Below are positions 1-57,797 of a DNA stretch of 57,797 nt, piece after piece. This DNA comes from Microbacteriaceae bacterium. GTDB taxonomy: Bacteria; Actinomycetota; Actinomycetes; Actinomycetales; Microbacteriaceae. The notes beneath the pieces are model-generated. The model searched no databases and had not been told where the DNA came from. It was given only the letters and a program-made list of their open reading frames with translations. Where the stretch lies: positions 1 through 57,797 of the forward strand of contig CANGDL010000010.1 of the NCBI GenBank assembly GCA_947452675.1, read 5' to 3'. Both the position numbers and the translations under genes were made by a program. Every line of letters begins with the position of its first letter. Within the stretch, counting starts at the first letter, position 1.

Positions 1-875
1 GCCTCTCCGCGCGAAAGAAACATGCCGCTTGGGTCGCTAACCTGATTGATTCCCTCGCCGGTCATTTCGAAACATCCAACCTCATCCGTGGGGCCGAAAC
101 GGTTCTTCAAAGAACGAACAAATCGGAGAGAAGTTTGACGGTCACCTTCGAAATGGCAGACGACGTCAACCAAGTGTTCAAGGGCGCGTGGACCAGCGAT
201 TGAGCCGTCCTTGGTGACGTGACCAACTAGGATCACGGGAAGTGATCGCTCTTTGGCTACTCGAATAAGATTTGCGGCAACCTCACGAATTTGCGAGGGC
301 ATGCCTGCTGCGCCATCGATTTCACTGGCGGCAATGGTCTGAACCGAGTCGACGACCAGTAGCTCCGGGGCCACTGCGTCGATTTGCCCGAGCACGGTCG
401 AGAGATCTGTTTCAGCGGCAAGGTAGAGGTTGTCGGTCAATGCGCCGGTTCTCTCGGCACGCAGGCGCACCTGACCAACCGATTCTTCGCCGGTGACATA
501 AAGCACTTTCTTGCCTGACTTGGCGGTGTTCGCCGCAACCTCAAGAAGCAACGTTGACTTGCCCACGCCCGGCTCACCAGAGAGCAACACCACGGCGCCA
601 GGCACAAGGCCTCCACCTAGCACGCGGTCGAATTCGCCCACCTGAGTTGACCAAGCGGCAACTCGTGCCGTCGAAACGTCGGTAATCGGTTTAGCCGCCG
701 AAGATTCAACAAGCTTGAGTGCGCGAACCTGCTTGCTAACACCTAAGCCTCGGCCACCGCCCGCAGCTCCCTCCTGCATCGAATCCCACGCCTGACACTC
801 GCCACAGCGACCAACCCATTTTGGGGTCGACCAACCGCACTCGGTGCAGACAAATGTAGATTTCGGGTTAGCCAT
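1..875 (-). CDS. radA: DNA repair protein RadA (3' end outside window)
   Basis: RadA is a RecA-like ATPase that promotes branch migration during recombinational repair. Reading the minus strand from ATG 873-875 gives an N-terminal four-cysteine zinc finger (CTECGW then CGEC), a Walker A motif GEPGVGKST, a Walker B-like LLVVDSVQT segment and the RadA-specific KNRFG motif, in family order. The C-terminal Lon-like domain is cut off by the window edge. AAACTA at 882-887 (TAGTTT on the coding strand) lies exactly six bases before the ATG, which suggests a leaderless transcript. It is divergent from proC. Confidence 0.95.
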   Translation of the reverse strand, partial: MANPKSTFVCTECGWSTPKWVGRCGECQAWDSMQEGAAGGGRGLGVSKQVRALKLVESSAAKPITDVSTARVAAWSTQVGEFDRVLGGGLVPGAVVLLSGEPGVGKSTLLLEVAANTAKSGKKVLYVTGEESVGQVRLRAERTGALTDNLYLAAETDLSTVLGQIDAVAPELLVVDSVQTIAASEIDGAAGMPSQIREVAANLIRVAKERSLPVILVGHVTKDGSIAGPRALEHLVDVVCHFEGDRQTSLRFVRSLKNRFGPTDEVGCFEMTGEGINQVSDPSGMFLSRGE

Positions 876-927
876 GACTCAAAACTATCAACCACCACCG
901 ACAAAACTGCTCGCCTAAACTGAATAC

Positions 928-1758
928 GTGAATATCAATCGCATCGCAATCCTCGGCTCTGGTTCAATGGGCGGCGCTATCCTCGCCGGTCTTCTCAAAT
1001 CAGGTTTCGACCCTTCAAACATTTCGGTGAGCACAAAGTCGGCCGCCAGTGCCGAAAAGCATATCGATGAACTCGGTGTTCACGCCTTTGCGCTTGAAAA
1101 TGGCGCTGATGCAAACGCGATGGCCGTTGCCGGTGCAGACGTAGTTTTGGTTGGCGTGAAGCCTGCCTACGTGACCCAGGTCCTGGCCGAAGTCGCAGAT
1201 GCGATCAACGACAACGCGCTAGTTATCTCGGTTGCCGCGGGGGTCACAACCGCATCCATGGAAGCCGTCCTACCCGAAGATGTCGGCGTAGTTCGAGCCA
1301 TGCCAAACACTCCTGCCATCGTTGGACGCGCAGTCACCGGAATCGCGGCGGGCGAGCGGGCAACCGAGTGGGCAATTGAGACAACGGTGCAGCTTTTTGA
1401 AACCGTTGGCAAGACCATAGTTCTCGACGAATCTCGCATAGACGCTCTCAGCACAATTTCTGGCTCTGGACCGGCATACGTGTTCTATCTGATCGAGCAG
1501 CTAACCAAAGCTGCAAAGCACCACGGCTTCAATGATCAGGATGCTGCGCTTCTTGTAAACGAAACTTTCCTAGGTGCCGCAGAACTTTTGGTGGCATCGG
1601 GAAAGAGCCCAGAGGACCTTCGCAAGCAGGTCACAAGCCCTAACGGAACCACGGAGCGCGCGATTGCCCGAATGGCCGAGACTGGCCTCGAGGCGATGTT
1701 CGTTGAGGCGACCGAAGCAGCGTTGGCTCGCGCTCGTGAACTTGCTGCCGGCAAATAA
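928..1758 (+). CDS. proC: Pyrroline-5-carboxylate reductase
   Basis: ProC catalyses the last step of proline synthesis, the NAD(P)H-dependent reduction of pyrroline-5-carboxylate, in the cytoplasm. The 276-residue product has the N-terminal Rossmann motif GSGSMGGAI, the mid-protein signature VRAMPNTPA and the C-terminal P5CR dimerisation signature (SGSGPAYVFYLIE and TSPNGTTERAI). Length matches the family. The start is GTG; a TAAACT box at 916-921 ends six bases before it, so the mRNA is probably leaderless. It is convergent with the TetR gene, only three bases away. Confidence 0.96.
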   Translation: MNINRIAILGSGSMGGAILAGLLKSGFDPSNISVSTKSAASAEKHIDELGVHAFALENGADANAMAVAGADVVLVGVKPAYVTQVLAEVADAINDNALVISVAAGVTTASMEAVLPEDVGVVRAMPNTPAIVGRAVTGIAAGERATEWAIETTVQLFETVGKTIVLDESRIDALSTISGSGPAYVFYLIEQLTKAAKHHGFNDQDAALLVNETFLGAAELLVASGKSPEDLRKQVTSPNGTTERAIARMAETGLEAMFVEATEAALARARELAAGK

Positions 1759-1761
1759 TCC

Positions 1762-2415
1762 TTAGACGTTTAGCTGGTCATCGAGCACGAACAGGCCACC
1801 GAAGGCGCTCATCATCGCTTGGTTCCAATCACGCTCGCTCACCGGCGAGGTGTCAATCTCGGCAACAATACGCCCGTGCAACATTCCCAGGATCAAAACT
1901 GCGGCTGCACGCGGTGACAGGTGCGGCTTCAACATTTTGCGGTCCTGAAGCAACTGCATAACCTCAGTTAGTTGCTCGGTAAGACCGTGTTGGACCTCGG
2001 CCAGTGCCGCTCGAAGCAGCGGGCGACCGGTGGTGTTGCCGATGATGTTTGCACGCTTATCGGCCGGAACGTGCTTGAAGTGATCTACTAGGAAAGCCAA
2101 CATCTCGTCGTAGTGCTCAGCCATCTCTTGGGTGCTGTGCATCTTTGTCATGAAGCGCTTTGCTCGAGCTATATCTTCTTGGATGTTGGCTGCAAAGTTG
2201 TGAACATAGGTTGCACGAATAAGGCCGTCGCGATCACCGAAGTGGTGATAGATAGAACCGATCGAAACACCGGTCTTCGCAGAAATTTCTTGGATACGCA
2301 CGGACGATTCACCACCGGCTTCAATTGCTCGGTTAGATTCTGCGATTACCAAACTTACTGTGTCTTTAGCGCGCGCCTGTTTAGGCTGCGGAATACTCCT
2401 TGTTCTTGGCGACAA
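1762..2415 (-). CDS. TetR family transcriptional regulator
   Basis: A TetR-type repressor: the N-terminal helix-turn-helix reads ISAKTGVSIGSIYHHFGDRDG, which is the classic family recognition segment, followed by an all-helical ligand-binding region typical of the C-terminal half. An ATG reading would start at 2496 inside arsC. I prefer the TTG at 2413-2415 (protein MSPRTRS..., 217 residues) because a run of eight G on the coding strand (2421-2428) sits at ribosome-binding distance and the overlap with arsC disappears. It is the last gene of a minus-strand SOUL-aquaporin-arsC-tetR group. The ligand is unknown. Confidence 0.8.
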   Translation of the reverse strand: MSPRTRSIPQPKQARAKDTVSLVIAESNRAIEAGGESSVRIQEISAKTGVSIGSIYHHFGDRDGLIRATYVHNFAANIQEDIARAKRFMTKMHSTQEMAEHYDEMLAFLVDHFKHVPADKRANIIGNTTGRPLLRAALAEVQHGLTEQLTEVMQLLQDRKMLKPHLSPRAAAVLILGMLHGRIVAEIDTSPVSERDWNQAMMSAFGGLFVLDDQLNV

Positions 2416-2470
2416 TGTAACCCCCCCCGTTTCTAGAAAGTATGGCAGGCATGTTCCAATTTCGGAAGAA

Positions 2471-2878
2471 CTAGAACTTCGCGTCAATCTCCGCAATTAG
2501 TGATTCGATGTGATGGCGAATTTTGTCTCGAATCGGGCGCACTGCCTCGACTCCCTGTCCGGCAGGGTCATCCAAGACCCAGTCAAGATAGGTTTTGCCT
2601 GGGAAGTAAGGGCAAGTGTCGCCGCAGCCCATGGTGATTACATAGTCTGACGCCTTCACTGCCTCGTCGCTCAAGACCTTTGGCGTGTTGGAACCGATGT
2701 CAATGCCTTCTTCTAGCATTGCCGCAACTGCAGAAGGGTTTACCTCATTCTTCGGCGCGGTGCCGGCCGAACGCACCTCAACGCGGTCGCCAGCGAGGGC
2801 CTGCATATAGCCAGCGGCCATCTGAGAACGCCCGGCATTGTGAACACAAACAAATAAGACTGAAGCTTTTTTAGACAT
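2471..2878 (-). CDS. arsC: Arsenate reductase, low-molecular-weight phosphatase type
   Basis: The 135-residue protein begins FVCVHNAGRS, the CX5R phosphatase-type loop of thiol-dependent arsenate reductases, and has the later MGCGDTCPYFPGK and LDDPAGQ segments of the ArsC (not the glutaredoxin-type) family. It would reduce arsenate to arsenite in the cytoplasm, in actinobacteria usually with mycothiol or thioredoxin as reductant (family knowledge). The aquaporin gene lies just upstream on the same strand, an arrangement known from arsenic loci in which the channel lets arsenite leave. The preceding intergenic gap is 63 bases. Confidence 0.88.
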   Translation of the reverse strand: MSKKASVLFVCVHNAGRSQMAAGYMQALAGDRVEVRSAGTAPKNEVNPSAVAAMLEEGIDIGSNTPKVLSDEAVKASDYVITMGCGDTCPYFPGKTYLDWVLDDPAGQGVEAVRPIRDKIRHHIESLIAEIDAKF

Positions 2879-2941
2879 GCGCCAATTAAACCAGAGGACC
2901 CCGGCGGCAACCGAGGTTCTCTGATTTGTTTGCTTGTTGTT

Positions 2942-3601
2942 CTACTTCTTGGCAACCTTCTTAACGACCTTTGCCTTGATGGGCTTGGCGGTGAAAATCA
3001 TGATTCCAATGATGCCGGTGACCAGACCTACGAGTTCAGCGATGACAATCCAGCCCGTTGCTGCCACGCTCTGGCCGGTGATTAGCAACGCGATGGTCAC
3101 TGCCGGGTTGGCTTGAGCACCACTCTGAGTGAAGCTTGCTGCTGAGAAAACCCACAGGCCAACTGCCACAGGGATGAGGTTCGCGCGCTTGGTTGAGGCG
3201 AGGAAGCCGACTAGGAACACTAGGCCGCCGGTGGCAACCCATTCGCCCAGCAGGACGGCGATGCTTGGCGCGCTTCCGGTTGCGATTGGCGAAATGCCCT
3301 TGCCCCAAAGCTGCAAGCCGATGAATGCACCAAGGAAGCCACCGGCGATCTGAGCCAAGACATAAAGAACAAAGTGGTTTAGCGAGATCTCTTTGCGAGA
3401 GAAGAAAAACAGCGAAACAGCAGGGTTCAGGTGGCCGCCGCTAATGCCGCCGGTGATGAGGATAGCTAGACCCAGCGTGACCGCGAGTGAAAGCTGAGGC
3501 ATCGCAAGCGAGTGTGAAACGCTTCCGACTATTGCGATTAGGAACAGGGTTACGCCAAGAAACTCGGCGATGAGCTTCTGAAGGGTTGCGTTGATTTTCA
3601 T
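2942..3601 (-). CDS. MIP/aquaporin family channel
   Basis: The 219-residue membrane protein has about six hydrophobic segments and the two half-helix NPA signatures of the major intrinsic protein family, GGHLNPAVS and GAQANPAVT. This supports a water, glycerol or small neutral solute channel. The C-terminus is lysine-rich (KAKVVKKVAKK). It starts one base after the SOUL-domain stop codon, so the two are translationally linked, and arsC follows. An arsenite-permeable AqpS-like role is an inference from that neighbour; selectivity residues were not analysed. Confidence 0.88.
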   Translation of the reverse strand: MKINATLQKLIAEFLGVTLFLIAIVGSVSHSLAMPQLSLAVTLGLAILITGGISGGHLNPAVSLFFFSRKEISLNHFVLYVLAQIAGGFLGAFIGLQLWGKGISPIATGSAPSIAVLLGEWVATGGLVFLVGFLASTKRANLIPVAVGLWVFSAASFTQSGAQANPAVTIALLITGQSVAATGWIVIAELVGLVTGIIGIMIFTAKPIKAKVVKKVAKK

Positions 3602-4120
3602 CTACTTAACTTTCTTTAGGTTGATTAGTGCTTCGTTGCGCTTTAGGAAGCCGGGCTTCCACGGTGGATCAAATCTTGCCCAGTATAGATTTCCAACCGG
3701 TTCAAACCCCGCTTGAACCACCGCATTGCGCAAAAGTTCACCCTCCGACATAAATCTGTCTTCATTCCATCCGCCGCCAAATTTGCGCACACCAGTTAGA
3801 TGCTCGGGCATTGCCTTCATGGTCACTCTGGCGTTGGCTGGCACTGGAACATCCTTGGGGTCTGTGCCGTTTGGCAGCACAAAACTAACCAGGTGCGTGT
3901 CTGAGCTGGTGGGTTCCTGGATTACCGGGGCAGTCATGGCGATTTTCTGTCGCGACAAATTATTACCGCTGATGTAGCTGATGAGCGGGCTGAAGGCAAC
4001 GTTGCCGGCCCTCATGAAATCACCCTCGACCTCAACCTGCATCAGTACGTGCGCTGGATAGTTGCGAAGCTCGAAGTCGCCATAGTCACGAACGAGCGTA
4101 AACTGCTGTTTTTCGGCCAT
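3602..4120 (-). CDS. SOUL family heme-binding protein
   Basis: The 172-residue protein begins with the SOUL/HEBP pattern (FTLVRDYGDFELRNYP) and has the conserved KIAMTAPVIQ segment and the C-terminal YWARFDPPWKPGFLKRNE, typical of bacterial SOUL proteins, which bind tetrapyrroles. No signal peptide is visible, so a cytoplasmic place is likely. A TACACT box (complement of 4127-4132) stands six bases upstream of the ATG, which suggests leaderless transcription. It heads the minus-strand group that continues into aquaporin, arsC and tetR. Physiological ligand and role are unknown. Confidence 0.88.
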   Translation of the reverse strand: MAEKQQFTLVRDYGDFELRNYPAHVLMQVEVEGDFMRAGNVAFSPLISYISGNNLSRQKIAMTAPVIQEPTSSDTHLVSFVLPNGTDPKDVPVPANARVTMKAMPEHLTGVRKFGGGWNEDRFMSEGELLRNAVVQAGFEPVGNLYWARFDPPWKPGFLKRNEALINLKKVK

Positions 4121-4198
4121 GGTCTGAGTGTAGACTGGAGTAATCGTTTTGCCTCTGGCCCTTCTGGTCGGATGGCATCCAAAATCTGTGAGGTCCCT

Positions 4199-4297
4199 AT
4201 GGGTTCAGTAATTAAGAAGCGCCGCAAGCGTATGTCGAAGAAGAAGCACCGCAAGCTGCTTCGCAAGACTCGTCACCAGCGTCGCAATAAGAAGTAA
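4199..4297 (+). CDS. Small ribosomal subunit protein bS22
   Basis: A 32-residue, strongly basic protein (MGSVIKKRRKRMSKKKHRK...) that matches the actinobacterial 30S protein bS22, also annotated as the AURKAIP1/COX24-domain protein. It binds rRNA in the small subunit. ATG at 4199-4201 follows an AGG ribosome-binding segment, and a rho-independent terminator follows directly. A longer in-frame reading upstream has no family support. It stands alone between divergent SOUL and convergent LysE genes. Confidence 0.93.
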   Translation: MGSVIKKRRKRMSKKKHRKLLRKTRHQRRNKK

Positions 4298-4324
4298 GTC
4301 GACTTCGGCTTACTCAACAAAAAT

Positions 4325-4355
4325 CCCGCCAAGCTCTTGCTTCGGCGGGTTTCTT
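4325..4355 (+). terminator. Rho-independent terminator after bS22
   Basis: CCCGCC(AAG) pairs with (CTT)CGGCGGG around a short loop and is followed by a T-rich run (TTTCTTGTTT). It lies between bS22 and the convergent exporter gene and can serve bS22. Confidence 0.8.
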
Positions 4356-4378
4356 GTTTAACTGAGTCTTGCAGGTGG

Positions 4379-5014
4379 CTATTTGGTCGGTGCGATTACC
4401 AGGCCTACTGCCAGGATAAGGATGCCGACTCCAGAAATTGCTGTCAGCCCTCGCCGAATGCGAGGTGTTTGGAGCCAGGCCTTCGCCTTATTTACCCCGG
4501 CGACAATGGTCATGTACCAGCTCATAGAAATCGCTGTCCAAATTGCGCCGAAGATCATCACGCCCAAGGTCAGATTGAAATCCGCAGGCACATACTGGGG
4601 GAGGAAGGCAAGGGCAAAAACCATGGCCTTCGCGTTTGTTATGTTCGTTAGAAAGCCAACCCGAAATGCCTGGCTCGAGGTTTGAATTTCGCCCGTTTCG
4701 AAGTCAAATCGGTGACTGCTTGAGCGCAGACTCCACAACGTTTGGATTGCAATAAAGACTAGATAGGCAACGCCTGCCCACTTGAGTATTTCGAAGGCAA
4801 TGGGCGATGCCTGAAAGATTGCCGATAAACCGACCGCACTGGCGATCGTCCAAATAACCAGACCGGTGCTGTTACCAAGAACCGAGAGTCGCGCAGCACG
4901 AGGGCCAGAAATCAGGGCCTGGCGCAAGACCATTGCCATCCCTTGACCCGGAACCATTGAAATGAAAATTGCGGTTAGAACAAACGTTCCGATGTTTTGC
5001 AACAAGGCATGCAC
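4379..5014 (-). CDS. LysE/RhtB family amino-acid exporter
   Basis: The 211-residue membrane protein has about six hydrophobic segments and the LysE/RhtB N-terminal pattern (SMVPGQGMAMVLRQAL, followed by a G-rich GNSTGLVIW helix). Members export amino acids or related metabolites across the cytoplasmic membrane. It starts eight bases after the stop of the HAD hydrolase gene on the same strand, so the two are probably co-transcribed. The substrate cannot be told from sequence. Confidence 0.87.
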   Translation of the reverse strand: MHALLQNIGTFVLTAIFISMVPGQGMAMVLRQALISGPRAARLSVLGNSTGLVIWTIASAVGLSAIFQASPIAFEILKWAGVAYLVFIAIQTLWSLRSSSHRFDFETGEIQTSSQAFRVGFLTNITNAKAMVFALAFLPQYVPADFNLTLGVMIFGAIWTAISMSWYMTIVAGVNKAKAWLQTPRIRRGLTAISGVGILILAVGLVIAPTK

Positions 5015-5022
5015 TTGCTTGC

Positions 5023-5757
5023 CTATTTATTTGCGCGAAGTTCGCGCTTCTTGAAATCCAAAATCTTCCAACCAGCAGCCTTGGCATATTTGGTCAGCTC
5101 TTGGTCAGGGTTTACCGCGATCGCATTTCCAACGGCGGTCAGCATCGGGAGGTCATTTACGCTGTCGCTATAGGCATAGCTGCGACGAAGGCTGATATTG
5201 CGCTCCTTGGCAAGAACTTTGATTGCCTTGCGCTTGGCCTTGCCGTGAAGTGGCTTGCCAACCAATTTGCCGGTCAGAATTCCATCTTTGCGCTCGATGA
5301 TCGTGCCAAGGCCGCCGGTTAGACCAAGTCGCTCGGCAATTACCTCGGCAATCTCTTGCGGGGTAGCTGTGACCAACCAAACTTCGCGACCTTCTGCCAT
5401 GTGCTGCCTGGCTAGGCGAACAGTTTCAGGCCAAAGTTTTGGGCTGATGAATTTGTCATAGACCTCGGTGGTGAGGGCAGCCAGCTCGTCAGCCTTGTGC
5501 CCCTCGATTAGACCTAGAGCGCGATCTTTGATCTGGTTTACAGTTGTCGCTGATTCTCCCCGAGCAATGAATCTTGCTTGTTGCCAGGCGAATCGCCAGA
5601 AATCCTGGCGGCTAAAGAAGCCACGTTTGAATGCGGCCTTGCCGAATAGGAAGCTGCTCGACCCACGCAAAATGGTGTTGTCAACGTCAAAGAAAGCTGC
5701 CTCGATTTTCGTCGAGGGCTCCTTTGCGGCTGGCTTCTTAGGGGATGTCGGCACCAT
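5023..5757 (-). CDS. HAD-IB family hydrolase (SerB-like phosphatase)
   Basis: The 244-residue protein carries HAD motif I (FFDVDNTILRG), motif II (WLVTATPQE), a conserved lysine region (GKPLHGKAK) and motif III/IV (YAYSDSVNDLPML), the layout of HAD subfamily IB phosphatases such as SerB-like enzymes. The substrate is not identifiable. The ATG can be used, but the next codon is GTG, and a TAAACT box is exactly six bases upstream of that GTG, so a leaderless start at 5754 is equally likely. Divergent from the glutaredoxin-like gene; the exporter follows. Confidence 0.88.
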   Translation of the reverse strand: MVPTSPKKPAAKEPSTKIEAAFFDVDNTILRGSSSFLFGKAAFKRGFFSRQDFWRFAWQQARFIARGESATTVNQIKDRALGLIEGHKADELAALTTEVYDKFISPKLWPETVRLARQHMAEGREVWLVTATPQEIAEVIAERLGLTGGLGTIIERKDGILTGKLVGKPLHGKAKRKAIKVLAKERNISLRRSYAYSDSVNDLPMLTAVGNAIAVNPDQELTKYAKAAGWKILDFKKRELRANK

Positions 5758-5776
5758 GTCAGTTTAGTCTTGACTC

Positions 5777-6061
5777 GTGAACATCGAACTGACCCTCATC
5801 GGCAAGCCCGGCTGTCACCTCTGCGAAGATGCCGAATTGGCGGTTGATCGCGTGCTGGCCTCTTTCTTGGCGGCCAACCCAGCGGTGGCTGTGTCAATGA
5901 CCCAGCAAAACATCTTGGATGATGTTGAGCTGGCCGCTAGATACGCAGAACAAATTCCGGTCTTGCTAATCAATGGCAAAGTGCATAACTATTGGCGTAT
6001 CGACGAAGAGCGATTTGCTCGAGCGTTGACAGAAATCGCAGCCGAAGTTCCGAACGAATAG
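5777..6061 (+). CDS. Glutaredoxin-like (DUF836) thiol protein
   Basis: A 94-residue thioredoxin-fold protein with the CxxC site in GKPGCHLCEDA near the N-terminus and a cis-proline-like segment EQIPVLLING. This is the architecture of the DUF836/glutaredoxin-2-like family, small cytoplasmic thiol proteins of unclear partner. The start is GTG, with TAGTCT at 5765-5770 placed six bases upstream (leaderless pattern). A small membrane-protein gene follows after nine bases. Confidence 0.88.
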   Translation: MNIELTLIGKPGCHLCEDAELAVDRVLASFLAANPAVAVSMTQQNILDDVELAARYAEQIPVLLINGKVHNYWRIDEERFARALTEIAAEVPNE

Positions 6062-6070
6062 GAGCCCAAA

Positions 6071-6223
6071 GTGAAGTGGATTCTCAAGAGATTCTGGTTT
6101 CCAATTTTGATGATTGTCCTCGGTTTGCTCGGTCGCAAGTATCCTTGGGCTGCCAAGACCCACACCGTAATATCAAAGGTTGCCGACCCGGTGATCAAGG
6201 TGCGCGGCGCAACCAAAAAATAG
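6071..6223 (+). CDS. Small single-pass membrane protein (50 aa)
   Basis: GTG at 6071 after a GGAG ribosome-binding site (6061-6064) opens a 50-codon frame: a basic N-terminus (KWILKRFW), one hydrophobic segment (FPILMIVLGLLG) and a basic tail ending GATKK. No known function. It lies nine bases behind the glutaredoxin-like gene and directly ahead of a strong terminator, so it is probably the second gene of that unit. The good RBS and placement support it. Confidence 0.6.
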   Translation: MKWILKRFWFPILMIVLGLLGRKYPWAAKTHTVISKVADPVIKVRGATKK

Positions 6224-6232
6224 TCGAATTGA

Positions 6233-6269
6233 GAAACCCCTCCATCCCAGTTTGGGTGGAGGGGTTTCT
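6233..6269. terminator. Bidirectional rho-independent terminator
   Basis: A 16-base stem, GAAACCCCTCCATCCC against GGGTGGAGGGGTTTC with one mismatch, lies between the convergent small membrane-protein gene and aspS. T-rich sequence on the plus side and A-rich sequence on the other allow use in both directions. Confidence 0.85.
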
Positions 6270-6285
6270 ACATGAAGCAGTGAGC

Positions 6286-7611
6286 TTATGGCTCCAGGCG
6301 GTTTGGTCCGCGGAATAAGAAGCCAACTTCACGGATGTTTGGCTGGTGCAAGAGCAGCATCAAAACGCGAAGCAAGCCCATGCCGAAACCGCCGTGAGTC
6401 GGCGCTCCATACTTGAAGAAGTCGAGGTAGGTCTGCAGACCTTCAGGCTCAAGACCCTTTTGCCTAACCTGTTCGATTAGAACATCGAGACGGTGCTCGC
6501 GCTGCGCGCCAGTGGTGATCTCGGTGCCGCGCCAGATTAGGTCATAGCTGTTGGTTAGCGCTGGGTTGTCAGCGTGACGCATGTGATAGAACGGGCGAAC
6601 AGTCGCCGGATAGTCGGTTACGAAAATGAACTCGTGACCGTGGGTCTCTTCGGCCCAAGCAGCAATCTGTCGCTCGCCCTCTGGGTCGAGGTCGCCACCG
6701 CGCTCAACGACGTGGCCGCGCTCCTTGATGATCTCGATTGCATCGTGAAGGGTGACTCGTGGGAAAGGAATCGATGGAACCTTTACCTCGATGCCGAAGT
6801 GCTTCAAAATCTCTTCGCCGTGCTGCTCTTTGACCGCCGAGATCGCAGCGTGCATTAGCTGCTCCTGGATGGCCATGATGTCTTCATGCGATTCGATCCA
6901 GGAAACTTCGATGTCGACTGAGACGAACTCGGTTGCGTGACGCGAGGTGAATGAAGGATCGGCACGGAATACCGGGCCGATTTCGAAGATGCGGCCAAGG
7001 CCAGACATCATTGCCATCTGCTTGTAGAACTGTGGCGACTGAGCCAAGTATGCGTTGCCCTCGAAGTATTCGAGCTTGAACAACTCAGCGTTTGACTCAG
7101 AAGCTGACGCCATCAACTTAGGTGTGTGTAGTTCAACGAAACCGTTTTCGACCCAATATTTGCGCCAGGTTGCCTCGATTGTGGTCTGAATTCGGAAAAC
7201 CAGGTTCATCTCAGGGCGGCGAAGGTCTAGGAAGCGCCAGTCCATGCGCTTGTCGATTGAGGTGTCGTCGGCAATCGGAGTTTCTGGGTCCGCAAGGGTG
7301 ACGATCTCGACGTCATCGAGTTGAATCTCAAGACCGCCAAGCTTTACTCGCTCGTCGTGAACCAAGCGACCGGTGATCCAAACGAATGAACCATTGGTCA
7401 GAGTCGAAACTTTGGCTGCCAAGGCATCGTTCTCATCAGGCGCGTCATCGATGGTTGGGCGCGGGTAGGTTACCTGCGCTGAGCCCGACTCATCACGCAA
7501 AATGATGAACTGGATGCGCTTCTGGTCACGAAGCTTCTCGACCCAACCGCCTAGGGTGACTGGGCCGTCTTCGCGCGCTGCAAGGTCTTTGATAAGGGTG
7601 CGGGTTCTCAT
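6286..7611 (-). CDS. aspS: Aspartyl-tRNA synthetase, archaeal/non-discriminating type
   Basis: A class IIb aminoacyl-tRNA synthetase: N-terminal OB-fold anticodon domain, then class II motif 2 (FRADPSFTSRHATEF) and motif 3 (HGGFGMGLLRVL). At 441 residues (from MRTRTLIKDL) it is much shorter than the roughly 590-residue bacterial AspS and lacks the GAD insertion, so it belongs to the archaeal/eukaryotic AspRS branch. I chose the ATG at 7609-7611 because the OB-fold starts there; an upstream ATG at 7662 would add 17 unrelated residues. A TAAACT box precedes it by eight bases. Confidence 0.92.
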   Translation of the reverse strand: MRTRTLIKDLAAREDGPVTLGGWVEKLRDQKRIQFIILRDESGSAQVTYPRPTIDDAPDENDALAAKVSTLTNGSFVWITGRLVHDERVKLGGLEIQLDDVEIVTLADPETPIADDTSIDKRMDWRFLDLRRPEMNLVFRIQTTIEATWRKYWVENGFVELHTPKLMASASESNAELFKLEYFEGNAYLAQSPQFYKQMAMMSGLGRIFEIGPVFRADPSFTSRHATEFVSVDIEVSWIESHEDIMAIQEQLMHAAISAVKEQHGEEILKHFGIEVKVPSIPFPRVTLHDAIEIIKERGHVVERGGDLDPEGERQIAAWAEETHGHEFIFVTDYPATVRPFYHMRHADNPALTNSYDLIWRGTEITTGAQREHRLDVLIEQVRQKGLEPEGLQTYLDFFKYGAPTHGGFGMGLLRVLMLLLHQPNIREVGFLFRGPNRLEP

Positions 7612-7645
7612 AAATCCCAAGTTTAGCCGAGGGTAGACTTGAGGT

Positions 7646-8293
7646 ATGCCCGCCGACCGCATCCATCTGATTCGTCATGGCGAGGTGCACAACCCCGGGG
7701 GCGTTCTTTATGGGCGTTTGCCGCACTTCCGTCTGAGCGATCTTGGCCATGAAATGGCTCAATCTGCCGCAACTACGGTGGCATCTAAGGTTGCCGCCGA
7801 AGGCCGCAGAGTTGTCAAGTTGTTAGCCTCACCGCTACTTCGAACCCAGGAATCTGCCGCTCCGGTGGCAAGCGCCTTTGGCTTGGATGTGCACACGGAT
7901 GAACGCCTCATTGAACCCTTCAACATCTTTGAAGGTCGCAAACTCAGCGCCTCGCACATTTTGATTCGACCGCACCTTTATTACCACTTGCGCAACCCGC
8001 AGAAGCCGAGTTGGGGCGAGCCCTACGAGGCAATCGCGGCCCGGATGATGTCTGCCATCGAAGATGCTTGGAACAGTGTGGACTTTGGCGATGTTGTACT
8101 GGTTAGTCACCAGTTGCCAATCGTGATGGTTCAACTAACCGTCGCGGGTAAGCCGCTGGCTCACAACCCGAAGCAACGTCGCTGTTCGCTTTCGAGCATC
8201 ACCACTCTTGAGCGTCGGGATAATAAGTTCGTCGAGGTCGGTTATGTCGACACCGCCGCAAACCATACAGTCATCGATAGGGGTGCCGTCTAA
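7646..8293 (+). CDS. Histidine phosphatase family protein
   Basis: The 215-residue protein opens with the RHG catalytic motif (IHLIRHGEVHNPG) of phosphoglycerate-mutase-like phosphatases; the second histidine appears in VVLVSHQLPI. The substrate is unknown. In actinobacteria a phosphatase of this type often stands directly before cytochrome c biogenesis genes, as here. TAGACT at 7634-7639 ends six bases before the ATG. The stop overlaps the next ATG by one base, so it heads the five-gene cytochrome unit. Confidence 0.88.
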   Translation: MPADRIHLIRHGEVHNPGGVLYGRLPHFRLSDLGHEMAQSAATTVASKVAAEGRRVVKLLASPLLRTQESAAPVASAFGLDVHTDERLIEPFNIFEGRKLSASHILIRPHLYYHLRNPQKPSWGEPYEAIAARMMSAIEDAWNSVDFGDVVLVSHQLPIVMVQLTVAGKPLAHNPKQRRCSLSSITTLERRDNKFVEVGYVDTAANHTVIDRGAV

Positions 8294-8907
8294 TGAGGGC
8301 CAGAATTTCTCAGCGAATTTTGCGTGCCGCTTCAACGCTTGCCGTTGCCTCGACTCTCGCCATAGGTCTTGGAGCCTGCGCCGCCAACGATCCATTGGCT
8401 TCTCAATTCAAGGCTGGTGACAACAAAAACTACATCGCCGGCGACGGGTCGGTTACCGAATTTGCACTAGCAAATCGCGGCAAATCAGTGAGTTGGTCTG
8501 GGCCAACCGAGAGCGGCGGAATTCTTTCAAGCGCTCAATTGACCGGCGTTCCTGTTGTTATGAATTACTGGTACGCCGGCTGTGCCCCTTGCCGAGCCGA
8601 GGCGCCGGAACTACTAGAAATCTCCAAGAAGTTTCCGAAGGTTCAATTTGTCGGTGTCAATGTGCGCGACTCGGCCCCAACAACAGCGGCTTTCAACCGG
8701 AACTTCAAGTTGACCTGGTCCTCAATCATCGATAGCCGCACCTCATCTGTGGCGTTGGCCTTCACCGGCATTGTGACTCCAGCAGCAGTTCCGACCACGC
8801 TAGTCATCGACAAGAAGGGGCGAGTTTCGGCACGCATCCTTGGCCGCATCGACAAGTCAATTTTGACCACGCTGATTCAGACCGTCCAGGATGAAAAAGG
8901 CAACTAG
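8293..8907 (+). CDS. TlpA/ResA-like thioredoxin lipoprotein
   Basis: A 204-residue thioredoxin-fold protein anchored outside the membrane: a signal peptide with lipobox LGAC near residue 28, then NYWYAGCAPCRAEAPEL carrying the redox CxxC and the cis-proline segment AVPTTLVID. Members reduce the CxxCH site of apocytochrome c, receiving electrons from CcdA, whose gene starts right at its stop codon. It belongs to the System II cytochrome c maturation unit. Confidence 0.9.
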   Translation: MRARISQRILRAASTLAVASTLAIGLGACAANDPLASQFKAGDNKNYIAGDGSVTEFALANRGKSVSWSGPTESGGILSSAQLTGVPVVMNYWYAGCAPCRAEAPELLEISKKFPKVQFVGVNVRDSAPTTAAFNRNFKLTWSSIIDSRTSSVALAFTGIVTPAAVPTTLVIDKKGRVSARILGRIDKSILTTLIQTVQDEKGN

Positions 8908-9648
8908 ATGAATCCAGGAGCAATCATTCTTAGCGGGTCGCTGTTGGCGGCAATGCCGCTCGCGCTCGCCGCTGGTTTGATCTCGTTCCTTTCACCTTGT
9001 GTGCTGCCATTAGTGCCCGGATACCTTGGTTTCGTATCTGGAGCGGCTGGCTCGGGTGAAAAGAAATCTCGACGACGCATCATTCTTGGAGCGGCACTCT
9101 TCGTTGCTGGTTTCACCCTTGTGTTTGTGTCGCTTGGAGCAGCCTTTGGCGGCCTCGGAACCTTGATTCATTCAGGCTTCGGCTCAGTAATTCAGCGTGT
9201 GCTCGGTGGTGTGGTCATTTTGCTTGGGTTAGTCCTGGTTGGCCAGTTCGGCTTCATGCAACGTACGTTCAAAATGCAGGTTTCACCAACCCTCGGTCTG
9301 CTTGGAGCACCCTTGCTGGGCATCGCGTTTGGGCTTGGCTGGACTCCCTGCATCGGCCCAACTCTTGCAGCGGTGTTGACCCTGTCTTTAGATGGTGGTT
9401 CTGCCGCTCGCGGAGCACTACTCACCGTCGTTTACTCGCTCGGTCTTGGGCTTCCATTCATCGCCATTGCAGCTGGATTTGGTTGGGCGACCAAGTCGGT
9501 GGGTTTCGTCAAACGCCATATCCGAGCTTTCAACATCGCGGGTGGTTCGCTCCTGATTGCTCTTGGCATACTGCTCGTTACCGGACTTTGGAACAGCATA
9601 ATTATTTTGATTCAGGAGGTGACCGTTGCCTACATCCCAGCAATCTAA
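8908..9648 (+). CDS. ccdA: Cytochrome c biogenesis protein CcdA
   Basis: A 246-residue, six-helix membrane protein that carries reducing equivalents across the membrane. Both redox cysteines lie in conserved membrane segments: [16 protein letters not shown] and [14 protein letters not shown]. It starts immediately after the TlpA-like gene's stop and its 3' end overlaps resB by 23 bases, so the genes are translationally coupled. Confidence 0.94.
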
Positions 9649-11269
9649 TGAAGTCTCGGCCAAGGACGCGGTAGTTTCACCTGCAATTGGTCTCAGGGGT
9701 TGGCTTCGCTGGATCTGGCGTCAGCTAACTTCAATGCGCACTGCGCTCATTTTGCTCCTCCTTCTAGCGGCCGCTGCCGTTCCTGGTTCAGTCTTCCCAC
9801 AGCGCTCGGCTGACCCAAATGGCGTGACTGCATACTTCGACGCGAACCCCGTTTTGGCCCCGATTCTCGACAAGGTTCAACTTTTCGACGTCTACACCTC
9901 GGCATGGTTCTCGGCCATTTACATCTTGCTGTTCACGTCCCTTATCGGTTGCGTGCTTCCACGCACGGCCGCGCACGCTCGCGCTTTGCGCTTGCCACCG
10001 GTGCCCACACCAAAGAATTTGAAGCGCATGCCGGCTTATAAATCGGTCACCCTGAACACAAAGAAAAGCCAGGATGCGTTGCTCGCCGAGGCACAAGCCT
10101 TGCTCAAGAAGCAGGGCTATCGAGTTGCTCGCGAGGGCGAAGGCTCCGTCGGTTCTGTGAGTGCCGAGCGCGGCTATCTTCGTGAAACCGGAAACCTGGT
10201 TTTCCACCTTGCGCTGATGGGTGTTCTGCTTGCGGTCGGAATTGGTGGTGGCTTGAGTTACAGCGGTCAACGCGTTTTGGTCGAAGGCGAAAGTTTCGTA
10301 AATAACCTTGCTGGCTACGACTCTTTCTCACCCGGCACATTCTTTAATGAGTCTCAACTCGTGCCATTTAGCGTGCGGTTGGACAAGTTCGAAGTCGATT
10401 TTTATCGCGATAAGACACTCAAGAATCAAGCGAATGCCGGCACGCCAACAGATTTCCGAGCATATGTGACAACTACTTTGGGTGCTTCCGGAAAATCTAC
10501 CAACGGCCGTATTCGCGTTAATGAGCCGCTCTCGATGCCAAATGCAAACATCTACTTGACCGGTAACGGTTACGCGCCATCGATCACCATCCGAGACTCT
10601 GGTGGACAGATCGTATATTCGGGCACGACTTCGTTCTTGCCGCAAGACCCGAACTACACCTCGCTCGGTGTGATTAAGGTAACCGACGTTCCAAAGCAAT
10701 ACGGGATCATTTCATTTTTCTATCCGACGGTTGGTACCTTGAGCACCGGTGCTCTCACCTCGATTTACCCGGATGCGGCACTGCCGTTACTCTCGATGAA
10801 TGTTTACGAAGGTGACCTCGGCATCAACGGCGGTCAGCCAAAGAACGTATTCGCGCTCGACATCAAGAACATGAAGCAGATTGCCGGCGGCAAGTCGGGG
10901 GTCAAGGGTTTGCGTCTGCAGTTGGGTGAAACCGTCAAGCTTCCGAAGAATCTGGGCACGGTCACCTTTGATGGCCTCAAGCGCTTCGCCTCTCTTGATG
11001 TCGACTACAACCCTGGTGGGGTTTGGGTTTTGGTATTTGCACTTCTCGCCCTTGCTGGCCTAACAACATCGCTGCTGGTTCCTCGTCGTCGTGTTTGGAT
11101 TCGCAAAACCGAAACCGGCTTCGAAGTAGCGGCACTTGCTCGCGGAGATGACCCGGTTCTCGAAAAGGTCGTTTCTGAATTAGTTTCGCAACTTTCCCCG
11201 AATAAAACTCGCGTAACAAAGGTTGCAAAAACTGCAATCGCCAAGAAGCAGAAGGAAGCCGATGAATAG
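9626..11269 (+). CDS. resB: Cytochrome c biogenesis protein ResB
   Basis: The 547-residue ResB/Ccs1 partner of the System II heme-ligation complex. An N-terminal stretch ([22 protein letters not shown] region) with the family's early transmembrane helices is followed by a large extracytoplasmic domain (about residues 220-440), then a final transmembrane segment ([18 protein letters not shown]) and a basic/lysine-rich C-terminal tail. It works with CcsB to move and attach heme to apocytochrome c outside the membrane. It overlaps ccdA upstream and ccsB downstream. Confidence 0.93.
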
Positions 11270-12176
11270 CATTTCGCTAAACGCCGACCTAGCCGCAGTC
11301 TCCCGACTCGTCGTCGAAGGGGCAATGCTGGTTTATACCTTCGCGTTCCTAACCTTCGCTTACCACCTTTCTCAATTGGCGAGCACCAAGAAGTCGGTTC
11401 GAGCTGGTGCAACCAAACTCGAGCGAGCAGGCATTATTCTCCTTGCGATTGCCGCCGCTATCCACGGCGTTGGTGTCGTTCTCCGCGGCATTTCCGCCTC
11501 CCGTGTGCCCTGGGCCAACATGTATGAGTTTTCAATCACAGGTTCGTTCATTGTCGTAACCATCTTCCTGTTTGCATTGACCATCAAAGATATTCGCCTC
11601 ATCGCGACCTTCGTTGCCGGTTTCAACCTGTTGATTCTCGGCACCGCCGACACCGTTTTCTATGTGAACGTAAAGTCGCTCATGCCGGCTTTGCAGAGCT
11701 ATTGGTTGGTCATTCACGTTATGGTTGCCGTGCTTGCCACCGCATTCTTTAACATCGCGGCAGCTCTGTCGATCGCTTACATTTTCAAGACAGCGAAGTG
11801 GGTAAAGGCTTCGAAGTTAAAACTTGTCGACTTGATGCGCCGCATCCTCGCGCTATTTCCGACCGAAGACAAACTTGAGCGACTTTCCTACCGCTTCAAC
11901 ATCATCGGCTTCATTCTTTGGACGTTCACGCTCATCGCCGGTGCGATCTGGGCTGAGCGAGCTTGGCACCGCTATTGGGGTTGGGATACCAAAGAGGTTT
12001 GGACTTTCATCATCTGGACCATTTATGCCGGATACCTGCACGCCAACGCCACCCGTGGTTGGAACGGAAAGCGTTCGGCCTGGCTGGCCATCGTTGGCTT
12101 CGTTGCTATCCTTTTCAATTTCACGGTGGTGAACCTCTTCTTCAAGGGCCTTCACGTTTATAGCGGTCTGAAATAG
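11262..12176 (+). CDS. ccsB: Cytochrome c biogenesis protein CcsB/ResC
   Basis: A multi-spanning heme-handling protein with the signature tryptophan-rich segment WGWDTKEVWTFIIW near the C-terminus and conserved histidines in transmembrane helices (IHGVGVV, VIHVMVAV). With ResB it forms the cytochrome c synthase. The start MNSISLN at 11262 overlaps the resB stop by eight bases; an upstream ATG (11223) lies inside resB and gives an unlikely basic extension. Its stop overlaps the GTG of menC by one base, linking the cytochrome and menaquinone blocks. Confidence 0.93.
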   Translation: MNSISLNADLAAVSRLVVEGAMLVYTFAFLTFAYHLSQLASTKKSVRAGATKLERAGIILLAIAAAIHGVGVVLRGISASRVPWANMYEFSITGSFIVVTIFLFALTIKDIRLIATFVAGFNLLILGTADTVFYVNVKSLMPALQSYWLVIHVMVAVLATAFFNIAAALSIAYIFKTAKWVKASKLKLVDLMRRILALFPTEDKLERLSYRFNIIGFILWTFTLIAGAIWAERAWHRYWGWDTKEVWTFIIWTIYAGYLHANATRGWNGKRSAWLAIVGFVAILFNFTVVNLFFKGLHVYSGLK

Positions 12177-13159
12177 TGAGCCCTGCTCTAACCGAGATCC
12201 TGTCTTCGGCCAGGGTAGTCTCGCTACCGCTTCGCACCCGTTTCCGAGGTGTGGTGGATCGCGAAGTGATGATCTTCGAAGGTCCAAATGGCTGGACCGA
12301 ATGGTCGCCGTTTCTTGAATACCCGGATGAAGAGGCAGCTGTTTGGTTGGCCGCAGCAATCGAGTTTGCCTATGGTGAACTTCCTGCAAGTCACCGCACC
12401 CGGGTTCCGGTGAATGCAACTTTGCCGGCCGTGGCTAATGACCAGATTGAGAAAGTTCTTTCTAGGTTCGGGAGTTTCTCAACCGTGAAGATTAAGGTTG
12501 CCGAAAAGGGGCAGGATCTTAACGACGATTTGCAGCGGGTATGGGCCGTGCGTTCCATGTATCCGGATGCTCGAATCAGACTTGACGCTAATGGTGGTTA
12601 TTCGGTCGAGCAAGCGATCACGATCGCCGGGGCGATGCTAGAAAATGGCGTGCCGCTTGATTATTTGGAGCAGCCTGTTGCCTCGATTGCGGAGATGGCT
12701 GACCTTCGACTGAGCCTTTCAAAAGCAAAGTTGGCGGTCCTGATCGCAGCCGATGAATCGGTGCGAAAGGTGAGCGACCCCATGGCTGTGGTGCATGCGG
12801 GGGCAGCTGACATTTTGGTCTTAAAGTCCGCGCCGCTAGGCGGTATCACCCGTTCTCTGGCAATTGCCGCTGAGGCCGGCATCCCGGTTGTCATTTCGAG
12901 CGCACTCGAATCTTCGGTCGGTCTGTCAATGGGGGCGCACCTCGCCTCTGCCTTGCCTAACCTAAATTTTGATTGCGGGTTGGCCACCGCGTCACTTCTT
13001 GCCGGCGATGTGACCCGTGAACCACTCGTGCCTACTGACGGGTTTATCGATGTTCGCCGTGTGGATGTTGACGAGCAAAAGCTCGACCTTTTTGAAGCTG
13101 AAGACCACCGCATCGATTGGTGGATTGACCGGCTCGATCGATCCTTCAAGCTGATTTGA
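12176..13159 (+). CDS. menC: o-Succinylbenzoate synthase
   Basis: An enolase-superfamily enzyme that dehydrates SHCHC to o-succinylbenzoate in menaquinone synthesis. The 327-residue protein has the barrel lysine motif TVKIKVAEKG, the metal ligands in RIRLDANGGY, YLEQPV and AADESV, and the second lysine in ILVLKSAPLGG. The start is GTG overlapping the ccsB stop. It opens the men block, with menB following after 137 bases. Confidence 0.93.
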   Translation: MSPALTEILSSARVVSLPLRTRFRGVVDREVMIFEGPNGWTEWSPFLEYPDEEAAVWLAAAIEFAYGELPASHRTRVPVNATLPAVANDQIEKVLSRFGSFSTVKIKVAEKGQDLNDDLQRVWAVRSMYPDARIRLDANGGYSVEQAITIAGAMLENGVPLDYLEQPVASIAEMADLRLSLSKAKLAVLIAADESVRKVSDPMAVVHAGAADILVLKSAPLGGITRSLAIAAEAGIPVVISSALESSVGLSMGAHLASALPNLNFDCGLATASLLAGDVTREPLVPTDGFIDVRRVDVDEQKLDLFEAEDHRIDWWIDRLDRSFKLI

Positions 13160-13268
13160 CCGGAACCAGGGTCACCTTAATCAGGTAGCCACTGCGTTCC
13201 AGGAACTTTACGAGATTACCGACGCTGGGGTCTTGGCGACTGACAATAGGGCTGCCGGGGGGTTTCGT
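13146..13268 (-). pseudogene. Decayed fragment resembling an HTH/antitoxin C-terminus
   Basis: On the minus strand, about 40 open codons between two stops read ...SRQDPSVGNLVKFLERSG... then KVTLVPVKS. This looks like the C-terminal end of a small XRE-type regulator or antitoxin (SRxxPSxxxLxxxLxxxG followed by a VRLVP-like tail). There is no start codon or N-terminal part, and a stop lies just upstream, so at most it is a remnant. It overlaps the 3' end of menC. Recognition is by eye only. Confidence 0.3.
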
Positions 13269-13296
13269 TCAATCTGAGGAGAAGTAGGCTTGACGT

Positions 13297-14208
13297 ATGA
13301 CCAAGCAGGTTTCTGAAATCTTTGATTCGAGCATTTGGCACGGGGTGCCAGGCTTCGATGCGCTCGAAGACATCACCTATCACAAACACAATGAGCTCGG
13401 CATCGTCCGCATCGCGTTCAACCGCCCCGAGGTTCGCAACGCTTTCCGCCCAAAGACCGTGGATGAGTTGCACCAGGCTCTTGATCACGCGCGCATGGAT
13501 TCACGTGTCGGCGTTGTCCTCCTAACCGGCAACGGGCCATCTGCAAAGGATGGCCGTTGGGCATTCTGCTCGGGCGGTGACCAACGCGTTCGTGGTCGCG
13601 ATGGTTATAAATATGCAGAGGGTGAAACCGCCGAAACCATCGACCCTGCCCGAAACGGTCGCCTTCACATCCTTGAAGTTCAGCGTTTGATCCGTTTCAT
13701 GCCCAAGGTAGTTATCGCACTTGTTCCTGGTTGGGCTGCCGGCGGAGGGCATTCGCTTAACGTGGTCGCCGACCTTTCGATTGCCAGCGCGGAGCACGCA
13801 AAGTTCAAACAGACCGATGCGGACGTTGGCTCTTTCGACGCAGGCTATGGAAGTGCCTACCTTGCGCGCCAAACAGGGCAAAAGTTTGCCCGCGAAATCT
13901 TCTTCCTAGGCGCAGAATACAGCGCTCAGCGCGCCTATGAAATGGGCGTCGTGAACGCCGTTGTGTCACACGCAGAACTTGAAAAGGTGGGTGTCGAGTG
14001 GGGTGCCGAAGTTCTACGCAAGTCGCCTCAATCGATTCGCCTGTTGAAGTTTGCTTTCAATGCAGTTGACGACGGCATCGCCGGCCAGCAGCTGTTTGCC
14101 GGTGAGGCAACACGTCTTGCCTACGGCACCGACGAAGCTGTCGAAGGCCGCGACTCGTTCTTGCAAAAGCGCGAGCCAGACTGGTCGCCATACCCGTGGC
14201 ACTTCTAG
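13297..14208 (+). CDS. menB: 1,4-Dihydroxy-2-naphthoyl-CoA synthase
   Basis: A crotonase-fold enzyme that closes the naphthoate ring from OSB-CoA. The 303-residue protein shows the MenB-type segments VALVPGWAAGGGHSL, FKQTDADVGSFDAGYGSAYL and the C-terminal EGRDSFLQKREPDWSPYPW, which is diagnostic for MenB rather than other crotonases. TAGGCT at 13285-13290 lies six bases before the ATG, suggesting its own leaderless promoter inside the men block. Confidence 0.95.
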   Translation: MTKQVSEIFDSSIWHGVPGFDALEDITYHKHNELGIVRIAFNRPEVRNAFRPKTVDELHQALDHARMDSRVGVVLLTGNGPSAKDGRWAFCSGGDQRVRGRDGYKYAEGETAETIDPARNGRLHILEVQRLIRFMPKVVIALVPGWAAGGGHSLNVVADLSIASAEHAKFKQTDADVGSFDAGYGSAYLARQTGQKFAREIFFLGAEYSAQRAYEMGVVNAVVSHAELEKVGVEWGAEVLRKSPQSIRLLKFAFNAVDDGIAGQQLFAGEATRLAYGTDEAVEGRDSFLQKREPDWSPYPWHF

Positions 14209-14229
14209 GGCACACTCGCTAAAAAATTC

Positions 14230-15378
14230 ATGATTCCACTCAAGCTGGTCGCAGCCAATGACACCTTTAGTGCGTTGCTCGCACTCGGTGAAGTCTTGGC
14301 CGCTAGGCAGGCTCTTTTCATAACAGCCCCCGAAGTAAACGGCAAGATGCCCGAGACTTTCGGTTTGCCTGATGCAGTCGAACCTGGTGTCGGCCTAATC
14401 GTAGAGACCAGCGGTTCAAGCGGAAAACCTAAACGAGTCACTCTCTCTCGCGAAGCCATCCTGGCAAGTGCTAACGCATCCCAGATTCGTCTTGGCGGCC
14501 CCGGCCAGTGGCTGCTTGCCCTTCCAATTAATTTTGTGGCAGGCGCAAATGTACTTATCCGCTCACTAGTTGCCGATACCCAGCCTGTGCTTATGAACAC
14601 CAATTTGCCTTTTACCGCAGAGGCGTTCGCTCGCTCGGCATCCCTAATGACTGGCGAACGTCGCTACACATCCTTGGTGCCGACCCAACTGGCTCGCCTT
14701 GCGTCGGCAATCGACGACGCTTTTAGCCCCTCAGGTAAGAACGATTTTCTGCTGACCCAGTTGCGCAGGTTCGACGTAATCTTGGTCGGTGGGCAGGCTC
14801 CTCAGGACGACGTGATCGCGAGGCTCACCGAACTTGGTGTGAAAATTGTGACCACCTACGGAATGACCGAAACTTGTGGCGGCTGTGTTTATGACGGCGT
14901 TCCATTGGATGGTGTGGCCATCGAGCTGGTTGGCAGTCGTATCCAGATTTCAGGCGTTGTTTTAGCAAGTGAGATCGTCGATGAATCCGGCGTCGAGGAG
15001 ATTGGCCTAACCTACCTCACTAGCGATCTTGGCGAGTTTGACGAGGGTGGAGCACTGTGCGTCCTTGGCCGAATCGACAGAGTCATTGTTTCTGGGGGTC
15101 TCAAGATTTCTCTCGACCGAGTCGAAGAACTGGCTGGAGCTGTGCCCGGAGTTGCCGAACTTGCTGCGACTGCCATTGCAGATCAAGAGTGGGGTCAGCG
15201 GGTCGGTATCGTATATCTGGGCAGCCCCGAGGTGGCCGATGAAATCGCTCTCGCGCTGGCCAACGACCTTGGCCCGGCCGGCAAACCGGTTCGCGTGATT
15301 CGCACCGATGGTGTGCCAAAATTGCCGAGCGGCAAACACGATCTTCAAGCAATAAAACGACTATTCGAGGAGCTTTAA
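14230..15378 (+). CDS. menE: o-Succinylbenzoate-CoA ligase
   Basis: An adenylate-forming enzyme making OSB-CoA, the substrate of MenB. The 382-residue protein has the P-loop-like ETSGSSGKPKRV, the motif TTYGMTETCGG, the hinge region LGRIDRVIVSGGLKIS and the C-terminal catalytic lysine in KLPSGKHDLQAIK. It is shorter than MenE of Bacillus but typical of actinobacteria. Its stop overlaps the menA ATG by one base. Confidence 0.92.
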   Translation: MIPLKLVAANDTFSALLALGEVLAARQALFITAPEVNGKMPETFGLPDAVEPGVGLIVETSGSSGKPKRVTLSREAILASANASQIRLGGPGQWLLALPINFVAGANVLIRSLVADTQPVLMNTNLPFTAEAFARSASLMTGERRYTSLVPTQLARLASAIDDAFSPSGKNDFLLTQLRRFDVILVGGQAPQDDVIARLTELGVKIVTTYGMTETCGGCVYDGVPLDGVAIELVGSRIQISGVVLASEIVDESGVEEIGLTYLTSDLGEFDEGGALCVLGRIDRVIVSGGLKISLDRVEELAGAVPGVAELAATAIADQEWGQRVGIVYLGSPEVADEIALALANDLGPAGKPVRVIRTDGVPKLPSGKHDLQAIKRLFEEL

Positions 15379-16304
15379 TGGCAAACAAAAAGCCAGCACC
15401 AAAAACCAAGCAGCGCAAGGCATCGCCCGCAAAGCTTTGGGTCGAGGGCGCTCGCTTGCGCACCCTTCCTCTTGCCGTTGCTCCGGTATTGGTTGGATGG
15501 GGCGCAGCAGCGTCAATTCAGTCATTCAAGCCGGCTTTGGCCTGGCTTGCTCTAGCCGTTGCTCTTTTTCTACAAATTGGTGTCAACTATGCCAACGACT
15601 ATTCAGATGGAATTCGAGGCACCGACGAATTTCGCGTTGGTCCACTTCGCCTAACCGGCTCAAAATCGGTTCGCCCTGAACTAGTGAAATATGCGGCCTT
15701 TGGTTTCTTCGGGCTAGCGGCAGTCGCCGGCCTGGCCATCGTTCTGATCACCGGTTTTTGGTGGTTATTGGCCGTTGGTGCAGCGGCTATCGTGGCAGCC
15801 TGGTTCTACACCGGCGGCAAAAGCCCATATGGTTACGCCGGCCTCGGCGAACTTGCCGTATTCCTGTTCTTCGGTCTGGTTGCCACGATGGGCACCGCCT
15901 ACATCCAAATCGGCAGCTTCGACGCTAACTCGCTGTTCGGCGGAGCTGCGGTCGGCCTTTTTGCCTCGGCAGTTCTGATGATCAACAACATCCGTGACAT
16001 TGACCAGGATGTTCTCGCAGGCAAGCGCACCCTAGCCGTCAAGGTCGGCAAGAAATGGGCAAAGTCCTATTTCTTCGCAATGCTCTGGTTGCCGTTTGCA
16101 GTTCTACTGTTTTTCCCTTACCTATACCCGGCTACGTTCTTTGCCTGGCTGGCAGTGCTGTTTGTTTTGCCGGCAACTTTAATCGCGGCTACCGCAAAGA
16201 GCCCGCGCGAATTAATTTTGGTGCTCAAGTTAACCAGTTTTGCGGCCCTGACCTTTGGAATTTTCTTCGGTTACGGTCTGGCTGTGGTGAACTTCTCGCT
16301 CTAA
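15378..16304 (+). CDS. menA: 1,4-Dihydroxy-2-naphthoate polyprenyltransferase
   Basis: A UbiA-superfamily membrane prenyltransferase that joins DHNA to the polyprenyl tail. The 308-residue protein has about eight to nine membrane helices and the two aspartate motifs, NYANDYSDGIRG and NNIRDIDQDVLAGKRT, both typical of MenA. A lysine-rich N-terminus precedes the first helix. Translationally coupled to menE. Confidence 0.94.
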   Translation: MANKKPAPKTKQRKASPAKLWVEGARLRTLPLAVAPVLVGWGAAASIQSFKPALAWLALAVALFLQIGVNYANDYSDGIRGTDEFRVGPLRLTGSKSVRPELVKYAAFGFFGLAAVAGLAIVLITGFWWLLAVGAAAIVAAWFYTGGKSPYGYAGLGELAVFLFFGLVATMGTAYIQIGSFDANSLFGGAAVGLFASAVLMINNIRDIDQDVLAGKRTLAVKVGKKWAKSYFFAMLWLPFAVLLFFPYLYPATFFAWLAVLFVLPATLIAATAKSPRELILVLKLTSFAALTFGIFFGYGLAVVNFSL

Positions 16305-16325
16305 GAAATTCCGCTCAATAGACGT

Positions 16326-16604
16326 TTAGTTCTCGAGGTCCTTTTTTGCGTCCAGGATGGCGTTCTCATGATCGCTGTCTGAGTCATCCGTGCCCATAGT
16401 GTCATTGCGATTGATTCGCCTATAAACAGCTTCGGAAACTCGCTCGCGTTGTTTGGTGAAGAAGATCAGCGAGATTGCCAGCGAAACCACGGCAGCAATC
16501 AGGGCGCTGAAGAACTTGTCAAAGCCAAGGGCGATCATGATGACCAGCGCGCCAATAAATAGCCCTAGACGGATAAGTATGTAGTTCAACCATGGATTCT
16601 TCAT
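16326..16604 (-). CDS. DUF4229 family membrane protein
   Basis: A 92-residue protein with two hydrophobic segments (LGLFIGALVIMIALGF and ALIAAVVSLAISLIFF) followed by a basic stretch KQRERVSEAVYRRINR and an acidic tail. This is the pattern of DUF4229, a small actinobacterial membrane family found among menaquinone genes; the function is unknown. The complement of 16611-16616 is TAGACT, six bases before the ATG, giving a leaderless pattern. It is divergent from the next small gene. Confidence 0.78.
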   Translation of the reverse strand: MKNPWLNYILIRLGLFIGALVIMIALGFDKFFSALIAAVVSLAISLIFFTKQRERVSEAVYRRINRNDTMGTDDSDSDHENAILDAKKDLEN

Positions 16605-16642
16605 GGAATAAGTCTAAGTTTCAGGCTGGTTAGAGTTAACCC

Positions 16643-16849
16643 ATGAGGTTGTTGATCTTCGTTGCCGTGATTCTAGGCATTGCCATAGTCTTTGGCGCCG
16701 TTTATGGCGTTAGCGCGGTGCTCGAGCGACGCAAGCGTCAACCAGCTGAAAAGACTTTCACGAAAACCGTTGCCCCGGATGATGACCCTGAATTTCTTCG
16801 CAATCTAGCCCGCAAACTCGACGAGGATTCTTCAGAGAATGACAAATAG
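16643..16849 (+). CDS. Small membrane protein of unknown function (68 aa)
   Basis: One N-terminal transmembrane segment (LLIFVAVILGIAIVFGAVYG) followed by a charged cytoplasmic tail ending DPEFLRNLARKLDEDSSENDK. No family recognised. TAGAGT at 16631-16636 lies six bases before the ATG. Its last eleven bases overlap the start of menD, so translation of the two is probably coupled; a role linked to menaquinone synthesis is inferred only from place. Confidence 0.7.
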   Translation: MRLLIFVAVILGIAIVFGAVYGVSAVLERRKRQPAEKTFTKTVAPDDDPEFLRNLARKLDEDSSENDK

Positions 16850-18431
16850 TTCGCCGGCGCAGGTTTTTGCCGCCAATCTTCTCGCCGCACTAGCCAAAGC
16901 GGGCATCCGAAATTTCTTTCTCGCCCCGGGCGCACGCTCTCAGGCGCTTGCGATTGCCGCAGGTCAACTCGCGTCGGTTGGAAAAATTGATTTGCACGTT
17001 CGCCTTGATGAGCGATCGCTTGGATTTACCGCGCTGGGGGCAGCGCTTGCCTCCGGCGAGCCATCGGTCATCATTACTACCTCTGGCACCGCGGTTGCCA
17101 ACCTTCATCCAGCGGTTTTAGAGGCACATCACTCAGGTGTTCCACTGATCCTGCTAACAGCTGACCGCCCGCATGAATTGCGCGGAGTTGGGGCAAACCA
17201 AACCACCAACCAGGTCGGCATTTTTGCAGATGCGGTGCGCGAATGTTTCGATGTTCCGGCGCCAAATGGCCACGACCGCGAGTTCGCTGAGGCCGCCCAG
17301 CTTGCCGTAGACGCAATCGCAATCTCAATGGGTTACGACGGCGACCAGCCAGGCCCAGTTCAGCTAAACCTAGCTTTCCGCGAGCCATTGTCGGCACTAG
17401 AACCGAATGCCGCCGATTTGAAACCTCAGATTGCGTTGCCAGAGATTTTTGAACCCATTCCAGAATTTGCGCTGTTGACCGCCGAGGTTCCCACCGTCGT
17501 AATGGCTGGAGCAGGCGCCGGTGATGATGCAGTTGAATTGGCCGAAGCTTTCGGATGGCCACTCTTCGCAGAGCCTTCTTCCGGTGCCCGGTTCGGCGCC
17601 AACGCCATCCTCGGTTATCGCAATCTGCTCGATCAGGAAGGTGACTGGGCTGCACTCGCCAAACTTATCGGCCGCGTCATCGTTTTTGGAAAGCCAACCC
17701 TTGGCCGGGCCGCAATAAAGTTGCTGTTCGACCCAGAGATTGAGGTTGTGGTGGTCCGAAGCCCGCAGATGGGGCACTTCGATGTGTCGCGTCGCGCCGG
17801 CAAACTGGTCGATGAGATCACGGTGGACAACGAGGTTGATTTTGAGTGGCTTGAAAACTGGCGCAAAGCTGATGCCGAACACCTAAGCGTAAACCCGGCC
17901 TCGGGGCAACTTGACCGTCGTTCGCTGGTCGAGAAGGTCTGGGCGGTTACCGAGCGCGGCGACCAACTCATCCTGGGTGCATCGAGACTAATTCGCGAGG
18001 CAGACGTGTGGGCACCGGCGAAGGCGCTTCGTGTGTTTTCGAACCGTGGATTGGCCGGCATCGATGGCACCGTCGCGACCGCGGCCGGCATTGCCCTGGT
18101 CGAAACCGAGGGCACCACACGAGTCTTATTGGGCGACCTAACCTTGCTTCATGACGCAGGCTCGCTTGCGATTGACTCAACTGAAGCCGAACCGAACCTG
18201 CAGGTGATTGTGGGAAACGATGGCGGGGGCAGCATTTTTAGCAGCCTTGAAATGGCGAAAACGTTGGACGGGGCCAGTTTCACACGACTCTTTAGAACCC
18301 CGCAAACCATCGACCTATGGCACTTGGCGCAGGCCTATGGTTGGTCTTACTTTCGTGTCGAAAACCTTGGCCAATTGGACGAAGCCCTCGCCGCGCAGGG
18401 TCGAGCCATGATTGACGTTCGCCTTAGCTAA
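16839..18431 (+). CDS. menD: SEPHCHC synthase (MenD)
   Basis: A thiamine-diphosphate enzyme that adds 2-oxoglutarate to isochorismate, the first committed menaquinone step. The 530-residue protein has the N-terminal FLAPGARSQAL and LDERSLGFTALG motifs (an APGSR-type site, with AR replacing SR), LILLTADRPHELRGVGANQTT, and the C-terminal ThDP-binding region starting LLGDLTLLHDAGSL. It overlaps the upstream small gene by eleven bases and its 3' end overlaps convergent menF by eight. Confidence 0.94.
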   Translation: MTNSSPAQVFAANLLAALAKAGIRNFFLAPGARSQALAIAAGQLASVGKIDLHVRLDERSLGFTALGAALASGEPSVIITTSGTAVANLHPAVLEAHHSGVPLILLTADRPHELRGVGANQTTNQVGIFADAVRECFDVPAPNGHDREFAEAAQLAVDAIAISMGYDGDQPGPVQLNLAFREPLSALEPNAADLKPQIALPEIFEPIPEFALLTAEVPTVVMAGAGAGDDAVELAEAFGWPLFAEPSSGARFGANAILGYRNLLDQEGDWAALAKLIGRVIVFGKPTLGRAAIKLLFDPEIEVVVVRSPQMGHFDVSRRAGKLVDEITVDNEVDFEWLENWRKADAEHLSVNPASGQLDRRSLVEKVWAVTERGDQLILGASRLIREADVWAPAKALRVFSNRGLAGIDGTVATAAGIALVETEGTTRVLLGDLTLLHDAGSLAIDSTEAEPNLQVIVGNDGGGSIFSSLEMAKTLDGASFTRLFRTPQTIDLWHLAQAYGWSYFRVENLGQLDEALAAQGRAMIDVRLS

Positions 18432-19665
18432 GCGCTTCTCTAATAGGCGAGAACTTCAGGTCTGTTTCGGCAAGTTCTGCTTCAGGCTCAGAGCCCGCGA
18501 CAATTCCGCAACCCGCAAAGGCCACAACTCGGTCACCGCTGATCTGACCACCGCGAAGTGCAATCGCCCACTCGCCGTCGCCATCGGCGCCGATCCAGCC
18601 GACTGGGCCGGCATATCGCCCTCGGTCGAAAGGTTCGAGTTCACTCAAAAGCTTCTGGGCTTCTAGCCGGGGGGTGCCGGCAACGGCTGCTGTAGGGTGC
18701 AGGGCGGCAGCCAGGTCAAGAACCGAAGCGTCTTCGCGAAGCACTCCGTGAACGTCGCTGGCGAGGTGCCAGAGGTTTGGCAGTGCGAGGCTGAATGGCT
18801 TTGGGTCCGCATCCACATGTTCGCAGAATGGCCGGAGAGTTTGAACTAGAGAGTCAACGGCGAATGCGTGTTCGGTGGTGTTCTTTGCCGAAGCCGCTAG
18901 CGCCGCCGAAATGGCGGCATCAACCTCGGGGTCTGTGCCGCGCCCAGCTGTTCCGGCAAGCACTCGCGCAGAAACCTGCCCGTGTGCCACGCGCACCAAT
19001 AGTTCTGGCGATGCTCCAAACAGCCCGTCCACCGAATAAACCCAGCAGGTTGGGAATCTGGATGCCAGTTTCGCCAGGGTGGCACGAAGATCGAATCGCG
19101 CTGGCAGATCGCCAACAAGGTCACGAGCCAAAACAACCTTTTCTAGCTTGCCCTCGCCGATGGCCTCAACGGCATCCTCGACCGACTTCTTGAAGCCAGA
19201 AGCACTTTGCGACCCGGGCATAAGCGAAATTGGCGCGGATACCCCATACTCGCTTGAAGACTGCCAGAAATTGCCCGAGTCGCTTAGTGATCTTGCTTGG
19301 TCCTCGGAATCGGTTTCAACGGTTGTGAGCCAGACTCGACCATCTCTTACCCCGAGCAAAATCTTGGGCACAATAAGCGCGCTCGCCGCCGCACTGGAAT
19401 CGGCAAACGCGATGCTGCCAAAGGCAACCAAACCGGTGCCTGGAAGGTTCACCTGGTCTTCGACGACGGCGTCCGAAGCGACTTCTCGCCACTGGGTGGC
19501 CAAATCTTGGATGCGGTTAGGGCCGCGAGTTTCAAGGCGAAGCGCCTCGCCCCAGCCCACCAAGCCATCGCCGCCGCGAATGTAAGCCAAGGGATTCTGG
19601 GGTAAGTGATCGATCAGATTGAAACCACTTGCTTCGATGGAGATTGTGGAAAGGCGAAGCGACAT
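18424..19665 (-). CDS. menF: Isochorismate synthase
   Basis: A chorismate-binding enzyme converting chorismate to isochorismate for MenD. The 413-residue protein has KVVLARDLVG, the ARVLAGTAGRG region, the EHAFAVDSLV segment and ALHPTAAVAGTPR, the order found in MenF/EntC proteins. I start at ATG 19663-19665 (MSLRLSTISIE) behind a GAAAGG ribosome-binding site; an earlier ATG at 19938 would add 91 unlikely residues and run into the next divergent gene. Convergent with menD. Confidence 0.92.
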   Translation of the reverse strand: MSLRLSTISIEASGFNLIDHLPQNPLAYIRGGDGLVGWGEALRLETRGPNRIQDLATQWREVASDAVVEDQVNLPGTGLVAFGSIAFADSSAAASALIVPKILLGVRDGRVWLTTVETDSEDQARSLSDSGNFWQSSSEYGVSAPISLMPGSQSASGFKKSVEDAVEAIGEGKLEKVVLARDLVGDLPARFDLRATLAKLASRFPTCWVYSVDGLFGASPELLVRVAHGQVSARVLAGTAGRGTDPEVDAAISAALAASAKNTTEHAFAVDSLVQTLRPFCEHVDADPKPFSLALPNLWHLASDVHGVLREDASVLDLAAALHPTAAVAGTPRLEAQKLLSELEPFDRGRYAGPVGWIGADGDGEWAIALRGGQISGDRVVAFAGCGIVAGSEPEAELAETDLKFSPIREALS

Positions 19666-19790
19666 GTAGCGCCTTTCGTTGGTAACTGAGCGTTTTCTGT
19701 GAAACGCAGGGCAAGCCTGTGCAGGTGCCCTATCAATGGCTAACCTAAATGTGAACCTCAAAAATCCTAACCGCTGAAGAAAAGGTTGAA

Positions 19791-20396
19791 ATGGCATCCG
19801 TGAAGCTAGCCGCAACGGCTTTGCTAGCGTTGGCGTTTTTAACCCAGGTGTCTGTGTCGGCAATGGCTGAGGATTCTGGTTCGAATGACGACTCAACTTC
19901 GCAGTTTTCGCCCACCTCTCGGCCAACGAATCCGGCACCTTATGAACGCAAGCACCACTCTGACGGCCAAAAGCACTCTGAGGGTCAAGAGTTTCAGGTA
20001 GCTGTCCCTCCCATGGTGATTACGCCAGATGTGGATGACAAGACGAGCAAGGCAAGTATTCCGGGTTCAGTAAAACCCAAACAGTCTTTTAAGGTTTCAC
20101 CACCTAAGGGCGAAACCAATGTGTCGAAGGTAGTGCCTGACACGGCCGGCAAAGAGCAGGTAATCGAACCAAACTCGGCAGTCTTTGACCCAAACGCCAA
20201 CCAGCCAATTGAAATGCAGAACGTGCACCCGAATGGGAAGACGCCTGCAGAAGTATTTATTGAGAGTGCACAGATCGGTGTCGGCGCAATGGCCGCAGGC
20301 GCCCTAGTGCTTGGTGTCACAGCCGCAGTTCGTGGCTCTCGAGGTCGCCGCCACTCGCAAACCGATTTTCTGTATGAGGCCGAAGTTCAGGAATAA
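19791..20396 (+). CDS. Exported, membrane-anchored protein of unknown function
   Basis: A 201-residue protein with an N-terminal signal peptide (ATALLALAFLTQVSVSAMAE), a long polar, proline- and serine-rich middle with a histidine/lysine-rich stretch (ERKHHSDGQKHSEGQE), and a C-terminal hydrophobic segment (IGVGAMAAGALVLGVTAAV) followed by basic residues. That gives an extracytoplasmic domain tethered by its C-terminus, with the basic tail inside. AAAGG upstream of the ATG is a fair RBS. No family recognised. It sits alone between menF and menG. Confidence 0.75.
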   Translation: MASVKLAATALLALAFLTQVSVSAMAEDSGSNDDSTSQFSPTSRPTNPAPYERKHHSDGQKHSEGQEFQVAVPPMVITPDVDDKTSKASIPGSVKPKQSFKVSPPKGETNVSKVVPDTAGKEQVIEPNSAVFDPNANQPIEMQNVHPNGKTPAEVFIESAQIGVGAMAAGALVLGVTAAVRGSRGRRHSQTDFLYEAEVQE

Positions 20397-20447
20397 CCCC
20401 TTTACCTTCAGGGTTCTGGCTTAGGACCTCGAAGGTAGGATTAACCC

Positions 20448-21209
20448 GTGAGCAAAGCAGACCTGGCCAAAAAACCAGCAGAAGTTGCGGCCATGTTCGA
20501 TGAAGTGGCTCCGACTTATGACCTAACCAACGCACTACTGTCCTTTGGGCAAGACAGCCGTTGGCGCAAAATTGTGCGCGATGCCGTGTTCCCTGAGGCC
20601 GGGCAGAAGATCCTTGACCTTGCTGCCGGAACAGGTGCTTCGTCGGCCGCATTCACTGGCCCCGACATTAAAGTCGTTGCAGGCGATTTCTCAGAAGGAA
20701 TGTTGGCGGTGGGTCGCAAGCGCCACCCCGACATCGAGTTCGTGTTTGCTGACGCAACCAGTCTTCCATTCAAGGATGGCGAATTCGACGCGGTCACTAT
20801 CTCTTTCGGCCTTCGAAATGTTGTTGATGTAGAAAAGGCGCTCGCCGAAATGTATCGAGTGACCAAGCCTGGCGGGCGCATCGTCATTTGCGAGTTCTCA
20901 AAGGTGACTAACCCGGTCTTGGCTCCCTTCTACAACCTTTATTTGAACAAGATTTTGCCGGGATTCTCGCGCATCGCGAGCAAGACTCCGGAGGCATATT
21001 CTTACCTTTCGGAGTCAATCCTGGCTTGGCCGAACCAGCAAGAATTGGGGCTCAAGATCACCAATGCCGGCTATGAATCAGTTGCCTATCGCAATCTAAC
21101 TTTCGGCATCGTGGCAGTTCACCGCGGACTCAAGCCAAAGGCATCTGCAATTCCAGCCACAAAGAAGTCAGCCACAAAGAAGCCAGTCGCAAAGCAGGCG
21201 GCGAAGTGA
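20448..21209 (+). CDS. menG: Demethylmenaquinone methyltransferase
   Basis: A SAM-dependent UbiE/MenG methyltransferase, the last menaquinone step. The 253-residue protein has the UbiE signatures YDLTNALLSFGQD and YRVTKPGGRIVICEFSK, and the SAM-binding LDLAAGTGASS. A lysine/alanine-rich C-terminal tail of about 25 residues (ATKKSATKKPVAKQAAK) is extra to the family core. The start is GTG with TAGGAT (20436-20441) six bases upstream. Its stop overlaps the GTG of the polyprenyl synthase by four bases. Confidence 0.94.
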   Translation: MSKADLAKKPAEVAAMFDEVAPTYDLTNALLSFGQDSRWRKIVRDAVFPEAGQKILDLAAGTGASSAAFTGPDIKVVAGDFSEGMLAVGRKRHPDIEFVFADATSLPFKDGEFDAVTISFGLRNVVDVEKALAEMYRVTKPGGRIVICEFSKVTNPVLAPFYNLYLNKILPGFSRIASKTPEAYSYLSESILAWPNQQELGLKITNAGYESVAYRNLTFGIVAVHRGLKPKASAIPATKKSATKKPVAKQAAK

Positions 21210-22216
21210 GCGCGATTGCGCTGCCAAAGCAGCTTCGCAAGGTCCAAGACCGAACACTGCTAAAAGCGCTCGAGGCCGGCCTCGAAGCAGTTGAAGTTCA
21301 GCTGAAATCGGCAACAACCTATGCAGATTCGGTTGCAAAAAATCCGGCTCGTCACCTTGTCGACGCCGGGGGAAAGCGAATTCGTCCAGCTCTTGTTCTC
21401 TTGGCGGCTCAGCTCGGTGACCCAACTCGCCAAGAGGTTTATGACGCAGCTGTGGTTGTCGAATTGACTCACCTTGCAACGTTGTATCACGACGACGTCA
21501 TGGACGACGCCCCTACCCGTCGCGGCGTGCCAACTGCACAGCACGTCTGGGGGAACTCCGTTGCGATCCTCACCGGCGACCTGCTCTTCGCGCGTGCATC
21601 TCAGGTCGGCACCAACCTTGGTCAGGCTTCGCTTTCACTTCAGGCAGACACCTTTGAACGTTTATGCCTTGGTCAACTGCACGAGACCGTTGGCCCGACC
21701 GATGGTCAAGACCCAATTGCCCACTACATTCAAGTCTTGGCCGATAAAACCGGTTCGCTCATTGCGGCATCCGCTCGCCTTGGTATTTTGCTTTCGGGTG
21801 CCCCAGCCGAGTTTGAAGAACCAATGCGAGTCTTCGGCGAGAAGGTCGGCGTTGCCTTCCAGCTCATCGATGATGTGATTGACATCTCGGATGCCGGCCC
21901 GTCTGGTAAGACTCCAGGAACCGACCTTCGAGCCGGTGTCCCAACATTGCCAGTCCTGCTGCTACGCAAGGCTGCCGCTGCTGGGGACAAGTCAGCGACC
22001 GACCTACTGACACTAATTGATGGTGACCTAACCGAGGACAGTGTTCTTGCCTATGTGGTGAAGCGCCTCCGTGAACACTCGGTTGCCGAGCAGGCCTATA
22101 GCGAAGCAAAGCGCTGGGCAGACGAGGCCGTGGAGGCCATCCAAGTTCTTCCAGCCGGATCTGTGAGAACCGCACTCGAGCTGTTTGCCCAGGCCGTAGT
22201 CGACCGTCAGCAGTAA
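21206..22216 (+). CDS. Polyprenyl diphosphate synthase
   Basis: A trans-isoprenyl diphosphate synthase with both aspartate-rich motifs, YHDDVMDDAPTRR (first) and FQLIDDVIDISD (second). At 336 residues it fits long-chain (hepta- to nonaprenyl) synthases. The four-base overlap with menG strongly suggests it makes the menaquinone side chain used by MenA. The start is GTG. Chain length cannot be read from sequence by eye. Confidence 0.93.
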   Translation: MSAIALPKQLRKVQDRTLLKALEAGLEAVEVQLKSATTYADSVAKNPARHLVDAGGKRIRPALVLLAAQLGDPTRQEVYDAAVVVELTHLATLYHDDVMDDAPTRRGVPTAQHVWGNSVAILTGDLLFARASQVGTNLGQASLSLQADTFERLCLGQLHETVGPTDGQDPIAHYIQVLADKTGSLIAASARLGILLSGAPAEFEEPMRVFGEKVGVAFQLIDDVIDISDAGPSGKTPGTDLRAGVPTLPVLLLRKAAAAGDKSATDLLTLIDGDLTEDSVLAYVVKRLREHSVAEQAYSEAKRWADEAVEAIQVLPAGSVRTALELFAQAVVDRQQ

Positions 22217-22220
22217 ACCA

Positions 22221-23486
22221 ATGATGATTAACCCTGAGCGTGCCAAGTCAGTGCGGTTTGCGCTGACCCTGGTCTTTGTGCTTCAGGGCGTCATGAGCAC
22301 GATCATGATTCCGCGCATCCCAGAGCTAATCGACCAATTACAGGTTAACTTCACCGCTTGGGGAGCAATCATTGGCTTCTCCGGGTTAGGTGCCCTCGTA
22401 GGTTTGATGCTCGCCAACAAAATGATTGTGCGCTTTGGTTCCCGACGCGTCCTGCGATTCTTCGCACTTGCTTTCACCCTCGCGATTATCCCGTTGCCTT
22501 ACATTTCTAACCCGTGGCTATTTTTCGGCCTTCAGGCTGCGACGGCATTTGCGGGTGCGAGCCTAAACGTTGCGTTGAATGCCCAGGCGGTCGTCCTTCA
22601 GAAACACCTAAACCGAATCATCATTCCGAAATTCCACGGTTCGTGGAGCATCGGAGCTGCGTCATCCGCGGCGCTCAGCGCATACATGGCAAGTTTCATG
22701 CCGATGTGGTTGCAGTTCCTCATCGTTCCAATGGTGGTCGCGGCGGTGCTCTTTTGGGCAACTTCACAGGCGCTCACGGTCGACGAGATCGGTCAAGTTT
22801 CGGCTCGAAAAACGGCCAAGAATGTTCCGTTCTGGAAATCTCCGGCATTGCTTTGGATCATCTCTGTCGGATGGTTCGCCGGCGTTTTTCCGGAGGCAGC
22901 CATCATGGACTGGTCAACAGTTTTCGGCAAGAAAGTGCTGGGTCTAGATGCTGCTCTTAGTGCGGTGCCTTACACATTCTTCGTCGTCGCGATGATTATT
23001 TCTCGACTCTCTATAGCGCGCATCACAAGAAAATTCCATGTTGGTTTTGCGTCATTCTGGGGAGGTCTCTTCGGTGCCACCGCGATGGGTCTCGCCGTAA
23101 TCTTTGGCCCCGAGATTGGCAAACAAGACAAAATAGCCGGGATGTTTGTCACCGCGATTCTGTGGTTCATCGCCGGTCTGGGAATTGGCCCAATGTCGCC
23201 AACCTTGACCGCTGCCTCTGGTCAGATCAAGGGACTTTCGACCGCTCAGGGGCTTGCCCGATCTAGCCTTGTCATGTCACTGCTGATCATGGGTGCCAAA
23301 GTTGTAATGGGTGCGATTGCTCAAAACGTGAATCTAAGCGTCGCGTTCGTTTTGCCAACGGCGCTCTTCTTTATCGCCAGCATCATCTCGGGCTACTGGG
23401 CCAGGGGTGAGAGTCGTGAAAAAGCTGTCATCGAAGATGCCTTCCCGATCACTGGCTCGATCGCGATCATCCCAGCCGAAAAATAA
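22221..23486 (+). CDS. MFS transporter
   Basis: A 421-residue protein with about twelve hydrophobic segments, the loop 2-3 MFS-like basic turn (KMIVRFGSRRVLRF) and a long central cytoplasmic loop. It is similar in style to FucP/YfkF-type major facilitator transporters; the substrate is unknown. It starts five bases after the polyprenyl synthase stop, so it shares its transcript, and a rho-independent terminator follows. Confidence 0.85.
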   Translation: MMINPERAKSVRFALTLVFVLQGVMSTIMIPRIPELIDQLQVNFTAWGAIIGFSGLGALVGLMLANKMIVRFGSRRVLRFFALAFTLAIIPLPYISNPWLFFGLQAATAFAGASLNVALNAQAVVLQKHLNRIIIPKFHGSWSIGAASSAALSAYMASFMPMWLQFLIVPMVVAAVLFWATSQALTVDEIGQVSARKTAKNVPFWKSPALLWIISVGWFAGVFPEAAIMDWSTVFGKKVLGLDAALSAVPYTFFVVAMIISRLSIARITRKFHVGFASFWGGLFGATAMGLAVIFGPEIGKQDKIAGMFVTAILWFIAGLGIGPMSPTLTAASGQIKGLSTAQGLARSSLVMSLLIMGAKVVMGAIAQNVNLSVAFVLPTALFFIASIISGYWARGESREKAVIEDAFPITGSIAIIPAEK

Positions 23487-23489
23487 AAA

Positions 23490-23517
23490 AAGACCCCGCC
23501 GAAGCGAGGTCTCTTAA
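23490..23517. terminator. Rho-independent terminator
   Basis: AGACCCCGC pairs with GCGAGGTCT (one mismatch) around CGAA, between the MFS gene and the convergent yajQ. A-rich bases before and T-rich bases after permit use from both sides. Confidence 0.75.
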
Positions 23518-23526
23518 AGATATTTC

Positions 23527-24015
23527 CTATCGGAAGTTACCGAACTGGATGTCGATGTCTAGGTCTTTGCCTTTTAGCAAAGCCATGACCTCTTGCAGGT
23601 CGTCGCGAGACTTGCTCTGAACACGAAGTTCGTCACCCTGAATCTGAGACTTGACGCTCTTCGGGCCTTCCTCGCGGATGATCTTTGAAATCTTTTTTGC
23701 CTGCTCTTGGTCGATGCCATTCTTTAGTTCGCCCTCGATGCGATACTCCTTGCCCGAAGGATAAGGCTTGCCGTCGACAAAACTCTTGAGCGAGATTCCA
23801 CGCTTTACTAGCTTCGACTGGAACACATCCAGGACAGCTTTTACGCGGTCTTCGCTGGCTGCCTTCATCAGAATCTTCTCGCCGCTCCAATCGATCTCTG
23901 CGCCGACACCCTTGAAGTCGTATCGAGATTCGATTTCCTTCTGTGCCTGCATGAGAGCGTTGTTCGCCTCTTGCTTGTCTACTTTGCTTACGATGTCGAA
24001 TGTTGAATCAGCCAT
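23527..24015 (-). CDS. yajQ: YajQ family nucleotide-binding protein
   Basis: A 162-residue YajQ/DUF520 protein (N-terminal [10 protein letters not shown], then SRYDFKG and the C-terminal [17 protein letters not shown]). Family members bind nucleotides, and in some bacteria cyclic di-GMP, but the role in actinobacteria is unclear. The complement of 24023-24028 reads TAAACT, seven bases before the ATG. Convergent with the MFS gene; separated from the upstream lacI stop by two bases, so it may also be transcribed with it. Confidence 0.92.
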
Positions 24016-24017
24016 GG

Positions 24018-25043
24018 TTATGAGTTTACTCTGGCGGTGCTTGAGCGAACGATCAGCTCACTCGGCCAAACGGTGTTCTCATCAACGTTCACGTGGCTTC
24101 CCAGTTCAGGGTCGCTGAGTAGCTCAAGGATGGTCTTAACGGCGAAAGTCGCCTGATCGCTGACGGTCTGTGTGATGGTGGTGATTCCGAAGAATTCAGC
24201 CAGGTCATGGTCGTCGATGCCGATCATCGAAACATCTTGCGGAACTCTAAGTCCAAGGTCTTTCGCGGCAAGGATGGCGCCGATGGCCATTTCATCCGAG
24301 TTGCAGAACAGGGCCGTTGGCGCATTGCGCGGGTCGCCGAGCAGTTGTTTGGCAAGCTTATAGCCGCTCTGAATCGTGTAATCACCCATCAACTGCCAGG
24401 CCTTCTTTGATTCTAGGCCGGCGCTCTTGAGCGCATCTAGGTAGCCGGCACGTCGAAGTCCAGGTTGGTTGAACTCCCAGTTGGTGAAAACTTCACCACT
24501 GATATTGGCGATCCTGGTGTGCCCCAGCGAAATAAGGTGTTCGGTGGCAAGTTTTCCCGCTGCAAAGTCGTCCATTTCGATGGTTCTTGCACCAGGGATG
24601 ATTCCACCGATTCCGACGATTGGCTTGCCGAGTCGGTCCAGTGCCAAAATCTCGTCTTGGGTTGGCTGGATGGCAACGGCGAGCACGGCGTCGACTCGCC
24701 CGCGCATCAGGAATTCCTGAAAAACTTGCGTACGGTGATTCTCGCCACCGCGCAAATTGTAAAGAGTTAGGTCATAACCCTGTGAAATCAGCTCTTTTTC
24801 TGCCGCTTCGAGGATTGTGCTGAAAAACCAGCGGTCAACCTGAGGCATGACAACCCCGATGTTGCGGTTTCTTCCAGTCGCTAGTGTGTAAGCGCTGTGT
24901 GATACGACATAACCGAGCTCTGCCGCTGCAGCCTCAACAGCCGCGCGGGCCTTGGCAGACACGTGGTCTTTGCCGCTGAGCGCGCGCGAGACGGTTGCAG
25001 TTGAAACTCCCGCAAGTTTTGCAACATCTTCGATGCCAGCCAT
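24018..25043 (-). CDS. LacI family transcriptional regulator
   Basis: A 341-residue LacI/GalR regulator: N-terminal HTH ([18 protein letters not shown]) with the hinge helix, then a periplasmic-binding-protein-like sugar domain. The target sugar is unknown and no obvious sugar operon adjoins it. A perfect inverted repeat at 25071-25085 overlaps its likely -10 box, pointing to autoregulation. An SD-like CAGGAA precedes the ATG. Immediately upstream lies tRNA-Tyr and the inserted element. Confidence 0.92.
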
Positions 25044-25070
25044 GTAATTTCCTGAAATTCGGCGGATAAA

Positions 25071-25085
25071 TGTAAAGCGTTTACA
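25071..25085. promoter_or_regulatory. LacI-type operator upstream of lacI
   Basis: TGTAAAGCGTTTACA is a 15-bp inverted repeat with a CG-containing centre, the form of LacI/GalR operators. It overlaps the coding-strand TACATT (complement of 25069-25074), a fair -10 for the lacI gene. Autoregulation is inferred. Confidence 0.65.
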
Positions 25086-25184
25086 ATTTAGTCGATTTTG
25101 CGCCGATTACCCATCCGAGATTTATTCGGCTAAACTTATCAAGCACGTTCGACCAGTTGATTACAGGTGGCCGAGGGTGCATCT

Positions 25185-25266
25185 GGCTAGTTACCCAAGC
25201 GGCCAAAGGGATCTGACTGTAAATCAGCCGGCTCAGCCTTCGGGGGTTCGAATCCCTCACTAGCCA
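25185..25266 (+). tRNA. tRNA-Tyr (anticodon GTA)
   Basis: A type II tRNA of 82 bases: acceptor GGCTAGT pairs with ACTAGCC (25259-25265), discriminator A; anticodon loop CTGTAAA with GTA at 25219-25221; a long variable arm; T-loop GGTTCGAATCC. CCA is not encoded. The 3' half from the anticodon loop onward is repeated at 30065-30117, showing that this gene is an integration site. The half downstream of the crossover presumably came with the element and restored the gene. Confidence 0.97.
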
Positions 25267-25268
25267 CA
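25216..25268 (+). repeat. attL: 53-bp direct repeat, copy 1 (inside tRNA-Tyr)
   Basis: The sequence from ACTGTAAATC in the anticodon arm to TAGCCACA just past the tRNA end is identical over 53 bases to 30065-30117 (offset 4,849). It is the left boundary of the inserted element, with crossover most likely in the anticodon loop. Confidence 0.92.
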
Positions 25269-25270
25269 TT

Positions 25271-25310
25271 AGAAAAGCACCCACCGATTGGTGGGTGCTT
25301 TTCTATTGCT
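25271..25310. terminator. Rho-independent terminator after tRNA-Tyr
   Basis: AGAAAAGCACCCACC and GGTGGGTGCTTTTCT form a perfect 15-bp stem (25271-25304) with a GATT loop. It belongs to the element side of the junction; the original chromosomal terminator appears to be the one at 30123-30156. Confidence 0.88.
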
Positions 25311-25401
25311 TTGTAAGCCCTAGCGCAATTGAAAAACTCGCTAGTGCCTTTTCGCCGCCTAAACAAGAGTGTGGTGAACGCGTTCAGCCGGCGATGCCTC
25401 A

Positions 25402-25863
25402 CTATTTACTTGTGGCGTTTGAAGGTAGGACCACAAATTCACCAATGATCTTCGAGCCGTCAAGATCGTAAACCTTTACAGCTGTGGCTCGATCCTTGTG
25501 CGAGGCTTGCCATTTCAGGGCATCGTTAGGTGACTTAAACGTAGCAATGGCAGATTCACCAGTCGCTTCATCGAGGTCTGACTTGTATGCGTAACCTTCT
25601 TTTCCATTAGTCGCTAGCACTTGGATGAGATCTGGCTCAGCCGAAGAACTTGGTGCATCGGCCGCCGACCCGTACGAGAGGCCCTTTGCGTTTTTTTGAT
25701 AGTTTGGTGCAGGCATAGCGGGTGCCTGTTGGCCGTCACTCGCTGCTACACCCCACGGGGCCTGGAAAATGCCGACGCCAGCAAATGCTGTTCCGGTCAC
25801 CAGCCCACCTGTTAGGGCTACCGCTGATGCGACTGTCAATGCAACTTTGTGCTTGGTTTTCAT
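25402..25863 (-). CDS. Secreted protein of unknown function (element cargo)
   Basis: 153 residues from ATG 25861-25863, which has a good AGGAG ribosome-binding site (a longer reading from 26013 overlaps the neighbour and lacks one). It has a signal peptide (KVALTVASAVALTGGLVTGTAFA), a serine/alanine/proline-rich linker, and a compact C-terminal region ending GEFVVLPSNATSK. There are no cysteines in the mature part. No family recognised. It lies 16 bases behind the other secreted gene on the same strand, so the two are one unit divergent from the HTH+TPR regulator. Confidence 0.7.
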   Translation of the reverse strand: MKTKHKVALTVASAVALTGGLVTGTAFAGVGIFQAPWGVAASDGQQAPAMPAPNYQKNAKGLSYGSAADAPSSSAEPDLIQVLATNGKEGYAYKSDLDEATGESAIATFKSPNDALKWQASHKDRATAVKVYDLDGSKIIGEFVVLPSNATSK

Positions 25864-25879
25864 GTCAACTCCTATTTGC

Positions 25880-26320
25880 TTAAGACGTCTGGTTTGGGCT
25901 ACGGAATGTGTAATACGGGGTGTAACTGCTGCCGGTCCACGAGTAGGTGACGCCGTAGCTGTTCCATGTTCCAGTTCCGGTTCGTACGGTAGGCACCGAA
26001 ATTGAGGTGGCATTCACAGATGTGTAGGAGGTTTGGCTCTCCTGGATTAGCGTGCCCGCAGCATTGAAAAGTCGACCTCGTGCTCCCATCCATCCAGCGG
26101 CAACTGACCCCGAGGTCGAATTGATCTGCGATACCGCAGAGATGTTTCCAGGTGACGTAATGATGTAGGCCTGGTTCGAGTAGTTGATGCCTGATACCGT
26201 GAAAACGCCGACTGTGCTGTACGCAGTCCCTGCAAAGGCTGGCGCTACAGCACCTACTGATGCTCCCAGCAAAGAAGTGCCAACGAGCATTAGAGCGAGT
26301 TTCTGTTTTGTAGATTTCAT
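25880..26320 (-). CDS. Small secreted protein (element cargo)
   Basis: 146 residues: a signal peptide (LALMLVGTSLLGASVGAVAP, then AFA cleavage) and a mature part of about 115 residues rich in Ser, Thr, Tyr and Gly, with GWMGARGRLFNAAGTLIQES and a C-terminal YGVTYSWTGSSYTPYYTFRS segment. It resembles small exported actinobacterial proteins of unknown role; a toxin or signal precursor is possible but unproven. The ATG has an AGGAG-like RBS upstream. It is first in the two-gene minus-strand unit facing the regulator. Confidence 0.72.
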   Translation of the reverse strand: MKSTKQKLALMLVGTSLLGASVGAVAPAFAGTAYSTVGVFTVSGINYSNQAYIITSPGNISAVSQINSTSGSVAAGWMGARGRLFNAAGTLIQESQTSYTSVNATSISVPTVRTGTGTWNSYGVTYSWTGSSYTPYYTFRSPNQTS

Positions 26321-26568
26321 GTATTTCTCCTAACTATTGGATATTGCGTTGATAAAGAGTGCGATTTAGTGGCCGCTAAGTAGCCGCGTCCTTATGTTGC
26401 TGAGCAACAGTGAATAGGCCCACTTGAAGCAGAGGGTGTCCTACCGCTTACGAGTGCAATAAAGAGATTCAGAAAAATTGACATGTTATTCACCCCCCCC
26501 CGAAAGATCTTCATGTTCAAGAGTGTGGTGCTGTTTGTAAATATTGTCAAATATTGTAAAATATAGTC
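26321..26568. promoter_or_regulatory. Divergent intergenic region with triple 10-bp repeat
   Basis: This 248-base region separates the secreted-protein unit from the regulator. AAATATTGTC, AAATATTGTA and AAATATAGTC stand head to tail at 26539-26568 and end exactly at the regulator ATG. TAAAAT at 26557-26562 is six bases before that ATG and TTTGTA at 26534-26539 is 17 bases further up, forming a possible leaderless promoter overlapped by the repeats. A run of nine C lies at 26493-26501. Confidence 0.55.
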
Positions 26569-27822
26569 ATGACAAACATGAGTCGCTTTAAGGACGCCAG
26601 GCTAAATCTTGGCCTTTCGCTTGAAGAAGTCGCGGACGGGATATGTTCGCCGAGTTTCCTATCGCTTGTTGAAAGAGGATTGAGGCAACCAAAACCGCAG
26701 CTTGTGCAGCTGCTGGAGGTCAAGTTAGCCAAGGGCTTTTCGAATGTTGCCGATCAGTTCCACCCGAGTGACGAGTACCTTCAGGCGCTTGGTTTCTTAG
26801 CGGTTGGCGACAGCGCTGCCGTGGATGCGTCGGCAGAGAATATCCTCTCCGGCCAGGAGAGAGCGCTAATCGTGGCATTGCTCAATGAACAAAAGGGCGA
26901 AGGGTCCTATGCGGCAGCACTTTTAGAGCCGATCCTGCGAAACTGCCTGATGTCTGCAAGCCAATTCTGTCTAGCCGCCCAAGCCATGGTGCGCATTTCA
27001 AGAGACTTGGGAGACCTTTATGCGGCGATCTACTGGGCGGAAAATACTCTCTCGCAGCTGGGGCAACAGTGGAATGACCAGTCGCAAACTTATGAACTGG
27101 TGGCAACGCTGTCAAGTGTCTACCTTGAAGTTGGAGACATAAATAGAGCCAAGTCGCTCATCAATAGCATCCAAGGCAAAGAAGTGAAAGATTGGGACAG
27201 GGTCACTGCGCTTTGGGCTGGGGGAATTCTTGCATTCACAACGGGCGAGATGTCAAAGGCCGGCACGATGCTTCGAGAAGCTCACTACCTTTCAATTCAC
27301 TCCGAGCGTGAACTCTCGAAAGCGAGAATTTTGCAGACAGCAATCTGGATCGAGGCTCGAACTGGTGAAGCACTAGCCAAATCGGCTTCAGATGATCTAG
27401 AGCGCCTGTCGGGCTATTTCAAGGAGAGGGGTTTGATTGAGGACCTGGCTCAAGCATTGAACACGATTGCGTTAGTTTACTCAAAATCAGGCGAACACCT
27501 ACTGGCAAGAAAAAATGCTGAGGCGTCACTCGAGCTTTTGATTGATTTACCAACTCTGAGCAAGGCCAAGCTGGGGATTTGGAATGCTGAGGTTATTTTG
27601 GCGCTAGGAGACAGAGAGCAGGCCATTGCGATTTTGCACAATACAATCCAGCTTCTAGCGGGTACACCGGCTTCGCGAGCCACTGCAACTGCGTGGGCGG
27701 AAATGGCCGAAATCTTCACGCAATTAGGCGATGACGAACGCGCGCTCGACTGCCTTCGATCGTCCGCGCAGGCAGCAGGATTGATTCAAGCCAACGCTGC
27801 AGTTAGAACACCCCAAAAATAG
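26569..27822 (+). CDS. XRE-type HTH regulator with TPR domain
   Basis: 417 residues: an N-terminal Cro/C1-type HTH (RLNLGLSLEEVADGICSPSF then LSLVERGLRQPKPQLVQLLE, residues about 8-55) followed by roughly 350 residues of helical TPR-like repeats (for example AIYWAENTLSQLG, LAQALNTIALVYSKSGEHLL, DDERALDCLRSSAQAAG). This architecture is shared with peptide-sensing RRNPP regulators (Rgg, PlcR, PrgX class). There is no SD; a -10-like box six bases upstream suggests a leaderless mRNA. It faces two secreted-protein genes and precedes the reverse transcriptase by 96 bases. Confidence 0.8.
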   Translation: MTNMSRFKDARLNLGLSLEEVADGICSPSFLSLVERGLRQPKPQLVQLLEVKLAKGFSNVADQFHPSDEYLQALGFLAVGDSAAVDASAENILSGQERALIVALLNEQKGEGSYAAALLEPILRNCLMSASQFCLAAQAMVRISRDLGDLYAAIYWAENTLSQLGQQWNDQSQTYELVATLSSVYLEVGDINRAKSLINSIQGKEVKDWDRVTALWAGGILAFTTGEMSKAGTMLREAHYLSIHSERELSKARILQTAIWIEARTGEALAKSASDDLERLSGYFKERGLIEDLAQALNTIALVYSKSGEHLLARKNAEASLELLIDLPTLSKAKLGIWNAEVILALGDREQAIAILHNTIQLLAGTPASRATATAWAEMAEIFTQLGDDERALDCLRSSAQAAGLIQANAAVRTPQK

Positions 27823-27918
27823 TGCCTTACACGTTTTTCCATTGATGACTATGGGCTGGCCAAAAACGCCATGAGATTTCGTGCATTTCCGAAAACAAAC
27901 TAAAGGGAGAGGAAGAAA

Positions 27919-29496
27919 ATGTTTGAGTCACTGGAGAATGAAGACGTTCTGGGTGAACCGCAAGAGGGAGATTACTTCGAAGCATTTGGCGTTGGAACTT
28001 GGATTGGACCCAATCTACTCCCTGAGCTGACTTCCGAAATCCTGGAACACGCGCTCTTAAGGACCCATTTCCTCCCATCGCTAAATGGAAATAACCCAGA
28101 GCTACCTTCCCTGTTTACAAGCGACTCTTTCACCCCATCAGTTTCAAGACAACTAGGCCTCCTGGAATTTCGGAATCGAAATAAAGGGACTGACTATCTA
28201 AGATTTGATCAAACCAAGCCGGATGGTTTTGCTCGACATTCGGGTATTCCGCATCCTGCTGCACATGCCAAACTTGTTTCACTCCTCGCTGATAACTGGA
28301 CTCAAATTCAACACATCACGGCGAATGATCAGAGCCCACTTCGCCCGATTCTGACTAAAAATGGACGTTTGTTTTCCTCGAGTTACGCAAACGATTCCCT
28401 CGAAAACTTAACATGGTCTGAAGTCGCCTCGACGGGAGCAGAGTTTTATGTGAGGTTGGACATAAAGTCCTTTTTTCCAAGCATCTACACTCATGCCTTT
28501 GAATGGGTGCCATTTGGAAAACCCGCTGCCAAAGGCTCAAAGAGGGAGTCCCAATTGGACGGGCATTTTGCCACGCATCTCGACAAAGCTTTGCGTTTTC
28601 AAAATTTCGGCCAAACGGTTGGTCTAGTTGTTGGCCCGGGAACTTCAAACATCGCGGCAGAGTATCTTTTGTGGCCCATCGACCAGCGACTACGTGAGGA
28701 ATTCGGTGAAAAATTCAGACGAAGGATCGACGATTACGAGTTTTATGCGCGAGACCAGTCCGAGGCAAAGAGATTCATAAAGAAACTTGAGGGGTTCTTG
28801 AGGGAATCTGAGTTGTATTTGAACCCACAGAAGACGCAGCTATTATCCCTAGCTGAACCGACGGACGTGTCCTGGAAGATAGCCTTAGCAAGTTTTAGCA
28901 CAAATTGGTTGGAAAGCCGTAGCGATTTCGCAAATTACTGGAATCAGGTCCTAATCCAATTTCAGTCAACCAAAGACCAAAGGTGTCTCAGATGGGGGAT
29001 GAAGGTAATACTAAACCGAGCGGAGAAAGCACAGCAAATTCCCTGGGTGCTGTCTCTCTTGGTGCGGCAGATTCGATCATTCCCATTTCTGGCTACTTAC
29101 CTCAGGTATGCGATTGATGAAAGTCTCGGAGAGCGAGATCTTGAGGAGCTGTACTCAATCCTGGAATGCAAACTCGAAAATCTTTACTCTGACGCAAAGG
29201 TATGGCTCATCGCAATCTTGGGCGTGAACAACAAACTGGACACCAAGATAGCGAACCTCATAATGAAGGACATGGATGCGCTTTCCCTCACTCTTCTGAA
29301 CGAGTTCAAAGTGATTTCAGAGAAGGAGCTAATCAGTCTTCTTCCAGATCCTATGTCTCATCCGCACGAAGCGGATAGATATTGGCTGCCGAGGTATCAG
29401 TCATCGCTCCGGAGTAATAAAGTGTCTGATCCAGATGGTGTTTTTGAGATTATGCAAAAGGCATCGGTCAATTTCGTCAAGCTGGAACCGTTCTAA
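27919..29496 (+). CDS. Abi/UG-group reverse transcriptase, putative antiphage gene
   Basis: 525 residues. The RT palm is clear: motif A VRLDIKSFFPSIYTH (Asp 181), a short hinge WVPFGKPAAKG, motif B-like QTVGLVVGPGTSNIAAEYLL (231-251), and the catalytic motif RIDDYEFYA with Asp 271-272; a thumb-like LNPQKTQLLSL follows. The DIxxFFPSIYTH ... FGK and IDDYE style is that of Abi and 'unknown group' (DRT) RTs, not retron or group II intron RTs. Residues about 300-525 form an all-helical C-terminal region with no domain I recognise. Normal RTs have YxDD; here Arg replaces Tyr. A GGGAGAGG ribosome-binding site precedes the ATG. Defence function is inferred from family. Confidence 0.85.
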   Translation: MFESLENEDVLGEPQEGDYFEAFGVGTWIGPNLLPELTSEILEHALLRTHFLPSLNGNNPELPSLFTSDSFTPSVSRQLGLLEFRNRNKGTDYLRFDQTKPDGFARHSGIPHPAAHAKLVSLLADNWTQIQHITANDQSPLRPILTKNGRLFSSSYANDSLENLTWSEVASTGAEFYVRLDIKSFFPSIYTHAFEWVPFGKPAAKGSKRESQLDGHFATHLDKALRFQNFGQTVGLVVGPGTSNIAAEYLLWPIDQRLREEFGEKFRRRIDDYEFYARDQSEAKRFIKKLEGFLRESELYLNPQKTQLLSLAEPTDVSWKIALASFSTNWLESRSDFANYWNQVLIQFQSTKDQRCLRWGMKVILNRAEKAQQIPWVLSLLVRQIRSFPFLATYLRYAIDESLGERDLEELYSILECKLENLYSDAKVWLIAILGVNNKLDTKIANLIMKDMDALSLTLLNEFKVISEKELISLLPDPMSHPHEADRYWLPRYQSSLRSNKVSDPDGVFEIMQKASVNFVKLEPF

Positions 29497-29507
29497 AAGG
29501 CGCCCAC

Positions 29508-29714
29508 ATGTGGCTGACAGCGCAAACCTATGAACCATCGACAAAGGAAGTTAAGATCGACACTTTGGGTGTTTGGACAGCCCTGATTGCCGGAATTGCC
29601 GCCTTTTGCAGATCTTGGCTCGCACCATTTTTCAATGATAAAGCCCTTGCCAATCAAGAGGCCAGGACTCACAAGCGAAAACTTCTCTCAGATGCACGAG
29701 AGACAATCCAATAG
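29508..29714 (+). CDS. Small putative membrane protein downstream of RT
   Basis: 68 residues with one moderate hydrophobic stretch (LGVWTALIAGIAAFCRSW) and a basic, helical C-terminus (NQEARTHKRKLLSDARETIQ). It starts 11 bases after the RT stop behind an AAGGCG segment, so co-translation with the RT is plausible. No family recognised. Confidence 0.45.
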   Translation: MWLTAQTYEPSTKEVKIDTLGVWTALIAGIAAFCRSWLAPFFNDKALANQEARTHKRKLLSDARETIQ

Positions 29715-29744
29715 TTTAATGGTTTTCATCCTAGGACCTCGTTT

Positions 29745-29930
29745 ATGAACGACGCTAGGTTTCTAGCCATCAAACCGTATCTGGAGAGGGGGTCAATCCT
29801 GGAGATTGAGACTCCGTTTCTCCCAGGTGCCCCGATAAGTGTTTATTCAAATTGCGACTGGGGTTCACCCAGTCTCGACAGATTCCGCACCTCAGTGGAC
29901 GAAATTGAAATGAAGTGGTTTAGAACGTAA
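29745..29930 (+). CDS. Hypothetical small protein (61 aa)
   Basis: A 61-codon frame on the same strand, 30 bases after the previous small ORF. There is no convincing ribosome-binding site and no recognisable domain. It may be a remnant of a longer gene or chance coding. Confidence 0.25.
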   Translation: MNDARFLAIKPYLERGSILEIETPFLPGAPISVYSNCDWGSPSLDRFRTSVDEIEMKWFRT

Positions 29931-29996
29931 CGGAAATATTCCGTTTAGATTCCGTTCAATGGACGGAAACAGACGGAAACGGGCAAGTCCGTAAAC
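29929..29996. repeat. Cluster of ACGGAA/TTCCGT hexamers near attR
   Basis: Five exact copies in 49 bases: ACGGAA at 29930, TTCCGT at 29939, TTCCGT at 29950, ACGGAA at 29963 and ACGGAA at 29973, plus a degenerate GTCCGTAAAC at 29987. The first two form the palindrome AACGGAA-ATA-TTCCGTT; the last two exact copies are a direct repeat with 10-bp period. The position beside the attachment site fits recombinase arm sites or a protein-binding array. Confidence 0.6.
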
Positions 29997-30064
29997 AGTG
30001 GCTTGACTAATAAAATGCTGGGGTACATTGCCGTTTTGGTCTCATTCGGACCGATCGCCACATA
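29997..30064. other. Non-coding end of element before attR
   Basis: No gene is visible. TTGACT (30003-30008) and TACATT (30024-30029) resemble promoter boxes but are only 15 bases apart; if used, transcription would run through the tRNA fragment into the terminator at 30123. Confidence 0.35.
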
Positions 30065-30117
30065 ACTGTAAATCAGCCGGCTCAGCCTTCGGGGGTTCGA
30101 ATCCCTCACTAGCCACA
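30065..30117 (+). repeat. attR: 53-bp direct repeat, copy 2 (tRNA-Tyr 3' fragment)
   Basis: Identical to 25216-25268. It contains the anticodon loop from ACTGTA, the variable arm, T-arm and 3' acceptor strand of tRNA-Tyr but has no 5' half, so it is not a functional tRNA. It is the displaced original end of the gene, with its own terminator downstream. Confidence 0.92.
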
Positions 30118-30122
30118 CCTGA

Positions 30123-30156
30123 GACCCACAAGTAGCGATACTTGTGGGTCTTTTTT
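30123..30156 (+). terminator. Rho-independent terminator
   Basis: GACCCACAAGTA and TACTTGTGGGTC form a perfect 12-bp stem with loop GCGA, followed by six T. Probably the original terminator of the tRNA-Tyr gene before the insertion. Confidence 0.88.
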
Positions 30157-30174
30157 GTTGCCTAGACTAAAGGC

Positions 30175-30720
30175 ATGACCTCGGCCCTTCTCGTAATCGA
30201 TATTCAGAACGACTATTTTCCAGGCGGGAAAATGGAGCTTGTTGGCAGCCCGGAAGCCGCGAGAAATGCGTCGCGGATTCAGCGGAAATTTCGCGAGGCG
30301 GGCCTGCCTGTCATCCATGTTCAGCACATTGCCCTTAGCCCTAGTGCGACCTTCTTCTTGCCCGACACGTATGGCGCGGAAATCAATGAGACCGTCTATC
30401 CACTTGGAGACGAGCCCGTCGTCGTGAAGCACTTTCCAAATGCCTTCCGTGAGACCAAGCTTCAAGGGATCCTTACGCAGCACGCGGTCACCGAGTTAAC
30501 CGTCGTCGGAATGATGACTCACATGTGCATCGACACAACCGTGCGCGCGGCGCACGATGCCGGCCTTGACGTCACACTAGTTGGCGACGCTTGCGCGACT
30601 AAAGATCTTGCCTTTGACGGTGCGATGGCGGATGCCGCCAGTGTTCAGATCGCATACCTGGCGGCAATCGACGGATCATTTGCAACCGTGATTTCAACCT
30701 CGGCGATGGTCGGCGAATAG
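30175..30720 (+). CDS. Isochorismatase-like cysteine hydrolase
   Basis: 181 residues with the catalytic triad of the isochorismatase/nicotinamidase superfamily: Asp in LVIDIQNDYF, Lys in VVKHFPNAF and Cys in GMMTHMCIDTTVRAA. Such enzymes hydrolyse small amides or vinyl ethers; the substrate is unknown. TAGACT at 30163-30168 is six bases before the ATG (leaderless). It is convergent with the GH16 operon, with the short palindrome GAGGCAATTGCCTC between. Confidence 0.88.
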   Translation: MTSALLVIDIQNDYFPGGKMELVGSPEAARNASRIQRKFREAGLPVIHVQHIALSPSATFFLPDTYGAEINETVYPLGDEPVVVKHFPNAFRETKLQGILTQHAVTELTVVGMMTHMCIDTTVRAAHDAGLDVTLVGDACATKDLAFDGAMADAASVQIAYLAAIDGSFATVISTSAMVGE

Positions 30721-30737
30721 TGAGGCAATTGCCTCGA

Positions 30738-32633
30738 TTAGTTGACGCCAACTGCGCCAGCGCCATTCAGCTGGTAGTAGCGCACGTAGTCGATTTTCAT
30801 TTCTAAGCTCGACCATCCGTCGTAACTGTCGCTGAAGCCGCCGGTTGGACTTATCGCGTTGTTGAGAATTACAAAGAATGGGTGATTGAAGGTCCAGGCG
30901 CCTGGTTGGTCAAGCGTCGTGTTGGTTCGCTCAAGAATCTTATTTCCATCAACATAGAGAGCTATGTAGTTCTCAAGCCAATAGATCGAATATGTGTGAA
31001 AAGCACCGGGGGAGACCGCCATGCTGCCCGATGCATAGGCATCGCTGCCCCCGTTTGACCAGTGTATGGCGCCCGAGATCAGGCTGGCTGAGTGGCCCTC
31101 CATGGCGTCAATTTCGCCAGAAGTCGGCCAACCTACCGAAGTGATGTCTGTGCCAAGCATCCAGAATGCCGGCCAGTTCGCGCCGCCACTCGGGTTCTGA
31201 ATTCGAGCTTCGATCACTCCATACTCGAACGAGACCTTGCCCTGAGTGTCTAATCGTCCACTGGTGAATGAACACGAGCCAGACCACGAGAGGCAGCCGG
31301 AGCCCGTTGCTGGTGTCTCCAGATGTGTGGAGGTGATGACGGCGTTGCCACTGCCGTCCAGCGAGTTTGCCGCCGGCGTATAAACCTGCTGCTCGTTGTT
31401 ATAGCAAGTGCCACCACCGTTTGCTGCCGATTGCCCACAACTTCTGGAAGTCCACTTGCTCGAGTCGATAGAGCCGGCCGAACCATTGAACTCATCCGAC
31501 CAAAGCATCGCGCCTCGCGTGTATGTCGCCTGGGCTGGCGGGTTAGACGAAGCGCTATCTGGCTGAAAAAGCACATTGTCAACATAGATTGTCAGTGCTC
31601 CGGTGCTTGAACCGAACCCATAAAAAATCACTGCTTTTCGATAACCAATTGATGTTGAATATGCGGGAGTTCCAGCCCGGAGGTTTGCGAAGTTGAAAGA
31701 CATGGTTTGCCAGCCGCTCGAACTTGTGGTGGAAATTGTTTCGATTGAGTTTGCCGCATTTGCCGGATCCTCCAGTTTCAACAGGACAGGTTGATTGGCT
31801 GCTGTTGCATAGATCTCAAGGCTGACAATTTTTGAGTTCGCTGTCACGAGGGTTTGAGAGCCGGTGTAGAAAACCGATCCGGCGCCACCGGCGCTTGCGT
31901 CACGACTGATTTTCAACGAGTTTAGTGAGCCAGTCGGGCTGGCCGAGGGCGAGGTCGCCAGGGATGGGTTGTCTCCACCAAAGCCGATCAGAGTTAGGTC
32001 GCTCGAGGCAGCTTCAAAAGTTACTTGGACCCGACTGTTGGACGATTGTGCTGACCCGCTCGATTGGCTTGGCGACGAAGAAGGGGTTGGAGATGGGGCT
32101 GGATTCGAAACCGTGCCACCTGAGGGCGAAGAAGATGCTGACGGGGTTGGCGATTTGGTTGGAGATGCCGAAGGCAAAACTGATGGGGTTGGTGACGAGG
32201 AAGGAGCCCCAGTAGCCTGCGGGATTGGCTGCGGGTTGCTGACTTTCGGCAAAGTTGAAACCGACTTGCAACTGATCGAATTAATCGAGGCTTTTCCTAG
32301 GCAAAGATTTGCGCCCTTGCCTCCATCGAGAACATCTGTTCCGCCCCCACCGAAAAGCCAGTCGTTTCCATCACCCCCATAAATTCGGTCATTTCCGGCA
32401 CCCCCATCGATCACGTCGTTTCCGCCGAGGCCGTAAATGACATCGTTTCCGCCGAGCCCACAAATCACATCAGCCTTTTCGGTGCCCTTCAGAACATCAG
32501 CCTTTTCGGTGCCGGTTATGGTGCAGTTCTGCCCGGTCATCGCTTTGCGAGTTGCTGCGAGTGTCGATGTGGTGCCTAAGCTGAGCAGGGCGAGAGCCAC
32601 TGCGCCAAGCACCCAGGCTTTTGCTACTGTCAT
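30738..32633 (-). CDS. Secreted multidomain GH16 endo-beta-1,3-glucanase with RTX-like repeats
   Basis: 631 residues in order: signal peptide (1-27); RTX calcium-binding repeats of the GGNDVIxGLGGND type (about 48-105); a Ser/Pro-rich linker (about 130-205); a beta-rich region (about 206-360) resembling carbohydrate-binding modules, ending IYVDNVLFQ; and a C-terminal GH16 domain (from ATYTRGAMLWSDEFNGS) with catalytic GEIDAMEG, the ExDxxE pattern of laminarinase-type enzymes. RTX repeats on a Sec-type glucanase are unusual. It is the last of three tandem GH16 genes, overlapping the previous stop by four bases. Confidence 0.9.
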   Translation of the reverse strand: MTVAKAWVLGAVALALLSLGTTSTLAATRKAMTGQNCTITGTEKADVLKGTEKADVICGLGGNDVIYGLGGNDVIDGGAGNDRIYGGDGNDWLFGGGGTDVLDGGKGANLCLGKASINSISCKSVSTLPKVSNPQPIPQATGAPSSSPTPSVLPSASPTKSPTPSASSSPSGGTVSNPAPSPTPSSSPSQSSGSAQSSNSRVQVTFEAASSDLTLIGFGGDNPSLATSPSASPTGSLNSLKISRDASAGGAGSVFYTGSQTLVTANSKIVSLEIYATAANQPVLLKLEDPANAANSIETISTTSSSGWQTMSFNFANLRAGTPAYSTSIGYRKAVIFYGFGSSTGALTIYVDNVLFQPDSASSNPPAQATYTRGAMLWSDEFNGSAGSIDSSKWTSRSCGQSAANGGGTCYNNEQQVYTPAANSLDGSGNAVITSTHLETPATGSGCLSWSGSCSFTSGRLDTQGKVSFEYGVIEARIQNPSGGANWPAFWMLGTDITSVGWPTSGEIDAMEGHSASLISGAIHWSNGGSDAYASGSMAVSPGAFHTYSIYWLENYIALYVDGNKILERTNTTLDQPGAWTFNHPFFVILNNAISPTGGFSDSYDGWSSLEMKIDYVRYYQLNGAGAVGVN

Positions 32634-33487
32634 TTCGTGGTGACTTTTCCAACCCCGTTTATTGAGTAGTAGCGAATGTAGTCAATCTTCATCTCGGCTT
32701 TATCAATCGAGGTGTCCAGCAGACCGCCGTCAAAGTCCCCGCCCATAGCGACATTAAGAATCATGAAAAAGTCTTGGTTAAAGACATATGTATTTGGTTT
32801 GACCATTGCTGGAGTCAAGGTATGAAACACCTTGCCATCGAGATACCAGGTGATCTTGTTTGCGGCCCAGTCGATTGCATAGGTGTGGAAGCCGTCTGCG
32901 AGCGAGGTCGGCGACACAATCACATTGGTTTTGCCGTTTGCCCCTGAGTAGCCGGGGCCGTGGGCGGTTGCAATGTCTCGGTTCGGCTCCCGTCCGCGAA
33001 GTTCAACCACGTCAATTTCGCCGGAGGTTGGCCAGCTCTTTGCAACAATATTGCTTCCCAAGAGCCAAAATGCCGGCCATACTCCGCCACCTGATGGCAT
33101 CTGAATGCGAGCCTCAAGACGGCCATACTTGAACCGAATCTTGCCCTGAGTGTTAATGCGACCGCTGTAATACTGGCAGTCACCGAAGCAGTTATAAGGG
33201 AGATCTCCGTCTTGGACCGGTGGAATTTTGGTCGCCGAAATCACCAGCTGGCCAGTTCCGTTTGTCTTAACCGCATCCTCGGTGTACCACTGCATCTCCT
33301 TATTTCCCCAACCGCCACCGCCGAGGTCATACTTGAAGAATTTTGGGTTTGGCGAAGTGCCGGCTGGTTCGTTGAACTCTTGCGACCAGAGCAATTTCTT
33401 AACTGCGGTGGCAGCCGTGACCGGTTGGGCGAGAGTGAGCACGAGGCCAGCCATCAGGCCAGCGGCGACAAAGTTGCGAATTCGCAT
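32630..33487 (-). CDS. Secreted GH16 endo-beta-1,3-glucanase (single domain)
   Basis: 285 residues: a signal peptide (AAGLMAGLVLTLAQPVTAATA) and one GH16 domain with WSQEFNEPAGT, the active site GEIDVVELRG (ExDxxE nucleophile and acid/base pair) and the YIRYYSINGVGKV tail. It would cleave internal bonds of beta-1,3-glucans outside the cell. It starts one base after the stop of the next upstream GH16 gene, so the three form one operon. The family fits laminarinase; strict substrate not shown. Confidence 0.93.
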   Translation of the reverse strand: MRIRNFVAAGLMAGLVLTLAQPVTAATAVKKLLWSQEFNEPAGTSPNPKFFKYDLGGGGWGNKEMQWYTEDAVKTNGTGQLVISATKIPPVQDGDLPYNCFGDCQYYSGRINTQGKIRFKYGRLEARIQMPSGGGVWPAFWLLGSNIVAKSWPTSGEIDVVELRGREPNRDIATAHGPGYSGANGKTNVIVSPTSLADGFHTYAIDWAANKITWYLDGKVFHTLTPAMVKPNTYVFNQDFFMILNVAMGGDFDGGLLDTSIDKAEMKIDYIRYYSINGVGKVTTK

Positions 33488-33488
33488 T

Positions 33489-34385
33489 TTAGTAACGGGT
33501 TACCTTTCCAACTCCATCAATCGAGTAGTAACGTACCCAGTCAATTGACATGGCTCCAGACTTTAGATCGGGATCTACTTCGCCTGTGAATTGGCCACCC
33601 ACAGCGAGGTTCATGATGAGATAAAACTCCTTATTGAACACCCAGTCGTTTGCGCCGACATCCTTCTTGTTTAGGGTGAAGTAAACGTTGTCGTTGAGCA
33701 ACCATTTGATCTGGTCCGCTTTCCACTCAATTGCATAGGTATTGAAGCCGCTGTAGTTGAAGGTCTTCATCGCGGTCAGCCCACCGATTGCTTCGCCGCC
33801 CGAATAGCCTGGACCGTGGGCAGTGCCCCACGCAGTCTTTGGGCTGGCTCCCTTGGCCTCGATAATGTCGATTTCACCGCAGGCTGGCCAGGAATTGGTT
33901 TTTATGTCAGAGCCAAGCATCCAGAATGCAGGCCACATTCCAACGCCCTTCGGCATCTTTATTCTGGCTTCCATTCGCCCATACTGGAAACCCACTTTGC
34001 CGAGCGTAGTGACCTTTCCGCTGGTCCACTCGCATGCCGTTCCGTAATAGCAAAGGTAAGGGTTGTCTTTCGAAATCTGACCGCCAGCCGGAACTTTCAT
34101 GCGTTTAGCGGTGATGACCGCCGAACCTTTGCCATCCTGTTTGATCGCTTCTTTGATGTAGTACTCGCGCTCTGAGTTCCCCCATCCAGGGATTCCGGCT
34201 TCGGTTCCATCGCCAATGTCGAAGTTCCAGTTCGCACTAGACACGGATGCGCCAGCCTTTGAATTGAACTCTTCAGACCAAAGCAATGTTTTTTTGGTCG
34301 CGGCCGATGTTTCGGTCATGTGCACTCCTAGTGTCAGAATCGCGCTGATCGCGAGTGTGGCGCCTACGTACTTTGAAAACTTCAT
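33489..34385 (-). CDS. Secreted GH16 endo-beta-1,3-glucanase (first of operon)
   Basis: 298 residues from MKFSKYVG (ATG 34383-34385), giving a normal signal peptide (GATLAISAILTLGVHM); an upstream ATG at 34430 would add 15 residues before it. The GH16 domain has LLWSEEFNSKAG, GEIDIIEAKG (ExDxxE) and the same YYSIDGVGKV end as its neighbour, showing recent duplication. It is the first gene of the minus-strand GH16 operon and is divergent from the ABC sugar importer, with two LacI-type operators between them. Confidence 0.92.
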   Translation of the reverse strand: MKFSKYVGATLAISAILTLGVHMTETSAATKKTLLWSEEFNSKAGASVSSANWNFDIGDGTEAGIPGWGNSEREYYIKEAIKQDGKGSAVITAKRMKVPAGGQISKDNPYLCYYGTACEWTSGKVTTLGKVGFQYGRMEARIKMPKGVGMWPAFWMLGSDIKTNSWPACGEIDIIEAKGASPKTAWGTAHGPGYSGGEAIGGLTAMKTFNYSGFNTYAIEWKADQIKWLLNDNVYFTLNKKDVGANDWVFNKEFYLIMNLAVGGQFTGEVDPDLKSGAMSIDWVRYYSIDGVGKVTRY

Positions 34386-34524
34386 CGGGCTCACTCGCCG
34401 ATCCTTGAGAACTTGGGTGGTTTTGCGCACACGAAACCAGGGGAATTGAATCTGATTTCAACCCTATTCCTCTAAAGCCGGCGAGCCAATAAATAGTCTG
34501 AGAATCCTGTAACAAACAAATAAC

Positions 34525-34536
34525 GAAATCGGTTTC
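34525..34536. promoter_or_regulatory. LacI-type operator 1
   Basis: GAAATCGGTTTC, part of CGAAATCGGTTTCACG, a LacI/GalR-style inverted repeat with central CG. It is the same 12-mer as operators 2 and 4, between the GH16 operon and the ABC importer operon. Confidence 0.75.
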
Positions 34537-34591
34537 ACGGCTAATCCGCTTGAATTTGCGATTACATGTCTGGTCTAATGTCTGTTATCGC

Positions 34592-34603
34592 GAAATCGGT
34601 TTC
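34592..34603. promoter_or_regulatory. LacI-type operator 2
   Basis: GAAATCGGTTTC again, inside CGCGAAATCGGTTTCACG, starting 67 bases after operator 1 and in front of the ABC importer gene at 34711. Likely site of the LacI protein encoded at 39204-40223. Confidence 0.75.
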
Positions 34604-34652
34604 ACGCTAAAGGTGGACGTGTTTCTCGGTAGACCTAAAAAGAAGGTTGTCC

Positions 34653-34688
34653 AGATCTGGGTGGTTGCGCACACAGCCACCCAGATCT
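34653..34688 (+). other. Leader hairpin before the sugar-binding-protein gene
   Basis: AGATCTGGGTGG pairs perfectly with CCACCCAGATCT across a 12-base loop (TTGCGCACACAG). It ends 22 bases before the GTG start and just ahead of the GAGGAG ribosome-binding site; no T-run follows, so it is not a normal terminator. A stabilising or regulatory leader element is possible. Confidence 0.55.
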
Positions 34689-34710
34689 TCAAACCGTTGA
34701 GGAGAATAGC

Positions 34711-35967
34711 GTGATTAAATTTTCAAAGCCGCTCAAGGCCCTAGTAGCGATCGCCGCTATTGCTGTTGGGCTTGGTCAGTTTTCCCCGGCCCTTGCGGCC
34801 TCAAAGACGGTCGTGACCATCTGGTCATTCGGAAACGTCATCCGCCCCGAGCTAGTCACAGAATATGAGGCTGCTCACCCTGACATTTCGATTGTGGTCA
34901 AGAAGTCTGAGCTCGACCCACACCACAACTCGCTTATTACCGCGATGCTCGCAAAAAACACTCCCGACATCGCCGCCATTGAGGTTTCATACTCTGGCTA
35001 TTTCCGCTCGTACCCAAAGTACTTCACCGATCTTCGCACTCTAGGTGCTTCTGACATGCAGAGCGACTACCTTGACTGGCGTTGGGATCAGGGTGTTGCA
35101 GACAACGGTGCCGTGATCGGAATTCCAACCGATGTCGGTGGCGCTGCAATCGCATATCGCACCGACCTCTTCAAGGCGGCTGGGCTTCCTACCGACCCAA
35201 CCTCAGTCTCTGCTCTTTGGCCGACCTGGGATAAGTACATTGCAGTGGGCGAGAAGTACAAGGCTAAGACCAAGAAGTCGTTCCTTGACAGCTCGGGCAC
35301 CGTATATGCGGCGATTCTCAACCAGGGTACCCAGAAGTACTACGACCGTAGCGGCAACTTGATCTACTCGTCGAATGCACAGGTTAAGACTGCATTCAAC
35401 GGCACATCTAAGGCACTGGCGTCGGGAATCGGCAGCAACATCTCACAGTTCACCTCTGACTGGAACGTCGGTATGAACAAGGGCACCTTTGCCACCATCA
35501 TTGCTCCAGCTTGGATGATGGACTACATCAAGCAGCAGGCTCCTGCAACTAAGGGCAAGTGGAACATCGCGTCACTTCCCGGCGGTGGTGGCAACATCGG
35601 TGGCAGCCAGCTATCAATTCCTGCCTCGGCAAAGCACCCTCAAGAGGCGATGGATTTCATGAAGTGGTACCTATCTCCAGCGATGCAACTCAGAGTTTTC
35701 AAGACTTACGGTTTGTTCCCTTCAACCAAGACCTTGTATGACGACCCTGCCGTAAAGAACTACACCGACCCGTTCTTCAGCAACGCTCCGGTTGGTGCGA
35801 TTTACACCAAGGGTGCATTGGCGTTGAAGCCGATTTTCGAAGGCCGCAAAGAACGTCAGATTGACAACATCTTTGGCCAGGCGCTTTCGCGAATCGCTTT
35901 GAAGAAGCAGACTGCCGCAGCGGCCTGGCAACAGGCGCTTTCTGAAATCAAGAACACCGTCGGTTAG
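34711..35967 (+). CDS. ABC sugar transporter, extracellular substrate-binding protein
   Basis: 418 residues of the family-1 (MalE-like) binding-protein class: an N-terminal export signal (KALVAIAAIAVGLGQFSPALA), TVVTIWSFGNVIRPELVTEY and the later GGSQLSIPASAKHPQEAMDF segment. There is no lipobox cysteine, which is odd for a Gram-positive binding protein. GTG start behind GAGGAG. It heads an operon with two permeases and a GH1 beta-glucosidase, so the ligand is probably a beta-gluco-oligosaccharide. LacI-type operators and a leader hairpin lie upstream. Confidence 0.9.
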   Translation: MIKFSKPLKALVAIAAIAVGLGQFSPALAASKTVVTIWSFGNVIRPELVTEYEAAHPDISIVVKKSELDPHHNSLITAMLAKNTPDIAAIEVSYSGYFRSYPKYFTDLRTLGASDMQSDYLDWRWDQGVADNGAVIGIPTDVGGAAIAYRTDLFKAAGLPTDPTSVSALWPTWDKYIAVGEKYKAKTKKSFLDSSGTVYAAILNQGTQKYYDRSGNLIYSSNAQVKTAFNGTSKALASGIGSNISQFTSDWNVGMNKGTFATIIAPAWMMDYIKQQAPATKGKWNIASLPGGGGNIGGSQLSIPASAKHPQEAMDFMKWYLSPAMQLRVFKTYGLFPSTKTLYDDPAVKNYTDPFFSNAPVGAIYTKGALALKPIFEGRKERQIDNIFGQALSRIALKKQTAAAAWQQALSEIKNTVG

Positions 35968-35976
35968 TAGCCAAAA

Positions 35977-36939
35977 GTGTCGAACACAACTCTGCGATCG
36001 CCAAATCCCTGGCGAGCCTCGAGCAAGCCGCAGGCCCGAAAACTAGGGCAGCTAAAGAAGCACGAGTCAAGGTGGGCCTTCCTGTTCATTTCGCCGTTCT
36101 TCTTGATGTTCCTTGTCTTCGGCCTTGCGCCTGTGTTGTTTTCGACATACATCGCTTTTTTCTCGTGGGATCCACTGGGTGATACAAAGTTCATCGGAAT
36201 TGATAACTTCACCTACCTGGTAAATGACTCGAGATTTTGGCAGGCGACTGGAAACACCTTCAGTATTTGGGCTTTTTCAACGTTCCCGCAGATGATATTG
36301 GCTTTGTTCTTGGCGAGCGTGCTCAGGAACCCCAAGCTTCGTGCCCCGATCTTCTGGCGCACGCTTCTGCTAATCCCAAATATCACTTCGGTGCTTGCGG
36401 TGGCGATTGTCTTCGGTCAGCTGTTCGGCCGTGATTTTGGAATGATCAACGTTGTGCTCGGCTTCATGGGCTTTCAGCACATCGACTTCGTTTCAAACCC
36501 GCTCGCAGGTCACATCGCCATAGCAACGATGATTACTTGGCGCTGGGTTGGCTATAACGCGCTGATTTTCCTAGCAGCCATGATTGCGATTCCGAATGAG
36601 CTTTACGAGTCGGCTGAGTTGGATGGCGCAAGCCGTTGGCAGCAATTCCGCTATGTGACTCTCCCGGGTCTTCGCAACACAATTACCTTTGTAATCATCG
36701 TTGGCACCATCGGCGGTCTTCAGGTTTTTGCCGAACCATTGACTCTCTCGGGAAACTTTAACGGTGGCGACAGCCGACAGTTCTCGACTCTAACTCTGTT
36801 CTTGTTCGAGCAGATGTTTGTCGAGCAAAAGTATGGCTACGCGGCGGCAATCGGAATTGCAATCACATTCATCGTTCTGATCATCTCGCTGATCAACTTC
36901 TTGCTCACCCGTCGAATTGCAAGTGAGGGCTCAAAATGA
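35977..36939 (+). CDS. ABC sugar transporter permease (MalF type)
   Basis: 320 residues, six or more membrane segments and the cytoplasmic EAA loop ELYESAELDGASRWQQFRYVTLPGL that docks the ATPase. Typical carbohydrate-import (CUT1) first permease with an N-terminal basic stretch. The GTG start lies nine bases after the binding-protein stop; the 3' end overlaps the second permease by four bases. Confidence 0.93.
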   Translation: MSNTTLRSPNPWRASSKPQARKLGQLKKHESRWAFLFISPFFLMFLVFGLAPVLFSTYIAFFSWDPLGDTKFIGIDNFTYLVNDSRFWQATGNTFSIWAFSTFPQMILALFLASVLRNPKLRAPIFWRTLLLIPNITSVLAVAIVFGQLFGRDFGMINVVLGFMGFQHIDFVSNPLAGHIAIATMITWRWVGYNALIFLAAMIAIPNELYESAELDGASRWQQFRYVTLPGLRNTITFVIIVGTIGGLQVFAEPLTLSGNFNGGDSRQFSTLTLFLFEQMFVEQKYGYAAAIGIAITFIVLIISLINFLLTRRIASEGSK

Positions 36940-37808
36940 CATTGCAGGCGACGCGAGCTCCAAAGCTATTTGGCTCGAGAAAAAGCTTGAAGAAAAAGGT
37001 CTCACCACTGAGTTACCTGCTCCTAATATTCATGGCTTTTGTTTCAATTTTTCCTTTCTATTGGATGTTTGTAGTTGCGTCCAGCGGTTCGGATGAGATT
37101 TCTAAGATTCCACCTTCAATCGTTCCGGGTCCTCGATTCCTCAAGGTAATGGCCGATGTTTATGCGGCGGTTCCCTTCAATCAGGCGCTGATTAACACCC
37201 TGATCGTCGGAGTCTCGGTTGCGGTTGCCCAGGTATTTTTCTGCGGTTTGGCCGGTTTCGCGTTCGCGAAGCTCAACTTCAAAGGTCGCCGCGTTCTCAT
37301 CCTGGTCATCATCGGAACCATGATGCTGCCAAGCCAACTAGGCATCATCCCAATGTTCATTTTGATGGGAAATCTTGGCTGGATTGACACACTTTATGCG
37401 CTGATCGTTCCTGCTCTGATCACTGCGTTTGGCGTGTTTTGGATGCGTCAAATTATTGATAGCCAGGTGCCAAACGAATTGCTTGAGGCCGCAAGCCTTG
37501 ATGGAGCCGGCGTTCTCAGGACTTTCACACGAATCGTGTTCCCGGTCATTCGATCGAGCGCTTTGGTCCTGGGCCTTTTCTCATTCCTTGGATCTTGGAA
37601 CGACTTCTTGTGGCCATTGCTGGTTCTTCAGACTCCAGCAAACTTCACGGTACAGGTTGCAATTAATCAGCTAAAAGGCAGTTACACACTCGACTATGCG
37701 CTCAACATGGGTGGAGCATTCATGGCGACGGCACCGTTGCTTCTACTCTTCATCTTTGTTGGAAAGCGCCTGGTCGGCGGAGTTATGGATGGGGCGGTGA
37801 AGGGCTAA
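36936..37808 (+). CDS. ABC sugar transporter permease (MalG type)
   Basis: 290 residues, six hydrophobic segments, EAA loop NELLEAASLDGAGVLRTFTRIVFPVI. It is the second CUT1 permease, partnering the previous gene. No ATPase is encoded in the operon; actinobacterial CUT1 systems often share one MsiK-type ATPase coded elsewhere (family knowledge). Its stop overlaps the GH1 ATG by one base. Confidence 0.93.
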   Translation: MTLQATRAPKLFGSRKSLKKKVSPLSYLLLIFMAFVSIFPFYWMFVVASSGSDEISKIPPSIVPGPRFLKVMADVYAAVPFNQALINTLIVGVSVAVAQVFFCGLAGFAFAKLNFKGRRVLILVIIGTMMLPSQLGIIPMFILMGNLGWIDTLYALIVPALITAFGVFWMRQIIDSQVPNELLEAASLDGAGVLRTFTRIVFPVIRSSALVLGLFSFLGSWNDFLWPLLVLQTPANFTVQVAINQLKGSYTLDYALNMGGAFMATAPLLLLFIFVGKRLVGGVMDGAVKG

Positions 37809-39178
37809 TGAAGGGCTTTCCAAAGAATTTCAATTGGGGTGTTGCAACCTCCAGTTATCAAATCGAAGGTGGCGTTTTTGAAGACGGCCGAGGTGAGAGC
37901 ATCTGGGACCGCTTCTGCGCGACTCCGGGAAAAGTCGCCAACTCGGAGAATGGCAATCTAGCCTGCGATCACTACCACCGCTATCCGCAAGACGTGCAGC
38001 TGATGAAGGAGTTGGGTGTCAGCACCTATCGCTTCTCAATTGCTTGGCCTCGCCTCTTTCCAAAGGGTGACGAGGTTCGCGAAGAACGAGGGTTTGATTT
38101 TTATAACCGTCTGATTGATGAGCTATTGGCAAACGGCATTAAGCCGATGCCCACTCTCTATCACTGGGATCTTCCTCAGCCTTTGCAGGATGCGGGCGGG
38201 TGGGCAAATCGTGAGACTGTGGAGGCTTTCGCTAAGTATTCGGCAGCAGCCGTTGAAGCCTTTGGAGATCGAGTTCAAGACTGGCTAACCCTCAATGAAC
38301 CTTGGTGTGTAACTTGGTTGGGTTACATGAACGGTGTTCACGCGCCGGGTGTTCAGAACCTAGATCACGCTCTAGCCGCAGCCCACCACACTGCTCTTGC
38401 GCACGCCGAGGCTGCGCGCGCGATGCGTGCAGTGAACCCGAATGTAAGAGTTGGGCTCGCTTTAAACATGACCAACTACCGCCTGGAAGATGAGTCGGAT
38501 GAGCAACTCGCTGAGCTGGGCGACCTCATGGATGCTCAACTAAACCGTTGGTGGATCGATGCATTCCTAAACGGAACCTATCCAGCACCACTGCTCAAGC
38601 TTCACGAGCAGCGACTGTCAAAAATTATTCGACCGGGAGACTTTGACAAACTCAAAGTCCAAACCGACTTTATGGGAGTCAACTATTACAGTGACTCATT
38701 CATCGGGTTGCCTCGGGAAGAGGACAAGCCGCTAAATGAAGGAGGGCTGTTCCCTTTCCCGCATCGAATGAATGGCACCGCTCCTGGTCCGTATACAGAC
38801 ATGGGTTGGCCCGTTACGCCAGATGGCCTCGAAGATTTACTACTTCGCATCGCCCGCGATTGGCCAGAAATCGAAGACCTGGCCATTACCGAAAATGGCG
38901 CGGCCTATGACGAAGAGCCAAACGAACAGGGCATCGTGGAAGATGATCGCAGAGTCCAATATTTGCGTACGCACCTGGCAGCTGCAGGGCGTGCGATTGA
39001 AAAGGGTGCCCCGTTGAAGTCCTACTATGCTTGGTCACTAATGGATAATTTCGAGTGGGCCGAGGGGTATAACAAGAGATTTGGGTTGGTTCACGTGAAC
39101 TTCAAAACTCTTGAGCGCACGGTGAAAAACAGCGGCAAGGCTTATACCGAAATCATCCAAGCAAGCCGCAAGGCCTGA
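37808..39178 (+). CDS. GH1 beta-glucosidase
   Basis: 456 residues of a retaining GH1 enzyme: N-terminal FNWGVATSSYQIEGG, the acid/base glutamate in WLTLNEPW, the nucleophile in LAITENGAAY and the C-terminal WSLMDNFEWAEGYNKRFGLV. No signal peptide, so it acts in the cytoplasm on imported beta-linked oligosaccharides and releases glucose. Translationally coupled to the upstream permease, and followed after 25 bases by the LacI gene. Confidence 0.95.
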   Translation: MKGFPKNFNWGVATSSYQIEGGVFEDGRGESIWDRFCATPGKVANSENGNLACDHYHRYPQDVQLMKELGVSTYRFSIAWPRLFPKGDEVREERGFDFYNRLIDELLANGIKPMPTLYHWDLPQPLQDAGGWANRETVEAFAKYSAAAVEAFGDRVQDWLTLNEPWCVTWLGYMNGVHAPGVQNLDHALAAAHHTALAHAEAARAMRAVNPNVRVGLALNMTNYRLEDESDEQLAELGDLMDAQLNRWWIDAFLNGTYPAPLLKLHEQRLSKIIRPGDFDKLKVQTDFMGVNYYSDSFIGLPREEDKPLNEGGLFPFPHRMNGTAPGPYTDMGWPVTPDGLEDLLLRIARDWPEIEDLAITENGAAYDEEPNEQGIVEDDRRVQYLRTHLAAAGRAIEKGAPLKSYYAWSLMDNFEWAEGYNKRFGLVHVNFKTLERTVKNSGKAYTEIIQASRKA

Positions 39179-39203
39179 GCTCGTTAGCAATTTAGGGGTA
39201 GAA

Positions 39204-40223
39204 ATGACTTTGACTTCGCCGTCAACAGCTCGCTCGACCTATGCCGAAATTGCCGAGAGCGCTGGTGTTAGCAAGGCGACAGTTTCTCGCGTTTTGAACG
39301 GTGACGATCGTGTTCACCCAGACCGAATCGCTTCGGTGATTGAGGCCGCAGAGAAACTCGGCTACCGACCGAACCGCGCGGCTCGAGCACTTTCAACCGG
39401 AAGAACGGGTCTGGTTGCAGTTGTCATTGATGACGAACCTACCGCTTTGAGTGACCCATTTTGGGGTGTTGTTCTTGCCGGCATCAGCCGAGTCTTCCTG
39501 GCAAATGACCTTCACTCGCTGCTCATGGTGACTCCACTCGGTTCTCCTGAGGGTGCAATCGCGCACTATCTGGAAGGTGGCGAAGTTGATGGAGCGATAT
39601 TCCTTCAGGTCCACAAGGATGAAGTCATCAATAAGGTGCACGCCGATGGCCTACCTGTGGTTCTAATAGGTCGCCCAATTGATGAGAATTCCGAGATTCC
39701 CTTTGTCGACACAGACAACATTGGTGGTGGCCTCCAGGCAACCAAGTATCTTTTTGACCGAGGTTGCAGCAAGGTTGCAACCCTCACTGGAGATCTCGAC
39801 GCTAGTGCTGGTGCCGACAGACTAAGTGGATACAAAAAGGCCCACGAAGATGCCGGCCGCGAGTTGGATCTTGATCTGATTGCCCGCGCGAACTGGACCT
39901 TCGAGAGTGCCAAAATCATGACACTACGACTGTTAGCTAAACACCCAGACATTGATGGAATCTTTGCGGCAAACGACATCATGGCAATTGGCGCTATCGC
40001 AGCCATTCAGGAACGCGGTCGTCGCGTGCCAGATGACATCGCAGTAGTTGGCTTCGATGACAGCCTGCTTTCGCAGACTCACCGTCCGGGAATCACTACC
40101 GTCCGGCAGGACATCATCGGGCTAGGCGCAGCTGCGGCAGAAACCATGATTGCTTTGTTGCAGTCGCGAACTCCTGAAATCGAAGTTTTATCCACAGAAA
40201 TTATGATTCGAGAAACTGCTTAA
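39204..40223 (+). CDS. LacI family regulator of the beta-glucan locus
   Basis: 339 residues: N-terminal HTH IAESAGVSKATVSRVLNGDD with hinge helix (NRAARALSTGRTG) and a sugar-binding-like domain with VVGFDDSLLSQTHRPGITTV near the end. Last gene of the importer/GH1 run, with an AGGGG ribosome-binding site. It is the natural candidate for binding the four GAAAWCGGTTTC operators at 34525, 34592, 41736 and 41804; the inducer may be a glucan oligosaccharide (inference). Confidence 0.93.
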   Translation: MTLTSPSTARSTYAEIAESAGVSKATVSRVLNGDDRVHPDRIASVIEAAEKLGYRPNRAARALSTGRTGLVAVVIDDEPTALSDPFWGVVLAGISRVFLANDLHSLLMVTPLGSPEGAIAHYLEGGEVDGAIFLQVHKDEVINKVHADGLPVVLIGRPIDENSEIPFVDTDNIGGGLQATKYLFDRGCSKVATLTGDLDASAGADRLSGYKKAHEDAGRELDLDLIARANWTFESAKIMTLRLLAKHPDIDGIFAANDIMAIGAIAAIQERGRRVPDDIAVVGFDDSLLSQTHRPGITTVRQDIIGLGAAAAETMIALLQSRTPEIEVLSTEIMIRETA

Positions 40224-40298
40224 AAAATTTGCAACAAAAGTAAAACGAGTGTGTGCGCACTCCATGAAGTTCAATGATGAAACCTGAGAGGTAACTAA

Positions 40299-41726
40299 AT
40301 GCGCACCTATTCACGAGTCGCAGCCGTCGTGGCTGCGGTCGCTCTGTTCACATACCTTGGCCCGGTGAGCGCATCTAACGCCTCGGGTTTCGTTCCGACT
40401 TTGAGCTGGGCAAACCTGCACGTCAAGAAGCAAACCGGCGTGTTTGAACGCTATACCCGAGAGTTCGATGCCAAGGAGCAACTAATTGCTGACTCCGAGA
40501 CTCAGCACAACACCGCCTGGGTTCGCACCGATCAGAAGAGCGTGACTGTCCAGTATGTGGGGACTCCTGCAAACGCAGGCCAGCAGGTCAAGTTTGTTGT
40601 CGATAGTGATGTGAAATACACCGACAACATCGCCGGTGACGAAAACCTTGCCACTGTTGACTCGAACGGAATTGCCGAATTGGTAATTACCCCCGCCGTC
40701 GCGGCGCAGGCGGACGACTCTATCCGTGTCGACTTGAACAACGGTGCAACCACGGTTGGCACCATGCTCATTTTGTTCAAGAACGCCGGCTTCGCGCCGA
40801 TCGTGAAGTTGGTTGGAACCGCAACAGGCCCAGAGGCTGTTTGCGACTACAAGTTTGACTGTCAGGGAAGCGACCTGTGGGAGGCTACTTATGAATGGAG
40901 TGTTTTCAAGCGCGGTTGGTTGCCAGAGTATGCGCAGGTTTACGCAAAGTCATACCTGTTCGGTTCGACCGTTGGTTTGAAATATCGAGTTTTCGACATT
41001 TGGGGAACTCCTCAGGCAAAGAAGTCGGTATCGCTAGTCGTCGACCACGGTTGCAGCGTTTGCAAGTGGGATAAGTATGTTGGCAAGAAGTCCACAGACT
41101 CGAACGGCTATGTACTGTTCTCCGTGAAGAACCTCAACACTAAGGCTCAAGTTCTCAAATACAGCTCGGTAAACCAAGACACTAAGGAAACCGGAACCGG
41201 ATTCTTACCGTTCAGCATCAACCCGACCACAAACGACCTGGATGAGTCGGTTGACTACATCTGGCCACAGATTGTCCCAGACCTAACCATTCGCCCAACC
41301 GCAGTGACTCTCACCGTTAACAGCCGAGGCGATGTCGCGGCAGACCTGAATGGCAACGTGCTCGGAGATTCAGGTTCAAACCCGGCGTTGCCGATCGATG
41401 CTGCAGGTGTTGCTCGAACTGACCAGGTCTTGGTCACTTTGGCAGTTAGTTACTTGCGCAATGCTGAAGCGAATGCGCTTTACTCGCCGGATGTTCAAGT
41501 GACCGCTACAAACGGCGGAATGGCGACGCTGATTACCCCAACAAACAAGGCTGACACCATGACTGCTGTCGGTAACGGCAAAAATTCGCTGGTGTTTGGA
41601 TACAACAGCAGCAATAAGAAAAAGGACGTTCAAATCATGTTGACCGGCACAAAAGCCGGGTCTACAACTTGGACATTCACCATTGGTGGAGTCAAGAAGA
41701 CTGTCACCCAGGTTTTCAAAAAATAA
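40299..41726 (+). CDS. Large secreted protein with Ig-like (Big-like) repeats (475 aa)
   Basis: A signal peptide (VAAVVAAVALFTYLGPVSAS) then about 450 residues of beta-rich extracellular sequence, with segments such as VTVQYVGTPANAGQQVKFVV and VGLKYRVFDIWGTPQAKKSV that look like bacterial Ig-like domains, and the motif DYIWPQIVP, also present in the 947-residue neighbour (VDVLWPHIS). A CSVCKW pair is the only cysteine cluster of note. No catalytic motif, no anchor. The role is unknown; placement between the LacI gene and an operator pair suggests a polymer-binding or surface-layer role. Confidence 0.75.
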   Translation: MRTYSRVAAVVAAVALFTYLGPVSASNASGFVPTLSWANLHVKKQTGVFERYTREFDAKEQLIADSETQHNTAWVRTDQKSVTVQYVGTPANAGQQVKFVVDSDVKYTDNIAGDENLATVDSNGIAELVITPAVAAQADDSIRVDLNNGATTVGTMLILFKNAGFAPIVKLVGTATGPEAVCDYKFDCQGSDLWEATYEWSVFKRGWLPEYAQVYAKSYLFGSTVGLKYRVFDIWGTPQAKKSVSLVVDHGCSVCKWDKYVGKKSTDSNGYVLFSVKNLNTKAQVLKYSSVNQDTKETGTGFLPFSINPTTNDLDESVDYIWPQIVPDLTIRPTAVTLTVNSRGDVAADLNGNVLGDSGSNPALPIDAAGVARTDQVLVTLAVSYLRNAEANALYSPDVQVTATNGGMATLITPTNKADTMTAVGNGKNSLVFGYNSSNKKKDVQIMLTGTKAGSTTWTFTIGGVKKTVTQVFKK

Positions 41727-41735
41727 ATAAGACCT

Positions 41736-41747
41736 GAAAACGGTTTC
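41736..41747. promoter_or_regulatory. LacI-type operator 3
   Basis: GAAAACGGTTTC within CTGAAAACGGTTTCACT, one base different from operators 1, 2 and 4. It starts ten bases after the stop of the 475-residue protein gene. Confidence 0.65.
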
Positions 41748-41803
41748 ACTAAGCAGTTCAGAATAGTAAAAATGATAATGTCACATTTTTATAAATGTTT
41801 AGT

Positions 41804-41815
41804 GAAATCGGTTTC
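41804..41815. promoter_or_regulatory. LacI-type operator 4
   Basis: GAAATCGGTTTC within GTGAAATCGGTTTCAG, identical 12-mer to operators 1 and 2, 68 bases from operator 3, upstream of the 947-residue surface-protein gene. Confidence 0.75.
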
Positions 41816-41956
41816 AGGGGTTTCAAAGTGCCGATAGATTCGAAGTATCCGCAGGCTTCGGCCGAACATATCCGGTGAATCGATCTTATGAACGAGTGTG
41901 CGTGACTTCTTCAGACGATCACCTTTCAGCAACAGCTTGAAAGGATCAAAATAACC

Positions 41957-44800
41957 ATGAATTTAAGTTTCAGAAAAATCGTCTCGCTGGCTACGGCAAC
42001 GTTGCTCACAGCCGCGGCGTTCACTGGTCTGGCGGCATCGCCGGCCATGGCAACGGCAGCTCCGGCGCCGGCCACACTTTTTAACTATGAATCAAACACG
42101 GTTGGTTCAAACGGCTGGGCGAACATGCTCGGTTACACCAGTGCAAATGACAACTCTGCGTGGGGTAACTACGTTGATGGCACTACCGGGCTTCCAGCCG
42201 GTGGATCAGCATCTGGCTCAATCGGAGTCAAGGCGCAAAAGGGAAATCTAATCTCGAATTCGGCCATTGGTTCAATAGCGAATGGTTCGAGCTTGATTTC
42301 GTCAACTACACGCACAGTCACCATGAATTTCTATGCCCCACAGGCTGGCAAGAATGTGGCACTTAACTTGACACTAGACGACTATTCGGGCGGCATCTCC
42401 GCTGACGCCTCGGCGCTCACAACCGTGGGCTGGCAGGTGCTTAGCTTCACTTTCCCTAGCTCGGTCGACTTCAACCAGTCATACAACCGCGCGAATGTGT
42501 CGTATGACACGGCTTCTGCCGTGGGCGGTAGCACAAGTGCTAACTACGTCTACTACTACGACGACGTGTCATTTAACGGCGCATCAGCCGCGCCAATTGC
42601 ACCGGCAACACTCTTCAACTACGAGTCAAATACTGTAGGAGCAAGCGGCTGGGCAAACCTCCTCGGCTATACCAGTGCAAATGACAACTCTGCCTGGGGA
42701 AACTACGTCGACAGCAACGCCGGGTTGCCAGCCGGCGGATCGGCAACTGGCTCGATTGCGGTAAAGGCCCAGAAGGGTAACGGCACCTCAAACACTGCTA
42801 TTGGTTCGATCCCAGCAAACGCAAGTTTGCTTTCGGCTTCACGCCACGTTGTGACTATGAATTTCTATGCCCCACAGGCGGGAAAGATTGTCGCCCTAAA
42901 CGTCACTCACGATGATTACCAAGGTGCGGTTTCTGCAAACGCCTCGGCTACAACAACCGTGGGCTGGCAGGTTTTGACCTTTACCTTCTCTAACTCAATC
43001 GACTACTCACAGACCTTCAACCGTGCGAATGTGTCTTATGACACCGCATCAAGCGTTGGCGGAAACTCAAGTGCTAACTACGTCTACTACTACGACGACG
43101 TGGCCTTCAATGGTGCAACCGGTGCAAGCCTTGCTAGCCAGAACCAAACTGTGAACTACGACGTCCGACTACAGTCGAGCCTCAAGAACACTGCTACCGA
43201 TGCAGCGGAATGGACAGACTGCGGCGGCAACTCCTGGTGTGCCAACAACAACTACTACATGAAGATGATTGCGGCTGGAGCCAGCACCACCTTGTCTTAC
43301 GTAGTGACCGTTCACGGCACCTCTACACCAGTTGCTTCGGCAAGTGTCAGCCTTCGAATGAACACTGCATACAGTGGCACTAACGCAACCTGGTCAAGCG
43401 GCGGAACCAGCTATGGCGCCGTGTCATCGAGCAACGGTAACGACGCTGGCGTAATCACCGGAACCACAAACAGTTCGGGCGTGGTTTCATTCACGTTCGC
43501 AAACACCAACACCACCGGTGAGGCAACTCGCACGTTGAACAACGCAAACCCTTACCCTGCTGGATGTAACTCACCTGCAGGCCAGACCAAGGGTGCGCTT
43601 CAGCCGACTGTCACCGCCGTAAGTGGCGCGACTATTGGAACTCAGTATGTGGATGTCCTTTGGCCACACATCTCCTCATCGACTATCGAGTCATCGATCG
43701 CCGCTGGTTCAGATGGAAGCAACTGTGTCGTCTCGAGCGACTCTTCAAACCCAGGTTCGACGCTAACTATCGACCCAGACAACAAGGGTAACTACGCACA
43801 CATCCGCCTGGAGAAGTCGTTCATGGACACCAAGTTCGACGCTTCTTGGTGGGATGGAGTTTGGCAGTACCGCGATGCAGACTCAAAGGCCTATCTGAAG
43901 TACATTCCAGTCGGAAGCACATTCAAGTTGACCTATCTCGTTACCGGACCGTCAGGGTTGCCTTTGGCGGACGCTAAGGTCAGCCTGATTGTGAACGCAA
44001 ACTACTCGTGCTCGAAGACATTCTTTGCCTACGAAGGTTCGCTAATTGGTCCTGACGACTGTGCAGGAGGTGGCCAGACCGAGCTACCGGCGAAGTCAAC
44101 CGACTCAACCGGCCGCGTCAGCTTCGTGCTAACCAACACGAACCAGACCGGTGAGGCTATGCCAACCGACCTAAATGGTTTGCCAAATGGCAAGGAGCTT
44201 GGAACCAACATCAAGCCAAACCTTGTTGGAGCAAAGCAGCAGGGTATCGACATGTTGTTCGCTCACTTTGTTCAGTCGTCAGACAGCTCAAAGGTCACCG
44301 CAGCGGGCAGCACAACCGCCTCGAACGGCAGCGCTCACGTCGCAACCTTCACCTTCTTGGGTGACGACGGCAAGCCTCTCACCAATACCGACGTGAAGTA
44401 CTTCATCAACGGTTTTGACTCGAAGTCTGGTTTCGCATCGACCGATGCAAACGGTCAGGTGAAAATCACTTCAATGAACTCAACTTCCGATGAGGGTCTA
44501 CAGACCGTTGGCGTGAGCCTCAGCCGAACTGGAAAGCTACCGCTAACAGCGACTGCTTCAATCACCTGGTCGGCTCCGGTCATGACTGTGTCAACCAGTG
44601 GCGCCAAGGGCGCTGTGGTCGTCAAGGTTGCCGGTGCAGCTGGCAAGAACGTGGTCATCACGGTCGGCGGCAAGTCATACTCTCGCACTGCCAAAACCGC
44701 TAACGACGTGTTCTCATTTGCCACCAGCGCAGGTAAGAAGTCGGTAAAGGTCTCGGTTGCGGGCAAGGTATCAACGAAGACGGTCACTGTCACAAAGTAG
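41957..44800 (+). CDS. Very large secreted protein with tandem CBM-like and Ig-like modules (947 aa)
   Basis: Signal peptide (1-33), then two nearly identical modules (about residues 38-209 and 216-387; each begins PATLFNYESNTVG and ends VYYYDDVxFNG), then beta-rich Big-like repeats containing VDVLWPHIS and GIDMLFAHF segments shared with the 475-residue protein, and a C-terminal GKKSVKVSVAGKV repeat-like end. The tandem modules resemble the sugar-binding-like module of the 631-residue GH16 (both have GWQ...FxF and a terminal YxDDVxF or YVDNVLF strand). No catalytic motif. Four LacI-type sites link it to the glucan locus; a polymer-binding surface protein is inferred. Confidence 0.78.
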   Translation: MNLSFRKIVSLATATLLTAAAFTGLAASPAMATAAPAPATLFNYESNTVGSNGWANMLGYTSANDNSAWGNYVDGTTGLPAGGSASGSIGVKAQKGNLISNSAIGSIANGSSLISSTTRTVTMNFYAPQAGKNVALNLTLDDYSGGISADASALTTVGWQVLSFTFPSSVDFNQSYNRANVSYDTASAVGGSTSANYVYYYDDVSFNGASAAPIAPATLFNYESNTVGASGWANLLGYTSANDNSAWGNYVDSNAGLPAGGSATGSIAVKAQKGNGTSNTAIGSIPANASLLSASRHVVTMNFYAPQAGKIVALNVTHDDYQGAVSANASATTTVGWQVLTFTFSNSIDYSQTFNRANVSYDTASSVGGNSSANYVYYYDDVAFNGATGASLASQNQTVNYDVRLQSSLKNTATDAAEWTDCGGNSWCANNNYYMKMIAAGASTTLSYVVTVHGTSTPVASASVSLRMNTAYSGTNATWSSGGTSYGAVSSSNGNDAGVITGTTNSSGVVSFTFANTNTTGEATRTLNNANPYPAGCNSPAGQTKGALQPTVTAVSGATIGTQYVDVLWPHISSSTIESSIAAGSDGSNCVVSSDSSNPGSTLTIDPDNKGNYAHIRLEKSFMDTKFDASWWDGVWQYRDADSKAYLKYIPVGSTFKLTYLVTGPSGLPLADAKVSLIVNANYSCSKTFFAYEGSLIGPDDCAGGGQTELPAKSTDSTGRVSFVLTNTNQTGEAMPTDLNGLPNGKELGTNIKPNLVGAKQQGIDMLFAHFVQSSDSSKVTAAGSTTASNGSAHVATFTFLGDDGKPLTNTDVKYFINGFDSKSGFASTDANGQVKITSMNSTSDEGLQTVGVSLSRTGKLPLTATASITWSAPVMTVSTSGAKGAVVVKVAGAAGKNVVITVGGKSYSRTAKTANDVFSFATSAGKKSVKVSVAGKVSTKTVTVTK
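42068..43117 (+). repeat. Intragenic tandem duplication (two units, 534-bp period)
   Basis: Units at about 42068-42583 and 42602-43117. The translated copies are mostly identical, and stretches of DNA also match, for example the 33 bases encoding the NYVYYYDDV segment near 42537 and 43073. Recent duplication of a binding-like module. Confidence 0.8.
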
Positions 44801-44831
44801 TTTCCGACTTCATGCAATCTAACTAAGTGAA

Positions 44832-44870
44832 GAAAGAGCCCGAGAGTAGAAATACTTTCGGGCTCTTTCG
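44832..44870. terminator. Rho-independent terminator
   Basis: GAAAGAGCCCGA(G)AGT pairs with ACT(T)TCGGGCTCTTTC around AGAAAT, 31 bases after the stop of the 947-residue protein gene. Ends the glucan locus. Confidence 0.85.
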
Positions 44871-44939
44871 TATTTAACTTGGAAACTTCGGCAGTTTTAT
44901 CGGTAGATTGCATTAAGCCAGACTCAAAGGGGAATCACA

Positions 44940-47035
44940 TGAAAAGCGTTATTAAATTCATCGCCGGCCGACGCGGAGCCTGGGTCACACTGCTGCTTAG
45001 CTTGATGTTCGCTGGTTTAGCCTTCGGCCCACTCGCCGGCGCGAAGACGGATGCCGCCCCCGGGGTGGGCTTGCCGTCAAACAATGAAACCGTGCTAGTC
45101 AACGAAGCGCTGAAGACCTTGCCGGGCGCCGACTCGACAGCTGCGATCGTCGTTTATCACTCAGATGCCACCTTCACGGATGCCCAGAAGGCATGGTTGC
45201 AGGGCTCATTTGACCCTAAGTCAAAGCAGTTGACCGGCGGTGCAAATGACAAATTCTTGAAGTTTACGAACCTAAAGGTGATGGGCAACGCCTTTGTCCC
45301 TCCAGCAACAATTTCGAAGGCTGGCTCAACGGCCATCATCACGGTGCCCCTCGATAAATCCGACCAAGTCGCTGTCGTTGGCGATCGAGTGAAAGAGATG
45401 CGTTCAATTGCCAAGGATGGAATGCCTGCGGGCCTTACCGCCTATGTGACCGGCCCTGAAGGCTTCCAAGCTGACTTGGCAAACGTTTTCGCTGGCGCCG
45501 ACTTTAAGTTGTTGGCTACAACCGCCATGGTCGTCATTGTTTTGCTTTTGGTCACCTATCGCAGCCCAACACTCTGGCTGATTCCTCTTCTAGTAGTCGG
45601 CACCGTGGATGGAATGTCTGGCGGCGTCGTACGTAGCCTGGCTAGTTGGCTCGGTATCGGCTTGGATGGTTCGATCACGGGCATTCTTTCGGTTTTGGTG
45701 TTTGGTGCCGGAACCGACTACGCGCTGTTGCTCATCTCTCGCTATCGTGAGGAGCTGCTTCAGTCTAAGAACAAGAACGAGGCCATGGCTCGTGCCCTGC
45801 GAGAGGCCGCACCTGCCATCTTGGCTTCCGGAACCACAGTAATTCTCGCGCTGCTAACCCTTAACTTTGCTGAGCTCGAAGGAACTCGGGCACTCGGAAT
45901 TGCCTGTGCCACGGGCGTTTTCTTGGCCATGATTGCGGCCCTAACCGTGTTGCCCGCGGCACTTGTTGTCTTCGGCCGCTGGATATTCTGGCCGCTCACT
46001 CCAAAGTTTGGCGGAATCAACAAGTCTGATAATGGCCTTTGGGCAAAGCTTGGTCGCGGGGTTAGGCGCAGGCCGGTCATCGTCGCCATCGTCGGTTTCA
46101 TCCTGCTTGGAGCAATGGCTTCCGGCGCAACCGGTTTAAAGATTGGTTTGGCAACAACAGACAGCTTCCTAGCGAAGCCTGAATCTGTCGCTGGCCAGGT
46201 TATTTTGGCGAAGGAATTTGCAGCCGGCAGCTCGACTCCCACCACAATCATTGCAAACAATGATCAGGTTGACGCCGTAGTCAAGAGCTCACAATCCGTT
46301 GCCGGGGTTGACTCCGTTACCGCCGGTGCTAAGAATGACAAAATCACCAAGATAGACGTTGTTCTGAGCGATGCCAGCGGATCTGAAGGTGCATACAAGA
46401 CCATCACAAACTTGAGAACAGCTGTTCACGGCATTGCCGGTGCTGATGCAAAGGTCGGTGGCTTGGATGCGCAGAGCCTAGATCAGAAGAATGCATATTC
46501 ACATGACCAAGCCATAGTGATCCCGCTCATCCTGGCTCTCGTTTTTGTGGTGCTGTTGCTATTGCTTCGTTCGCTCGTCGCGCCGGTTTTGTTGCTGGTG
46601 ACTGTGGTCGCATCATTCTTCGCCAGCCTTGGTGCTGCCTGGTTGGTTTTCGTCAACATCTTGGGCTTCCCTGCGCTGGACCTGAGCGTGTTCCTTTATA
46701 GCTTCCTATTCCTGGTGGCACTTGGTGTCGACTACAACATCTTCTTGGTCACTCGTGCCAAGGAGGAGGCAGCCAAGCTCGGCACTCGACTTGGAATGGT
46801 GAAGGCACTGAGCTCTACCGGTGGAGTAATCACAAGTGCTGGTGTTTTGCTCGCTGCCGTATTCGCAGTTCTGGGTGTGCTGCCATTGGTTGCTCTGGCA
46901 CAGATCGGTGTGATTGTTTGCATCGGTGTGCTGCTTGACACGCTATTGGTTCGAACCGTTATCGTGCCGGCGCTCGCGTTTATCGCGGGTAAGCGCTTCT
47001 GGGCAGGTTTCGGCAAAAGCCGGTTTGAAAACTAG
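44940..47035 (+). CDS. MMPL/RND-like transporter
   Basis: 718 residues with two halves, each a membrane helix, an extracytoplasmic loop and five hydrophobic segments, the MMPL layout. Conserved intramembrane segments include VFGAGTDYALLLISRYREE and LGVDYNIFLVTRAKEE, with the Asp residues of proton-coupled MMPL/RND proteins. The substrate (lipid, antibiotic or other) is unknown. It has its own GGGGA ribosome-binding site and follows a terminator, so it is a separate unit. Convergent with the heliorhodopsin gene. Confidence 0.9.
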
Positions 47036-47041
47036 AGATTG

Positions 47042-47085
47042 AAATGAATGAACCCGCCGGTATGGATCGGCGGGTTCATTCATTT
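47042..47085. terminator. Bidirectional rho-independent terminator
   Basis: AAATGAATGAACCCGCCG and CGGCGGGTTCATTCATTT form a perfect 18-bp stem with an 8-base loop, between the convergent MMPL and heliorhodopsin genes. Confidence 0.9.
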
Positions 47086-47093
47086 AAACGAAA

Positions 47094-47900
47094 CTATTTA
47101 CCTGCGGTGAGGAGTGGGACGATCGCTCCTGAAAACACCTGCCAAGCTAGAATGGATTTGGCGACGAGACTCAGGGTTATGTAACTGCGCTCACCCTGAA
47201 GATAGCTGGCCCATTTGCCGATCTGGCGATATTGAAGCACCTGATTTATGGCAAAGGTGTTGAAGAAGATAAACAACGAAACGATGATGCCAATTACGAA
47301 TCCAGGCACTGCTGCCTTGTGACTTCCGCCAGGCTGGAATGTGTAGATGAAAATTAGGATCCATGGCACCGAGCCTGTCATCGAGCCAAAAATGAAAGGC
47401 AGGAATTTCTTGTTGCCTGGTTTTTCATACTTCTCTTGAAGTGCGCCAAAAAGAATCATGGATGCGTTCACGCCAAAAATTGCGAAAAGTGCTCCGATGT
47501 CACTGAGCCCACAAAGTTGAGCGATGAGCCAAATCATGACAGAAGAACTTAGGGAATATTCGAACCACCGGAAGTAGTTGTGGTTCAGTTTCAAACCTGC
47601 AGCGTAACGGCTGAAAAACCACGGCGATGAGATTAGAAAATGGAAGAAGGCAGACAACGCCAAGAATGCGACGACGCCGAAGCCCAAATTGATCTGGAAC
47701 ACCTGTACGTGTTCGGTCAGGCCAGAACCCGGAGGACCTGCCATGTAGTCGGCTGTTACCGGAAACAAGACCTGATTTTTAAGGCTTGCCAGAAAGGAGC
47801 CAAAGGCTAGAGCTTGAAGAAGGTGAAGAAAACCGGCTGTGATGTTGTAGCTGCGGAGTCTCTTTATTTGCTGATCGATATCGTAGGTCTTGCGGGCCAC
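47094..47900 (-). CDS. Heliorhodopsin
   Basis: 268 residues, seven hydrophobic segments. Diagnostic heliorhodopsin features: FLHLLQALAF in helix 1, RWFEYSLSSSVMIWLIAQL (Glu of EYS is the presumed Schiff-base counterion), NASMILFG, PFIFGSMTGSVPWI, NQVLQYRQIGKWASYLQGE, and SLVAKSILAW in helix 7 with the retinal-binding lysine. I start at GTG 47898-47900 (GGAAGG seven bases upstream; length fits family); an ATG at 47927 would add nine residues. It lies 49 bases behind two GH13 genes on the same strand and is probably read with them. Heliorhodopsins do not pump; the role is unsettled. Confidence 0.93.
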   Translation of the reverse strand: MARKTYDIDQQIKRLRSYNITAGFLHLLQALAFGSFLASLKNQVLFPVTADYMAGPPGSGLTEHVQVFQINLGFGVVAFLALSAFFHFLISSPWFFSRYAAGLKLNHNYFRWFEYSLSSSVMIWLIAQLCGLSDIGALFAIFGVNASMILFGALQEKYEKPGNKKFLPFIFGSMTGSVPWILIFIYTFQPGGSHKAAVPGFVIGIIVSLFIFFNTFAINQVLQYRQIGKWASYLQGERSYITLSLVAKSILAWQVFSGAIVPLLTAGK

Positions 47901-47949
47901 TGTGAAGCCTTCCGTATTGGGAGGCATCCTTGCCCCCGCTATCGTCAGG

Positions 47950-49641
47950 TTAGCTCAGTTTCAGCCAAACGGTTTGATCGGCAGCAAGTTTGTGACCAGC
48001 TAGCTTTCCCTCGAGACTCGATGCAATAAGTTCGCCGGTTGGTAAATCGATAGGCGTGTGGCCGAAATTGTGAACGACAAGAACGTCGCCATTTCGGAAG
48101 CCAAGCGAGTTCTCTCCGATGAAATCACTGGCCCATTCAAAGGACCCCTCACCCAGTTTGAGGTCGCGGCGCAGCTTGAGTGCGTGTTTATAAAGCTCGA
48201 GAGTTGAACCGGCTACACCGTCTTGCTGGTCGCGCGAGTAAGACGCGTAGATCTCTGGCTGAGGCAGCCAAGCTTTGCCTGTCGAGTTGAAACCGTTGGC
48301 TGCGCCTTGGCCGGCCTCCCACGGCAATGGAACGCGGCAGCCGTCGCGGCCCACACGCTGGCCGTGGGTGCGGAAGAAGGTCGGGTCCTGCCGGAACTCT
48401 GGGGGCAGAGTGGTGTGCTCAGGGAGACCGAGTTCTTCTCCTTGGTAGAGATAAGAGGAACCGGGGAGCGCAAGCATCAACAGGGTGGCACCGCGGGCGC
48501 GCCGAAGTCCGAGTTCTCGATCGGGCTGAGGGTCGCCCGGCCCCACGCCATCGCTGTCCGTCGGCTTTATTCGCAGTCCTCCGAATCGGCTGGCGTGACG
48601 GATCACATCGTGGTTGCTTAGAACCCAGGTGCTCGGTGCACCGACTCCATCGAATGCTTCGTAGCTCTCATTGATATTGGTGAAGAGGGTTTTTGCATCC
48701 CAGTTGCTATTCAAGAATCTGAAGTTGAAAGTCTGATTGAACTCGTCATGGCGAACCCACTTGGCCATGAATGACAATGGGAGCACGTATGCCTCGCCGC
48801 ACATCGCGCGGTCACCTGGATAACTGTCAAGGATTTGGCGCCACTTGCGGAAAATTGGGTGCACTTCTTCTTGGAACCACATTGGTGGCGAGTCCTCACC
48901 CTCGATGAAGCCGGCACCGGCTCGCTCGATATCAGGGTGGTCGGGGAGGCCGGCGGCCTTAGCCATGGCGTGTGGTTGGTCAACTCGAAAGCCATCGACA
49001 CCACGATCGAGCCAGAATCGAAGGATGTCTTCAAATTCCGTTTGAACCTTTGGGTTGGCCCAGTTCAGATCTGGTTGGCTACTGTCGAAAAGGTGCAGAT
49101 ACCACTGGCCGGGGGTGCCATCCGGGTTGGTAAGCCTCGTCCAGGCCGGTCCGCCGAACAGGCTGAGCCAGTTATTTGGCGGAAGTTCGCCGTTCTCACC
49201 CCGGCCATCCTTGAAGTGATAAAAGTCGCGCTCGGCACTGCCTTCGACCTCGTTCAGAGCATCCTGGAACCACCTGTGTTGGTCGCTTGTGTGGTTCGGC
49301 ACTAAGTCGATCAAAACGCGAAGACGAAGTTCGTGGGCACGGGAAACCATGTGGTCGAAATCCTCTAGAGTGCCGAAGATTGGGTCAACGTCTGTGTAAT
49401 CAGAGACATCGTAGCCCGCATCCTTTTGCGGCGACCGCATAAAGGGCGACAGCCAAACGGCATCGATGCCTAGGCTCGCAAGGGCATCCAGACGCGAGGT
49501 GATTCCCGGCAGGTCTCCGATGCCGTCTTCATTTGAGTCGGCGAACGAGCGAGGGTAAACCTGATAAATCACAGCTGAACGCCACCACTCCCCGTTGTGG
49601 TGAGCTGAGTGGTGCGGCGCTCGAGTTAGGTCAAACTCCAT
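47950..49641 (-). CDS. GH13 alpha-glucosidase (second of pair)
   Basis: 563 residues of the oligo-1,6-glucosidase/alpha-glucosidase class: VIYQVYPRSFADSNEDGIGD, the conserved LVPNHTSDQHRWF, nucleophile Asp in DGFRVDQPHAM (where the paralog has DVAHGM), VLSNHDVIRH and the YQGEELGLPE segment. No signal peptide: cytoplasmic hydrolysis of alpha-linked glucosides. The start follows the upstream paralog's stop by three bases, so they form an operon. The DQPHAM site differs from the usual DVA(H/A)xx pattern but the catalytic Asp is kept. Confidence 0.93.
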   Translation of the reverse strand: MEFDLTRAPHHSAHHNGEWWRSAVIYQVYPRSFADSNEDGIGDLPGITSRLDALASLGIDAVWLSPFMRSPQKDAGYDVSDYTDVDPIFGTLEDFDHMVSRAHELRLRVLIDLVPNHTSDQHRWFQDALNEVEGSAERDFYHFKDGRGENGELPPNNWLSLFGGPAWTRLTNPDGTPGQWYLHLFDSSQPDLNWANPKVQTEFEDILRFWLDRGVDGFRVDQPHAMAKAAGLPDHPDIERAGAGFIEGEDSPPMWFQEEVHPIFRKWRQILDSYPGDRAMCGEAYVLPLSFMAKWVRHDEFNQTFNFRFLNSNWDAKTLFTNINESYEAFDGVGAPSTWVLSNHDVIRHASRFGGLRIKPTDSDGVGPGDPQPDRELGLRRARGATLLMLALPGSSYLYQGEELGLPEHTTLPPEFRQDPTFFRTHGQRVGRDGCRVPLPWEAGQGAANGFNSTGKAWLPQPEIYASYSRDQQDGVAGSTLELYKHALKLRRDLKLGEGSFEWASDFIGENSLGFRNGDVLVVHNFGHTPIDLPTGELIASSLEGKLAGHKLAADQTVWLKLS

Positions 49642-49644
49642 GGT

Positions 49645-51345
49645 TTAGAGCTTGATCCAAACGACTTGATCGCGCTCTAGCTCTCGCTCTGCTGTGAGGT
49701 CATGCTGGGTGGTGACTAGAACTTCACCGGCAGGAAGAACGACTGCTTCTGGCCCAAAGTTGAACAACACCAGAACACCGTTGTTAATGAAGGCGAGGGT
49801 GTTCTTGTCTTGGAATTCTTCGGCCCAGCGGAATTCGCCAGCTCCCATTCCAGAAGCCTTACGCTCCTTCAGAAGGCGCTTATAGAGCTCAAGGGTTGAG
49901 CCGGCGACACCTTCCTGGAGGTTGCGTGCAAAGGCGCGGTAGTTCGCTGGCTGAGGCAGCCATGACTCACCGGTGGTGTTGAAGCCGTTCGAAGCAGTTG
50001 AATCGGCTTCCCAAGGCAATGGAACACGGCAGCCGTCGCGACCGATGCGTTTGCCGTTGGTGCGCGCATACGTAGGGTCTTGGCGATACTTACCTTCGAG
50101 CTGCCAAGCCTCAGGCAAACCGAGTTCCTCACCCTGGAACAAGTATGAAGAACCCGGCAAACCGAGCATGAATGCGGTGGCTGCGCGAGCACGACGAAGC
50201 CCGAGAGCCTCGTCGGGTGCAGGGTCGGTCGGATGGATGCCGTCGCCAGGGCGAGGGGTGTGCTCCGGTGCGATGCCCAGACGAGTTGCGTGACGAATGC
50301 CGTCGTGGTTTGACATCACCCAAGTGCTAGAGGCTCCGACCTTTGCGTATTCAACGATCGAGTCGGTGATGATCTTCTTCAACGCGGCTGGTTCATAAGC
50401 GGTGGTCATGTAGTCGAAATTGAACGCCTGGTGATATTCATCTGGGCGCACCCACATGGCCAACCGAGGGAGCGGGCTCATCGACGCCTCGGCACAGAAC
50501 GCCCGGTCTTCGAACTCATCGAGCACGCGGCGGAATCGGCGGATGGCGTCATGCACGCCAGGCTGACCCCAGTAAGGAACAGCCGCCTCTGCCTCTGCCA
50601 TTGTCAGGTTTGATATTGGGCGCTCGCGCAAGTTTTCGTCATAAATGGTCGCGTCAGGCAAGCCGGCACGCTTAATCATGCCGTGAGCCACGTCTACGCG
50701 GAAGCCGTCAACGCCCTTCTTTAACCAGAAACGCAGGATGTCGTCGAACTCCTCGGCGACACGTGGGTTATCCCAGTTGAGGTCAGGTTGGGACGAGTCA
50801 AACATGTGCAGGTACCACTGGCCGGCAGAGCCCTGTGAGTTGCTAACGCGGGTCCAGGCTGGACCACCAAAGATTGACTGCCAGTTGTTTGGAGGGAGTT
50901 CGCCATTTGCGCCCAGACCATCACGGAATATGTACATCTCCCGCGCGGCAGCGCCCTCCGGTGCGGCGAGTGCTTCTTGGAACCAAACGTGCTGGTCGCT
51001 GGTGTGGTTTGGCACGATGTCAACGATGATGCGAATGCCTAGGCTCTTCGACTTGGCCAACAAAACCTCGAGGTCTTCGTTTGTACCAAAAAGTGGGTCA
51101 ATTTGCTTGTAGTCGCTGATGTCATAGCCGGCATCTTTTTGCGGGCTTTTGAAGAAAGGGCTGAACCAAATGGCGTCGATACCTAGAGATGCAAGTGACT
51201 CCAGTCGAGAGGTTACTCCTGGTAGGTCGCCAATGCCATCGCCATTCGAGTCCGCAAAACTGCGTGGATAAATTTGGTAAATGACGGCGGTTCGCCACCA
51301 TTCCGCGTTTGGACGGGCAGCTGCAATGATTTGCGAGTTAGACAT
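49645..51345 (-). CDS. GH13 alpha-glucosidase (first of pair)
   Basis: 566 residues, a close paralog of the next gene: VIYQIYPRSFADSNGDGIGD, IVPNHTSDQHVWF, nucleophile region DGFRVDVAHGM, the acid/base Glu in FCAEASM and VMSNHDGIRH. Both proteins share segment order and length, so they arose by tandem duplication. Expected to release glucose from maltose- or isomaltose-like sugars in the cytoplasm. GGAAGT precedes the ATG. It heads the unit GH13-GH13-heliorhodopsin. Confidence 0.94.
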   Translation of the reverse strand: MSNSQIIAAARPNAEWWRTAVIYQIYPRSFADSNGDGIGDLPGVTSRLESLASLGIDAIWFSPFFKSPQKDAGYDISDYKQIDPLFGTNEDLEVLLAKSKSLGIRIIVDIVPNHTSDQHVWFQEALAAPEGAAAREMYIFRDGLGANGELPPNNWQSIFGGPAWTRVSNSQGSAGQWYLHMFDSSQPDLNWDNPRVAEEFDDILRFWLKKGVDGFRVDVAHGMIKRAGLPDATIYDENLRERPISNLTMAEAEAAVPYWGQPGVHDAIRRFRRVLDEFEDRAFCAEASMSPLPRLAMWVRPDEYHQAFNFDYMTTAYEPAALKKIITDSIVEYAKVGASSTWVMSNHDGIRHATRLGIAPEHTPRPGDGIHPTDPAPDEALGLRRARAATAFMLGLPGSSYLFQGEELGLPEAWQLEGKYRQDPTYARTNGKRIGRDGCRVPLPWEADSTASNGFNTTGESWLPQPANYRAFARNLQEGVAGSTLELYKRLLKERKASGMGAGEFRWAEEFQDKNTLAFINNGVLVLFNFGPEAVVLPAGEVLVTTQHDLTAERELERDQVVWIKL

Positions 51346-51376
51346 ACTTCCAAACTTAAGACAATTTGGTTTTGGT

Positions 51377-51406
51377 TTGCGACGAAACCCTAAAAAGTGC
51401 TAAAGT
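51377..51406 (+). promoter_or_regulatory. Promoter of the tRNA-Thr/tRNA-Met pair
   Basis: TTGCGA at 51377-51382 and TAAAGT at 51401-51406 (extended by TGC) are 18 bases apart, with a start about 30 bases before tRNA-Thr. Confidence 0.6.
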
Positions 51407-51441
51407 CTTTTGGTGCCTGGCGCTTGTCGCTTACGCATGAC

Positions 51442-51513
<72 letters not shown>

Positions 51514-51550
51514 CCATTTATTGCCAATCACAAAAATCAGTTTCACGCCC

Positions 51551-51624
51551 GGCGGGGTAGCTCAGGTGGTTAGAGCACACGACTCATAATCGTGGGGTCG
51601 CGGGTTCGAGTCCCGCCCTCGCTA
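51551..51624 (+). tRNA. tRNA-Met, elongator (anticodon CAT)
   Basis: 74 bases: acceptor GGCGGGG pairs with CCTCGCT with G-T at 1-72 and 5-68, anticodon loop CTCATAA (CAT), T-loop GTTCGAGTCC. CCA is encoded (51625-51627). It lacks the three G-C pairs before the anticodon loop of initiator tRNA, so elongator Met is preferred; tRNA-Ile (modified CAU) cannot be fully excluded by eye. Confidence 0.88.
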
Positions 51625-51635
51625 CCAAGCAATCT

Positions 51636-51657
51636 AAGAGGCCTACGGGCCTCTTTT
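51636..51657. terminator. Rho-independent terminator after the tRNA pair
   Basis: AAGAGGCC and GGCCTCTT pair around TACG, followed by a T-run. It ends the tRNA transcript and may also serve the convergent S53 peptidase gene. Confidence 0.85.
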
Positions 51658-51696
51658 TTGTTTAACTCGCGGAAGTGCCAAATCCCGAGTGATCGC

Positions 51697-52965
51697 TCAA
51701 AAGGCATCGGAACCATTCGGACTGCCCATGCCGGTAGGTCCATCCCATCCCTCGCGAGCAGTGCACCAATATTTGACGTCGCAACGTCCATTTGAACCAT
51801 CGACGACGTCGTGTAATTTATCTGCGTTCGCGAAGGTGAACTCACCGGCTGAATCACCGACCTCAGGTCCAACCGCATACATGCCAGCGATAATCGGTGC
51901 GGCAACGCTTGTTCCGCCGAAGGTATACCAGCCTCCTTCGAAAGCCACAGCTACGCCGGTAGCTGGGTCAGCCACAGCAGAGACATCAGCGGTCAATTTT
52001 CCGGCGCATCCCGTTTGTGAAATGGGTTGCCAGGTCGCCGCCCGGTTGTAAAGCGAACAGCCGCTACCAGATTTGAACCATGCGGTCTCGCTCTGCCATT
52101 TGCCTCGCCCATCGACATGCAAACTTGTTCCACCAACTGCGATGACGCTCGCGAAGCTGGCTGGAGCGGAGACCCCAAAACCACTATCTCCCGTCGAGGC
52201 AACGACGGCTATTCCCTTGGCAGCTGCACTCGCATAGGACAGGTATTTTGTCTCTGCTGTGTCGAAACCTCCATAGCTATTGGAAATCGAGCGAACTCCT
52301 TTGAACGAACCAGCCACGGAAACCGCTCGATCGAAATTGGCCAGGGACGAAGTCTTAGCTTCTGCGAGAAGAATGCTGCAGTGAGGGCAGATGGCGGATG
52401 CCATTTCTATGTCCAGAGCAGTTTCCTGAGCCCATCCCTCATCCTCGGTGGCATGGTCGCCAGCTGGAACCGAGTTCTGATCCAGCTGAATGAAGCAGGG
52501 GTTTTTCCCGACTGGAATGGCGGCTACGCGCAAACCATTACCGGTGGTTTGGTCGCTGCAATCGTCCATAGAACCCAGGTTGTACATCGCCCGATAGTCG
52601 CTCAGGTCTTGAAAGGCGCTCGCCGAGTGATAGGCATCGACAACGGCAATTACCTTGTATCTCGAGCCGAGCTCGGTGACGCCATAGGCTTTGCGAATTT
52701 GATTGGCACCATAAGCGATGCCGCCCAGCGGCTGAATGGATGCTAGCGGGTGAATCTTTCCCCTAACTCCGTTGACCGAAAGCGTACGTCGTATTGCCAG
52801 ACAAGCCGCGAACCCCTTGGCTGGCTTTGAACAACTGAGTTGATCTTTCACCGTGACTTTTGGCGGCGACGCCAAGGCGCTTAGCGTCGGGCCGGTTGCC
52901 GCTAGCCCGATTAGGGAAAGGAGAATTGCCGACGTGGCTGTGATGAGGCTGGATTTTTTATTCAT
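51697..52965 (-). CDS. Secreted S53 (sedolisin-type) serine peptidase
   Basis: 422 residues from ATG 52963-52965 (MNKKSSLITA, signal peptide IGLAATGPTLSALA). The sedolisin triad is visible: Glu and Asp in WAQETALDIEMASAICP and Ser in FGGTSVAAPIIAGM, with a GDSGFGVSAP segment. A short propeptide region precedes. No long C-terminal extension. It would be a secreted acid-type peptidase. A longer reading to 53010 would need a TTG start. Its role may be protein scavenging. Confidence 0.88.
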   Translation of the reverse strand: MNKKSSLITATSAILLSLIGLAATGPTLSALASPPKVTVKDQLSCSKPAKGFAACLAIRRTLSVNGVRGKIHPLASIQPLGGIAYGANQIRKAYGVTELGSRYKVIAVVDAYHSASAFQDLSDYRAMYNLGSMDDCSDQTTGNGLRVAAIPVGKNPCFIQLDQNSVPAGDHATEDEGWAQETALDIEMASAICPHCSILLAEAKTSSLANFDRAVSVAGSFKGVRSISNSYGGFDTAETKYLSYASAAAKGIAVVASTGDSGFGVSAPASFASVIAVGGTSLHVDGRGKWQSETAWFKSGSGCSLYNRAATWQPISQTGCAGKLTADVSAVADPATGVAVAFEGGWYTFGGTSVAAPIIAGMYAVGPEVGDSAGEFTFANADKLHDVVDGSNGRCDVKYWCTAREGWDGPTGMGSPNGSDAF

Positions 52966-53072
52966 GGCGGCAAAAGTAGTTGCTGGCCGAAGTGGGTTTG
53001 AGGACTCCAATTACATCGGTGGAAAAACTCGGAATGACAGCAAGTTGTTGAAAACTTAGGCAGACTAGAGGG

Positions 53073-53516
53073 GTGGTAAATCCAAACGTTCAGGGCAAGA
53101 AGTATCCGGCCACCAACCCATACCTGGTTGGCCGCGAGAAGATTCGCGAGTTCGCCCACGCGGTCAAGTCAACTAACCCAATAAACCTCGATGTTTTCGC
53201 TGCTCAGGCCGCCGGATACACCGACGTTGTTGCCCCACCAACTTTCGCGGTGGTCGTTCAGGAGCGCAGCCTCGCAACCGTTCTTGGCGACCCTGAAGCC
53301 GACATCGATTTCAGTCGCGTGGTTCACGGTGACCAGCGTTTCATTCATGCCCGCCCGATTGTGGCCGGCGATGAATTGGTTAGCGTTCTCGAGGTTGCTA
53401 GCGTAAAGACTCTCGGCGCGCACTCGATGGTGACTTTCGAAACCAAAATCTTTGCGGAGGGCGATGAACTCGTCTGCACCGCTATTTCAACTCTCGTGGT
53501 TCGAGGTGCCGAATAA
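53073..53516 (+). CDS. hadA: Hydroxyacyl-ACP dehydratase subunit HadA
   Basis: 147 residues, UPF0336/FAS1-like hot-dog protein: N-terminal GREKIREFAHAV, PPTFAVVVQERS and VHGDQRFIHARPI, with the later VTFETKIFAEGDELVC. It pairs with the HadB MaoC-type subunit, which carries the catalytic Asp/His. GTG start. Stop overlaps hadB ATG by one base. The order hadA-hadB, with tRNA-Trp-secE-nusG-rplK nearby, matches other actinobacteria such as mycobacteria. Confidence 0.88.
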   Translation: MVNPNVQGKKYPATNPYLVGREKIREFAHAVKSTNPINLDVFAAQAAGYTDVVAPPTFAVVVQERSLATVLGDPEADIDFSRVVHGDQRFIHARPIVAGDELVSVLEVASVKTLGAHSMVTFETKIFAEGDELVCTAISTLVVRGAE

Positions 53517-53938
53517 TGACTCACATCAACATTGCTTCTCTTGAGGTTGGCCAGATCATCGGCACCGAAGAGTTCCACCTGACTCGTGACTCGCTCGTTC
53601 GCTATGCTGGCGCCTCTGGCGACTTCAACCCGATTCACTACCGCGACGACTTCGCTCAGTCGGTCGGCTTGGATGGCGTTCTCGCCCACGGCATGTTGAC
53701 CATGGGCGTTGCCGTTCAGGTTGCCGTCAACTGGGTCGGCGATGCCGGCAAGGTAATCGACTATGGAGTGCGTTTCACCAAGCCGGTTTTCGTTGATGCC
53801 CAGGATGGCGCTGTTCTCGTGGTGACCGGAAAGATCGGCGAAATCGACGCCGAAAACGGCGAAGTTCGCATTGACCTAACCGCTGCTTTCAATGACACCG
53901 TCGTGCTTGGCAAGGCCCAAGCGCGCGTTCGCCTGTAA
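53516..53938 (+). CDS. hadB: MaoC-type hydroxyacyl-ACP dehydratase subunit HadB
   Basis: 140 residues with the MaoC hydratase signature YAGASGDFNPIHYRDDFAQ (catalytic Asp and His) and AHGMLTMGVAVQV. Partner of HadA; together they dehydrate beta-hydroxyacyl-ACP in fatty-acid elongation. Only A and B are present here; mycobacteria also have HadC. Confidence 0.9.
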   Translation: MTHINIASLEVGQIIGTEEFHLTRDSLVRYAGASGDFNPIHYRDDFAQSVGLDGVLAHGMLTMGVAVQVAVNWVGDAGKVIDYGVRFTKPVFVDAQDGAVLVVTGKIGEIDAENGEVRIDLTAAFNDTVVLGKAQARVRL

Positions 53939-53958
53939 GGAATCCGGTTTCAACTCGA

Positions 53959-54993
53959 ATGCAAAACCTTAGCGAACTGACCACGATGCGTGTGGGTGGC
54001 AAGCCTGCCGAAATCATCGTGGCAAAGACTCGCGACGACCTGATCGAAGCAACCCTCGAGGTTTGGCGTTCGGGTGATGACTGGTTGATTCTTGGCGGCG
54101 GTTCGAACCTTGTGGTTGCCGACGAAGTCGATGATCTCCAAGTAATCAAGGTCGAGACCAAAGGCATCCAACGATTTAATGGGTCGGCCGAAAACAAAAC
54201 CGTTCTTCGCATCCAAGCCGGTGAAAACTGGGATGACTTCGTCGAACAGGCGCTCGAACTCGGTCTCGCTGGCGTTGAGGGAATGGCCGGGATTCCGGGA
54301 ACGGTTGGTGCCGGGCCAGTTCAAAACATTGGTGCCTATGGGCAAGAACTGAGCGACACATTTGTGCGACTTGAGTTTGTTGATTACGAGACGCACGAGA
54401 TCGTCATCCTGGATAAAGCCGACCTCGCTTTTGGTTATCGCGACAGCGTGATCAAGCGCGGCCGCACCGGGCTAATCACCTGGGTGGAGCTCGAGCTCGA
54501 GCACTTCGGCGGGCTATCGGCACCGATCAGCTCGGGACAAATTGCCGGAGCCTTTGGCGCTCAAATGGGTGACCAGTTGCCGCTTCGTGAAGTGGCCGAC
54601 AGCGTCAAGAAAATGCGCGCGACGAAGGGCATGTTGCTCAACGAAAGCGACCCAGATTCGGTCAGCTGCGGTTCGTTCTTCACGAACCCAGTGGTTAGTC
54701 ACACATTCGCTCGCACTCTGCCCGAGGTTTCACCTCGCTGGGAAACCCTCGAGGATGACGGACTCACCGTCAAGCTTTCTGCGGCTTGGCTGATTGAGAA
54801 CTCGGGAATCAACAAAGGATTTTCGCTGCCAGGATCAAAGGCTGCGATTTCATCGAAGCATTGCCTAGCAATCACCAACCGGGGCGGTGCAACCGCCGCC
54901 GAAATCGTTCAGCTCGCCAACTATGTGCAGCTGCAGGTTTCAAATCGGTTCGGAATCACCTTGGTTCCGGAACCAAACCTGATTAGTTTCTAG
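53959..54993 (+). CDS. murB: UDP-N-acetylenolpyruvoylglucosamine reductase
   Basis: 344 residues. The flavoenzyme makes UDP-MurNAc for peptidoglycan. N-terminal [17 protein letters not shown]-binding [31 protein letters not shown], the catalytic serine region [13 protein letters not shown], and the C-terminal ENSGINKGF segment are all present. Its stop lies inside a four-base overlap with the convergent aminotransferase. Confidence 0.95.
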
Positions 54994-56189
54994 CCAAACA
55001 ACTTCTGCAAGCGCTGAATACCCTCGAGCAGCGGGCCATCGCCGAGCGCGTAAGACAAGCGAACATAGCCCGACGGGCCGAATGCCTCACCCGGAACCAA
55101 GGCAACCTCTGCTGCATCCAGGATGTAGTCGCAAAGCTCAAGCGAGGTGTTGATCTGCTTGCCGCTCCACTCGCGACCGAGCAAGCCGGTCACGTCTGAG
55201 TAGACATAGAAAGCACCCTCAGGCATTGGCGCGTGCCAACCCGAAATCTTGTTCAGTTCGGCAACGGCCAACTTGCGACGACGGTCGAAGGCGTCCCGCA
55301 TCGCGAGCACTTCATCCTGGGGTCCAGTCAGCGCGGCAAGTGCTGCCTTCTGCGAGATGTTCGAAACGTTCGATGACAGGTGTGACTGCAGGTTTCCTGC
55401 GGCCTTCATCGCGTCAAGCGGGCCGGCCATCCAGCCCAGACGCCAACCGGTCATGGCATAGGTCTTCGCGACACCATTGACCAGGATGGTTCGGTCAATC
55501 AGCTCTGGCACTGCCTCGGTGATCGAAACAGCCTTGATTCCGTCGTAGGTCAGGTTCTGGTAGATCTCATCCGTGATGACCCACATGCCGTTTTCGTATG
55601 CCCAGCGACCGATTGCCTCGGTTTCTTCGCGGGTGTATACCGAACCGGTTGGGTTCGAAGGTGAAACGAAAAGCAAAACCTTTGAGCGCGGGGTGCGGGC
55701 AGCTTCTAGCTGCGCGACGGTTACCTTGTAGTTCTGGTCAGCGCCAGCGAAGACCTCAACCGGAACACCGCCGGCCAGGCGGATAGCTTCTGGGTAGGTT
55801 GTCCAGAACGGGGTAGGCATTAGAACCTCGTCACCCGGGTCAACCAAGGTTGCGAAAGCCTGATAAACCGCTTGTTTGCCACCATTGGTAACAACGACCT
55901 GGGCTGCTGAAATCTCGGTGCCCGAGTCAATGCGGGTCTTGTGAGCGATTGCCTCGCGAAGATCAGGCAGGCCGATTGCCGGCGTATAGCGGTGATTCTT
56001 CGGGTCGCGAACGGCGATTGCTGCCGCTTCAACGATGTGGGCAGGCGTTGCGAAGTCTGGCTCGCCGGCTGCATAGGAAATAACTGGACGACCCGCGGCC
56101 TGCAGTGATTTCGCCTTTGCATCGACCTTCAGGGTCGCAGATTCTGCGATTGAGCCAATACGCTTTGAGATTCTTGGAAAGTCAGTCAC
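54990..56189 (-). CDS. aspC: Pyridoxal-phosphate aminotransferase (AspC/aspartate type)
   Basis: 399 residues, fold-type I aminotransferase: [39 protein letters not shown], the PLP lysine in [17 protein letters not shown], and the C-terminal [12 protein letters not shown] substrate-binding Arg. Bacterial aspartate aminotransferase class Ib is the best fit. The start is GTG (56187-56189); TAGACT (complement of 56196-56201) sits six bases upstream, a leaderless pattern. Confidence 0.9.
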
Positions 56190-56220
56190 CAGATAAGTCT
56201 ACCGAACGGGCATTTGGGCT

Positions 56221-56249
56221 TTGCATTATCTGGCGCCAAGGTTTACACT
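56221..56249 (+). promoter_or_regulatory. Promoter upstream of tRNA-Trp
   Basis: TTGCAT (56221-56226) and TACACT (56244-56249) are 17 bases apart and point toward tRNA-Trp, secE and nusG, giving a leader of about 110 bases. Confidence 0.5.
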
Positions 56250-56368
56250 CTTTAGAGGTAGTTTGACAACTTCTGAAGCCTAATCTGGCACAAATTCACT
56301 TTTAGATTTCAATCTAGAAGTCTGTCTTCCGTCAGATGGTTTTGAGAGTTGGCAACCTAGCCCTGTTA

Positions 56369-56441
56369 AGGGTGGTGGCTCAATTGGTAGAGCATCGGTC
56401 TCCAAAACCGAGGGTTGCAGGTTCGAGTCCTGTCCGCCCTG
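56369..56441 (+). tRNA. tRNA-Trp (anticodon CCA)
   Basis: 73 bases: acceptor AGGGTGG pairs with CCGCCCT, D-arm GCTCAATTGGTAGAGC, anticodon loop CTCCAAA, T-loop GTTCGAGTCC. CCA is not encoded (GCA follows). Directly upstream of secE, as in many actinobacteria. Confidence 0.95.
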
Positions 56442-56474
56442 CAAGTAGTTATTAGTTAGAAGAAGGAATGTCTC

Positions 56475-56738
56475 ATGGCAGATGAGCTAGAGCAGGAAGA
56501 CGTAGTCGAGCGCGCTAAGGCCGACCAGGTCGCCAAGCGCAACGTCGTCGGCCGCGTCGTTCTATTTTTCAAGCAGGTTGTTGGCGAACTAAACAAAGTC
56601 ACCAAGCCAACCTGGGCTGAGCTTCGCAACTACACCGGCGTAGTGCTGGCATTCGTTGCAGTGGTTATGGCGATCATTTCTTTCCTTGACTGGTTGTTCT
56701 ACCAGGGTGTTGTTTTCGTCTTCACCCCAACCGCGTAA
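56475..56738 (+). CDS. secE: Preprotein translocase subunit SecE
   Basis: 87 residues: charged N-terminus, then FFKQVVGELNKVTKPTW and one membrane segment (VVLAFVAVVMAIISFLDWLF), the actinobacterial single-helix SecE form. With SecY and SecG it makes the protein-export channel. Lies between tRNA-Trp and nusG, the conserved order. Confidence 0.94.
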   Translation: MADELEQEDVVERAKADQVAKRNVVGRVVLFFKQVVGELNKVTKPTWAELRNYTGVVLAFVAVVMAIISFLDWLFYQGVVFVFTPTA

Positions 56739-56786
56739 CCAACCACCAAGACGAATAAAAGTTTTCAAAACGATAGGACACATCAA

Positions 56787-57638
56787 GTGAGTGATTCAGA
56801 ACGCAACGAACTAGAGGCGCTAGCCGAGGTTGCTGTTGACGTAGCTGCTGACGCGGTTATCGCCGAAGCCGACGCTGACTTTGCTGACCTTGCCGTTGAC
56901 GCAGCCGCAGAGCTCGAGCAGGACCTAGAACTTGAAGAGGCAATCGTTGAGGCTGCAGAAGCTTCGGCATCGGTCGCTGATGAGGTTGAAGAGGGTGCTC
57001 CTCTAGAAGAAGACCCTTACCGCGAGTTCCGCAACGAACTTCGTCGCCAGCCTGGCAAGTGGTACGTAATCCACAGCTACGCAGGCTACGAGAAGCGCGT
57101 CAAGCAGAACATCGAGAACCGAAAGCTTGCTCTTGAGGGTGGCGACGACATCTTCCAAATTGAAGTTCCTATGGAAGACACCATCGAGATTAAGAACGGT
57201 CAGCGCAAGTTGGTCACCAAGGTTCGCATCCCTGGATATGTTCTTATTCGTATGGAAATGAACGAAGAATCTTGGTCGCTTGTTCGCCACACCCCAGCCG
57301 TAACCGGCTTCGTTGGCAACTCGCAGAACCCAACCCCACTTCGCCCAGATGAGGCCTTCAACATGTTGAAGACTCTTTACGTTCTTCCTGAAGAAGCAGA
57401 AGCGAAGCTTGCTGCAAAGGGTGGAGTCGCAGTCAAGGGCAAGGCAAAGGCTATTCCAATCAACGTCAACTACAAGCTTGGCGAAAGCATCATGATCAAG
57501 GATGGTTCATTCGCAGGCCTTCCTGGAACCATTTCAGAAATCAAGCCAGAAAGCGGCAAGCTCACTGTTCTTGTCTCACTCTTCGAACGTGAGACTCCGG
57601 TTGAGCTTGGCTTCGAGCAGGTCGGCCCACTGGCATAA
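56787..57638 (+). CDS. nusG: Transcription termination/antitermination factor NusG
   Basis: 283 residues. A long acidic Ala/Glu-rich N-terminal extension (about residues 1-85, typical of actinobacteria) precedes the NGN domain (KWYVIHSYAGYEKRVKQNIE, VLIRMEMNEESW, TPAVTGFVG) and the C-terminal KOW domain (IKDGSFAGLPGTISEI). It binds RNA polymerase and couples it to Rho or ribosomes. Followed by rplK. Confidence 0.96.
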   Translation: MSDSERNELEALAEVAVDVAADAVIAEADADFADLAVDAAAELEQDLELEEAIVEAAEASASVADEVEEGAPLEEDPYREFRNELRRQPGKWYVIHSYAGYEKRVKQNIENRKLALEGGDDIFQIEVPMEDTIEIKNGQRKLVTKVRIPGYVLIRMEMNEESWSLVRHTPAVTGFVGNSQNPTPLRPDEAFNMLKTLYVLPEEAEAKLAAKGGVAVKGKAKAIPINVNYKLGESIMIKDGSFAGLPGTISEIKPESGKLTVLVSLFERETPVELGFEQVGPLA

Positions 57639-57690
57639 GCCAAATCAAAGATTTTCAAAGAGTTACAAAACCCTAGTAAAGGAATAACAA

Positions 57691-57797
57691 ATGGCACCGA
57701 AGAAAAAGATCACCGGCATGATCAAGCTTCAGATCAACGCAGGCGCTGCTAACCCAGCTCCTCCGATTGGTCCAGCACTTGGCCAGCACGGTGTAAA
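57691..57797 (+). CDS. rplK: 50S ribosomal protein uL11 (3' end outside window)
   Basis: Starts ATG at 57691 behind [26 protein letters not shown] then [14 protein letters not shown], the unmistakable uL11 N-terminus. Cut by the window end. Confidence 0.96.

What the first reader, a model, noticed from the sequence alone, without database searches (positions are those of the whole stretch)
25216..30117. Recombinase-less element in tRNA-Tyr carrying a reverse transcriptase
A 53-bp perfect repeat of the tRNA-Tyr 3' half brackets 4,849 bp that contain a reverse transcriptase, an HTH+TPR regulator and secreted proteins, but no integrase, transposase or relaxase. tRNA 3'-half repeats are the footprint of tyrosine-recombinase insertion. 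An island this small must use another element's integrase, or has lost its own. It could be a satellite-like defence cassette moved in trans.
Basis: partly seen in the sequence, partly recalled or inferred. Interest (0 to 1): 0.85.

Follow-up and report, generated by a model that had tools for sequence, protein, structure and literature searches.

The report
Integrase-less tRNA cassette with defence RT
A small block of foreign genes, including a probable virus-defence enzyme, sits in a bacterial tRNA gene without any enzyme to move it, and its right-hand end matches a 127-letter docking sequence shared with larger elements that do carry a moving enzyme.

Summary
A perfect 53-nt repeat of the tRNA-Tyr 3' half brackets 4,796 bp with a DRT4-like reverse transcriptase, an HTH+TPR regulator and secreted proteins, and no recombinase or detectable remnant. 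Two relatives show the empty site. The new result is the right end. Its last 127 bp (29938-30064) are a discrete attachment module: TTCCGT iterons, TTGACTAATAAAAT, then a junction in the tRNA anticodon loop. The same module, with different cargo up to its edge, ends islands in a different tRNA gene, tRNA-Arg(ACG), in two genera of Microbacteriaceae. Three of these carry a tyrosine integrase and a matching left arm; seven, like the window, have neither. One 6.4-kb stretch, integrase-less in G050, is 99.9% identical inside an integrase-bearing island of G058, while the chromosomes are about 68% identical where compared. I conclude that the window islet is a non-autonomous member of this family, seated at tRNA-Tyr by an integrase of this type, and works like a cis-mobilizable element (CIME) or additive-island cassette. 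Whether it still moves, in trans or by accretion, or is a decayed remnant is not settled.

The parts
25185..25267 (+). intact tRNA-Tyr(GTA) gene, target
   Evidence: ARAGORN; Rfam tRNA 52.5 bits
25216..25268 (+). attL core: 53-nt tRNA 3' half, starts in the anticodon loop (ACTGTAAATC)
   Evidence: nt 32-84 of the tRNA
25270..25305 (+). terminator-like hairpin directly after the tRNA (16 pairs)
25402..25869 (-). secreted protein of unknown family (ORF listed up to 26013; start used here inferred); homologous stretch in the G049 island
   Evidence: 47% over 38 aa
25880..26320 (-). secreted protein of unknown family (only sub-threshold hits)
26569..27822 (+). HTH_3 + TPR_12 regulator, 417 aa, divergent from the secreted genes; closest relatives (77%, 34%) are also at tRNA-Tyr
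27919..29496 (+). reverse transcriptase, 525 aa, DRT4/UG15-like; D181, D271, D272 kept
29508..29714 (+). small ORF, 68 aa, no family above threshold
29745..29930 (+). small ORF, 61 aa, no family
29938..30064 (+). R attachment module (127 bp): TTCCGT/ACGGAA iterons (arm-type-like), GGCTTGACTAATAAAAT..GGGGTACATTGCC, ..ACATA junction
30065..30117 (+). attR core: displaced tRNA-Tyr 3' half
30121..30152 (+). terminator-like hairpin at the place of the native tRNA terminator
30175..30720 (+). nicotinamidase/isochorismatase-like gene (named by eye): first native gene after the site; follows tRNA-Tyr directly in G059 and G038

Best explanation
The segment 25269-30064 is a non-autonomous integrated element of a family defined here by its right end (the 'R' module). 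An R-type tyrosine integrase, now absent, joined a circle of the element to the tRNA-Tyr gene by strand exchange in the anticodon loop. The incoming 3' half restored the tRNA and pushed the old 3' half to 30065. tRNA-Tyr(GTA) and the family's usual target tRNA-Arg(ACG) share the anticodon stem-loop frame TCTGACT-NNN-[A/G]ATCAG, which would let one integrase family use both. The islet keeps the right arm module but has neither integrase nor left arm, so it cannot move by itself. It depends on another element's integrase, in trans or by accretion as for CIMEs, or it is fixed. Its cargo is a single-gene DRT4-like defence RT plus a regulator/secreted-protein module that is probably an older tenant of the site. 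Shown: insertion footprint, empty sites, module homology at two tRNA genes, absence of int and left arm, recent transfer of a sister stretch that is integrase-less in one of its two hosts. Inferred: that the iterons are integrase arm sites, the retargeting step, present mobility, the defence function.
For: Repeat and intact tRNA. Empty site: joined flanks align without a break across the junction to G059 (70.1% over 4,986 columns) and G038 (72.2% over 2,595). Integrase-bearing elements in tRNA-Tyr of the same family with repeats from the same loop: G431 53 nt from the same base, G406 51 nt. R module: the window's end has matches in 8 of 67 genus genomes, itself included, at E<1e-7; in the seven others it abuts a tRNA-Arg 3' half; also in four genomes of another genus and one named MAG contig. 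The arm pattern is specific: 12 matches in 9 of 67 genomes against 0 for the reversed pattern. Five copies of one hexamer per 100 bp reached in 0 of 200 base shuffles. Integrase and left arm occur together in G002, G049, G058; neither in G000, G001, G006, G050b, G313, G269, G350, G159a. G050b is 99.9% identical to a stretch of G058 over 6,410 columns (5 mismatches, 1 gap), ending at the core in both; background about 68%; integrases of the two islands 43% identical. G001 and G350, of different genera and with different cargo, share 126 of 127 module bases.
Against: Only one R right module sits on tRNA-Tyr (the window); a left arm without right arm sits in a 1.2-kb tRNA-Tyr islet of G019. The window module is on average the most diverged apart from G050a (71-81% over 127 bp, the last 36 bp hardly alike). 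No R-type integrase was found in this genome. Without the left arm, excision by a lambda-like integrase may be impossible (recalled). The islets were found through the right module, so left-only derivatives are under-counted. In G058 the transferred stretch has no inner att and shares an island with an integrase, so it may have moved as part of a larger element. Displaced tRNA-Arg copies in G006 and G050a are mutated in the loop. No read data for a circle.
Confidence: 0.8

Rival explanations
1. Decay in situ (a CIME in the strict sense): a full R-type element entered tRNA-Tyr and later lost its left part (integrase, left arm, replication genes), leaving right module and cargo. Nothing moves it now.
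For: Integrase and left arm lie on the same side, next to the tRNA, in G002, G049, G058 and are missing together elsewhere. G019 has a left-arm-only islet and G058 lacks the inner att, so deletions occur. The window module is more diverged than most.
Against: Integrase and left arm are both missing in 8 islands of two genera with different cargo, the window has no integrase remnant, and a stretch that is integrase-less in G050 was transferred recently: more than private decay would predict.
Confidence: 0.42
2. Integrase-less R-ended segments form a working class of one-ended cassettes that R-type integrases move in trans, singly or in tandem.
For: 8 integrase-less against 3 integrase-bearing two-armed islands among those found; sharp inner edge of the module, cargo unrelated up to it; near-identical modules across genera (G001/G350 126 of 127); tandem arrangement in G050; 99.9% identical stretch in two species.
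Against: No left arm, unlike the complete elements; the search used the right module, which favours right-ended islands; no transfer assay; G050 and G058 appear to be MAGs from one pond (isolate names), so shared assembly error is not excluded, and the G058 copy lies in an integrase-bearing island; the left ends of several islets (G313, G269, G159a, G001) resemble the native tRNA-Arg flank, which recombination of chromosomal DNA could also give.
Confidence: 0.4
3. A tRNA-Tyr-specific integrase of the G431/G406/G023/G019 kind inserted the islet; the R module is only passenger sequence.
For: G431 gives a repeat with the same first base; such elements are real at this site. A fifth, G191, lacks the TGTGC pair too, so other integrase types use the site.
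Against: The four share TGTGC pairs 122-123 and 134-135 nt inside the right core and 59-98 nt inside the left; the window islet has none at the right and a lone one at 228 nt on the left. The R module abuts the core as it does at tRNA-Arg.
Confidence: 0.1
4. Homologous recombination between tRNA-Tyr copies or flanks brought the segment in without any integrase.
For: G065 has a 4.0-kb island between two complete tRNA-Tyr genes (124-nt repeat), which looks like duplication, not integrase work.
Against: In the window the repeat starts exactly in the anticodon loop and the adjoining sequence is a conserved module.
Confidence: 0.06

Closest known systems
CIMEs and microCIMEs (cis-mobilizable elements; PMC5704250 and PMC7563491, passages seen)
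   Same: att cores kept, recombination genes gone, 1.2-13 kb cargo class, tandem accretion at one target; short gene-free intervals (microCIMEs 130-220 bp) as in G049 and G041
   Different: defined as decayed ICEs/IMEs; here no conjugation gene is seen in the islet, the left arm is lost, and a conserved right module is shared at two tRNA genes
tRNA direct-repeat cassettes / additive flexible islands of streamlined aquatic bacteria (Ca. Actinomarinales PMC7771536; Ca. Methylopumilus PMC10872708, passages seen)
   Same: small variable cassettes inserted at tRNA genes, marked by a copy of the tRNA part
   Different: the passages seen on these cassettes name no integrase source and no shared terminal module; here both are found
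DRT4 (UG15) defence RT (PMC13213688, passages seen; PDB 21ou and others)
   Same: single gene, alignment over residues 42-521 to solved UG15 chains (E 3e-50), catalytic D and DD kept
   Different: 312 bits against the NCBIfam Drt4 cut-off of 450; activity untested
Integron cassettes with attC (CALIN, integrase-less arrays; PMC11389934, passages seen)
   Same: cargo plus a one-sided recombination site, integrase elsewhere, tandem arrays
   Different: site is an arm module plus tRNA 3' half, target is a tRNA anticodon loop, tyrosine integrase of the element type (Phage_integrase)

Membership tests
R-module element family (defined here) | 127-bp right module abutting a tRNA 3' half that starts in the anticodon loop | tested here: met
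R-module element family (defined here) | usual target tRNA-Arg(ACG) | tested here: not met
   window target is tRNA-Tyr
R-module element family (defined here) | left arm ATTCCGTTTAGATTCCGTT on the integrase side (complete members only) | tested here: not met
CIME | attL and attR cores kept | tested here: met
CIME | no integration or transfer genes | tested here: met
CIME | derived from an ICE or IME | tested here: inconclusive
   R-type relatives with integrase exist; they were not scanned for relaxase or conjugation genes
CIME | moves in cis by accretion | not testable with these tools
   needs excision or transfer assay
DRT4 (UG15) | best model Drt4 over nearly the full length | tested here: met
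   327.5 bits, residues 38-522
DRT4 (UG15) | NCBIfam Drt4 equivalog cut-off | tested here: not met
   311.9 of 450 bits
DRT4 (UG15) | catalytic D and DD | tested here: met
   D181, D271, D272 invariant with two relatives and aligned to PDB chains
DRT4 (UG15) | template-independent ssDNA synthesis and phage defence | not testable with these tools
   needs a biochemical and a plaque assay
Phage satellite (PICI-like) | integrase, replication primase or packaging genes | tested here: not met
   none found in the islet
Tycheposon | tRNA-flanked element with tyrosine recombinase | tested here: not met
   no recombinase; description from PMC10872708 passages

The most novel reading that the evidence does not exclude
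Aquatic Microbacteriaceae have an integron-like gene-cassette system built on tRNA genes: integrase-less cassettes made of arbitrary cargo plus a 127-bp one-ended attachment module and a tRNA 3' half, inserted and stacked at anticodon loops by the tyrosine integrase of a few resident or visiting R elements, and able to hop from tRNA-Arg to tRNA-Tyr by exchanging the loop sequence.
Probability: 0.33. Interest if true: 0.85.

Novelty: new variant of a known kind. Interest (0 to 1): 0.68.

Why it matters
Small cassettes next to tRNA genes are a known part of streamlined aquatic genomes, and the passages seen on them name no mover. Here one of them can be tied, through a conserved terminal module, to integrase-bearing elements, which makes the question of how they move directly testable. 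It also shows one attachment module on two different tRNA genes that share an anticodon stem, a route for retargeting, and a defence RT carried as cassette cargo.

Tried and rejected
Integrases of the four TGTGC-armed elements at tRNA-Tyr as movers: rejected because that conserved arm pair is absent from the islet. Decayed integrase in the islet: 119 six-frame segments against an HMM of six integrases (best E 1.1); blastp of proteins from 19 mobile-element loci gave the known homologs (HTH-TPR with its antisense frames, RT, the secreted-protein stretch) and short hits of E 1.6e-4 or worse, taken as chance. Small ORFs against Pfam, PADLOC and PHROGs gave nothing; NCBIfam, run on the 68-aa ORF only, gave one sub-threshold hit.

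Recent transfer of the HTH-TPR gene between G000 and G049: fourfold-site identity 0.49 lies within the range of the five other genes compared (0.29-0.53), so not supported. Hairpins before the tRNA-Tyr fragments of G049 (two), G041 and G020 looked attC-like; z-scores -1.55, 0.11, -2.49, 1.51 and no Rfam family, so dropped. Viral contigs: the 30-nt core and the module pattern gave 0; HTH-TPR gave no relative. Genome contigs with the RT found none. Phages and plasmids hold only distant RTs, below 60% identity. The RT of G049 is another kind at another place. Seventeen further tRNA-Tyr stretches, many short, showed no second copy of 17 nt or more. One search lists 373 of 398 genomes, nearly all of those shown through the tRNA-Arg tail of the query; I counted only matches that reach into the module. 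It scored two candidates per genome and cut its list, so counts are lower bounds. HTH-TPR in the family sample: 7 of 299 genomes, all but this one distant or weak.

The arm search has one odd match (G026, two mismatches, not near a known end), which I treat as chance. G159b (second G159 match) and L227 have the module but their tRNA lies outside the DNA held, and the G032 contig is too short, so they are not in the count of integrase-less islets. G050a lacks the iterons of the module and its tRNA side is off the contig, so it is not counted as complete. Integrase absence in the islets rests on my six-sequence HMM with ORFs of 90 aa or more, not on PF00589.

Full report
What is there. tRNA-Tyr(GTA) is intact at 25185-25267. 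Its nt 32-84 recur perfectly at 30065-30117, leaving 4,796 bp between the copies. The segment has GC 49.1% against 53.7% for the window, and its longer genes deviate in GC3. It encodes two secreted proteins, a divergent HTH_3+TPR_12 protein and an RT. No recombinase is found by Pfam on the six ORFs scanned, by PF00589 over the whole genome (4 matches, none on contig C10), or by an integrase HMM in six frames.

Empty site. I read 40 tRNA-Tyr stretches from 37 related genomes; 26 of the 40 have MFS, YajQ and LacI genes upstream, and the downstream side varies. In 2 of the 40 (G059, G038) the window's own right neighbour, a nicotinamidase-like gene, follows tRNA-Tyr directly. Window flanks joined over the segment align to both without a break. 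The 53-mer (up to 3 mismatches) occurs at least once in 55 of 67 genus genomes and twice in 5.

The site is a hotspot. Among stretches read, tRNA-Tyr carries integrase-bearing elements in G023 and G019 (14-15 kb, with restriction-modification genes; Prim-Pol shown for G023; repeats of 22-23 nt), short intervals between 3'-end copies in G049 and G041, islets in G026, G020 and G046, a second islet in G019, and a 4.0-kb island between two complete tRNA-Tyr genes in G065. Elsewhere in the family G431, G406 and G191 carry integrase-bearing elements of 12-15 kb whose repeats reach the anticodon loop. G431 has an exact 53-nt repeat that starts at the same base as the window's; G406 51 nt; G191 only 35 nt exact because of mismatches. 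So the window's repeat is the normal footprint of a tyrosine integrase that cuts in the anticodon loop. That integrases prefer the anticodon loop or the T loop is recalled (Williams 2002, not held).

Which integrase? G431, G406, G023 and G019 share a pair of TGTGC sites 122-123 and 134-135 nt inside the right core and a pair 59-98 nt inside the left; the window islet does not have it, nor does G191. Instead the window has five TTCCGT/ACGGAA copies within 100 bp near its right end; none of 200 base-shuffled copies of the islet reached five of any hexamer. A pattern built from them hit 5 of 67 genomes (9 places, the near-palindrome counting most ends twice, the window included); the reversed control gave 6 scattered single hits. 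The end sequence itself has matches at E<1e-7 in 8 of 67 genus genomes (G000, G001, G002, G006, G032, G049, G050, G058) and, searched with the G002 version, in G350, G269, G313 and G159 of another genus. A strict pattern over the genome collection of 84,980 species gave five records, all titled Microbacteriaceae or Micrococcales (near records of the window's genome may be left out there).

The module. Aligned over 13 ends, it spans 127 bp (window 29938-30064): iterons, GGCTTGACYAATAAAAT, GGGGTACATTGCC, and ..ACATA directly before a tRNA 3' half that begins at the anticodon loop. Sixty-one of 127 columns are invariant in 12 of the 13 sequences (G050a left out), 41 in all 13. The ten bases before it differ in every case except the shared G050/G058 stretch, so the inner edge is sharp. 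In the 12 other than the window the tRNA half is that of Arg(ACG), with a changed or shortened loop in G006 and G050a. G001 and G350, from different genera, differ at one of 127 positions and carry different genes. Over its first 94 bp the window is 90% identical to G002; over 127 bp it is 71-81% identical to the others, G050a aside (57%).

Members with and without integrase. G002, G049 and G058 have a tyrosine integrase on the tRNA side and a left arm, ATTCCGTTTAGATTCCGTT, 48, 82 and 48 bp after the tRNA. Eight islands have the right module but neither integrase nor left arm: the window, G001 (7.4 kb), G006 (10.4 kb), G050b (6.4 kb), G313 (7.2 kb), G269 (3.8 kb), G350 (14.5 kb, with a transposase-like ORF by eye) and G159a (3.0 kb). 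They were found by the right module, which biases this count. Their other cargo (fatty-acid, haem, ABC/two-component, metal genes) was named by eye from the first residues only. A genus-wide search for the arm, with 0 reversed-control hits, found it at the right ends of G000, G001, G002, G006, G049, G050 and G058, at the left ends of the three integrase-bearing elements, once in the 1.2-kb tRNA-Tyr islet of G019 (left arm only), and once in G026 with two mismatches.

Movement. G050b is 99.9% identical to a stretch of G058 over 6,410 columns (5 mismatches, 1 gap) and ends in both at the core, while the chromosomes are about 68% identical over the MFS-YajQ-LacI region compared. In G050 the stretch lies between two cores behind an integrase-bearing part; in G058 the inner att is missing and it shares an island with another integrase (43% identical to that of G050). 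So the stretch has changed its integrase partner, but it need not have moved alone.

Why two tRNAs? tRNA-Arg(ACG) reads TCTGACT-ACG-GATCAG, tRNA-Tyr TCTGACT-GTA-AATCAG. The stems are the same and the loop differs. I infer that the integrase binds the stem arms and exchanges strands in the loop, so that a changed loop retargets the element. This rests on one right-ended Tyr case plus the G019 left arm.

Cargo. The RT is closest to DRT4 (327.5 bits PADLOC), aligns over residues 42-521 to solved UG15 chains (E 2.7e-50) and keeps D181, D271, D272, but is below the NCBIfam Drt4 cut-off. DRT4 is reported to make random ssDNA without template, which becomes toxic when a phage protein protects it (PMC13213688, passages). 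In a sample of 299 family genomes the nearest relative (G244, 34-35%) lies beside a tyrosine integrase; that of G321 lies some kb from a primase-like ORF, named by eye. RVT_1 occurs in 2 of 67 genus genomes, and the second (G049) is a different RT elsewhere. The HTH-TPR gene has relatives at tRNA-Tyr in G049 (77%) and G065 (34%); five genomes have more distant ones elsewhere. That it is an older tenant of the site than the RT is inference from this distribution.

Known kinds. CIMEs and microCIMEs and tRNA-repeat cassettes of streamlined bacteria are the nearest. Searches for a printed account of this module or of such cassettes in Microbacteriaceae (only the top listings seen, apart from the papers named) showed none, in an open-licence library that lacks most subscription journals.

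Verdict. A real integrase-less islet, member by its right end of a family that I find no printed account of in those searches, with a defence-RT cargo. New variant of a known kind. Open point: active one-ended cassette or decayed CIME.

Noticed in passing
L084:132-16533 (G019): Integrase-bearing element followed by a 1.2-kb islet between two tRNA-Tyr fragments; the islet has an R-type left arm: an accretion as described for CIMEs.
   Followed up: partly
L032:1549-5691 (G065): 4.0-kb island with HTH-TPR, DUF3800 and Amidase_6 genes between two complete tRNA-Tyr genes (124-nt repeat including the upstream region); not a usual integrase footprint.
   Followed up: partly
L040:8631-8825 (G049), L065:7337-7364 (G041), L036:1831-1853 (G020), all oriented as in the scripts: tRNA-Tyr 3'-end fragments; the G049 and G041 intervals are about 156-171 bp core to core, the size of microCIMEs.
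   Followed up: partly
G001 left end (L146 reversed, 2545-2700): A 32-nt 5' half of tRNA-Pro, cut at its anticodon loop, lies at the left end of the integrase-less island; a complete tRNA-Pro lies after the right end.
   Followed up: no
L083, L084, L127, L128 element ends: TGTGC pairs 122-123 and 134-135 nt inside the right core of four tRNA-Tyr integrase elements whose integrases form two pairs (58% and 76% within, 24-26% between): probable arm sites.
   Followed up: partly
L081 (own contig C2, about 50.9 kb): The window's genome has an integrase gene at tRNA-Arg(ACG), the R family's site, unrelated to the R-type integrases (22-24%) and without the R arm pattern.
   Followed up: partly
L131:844-2409 (G049): A different RT (RVT_1, 521 aa, retron-like by eye) beside a pilin-like gene.
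   Followed up: no
window 30738-34430: Three adjacent secreted GH16-like (by eye) paralogues, kept in G059 next to the empty site.
   Followed up: no
L206, L207 (reversed), L209 left ends: Integrase-less islands begin after the tRNA with a terminator like that of the native right flank, as if chromosomal DNA beside the tRNA had been captured.
   Followed up: no
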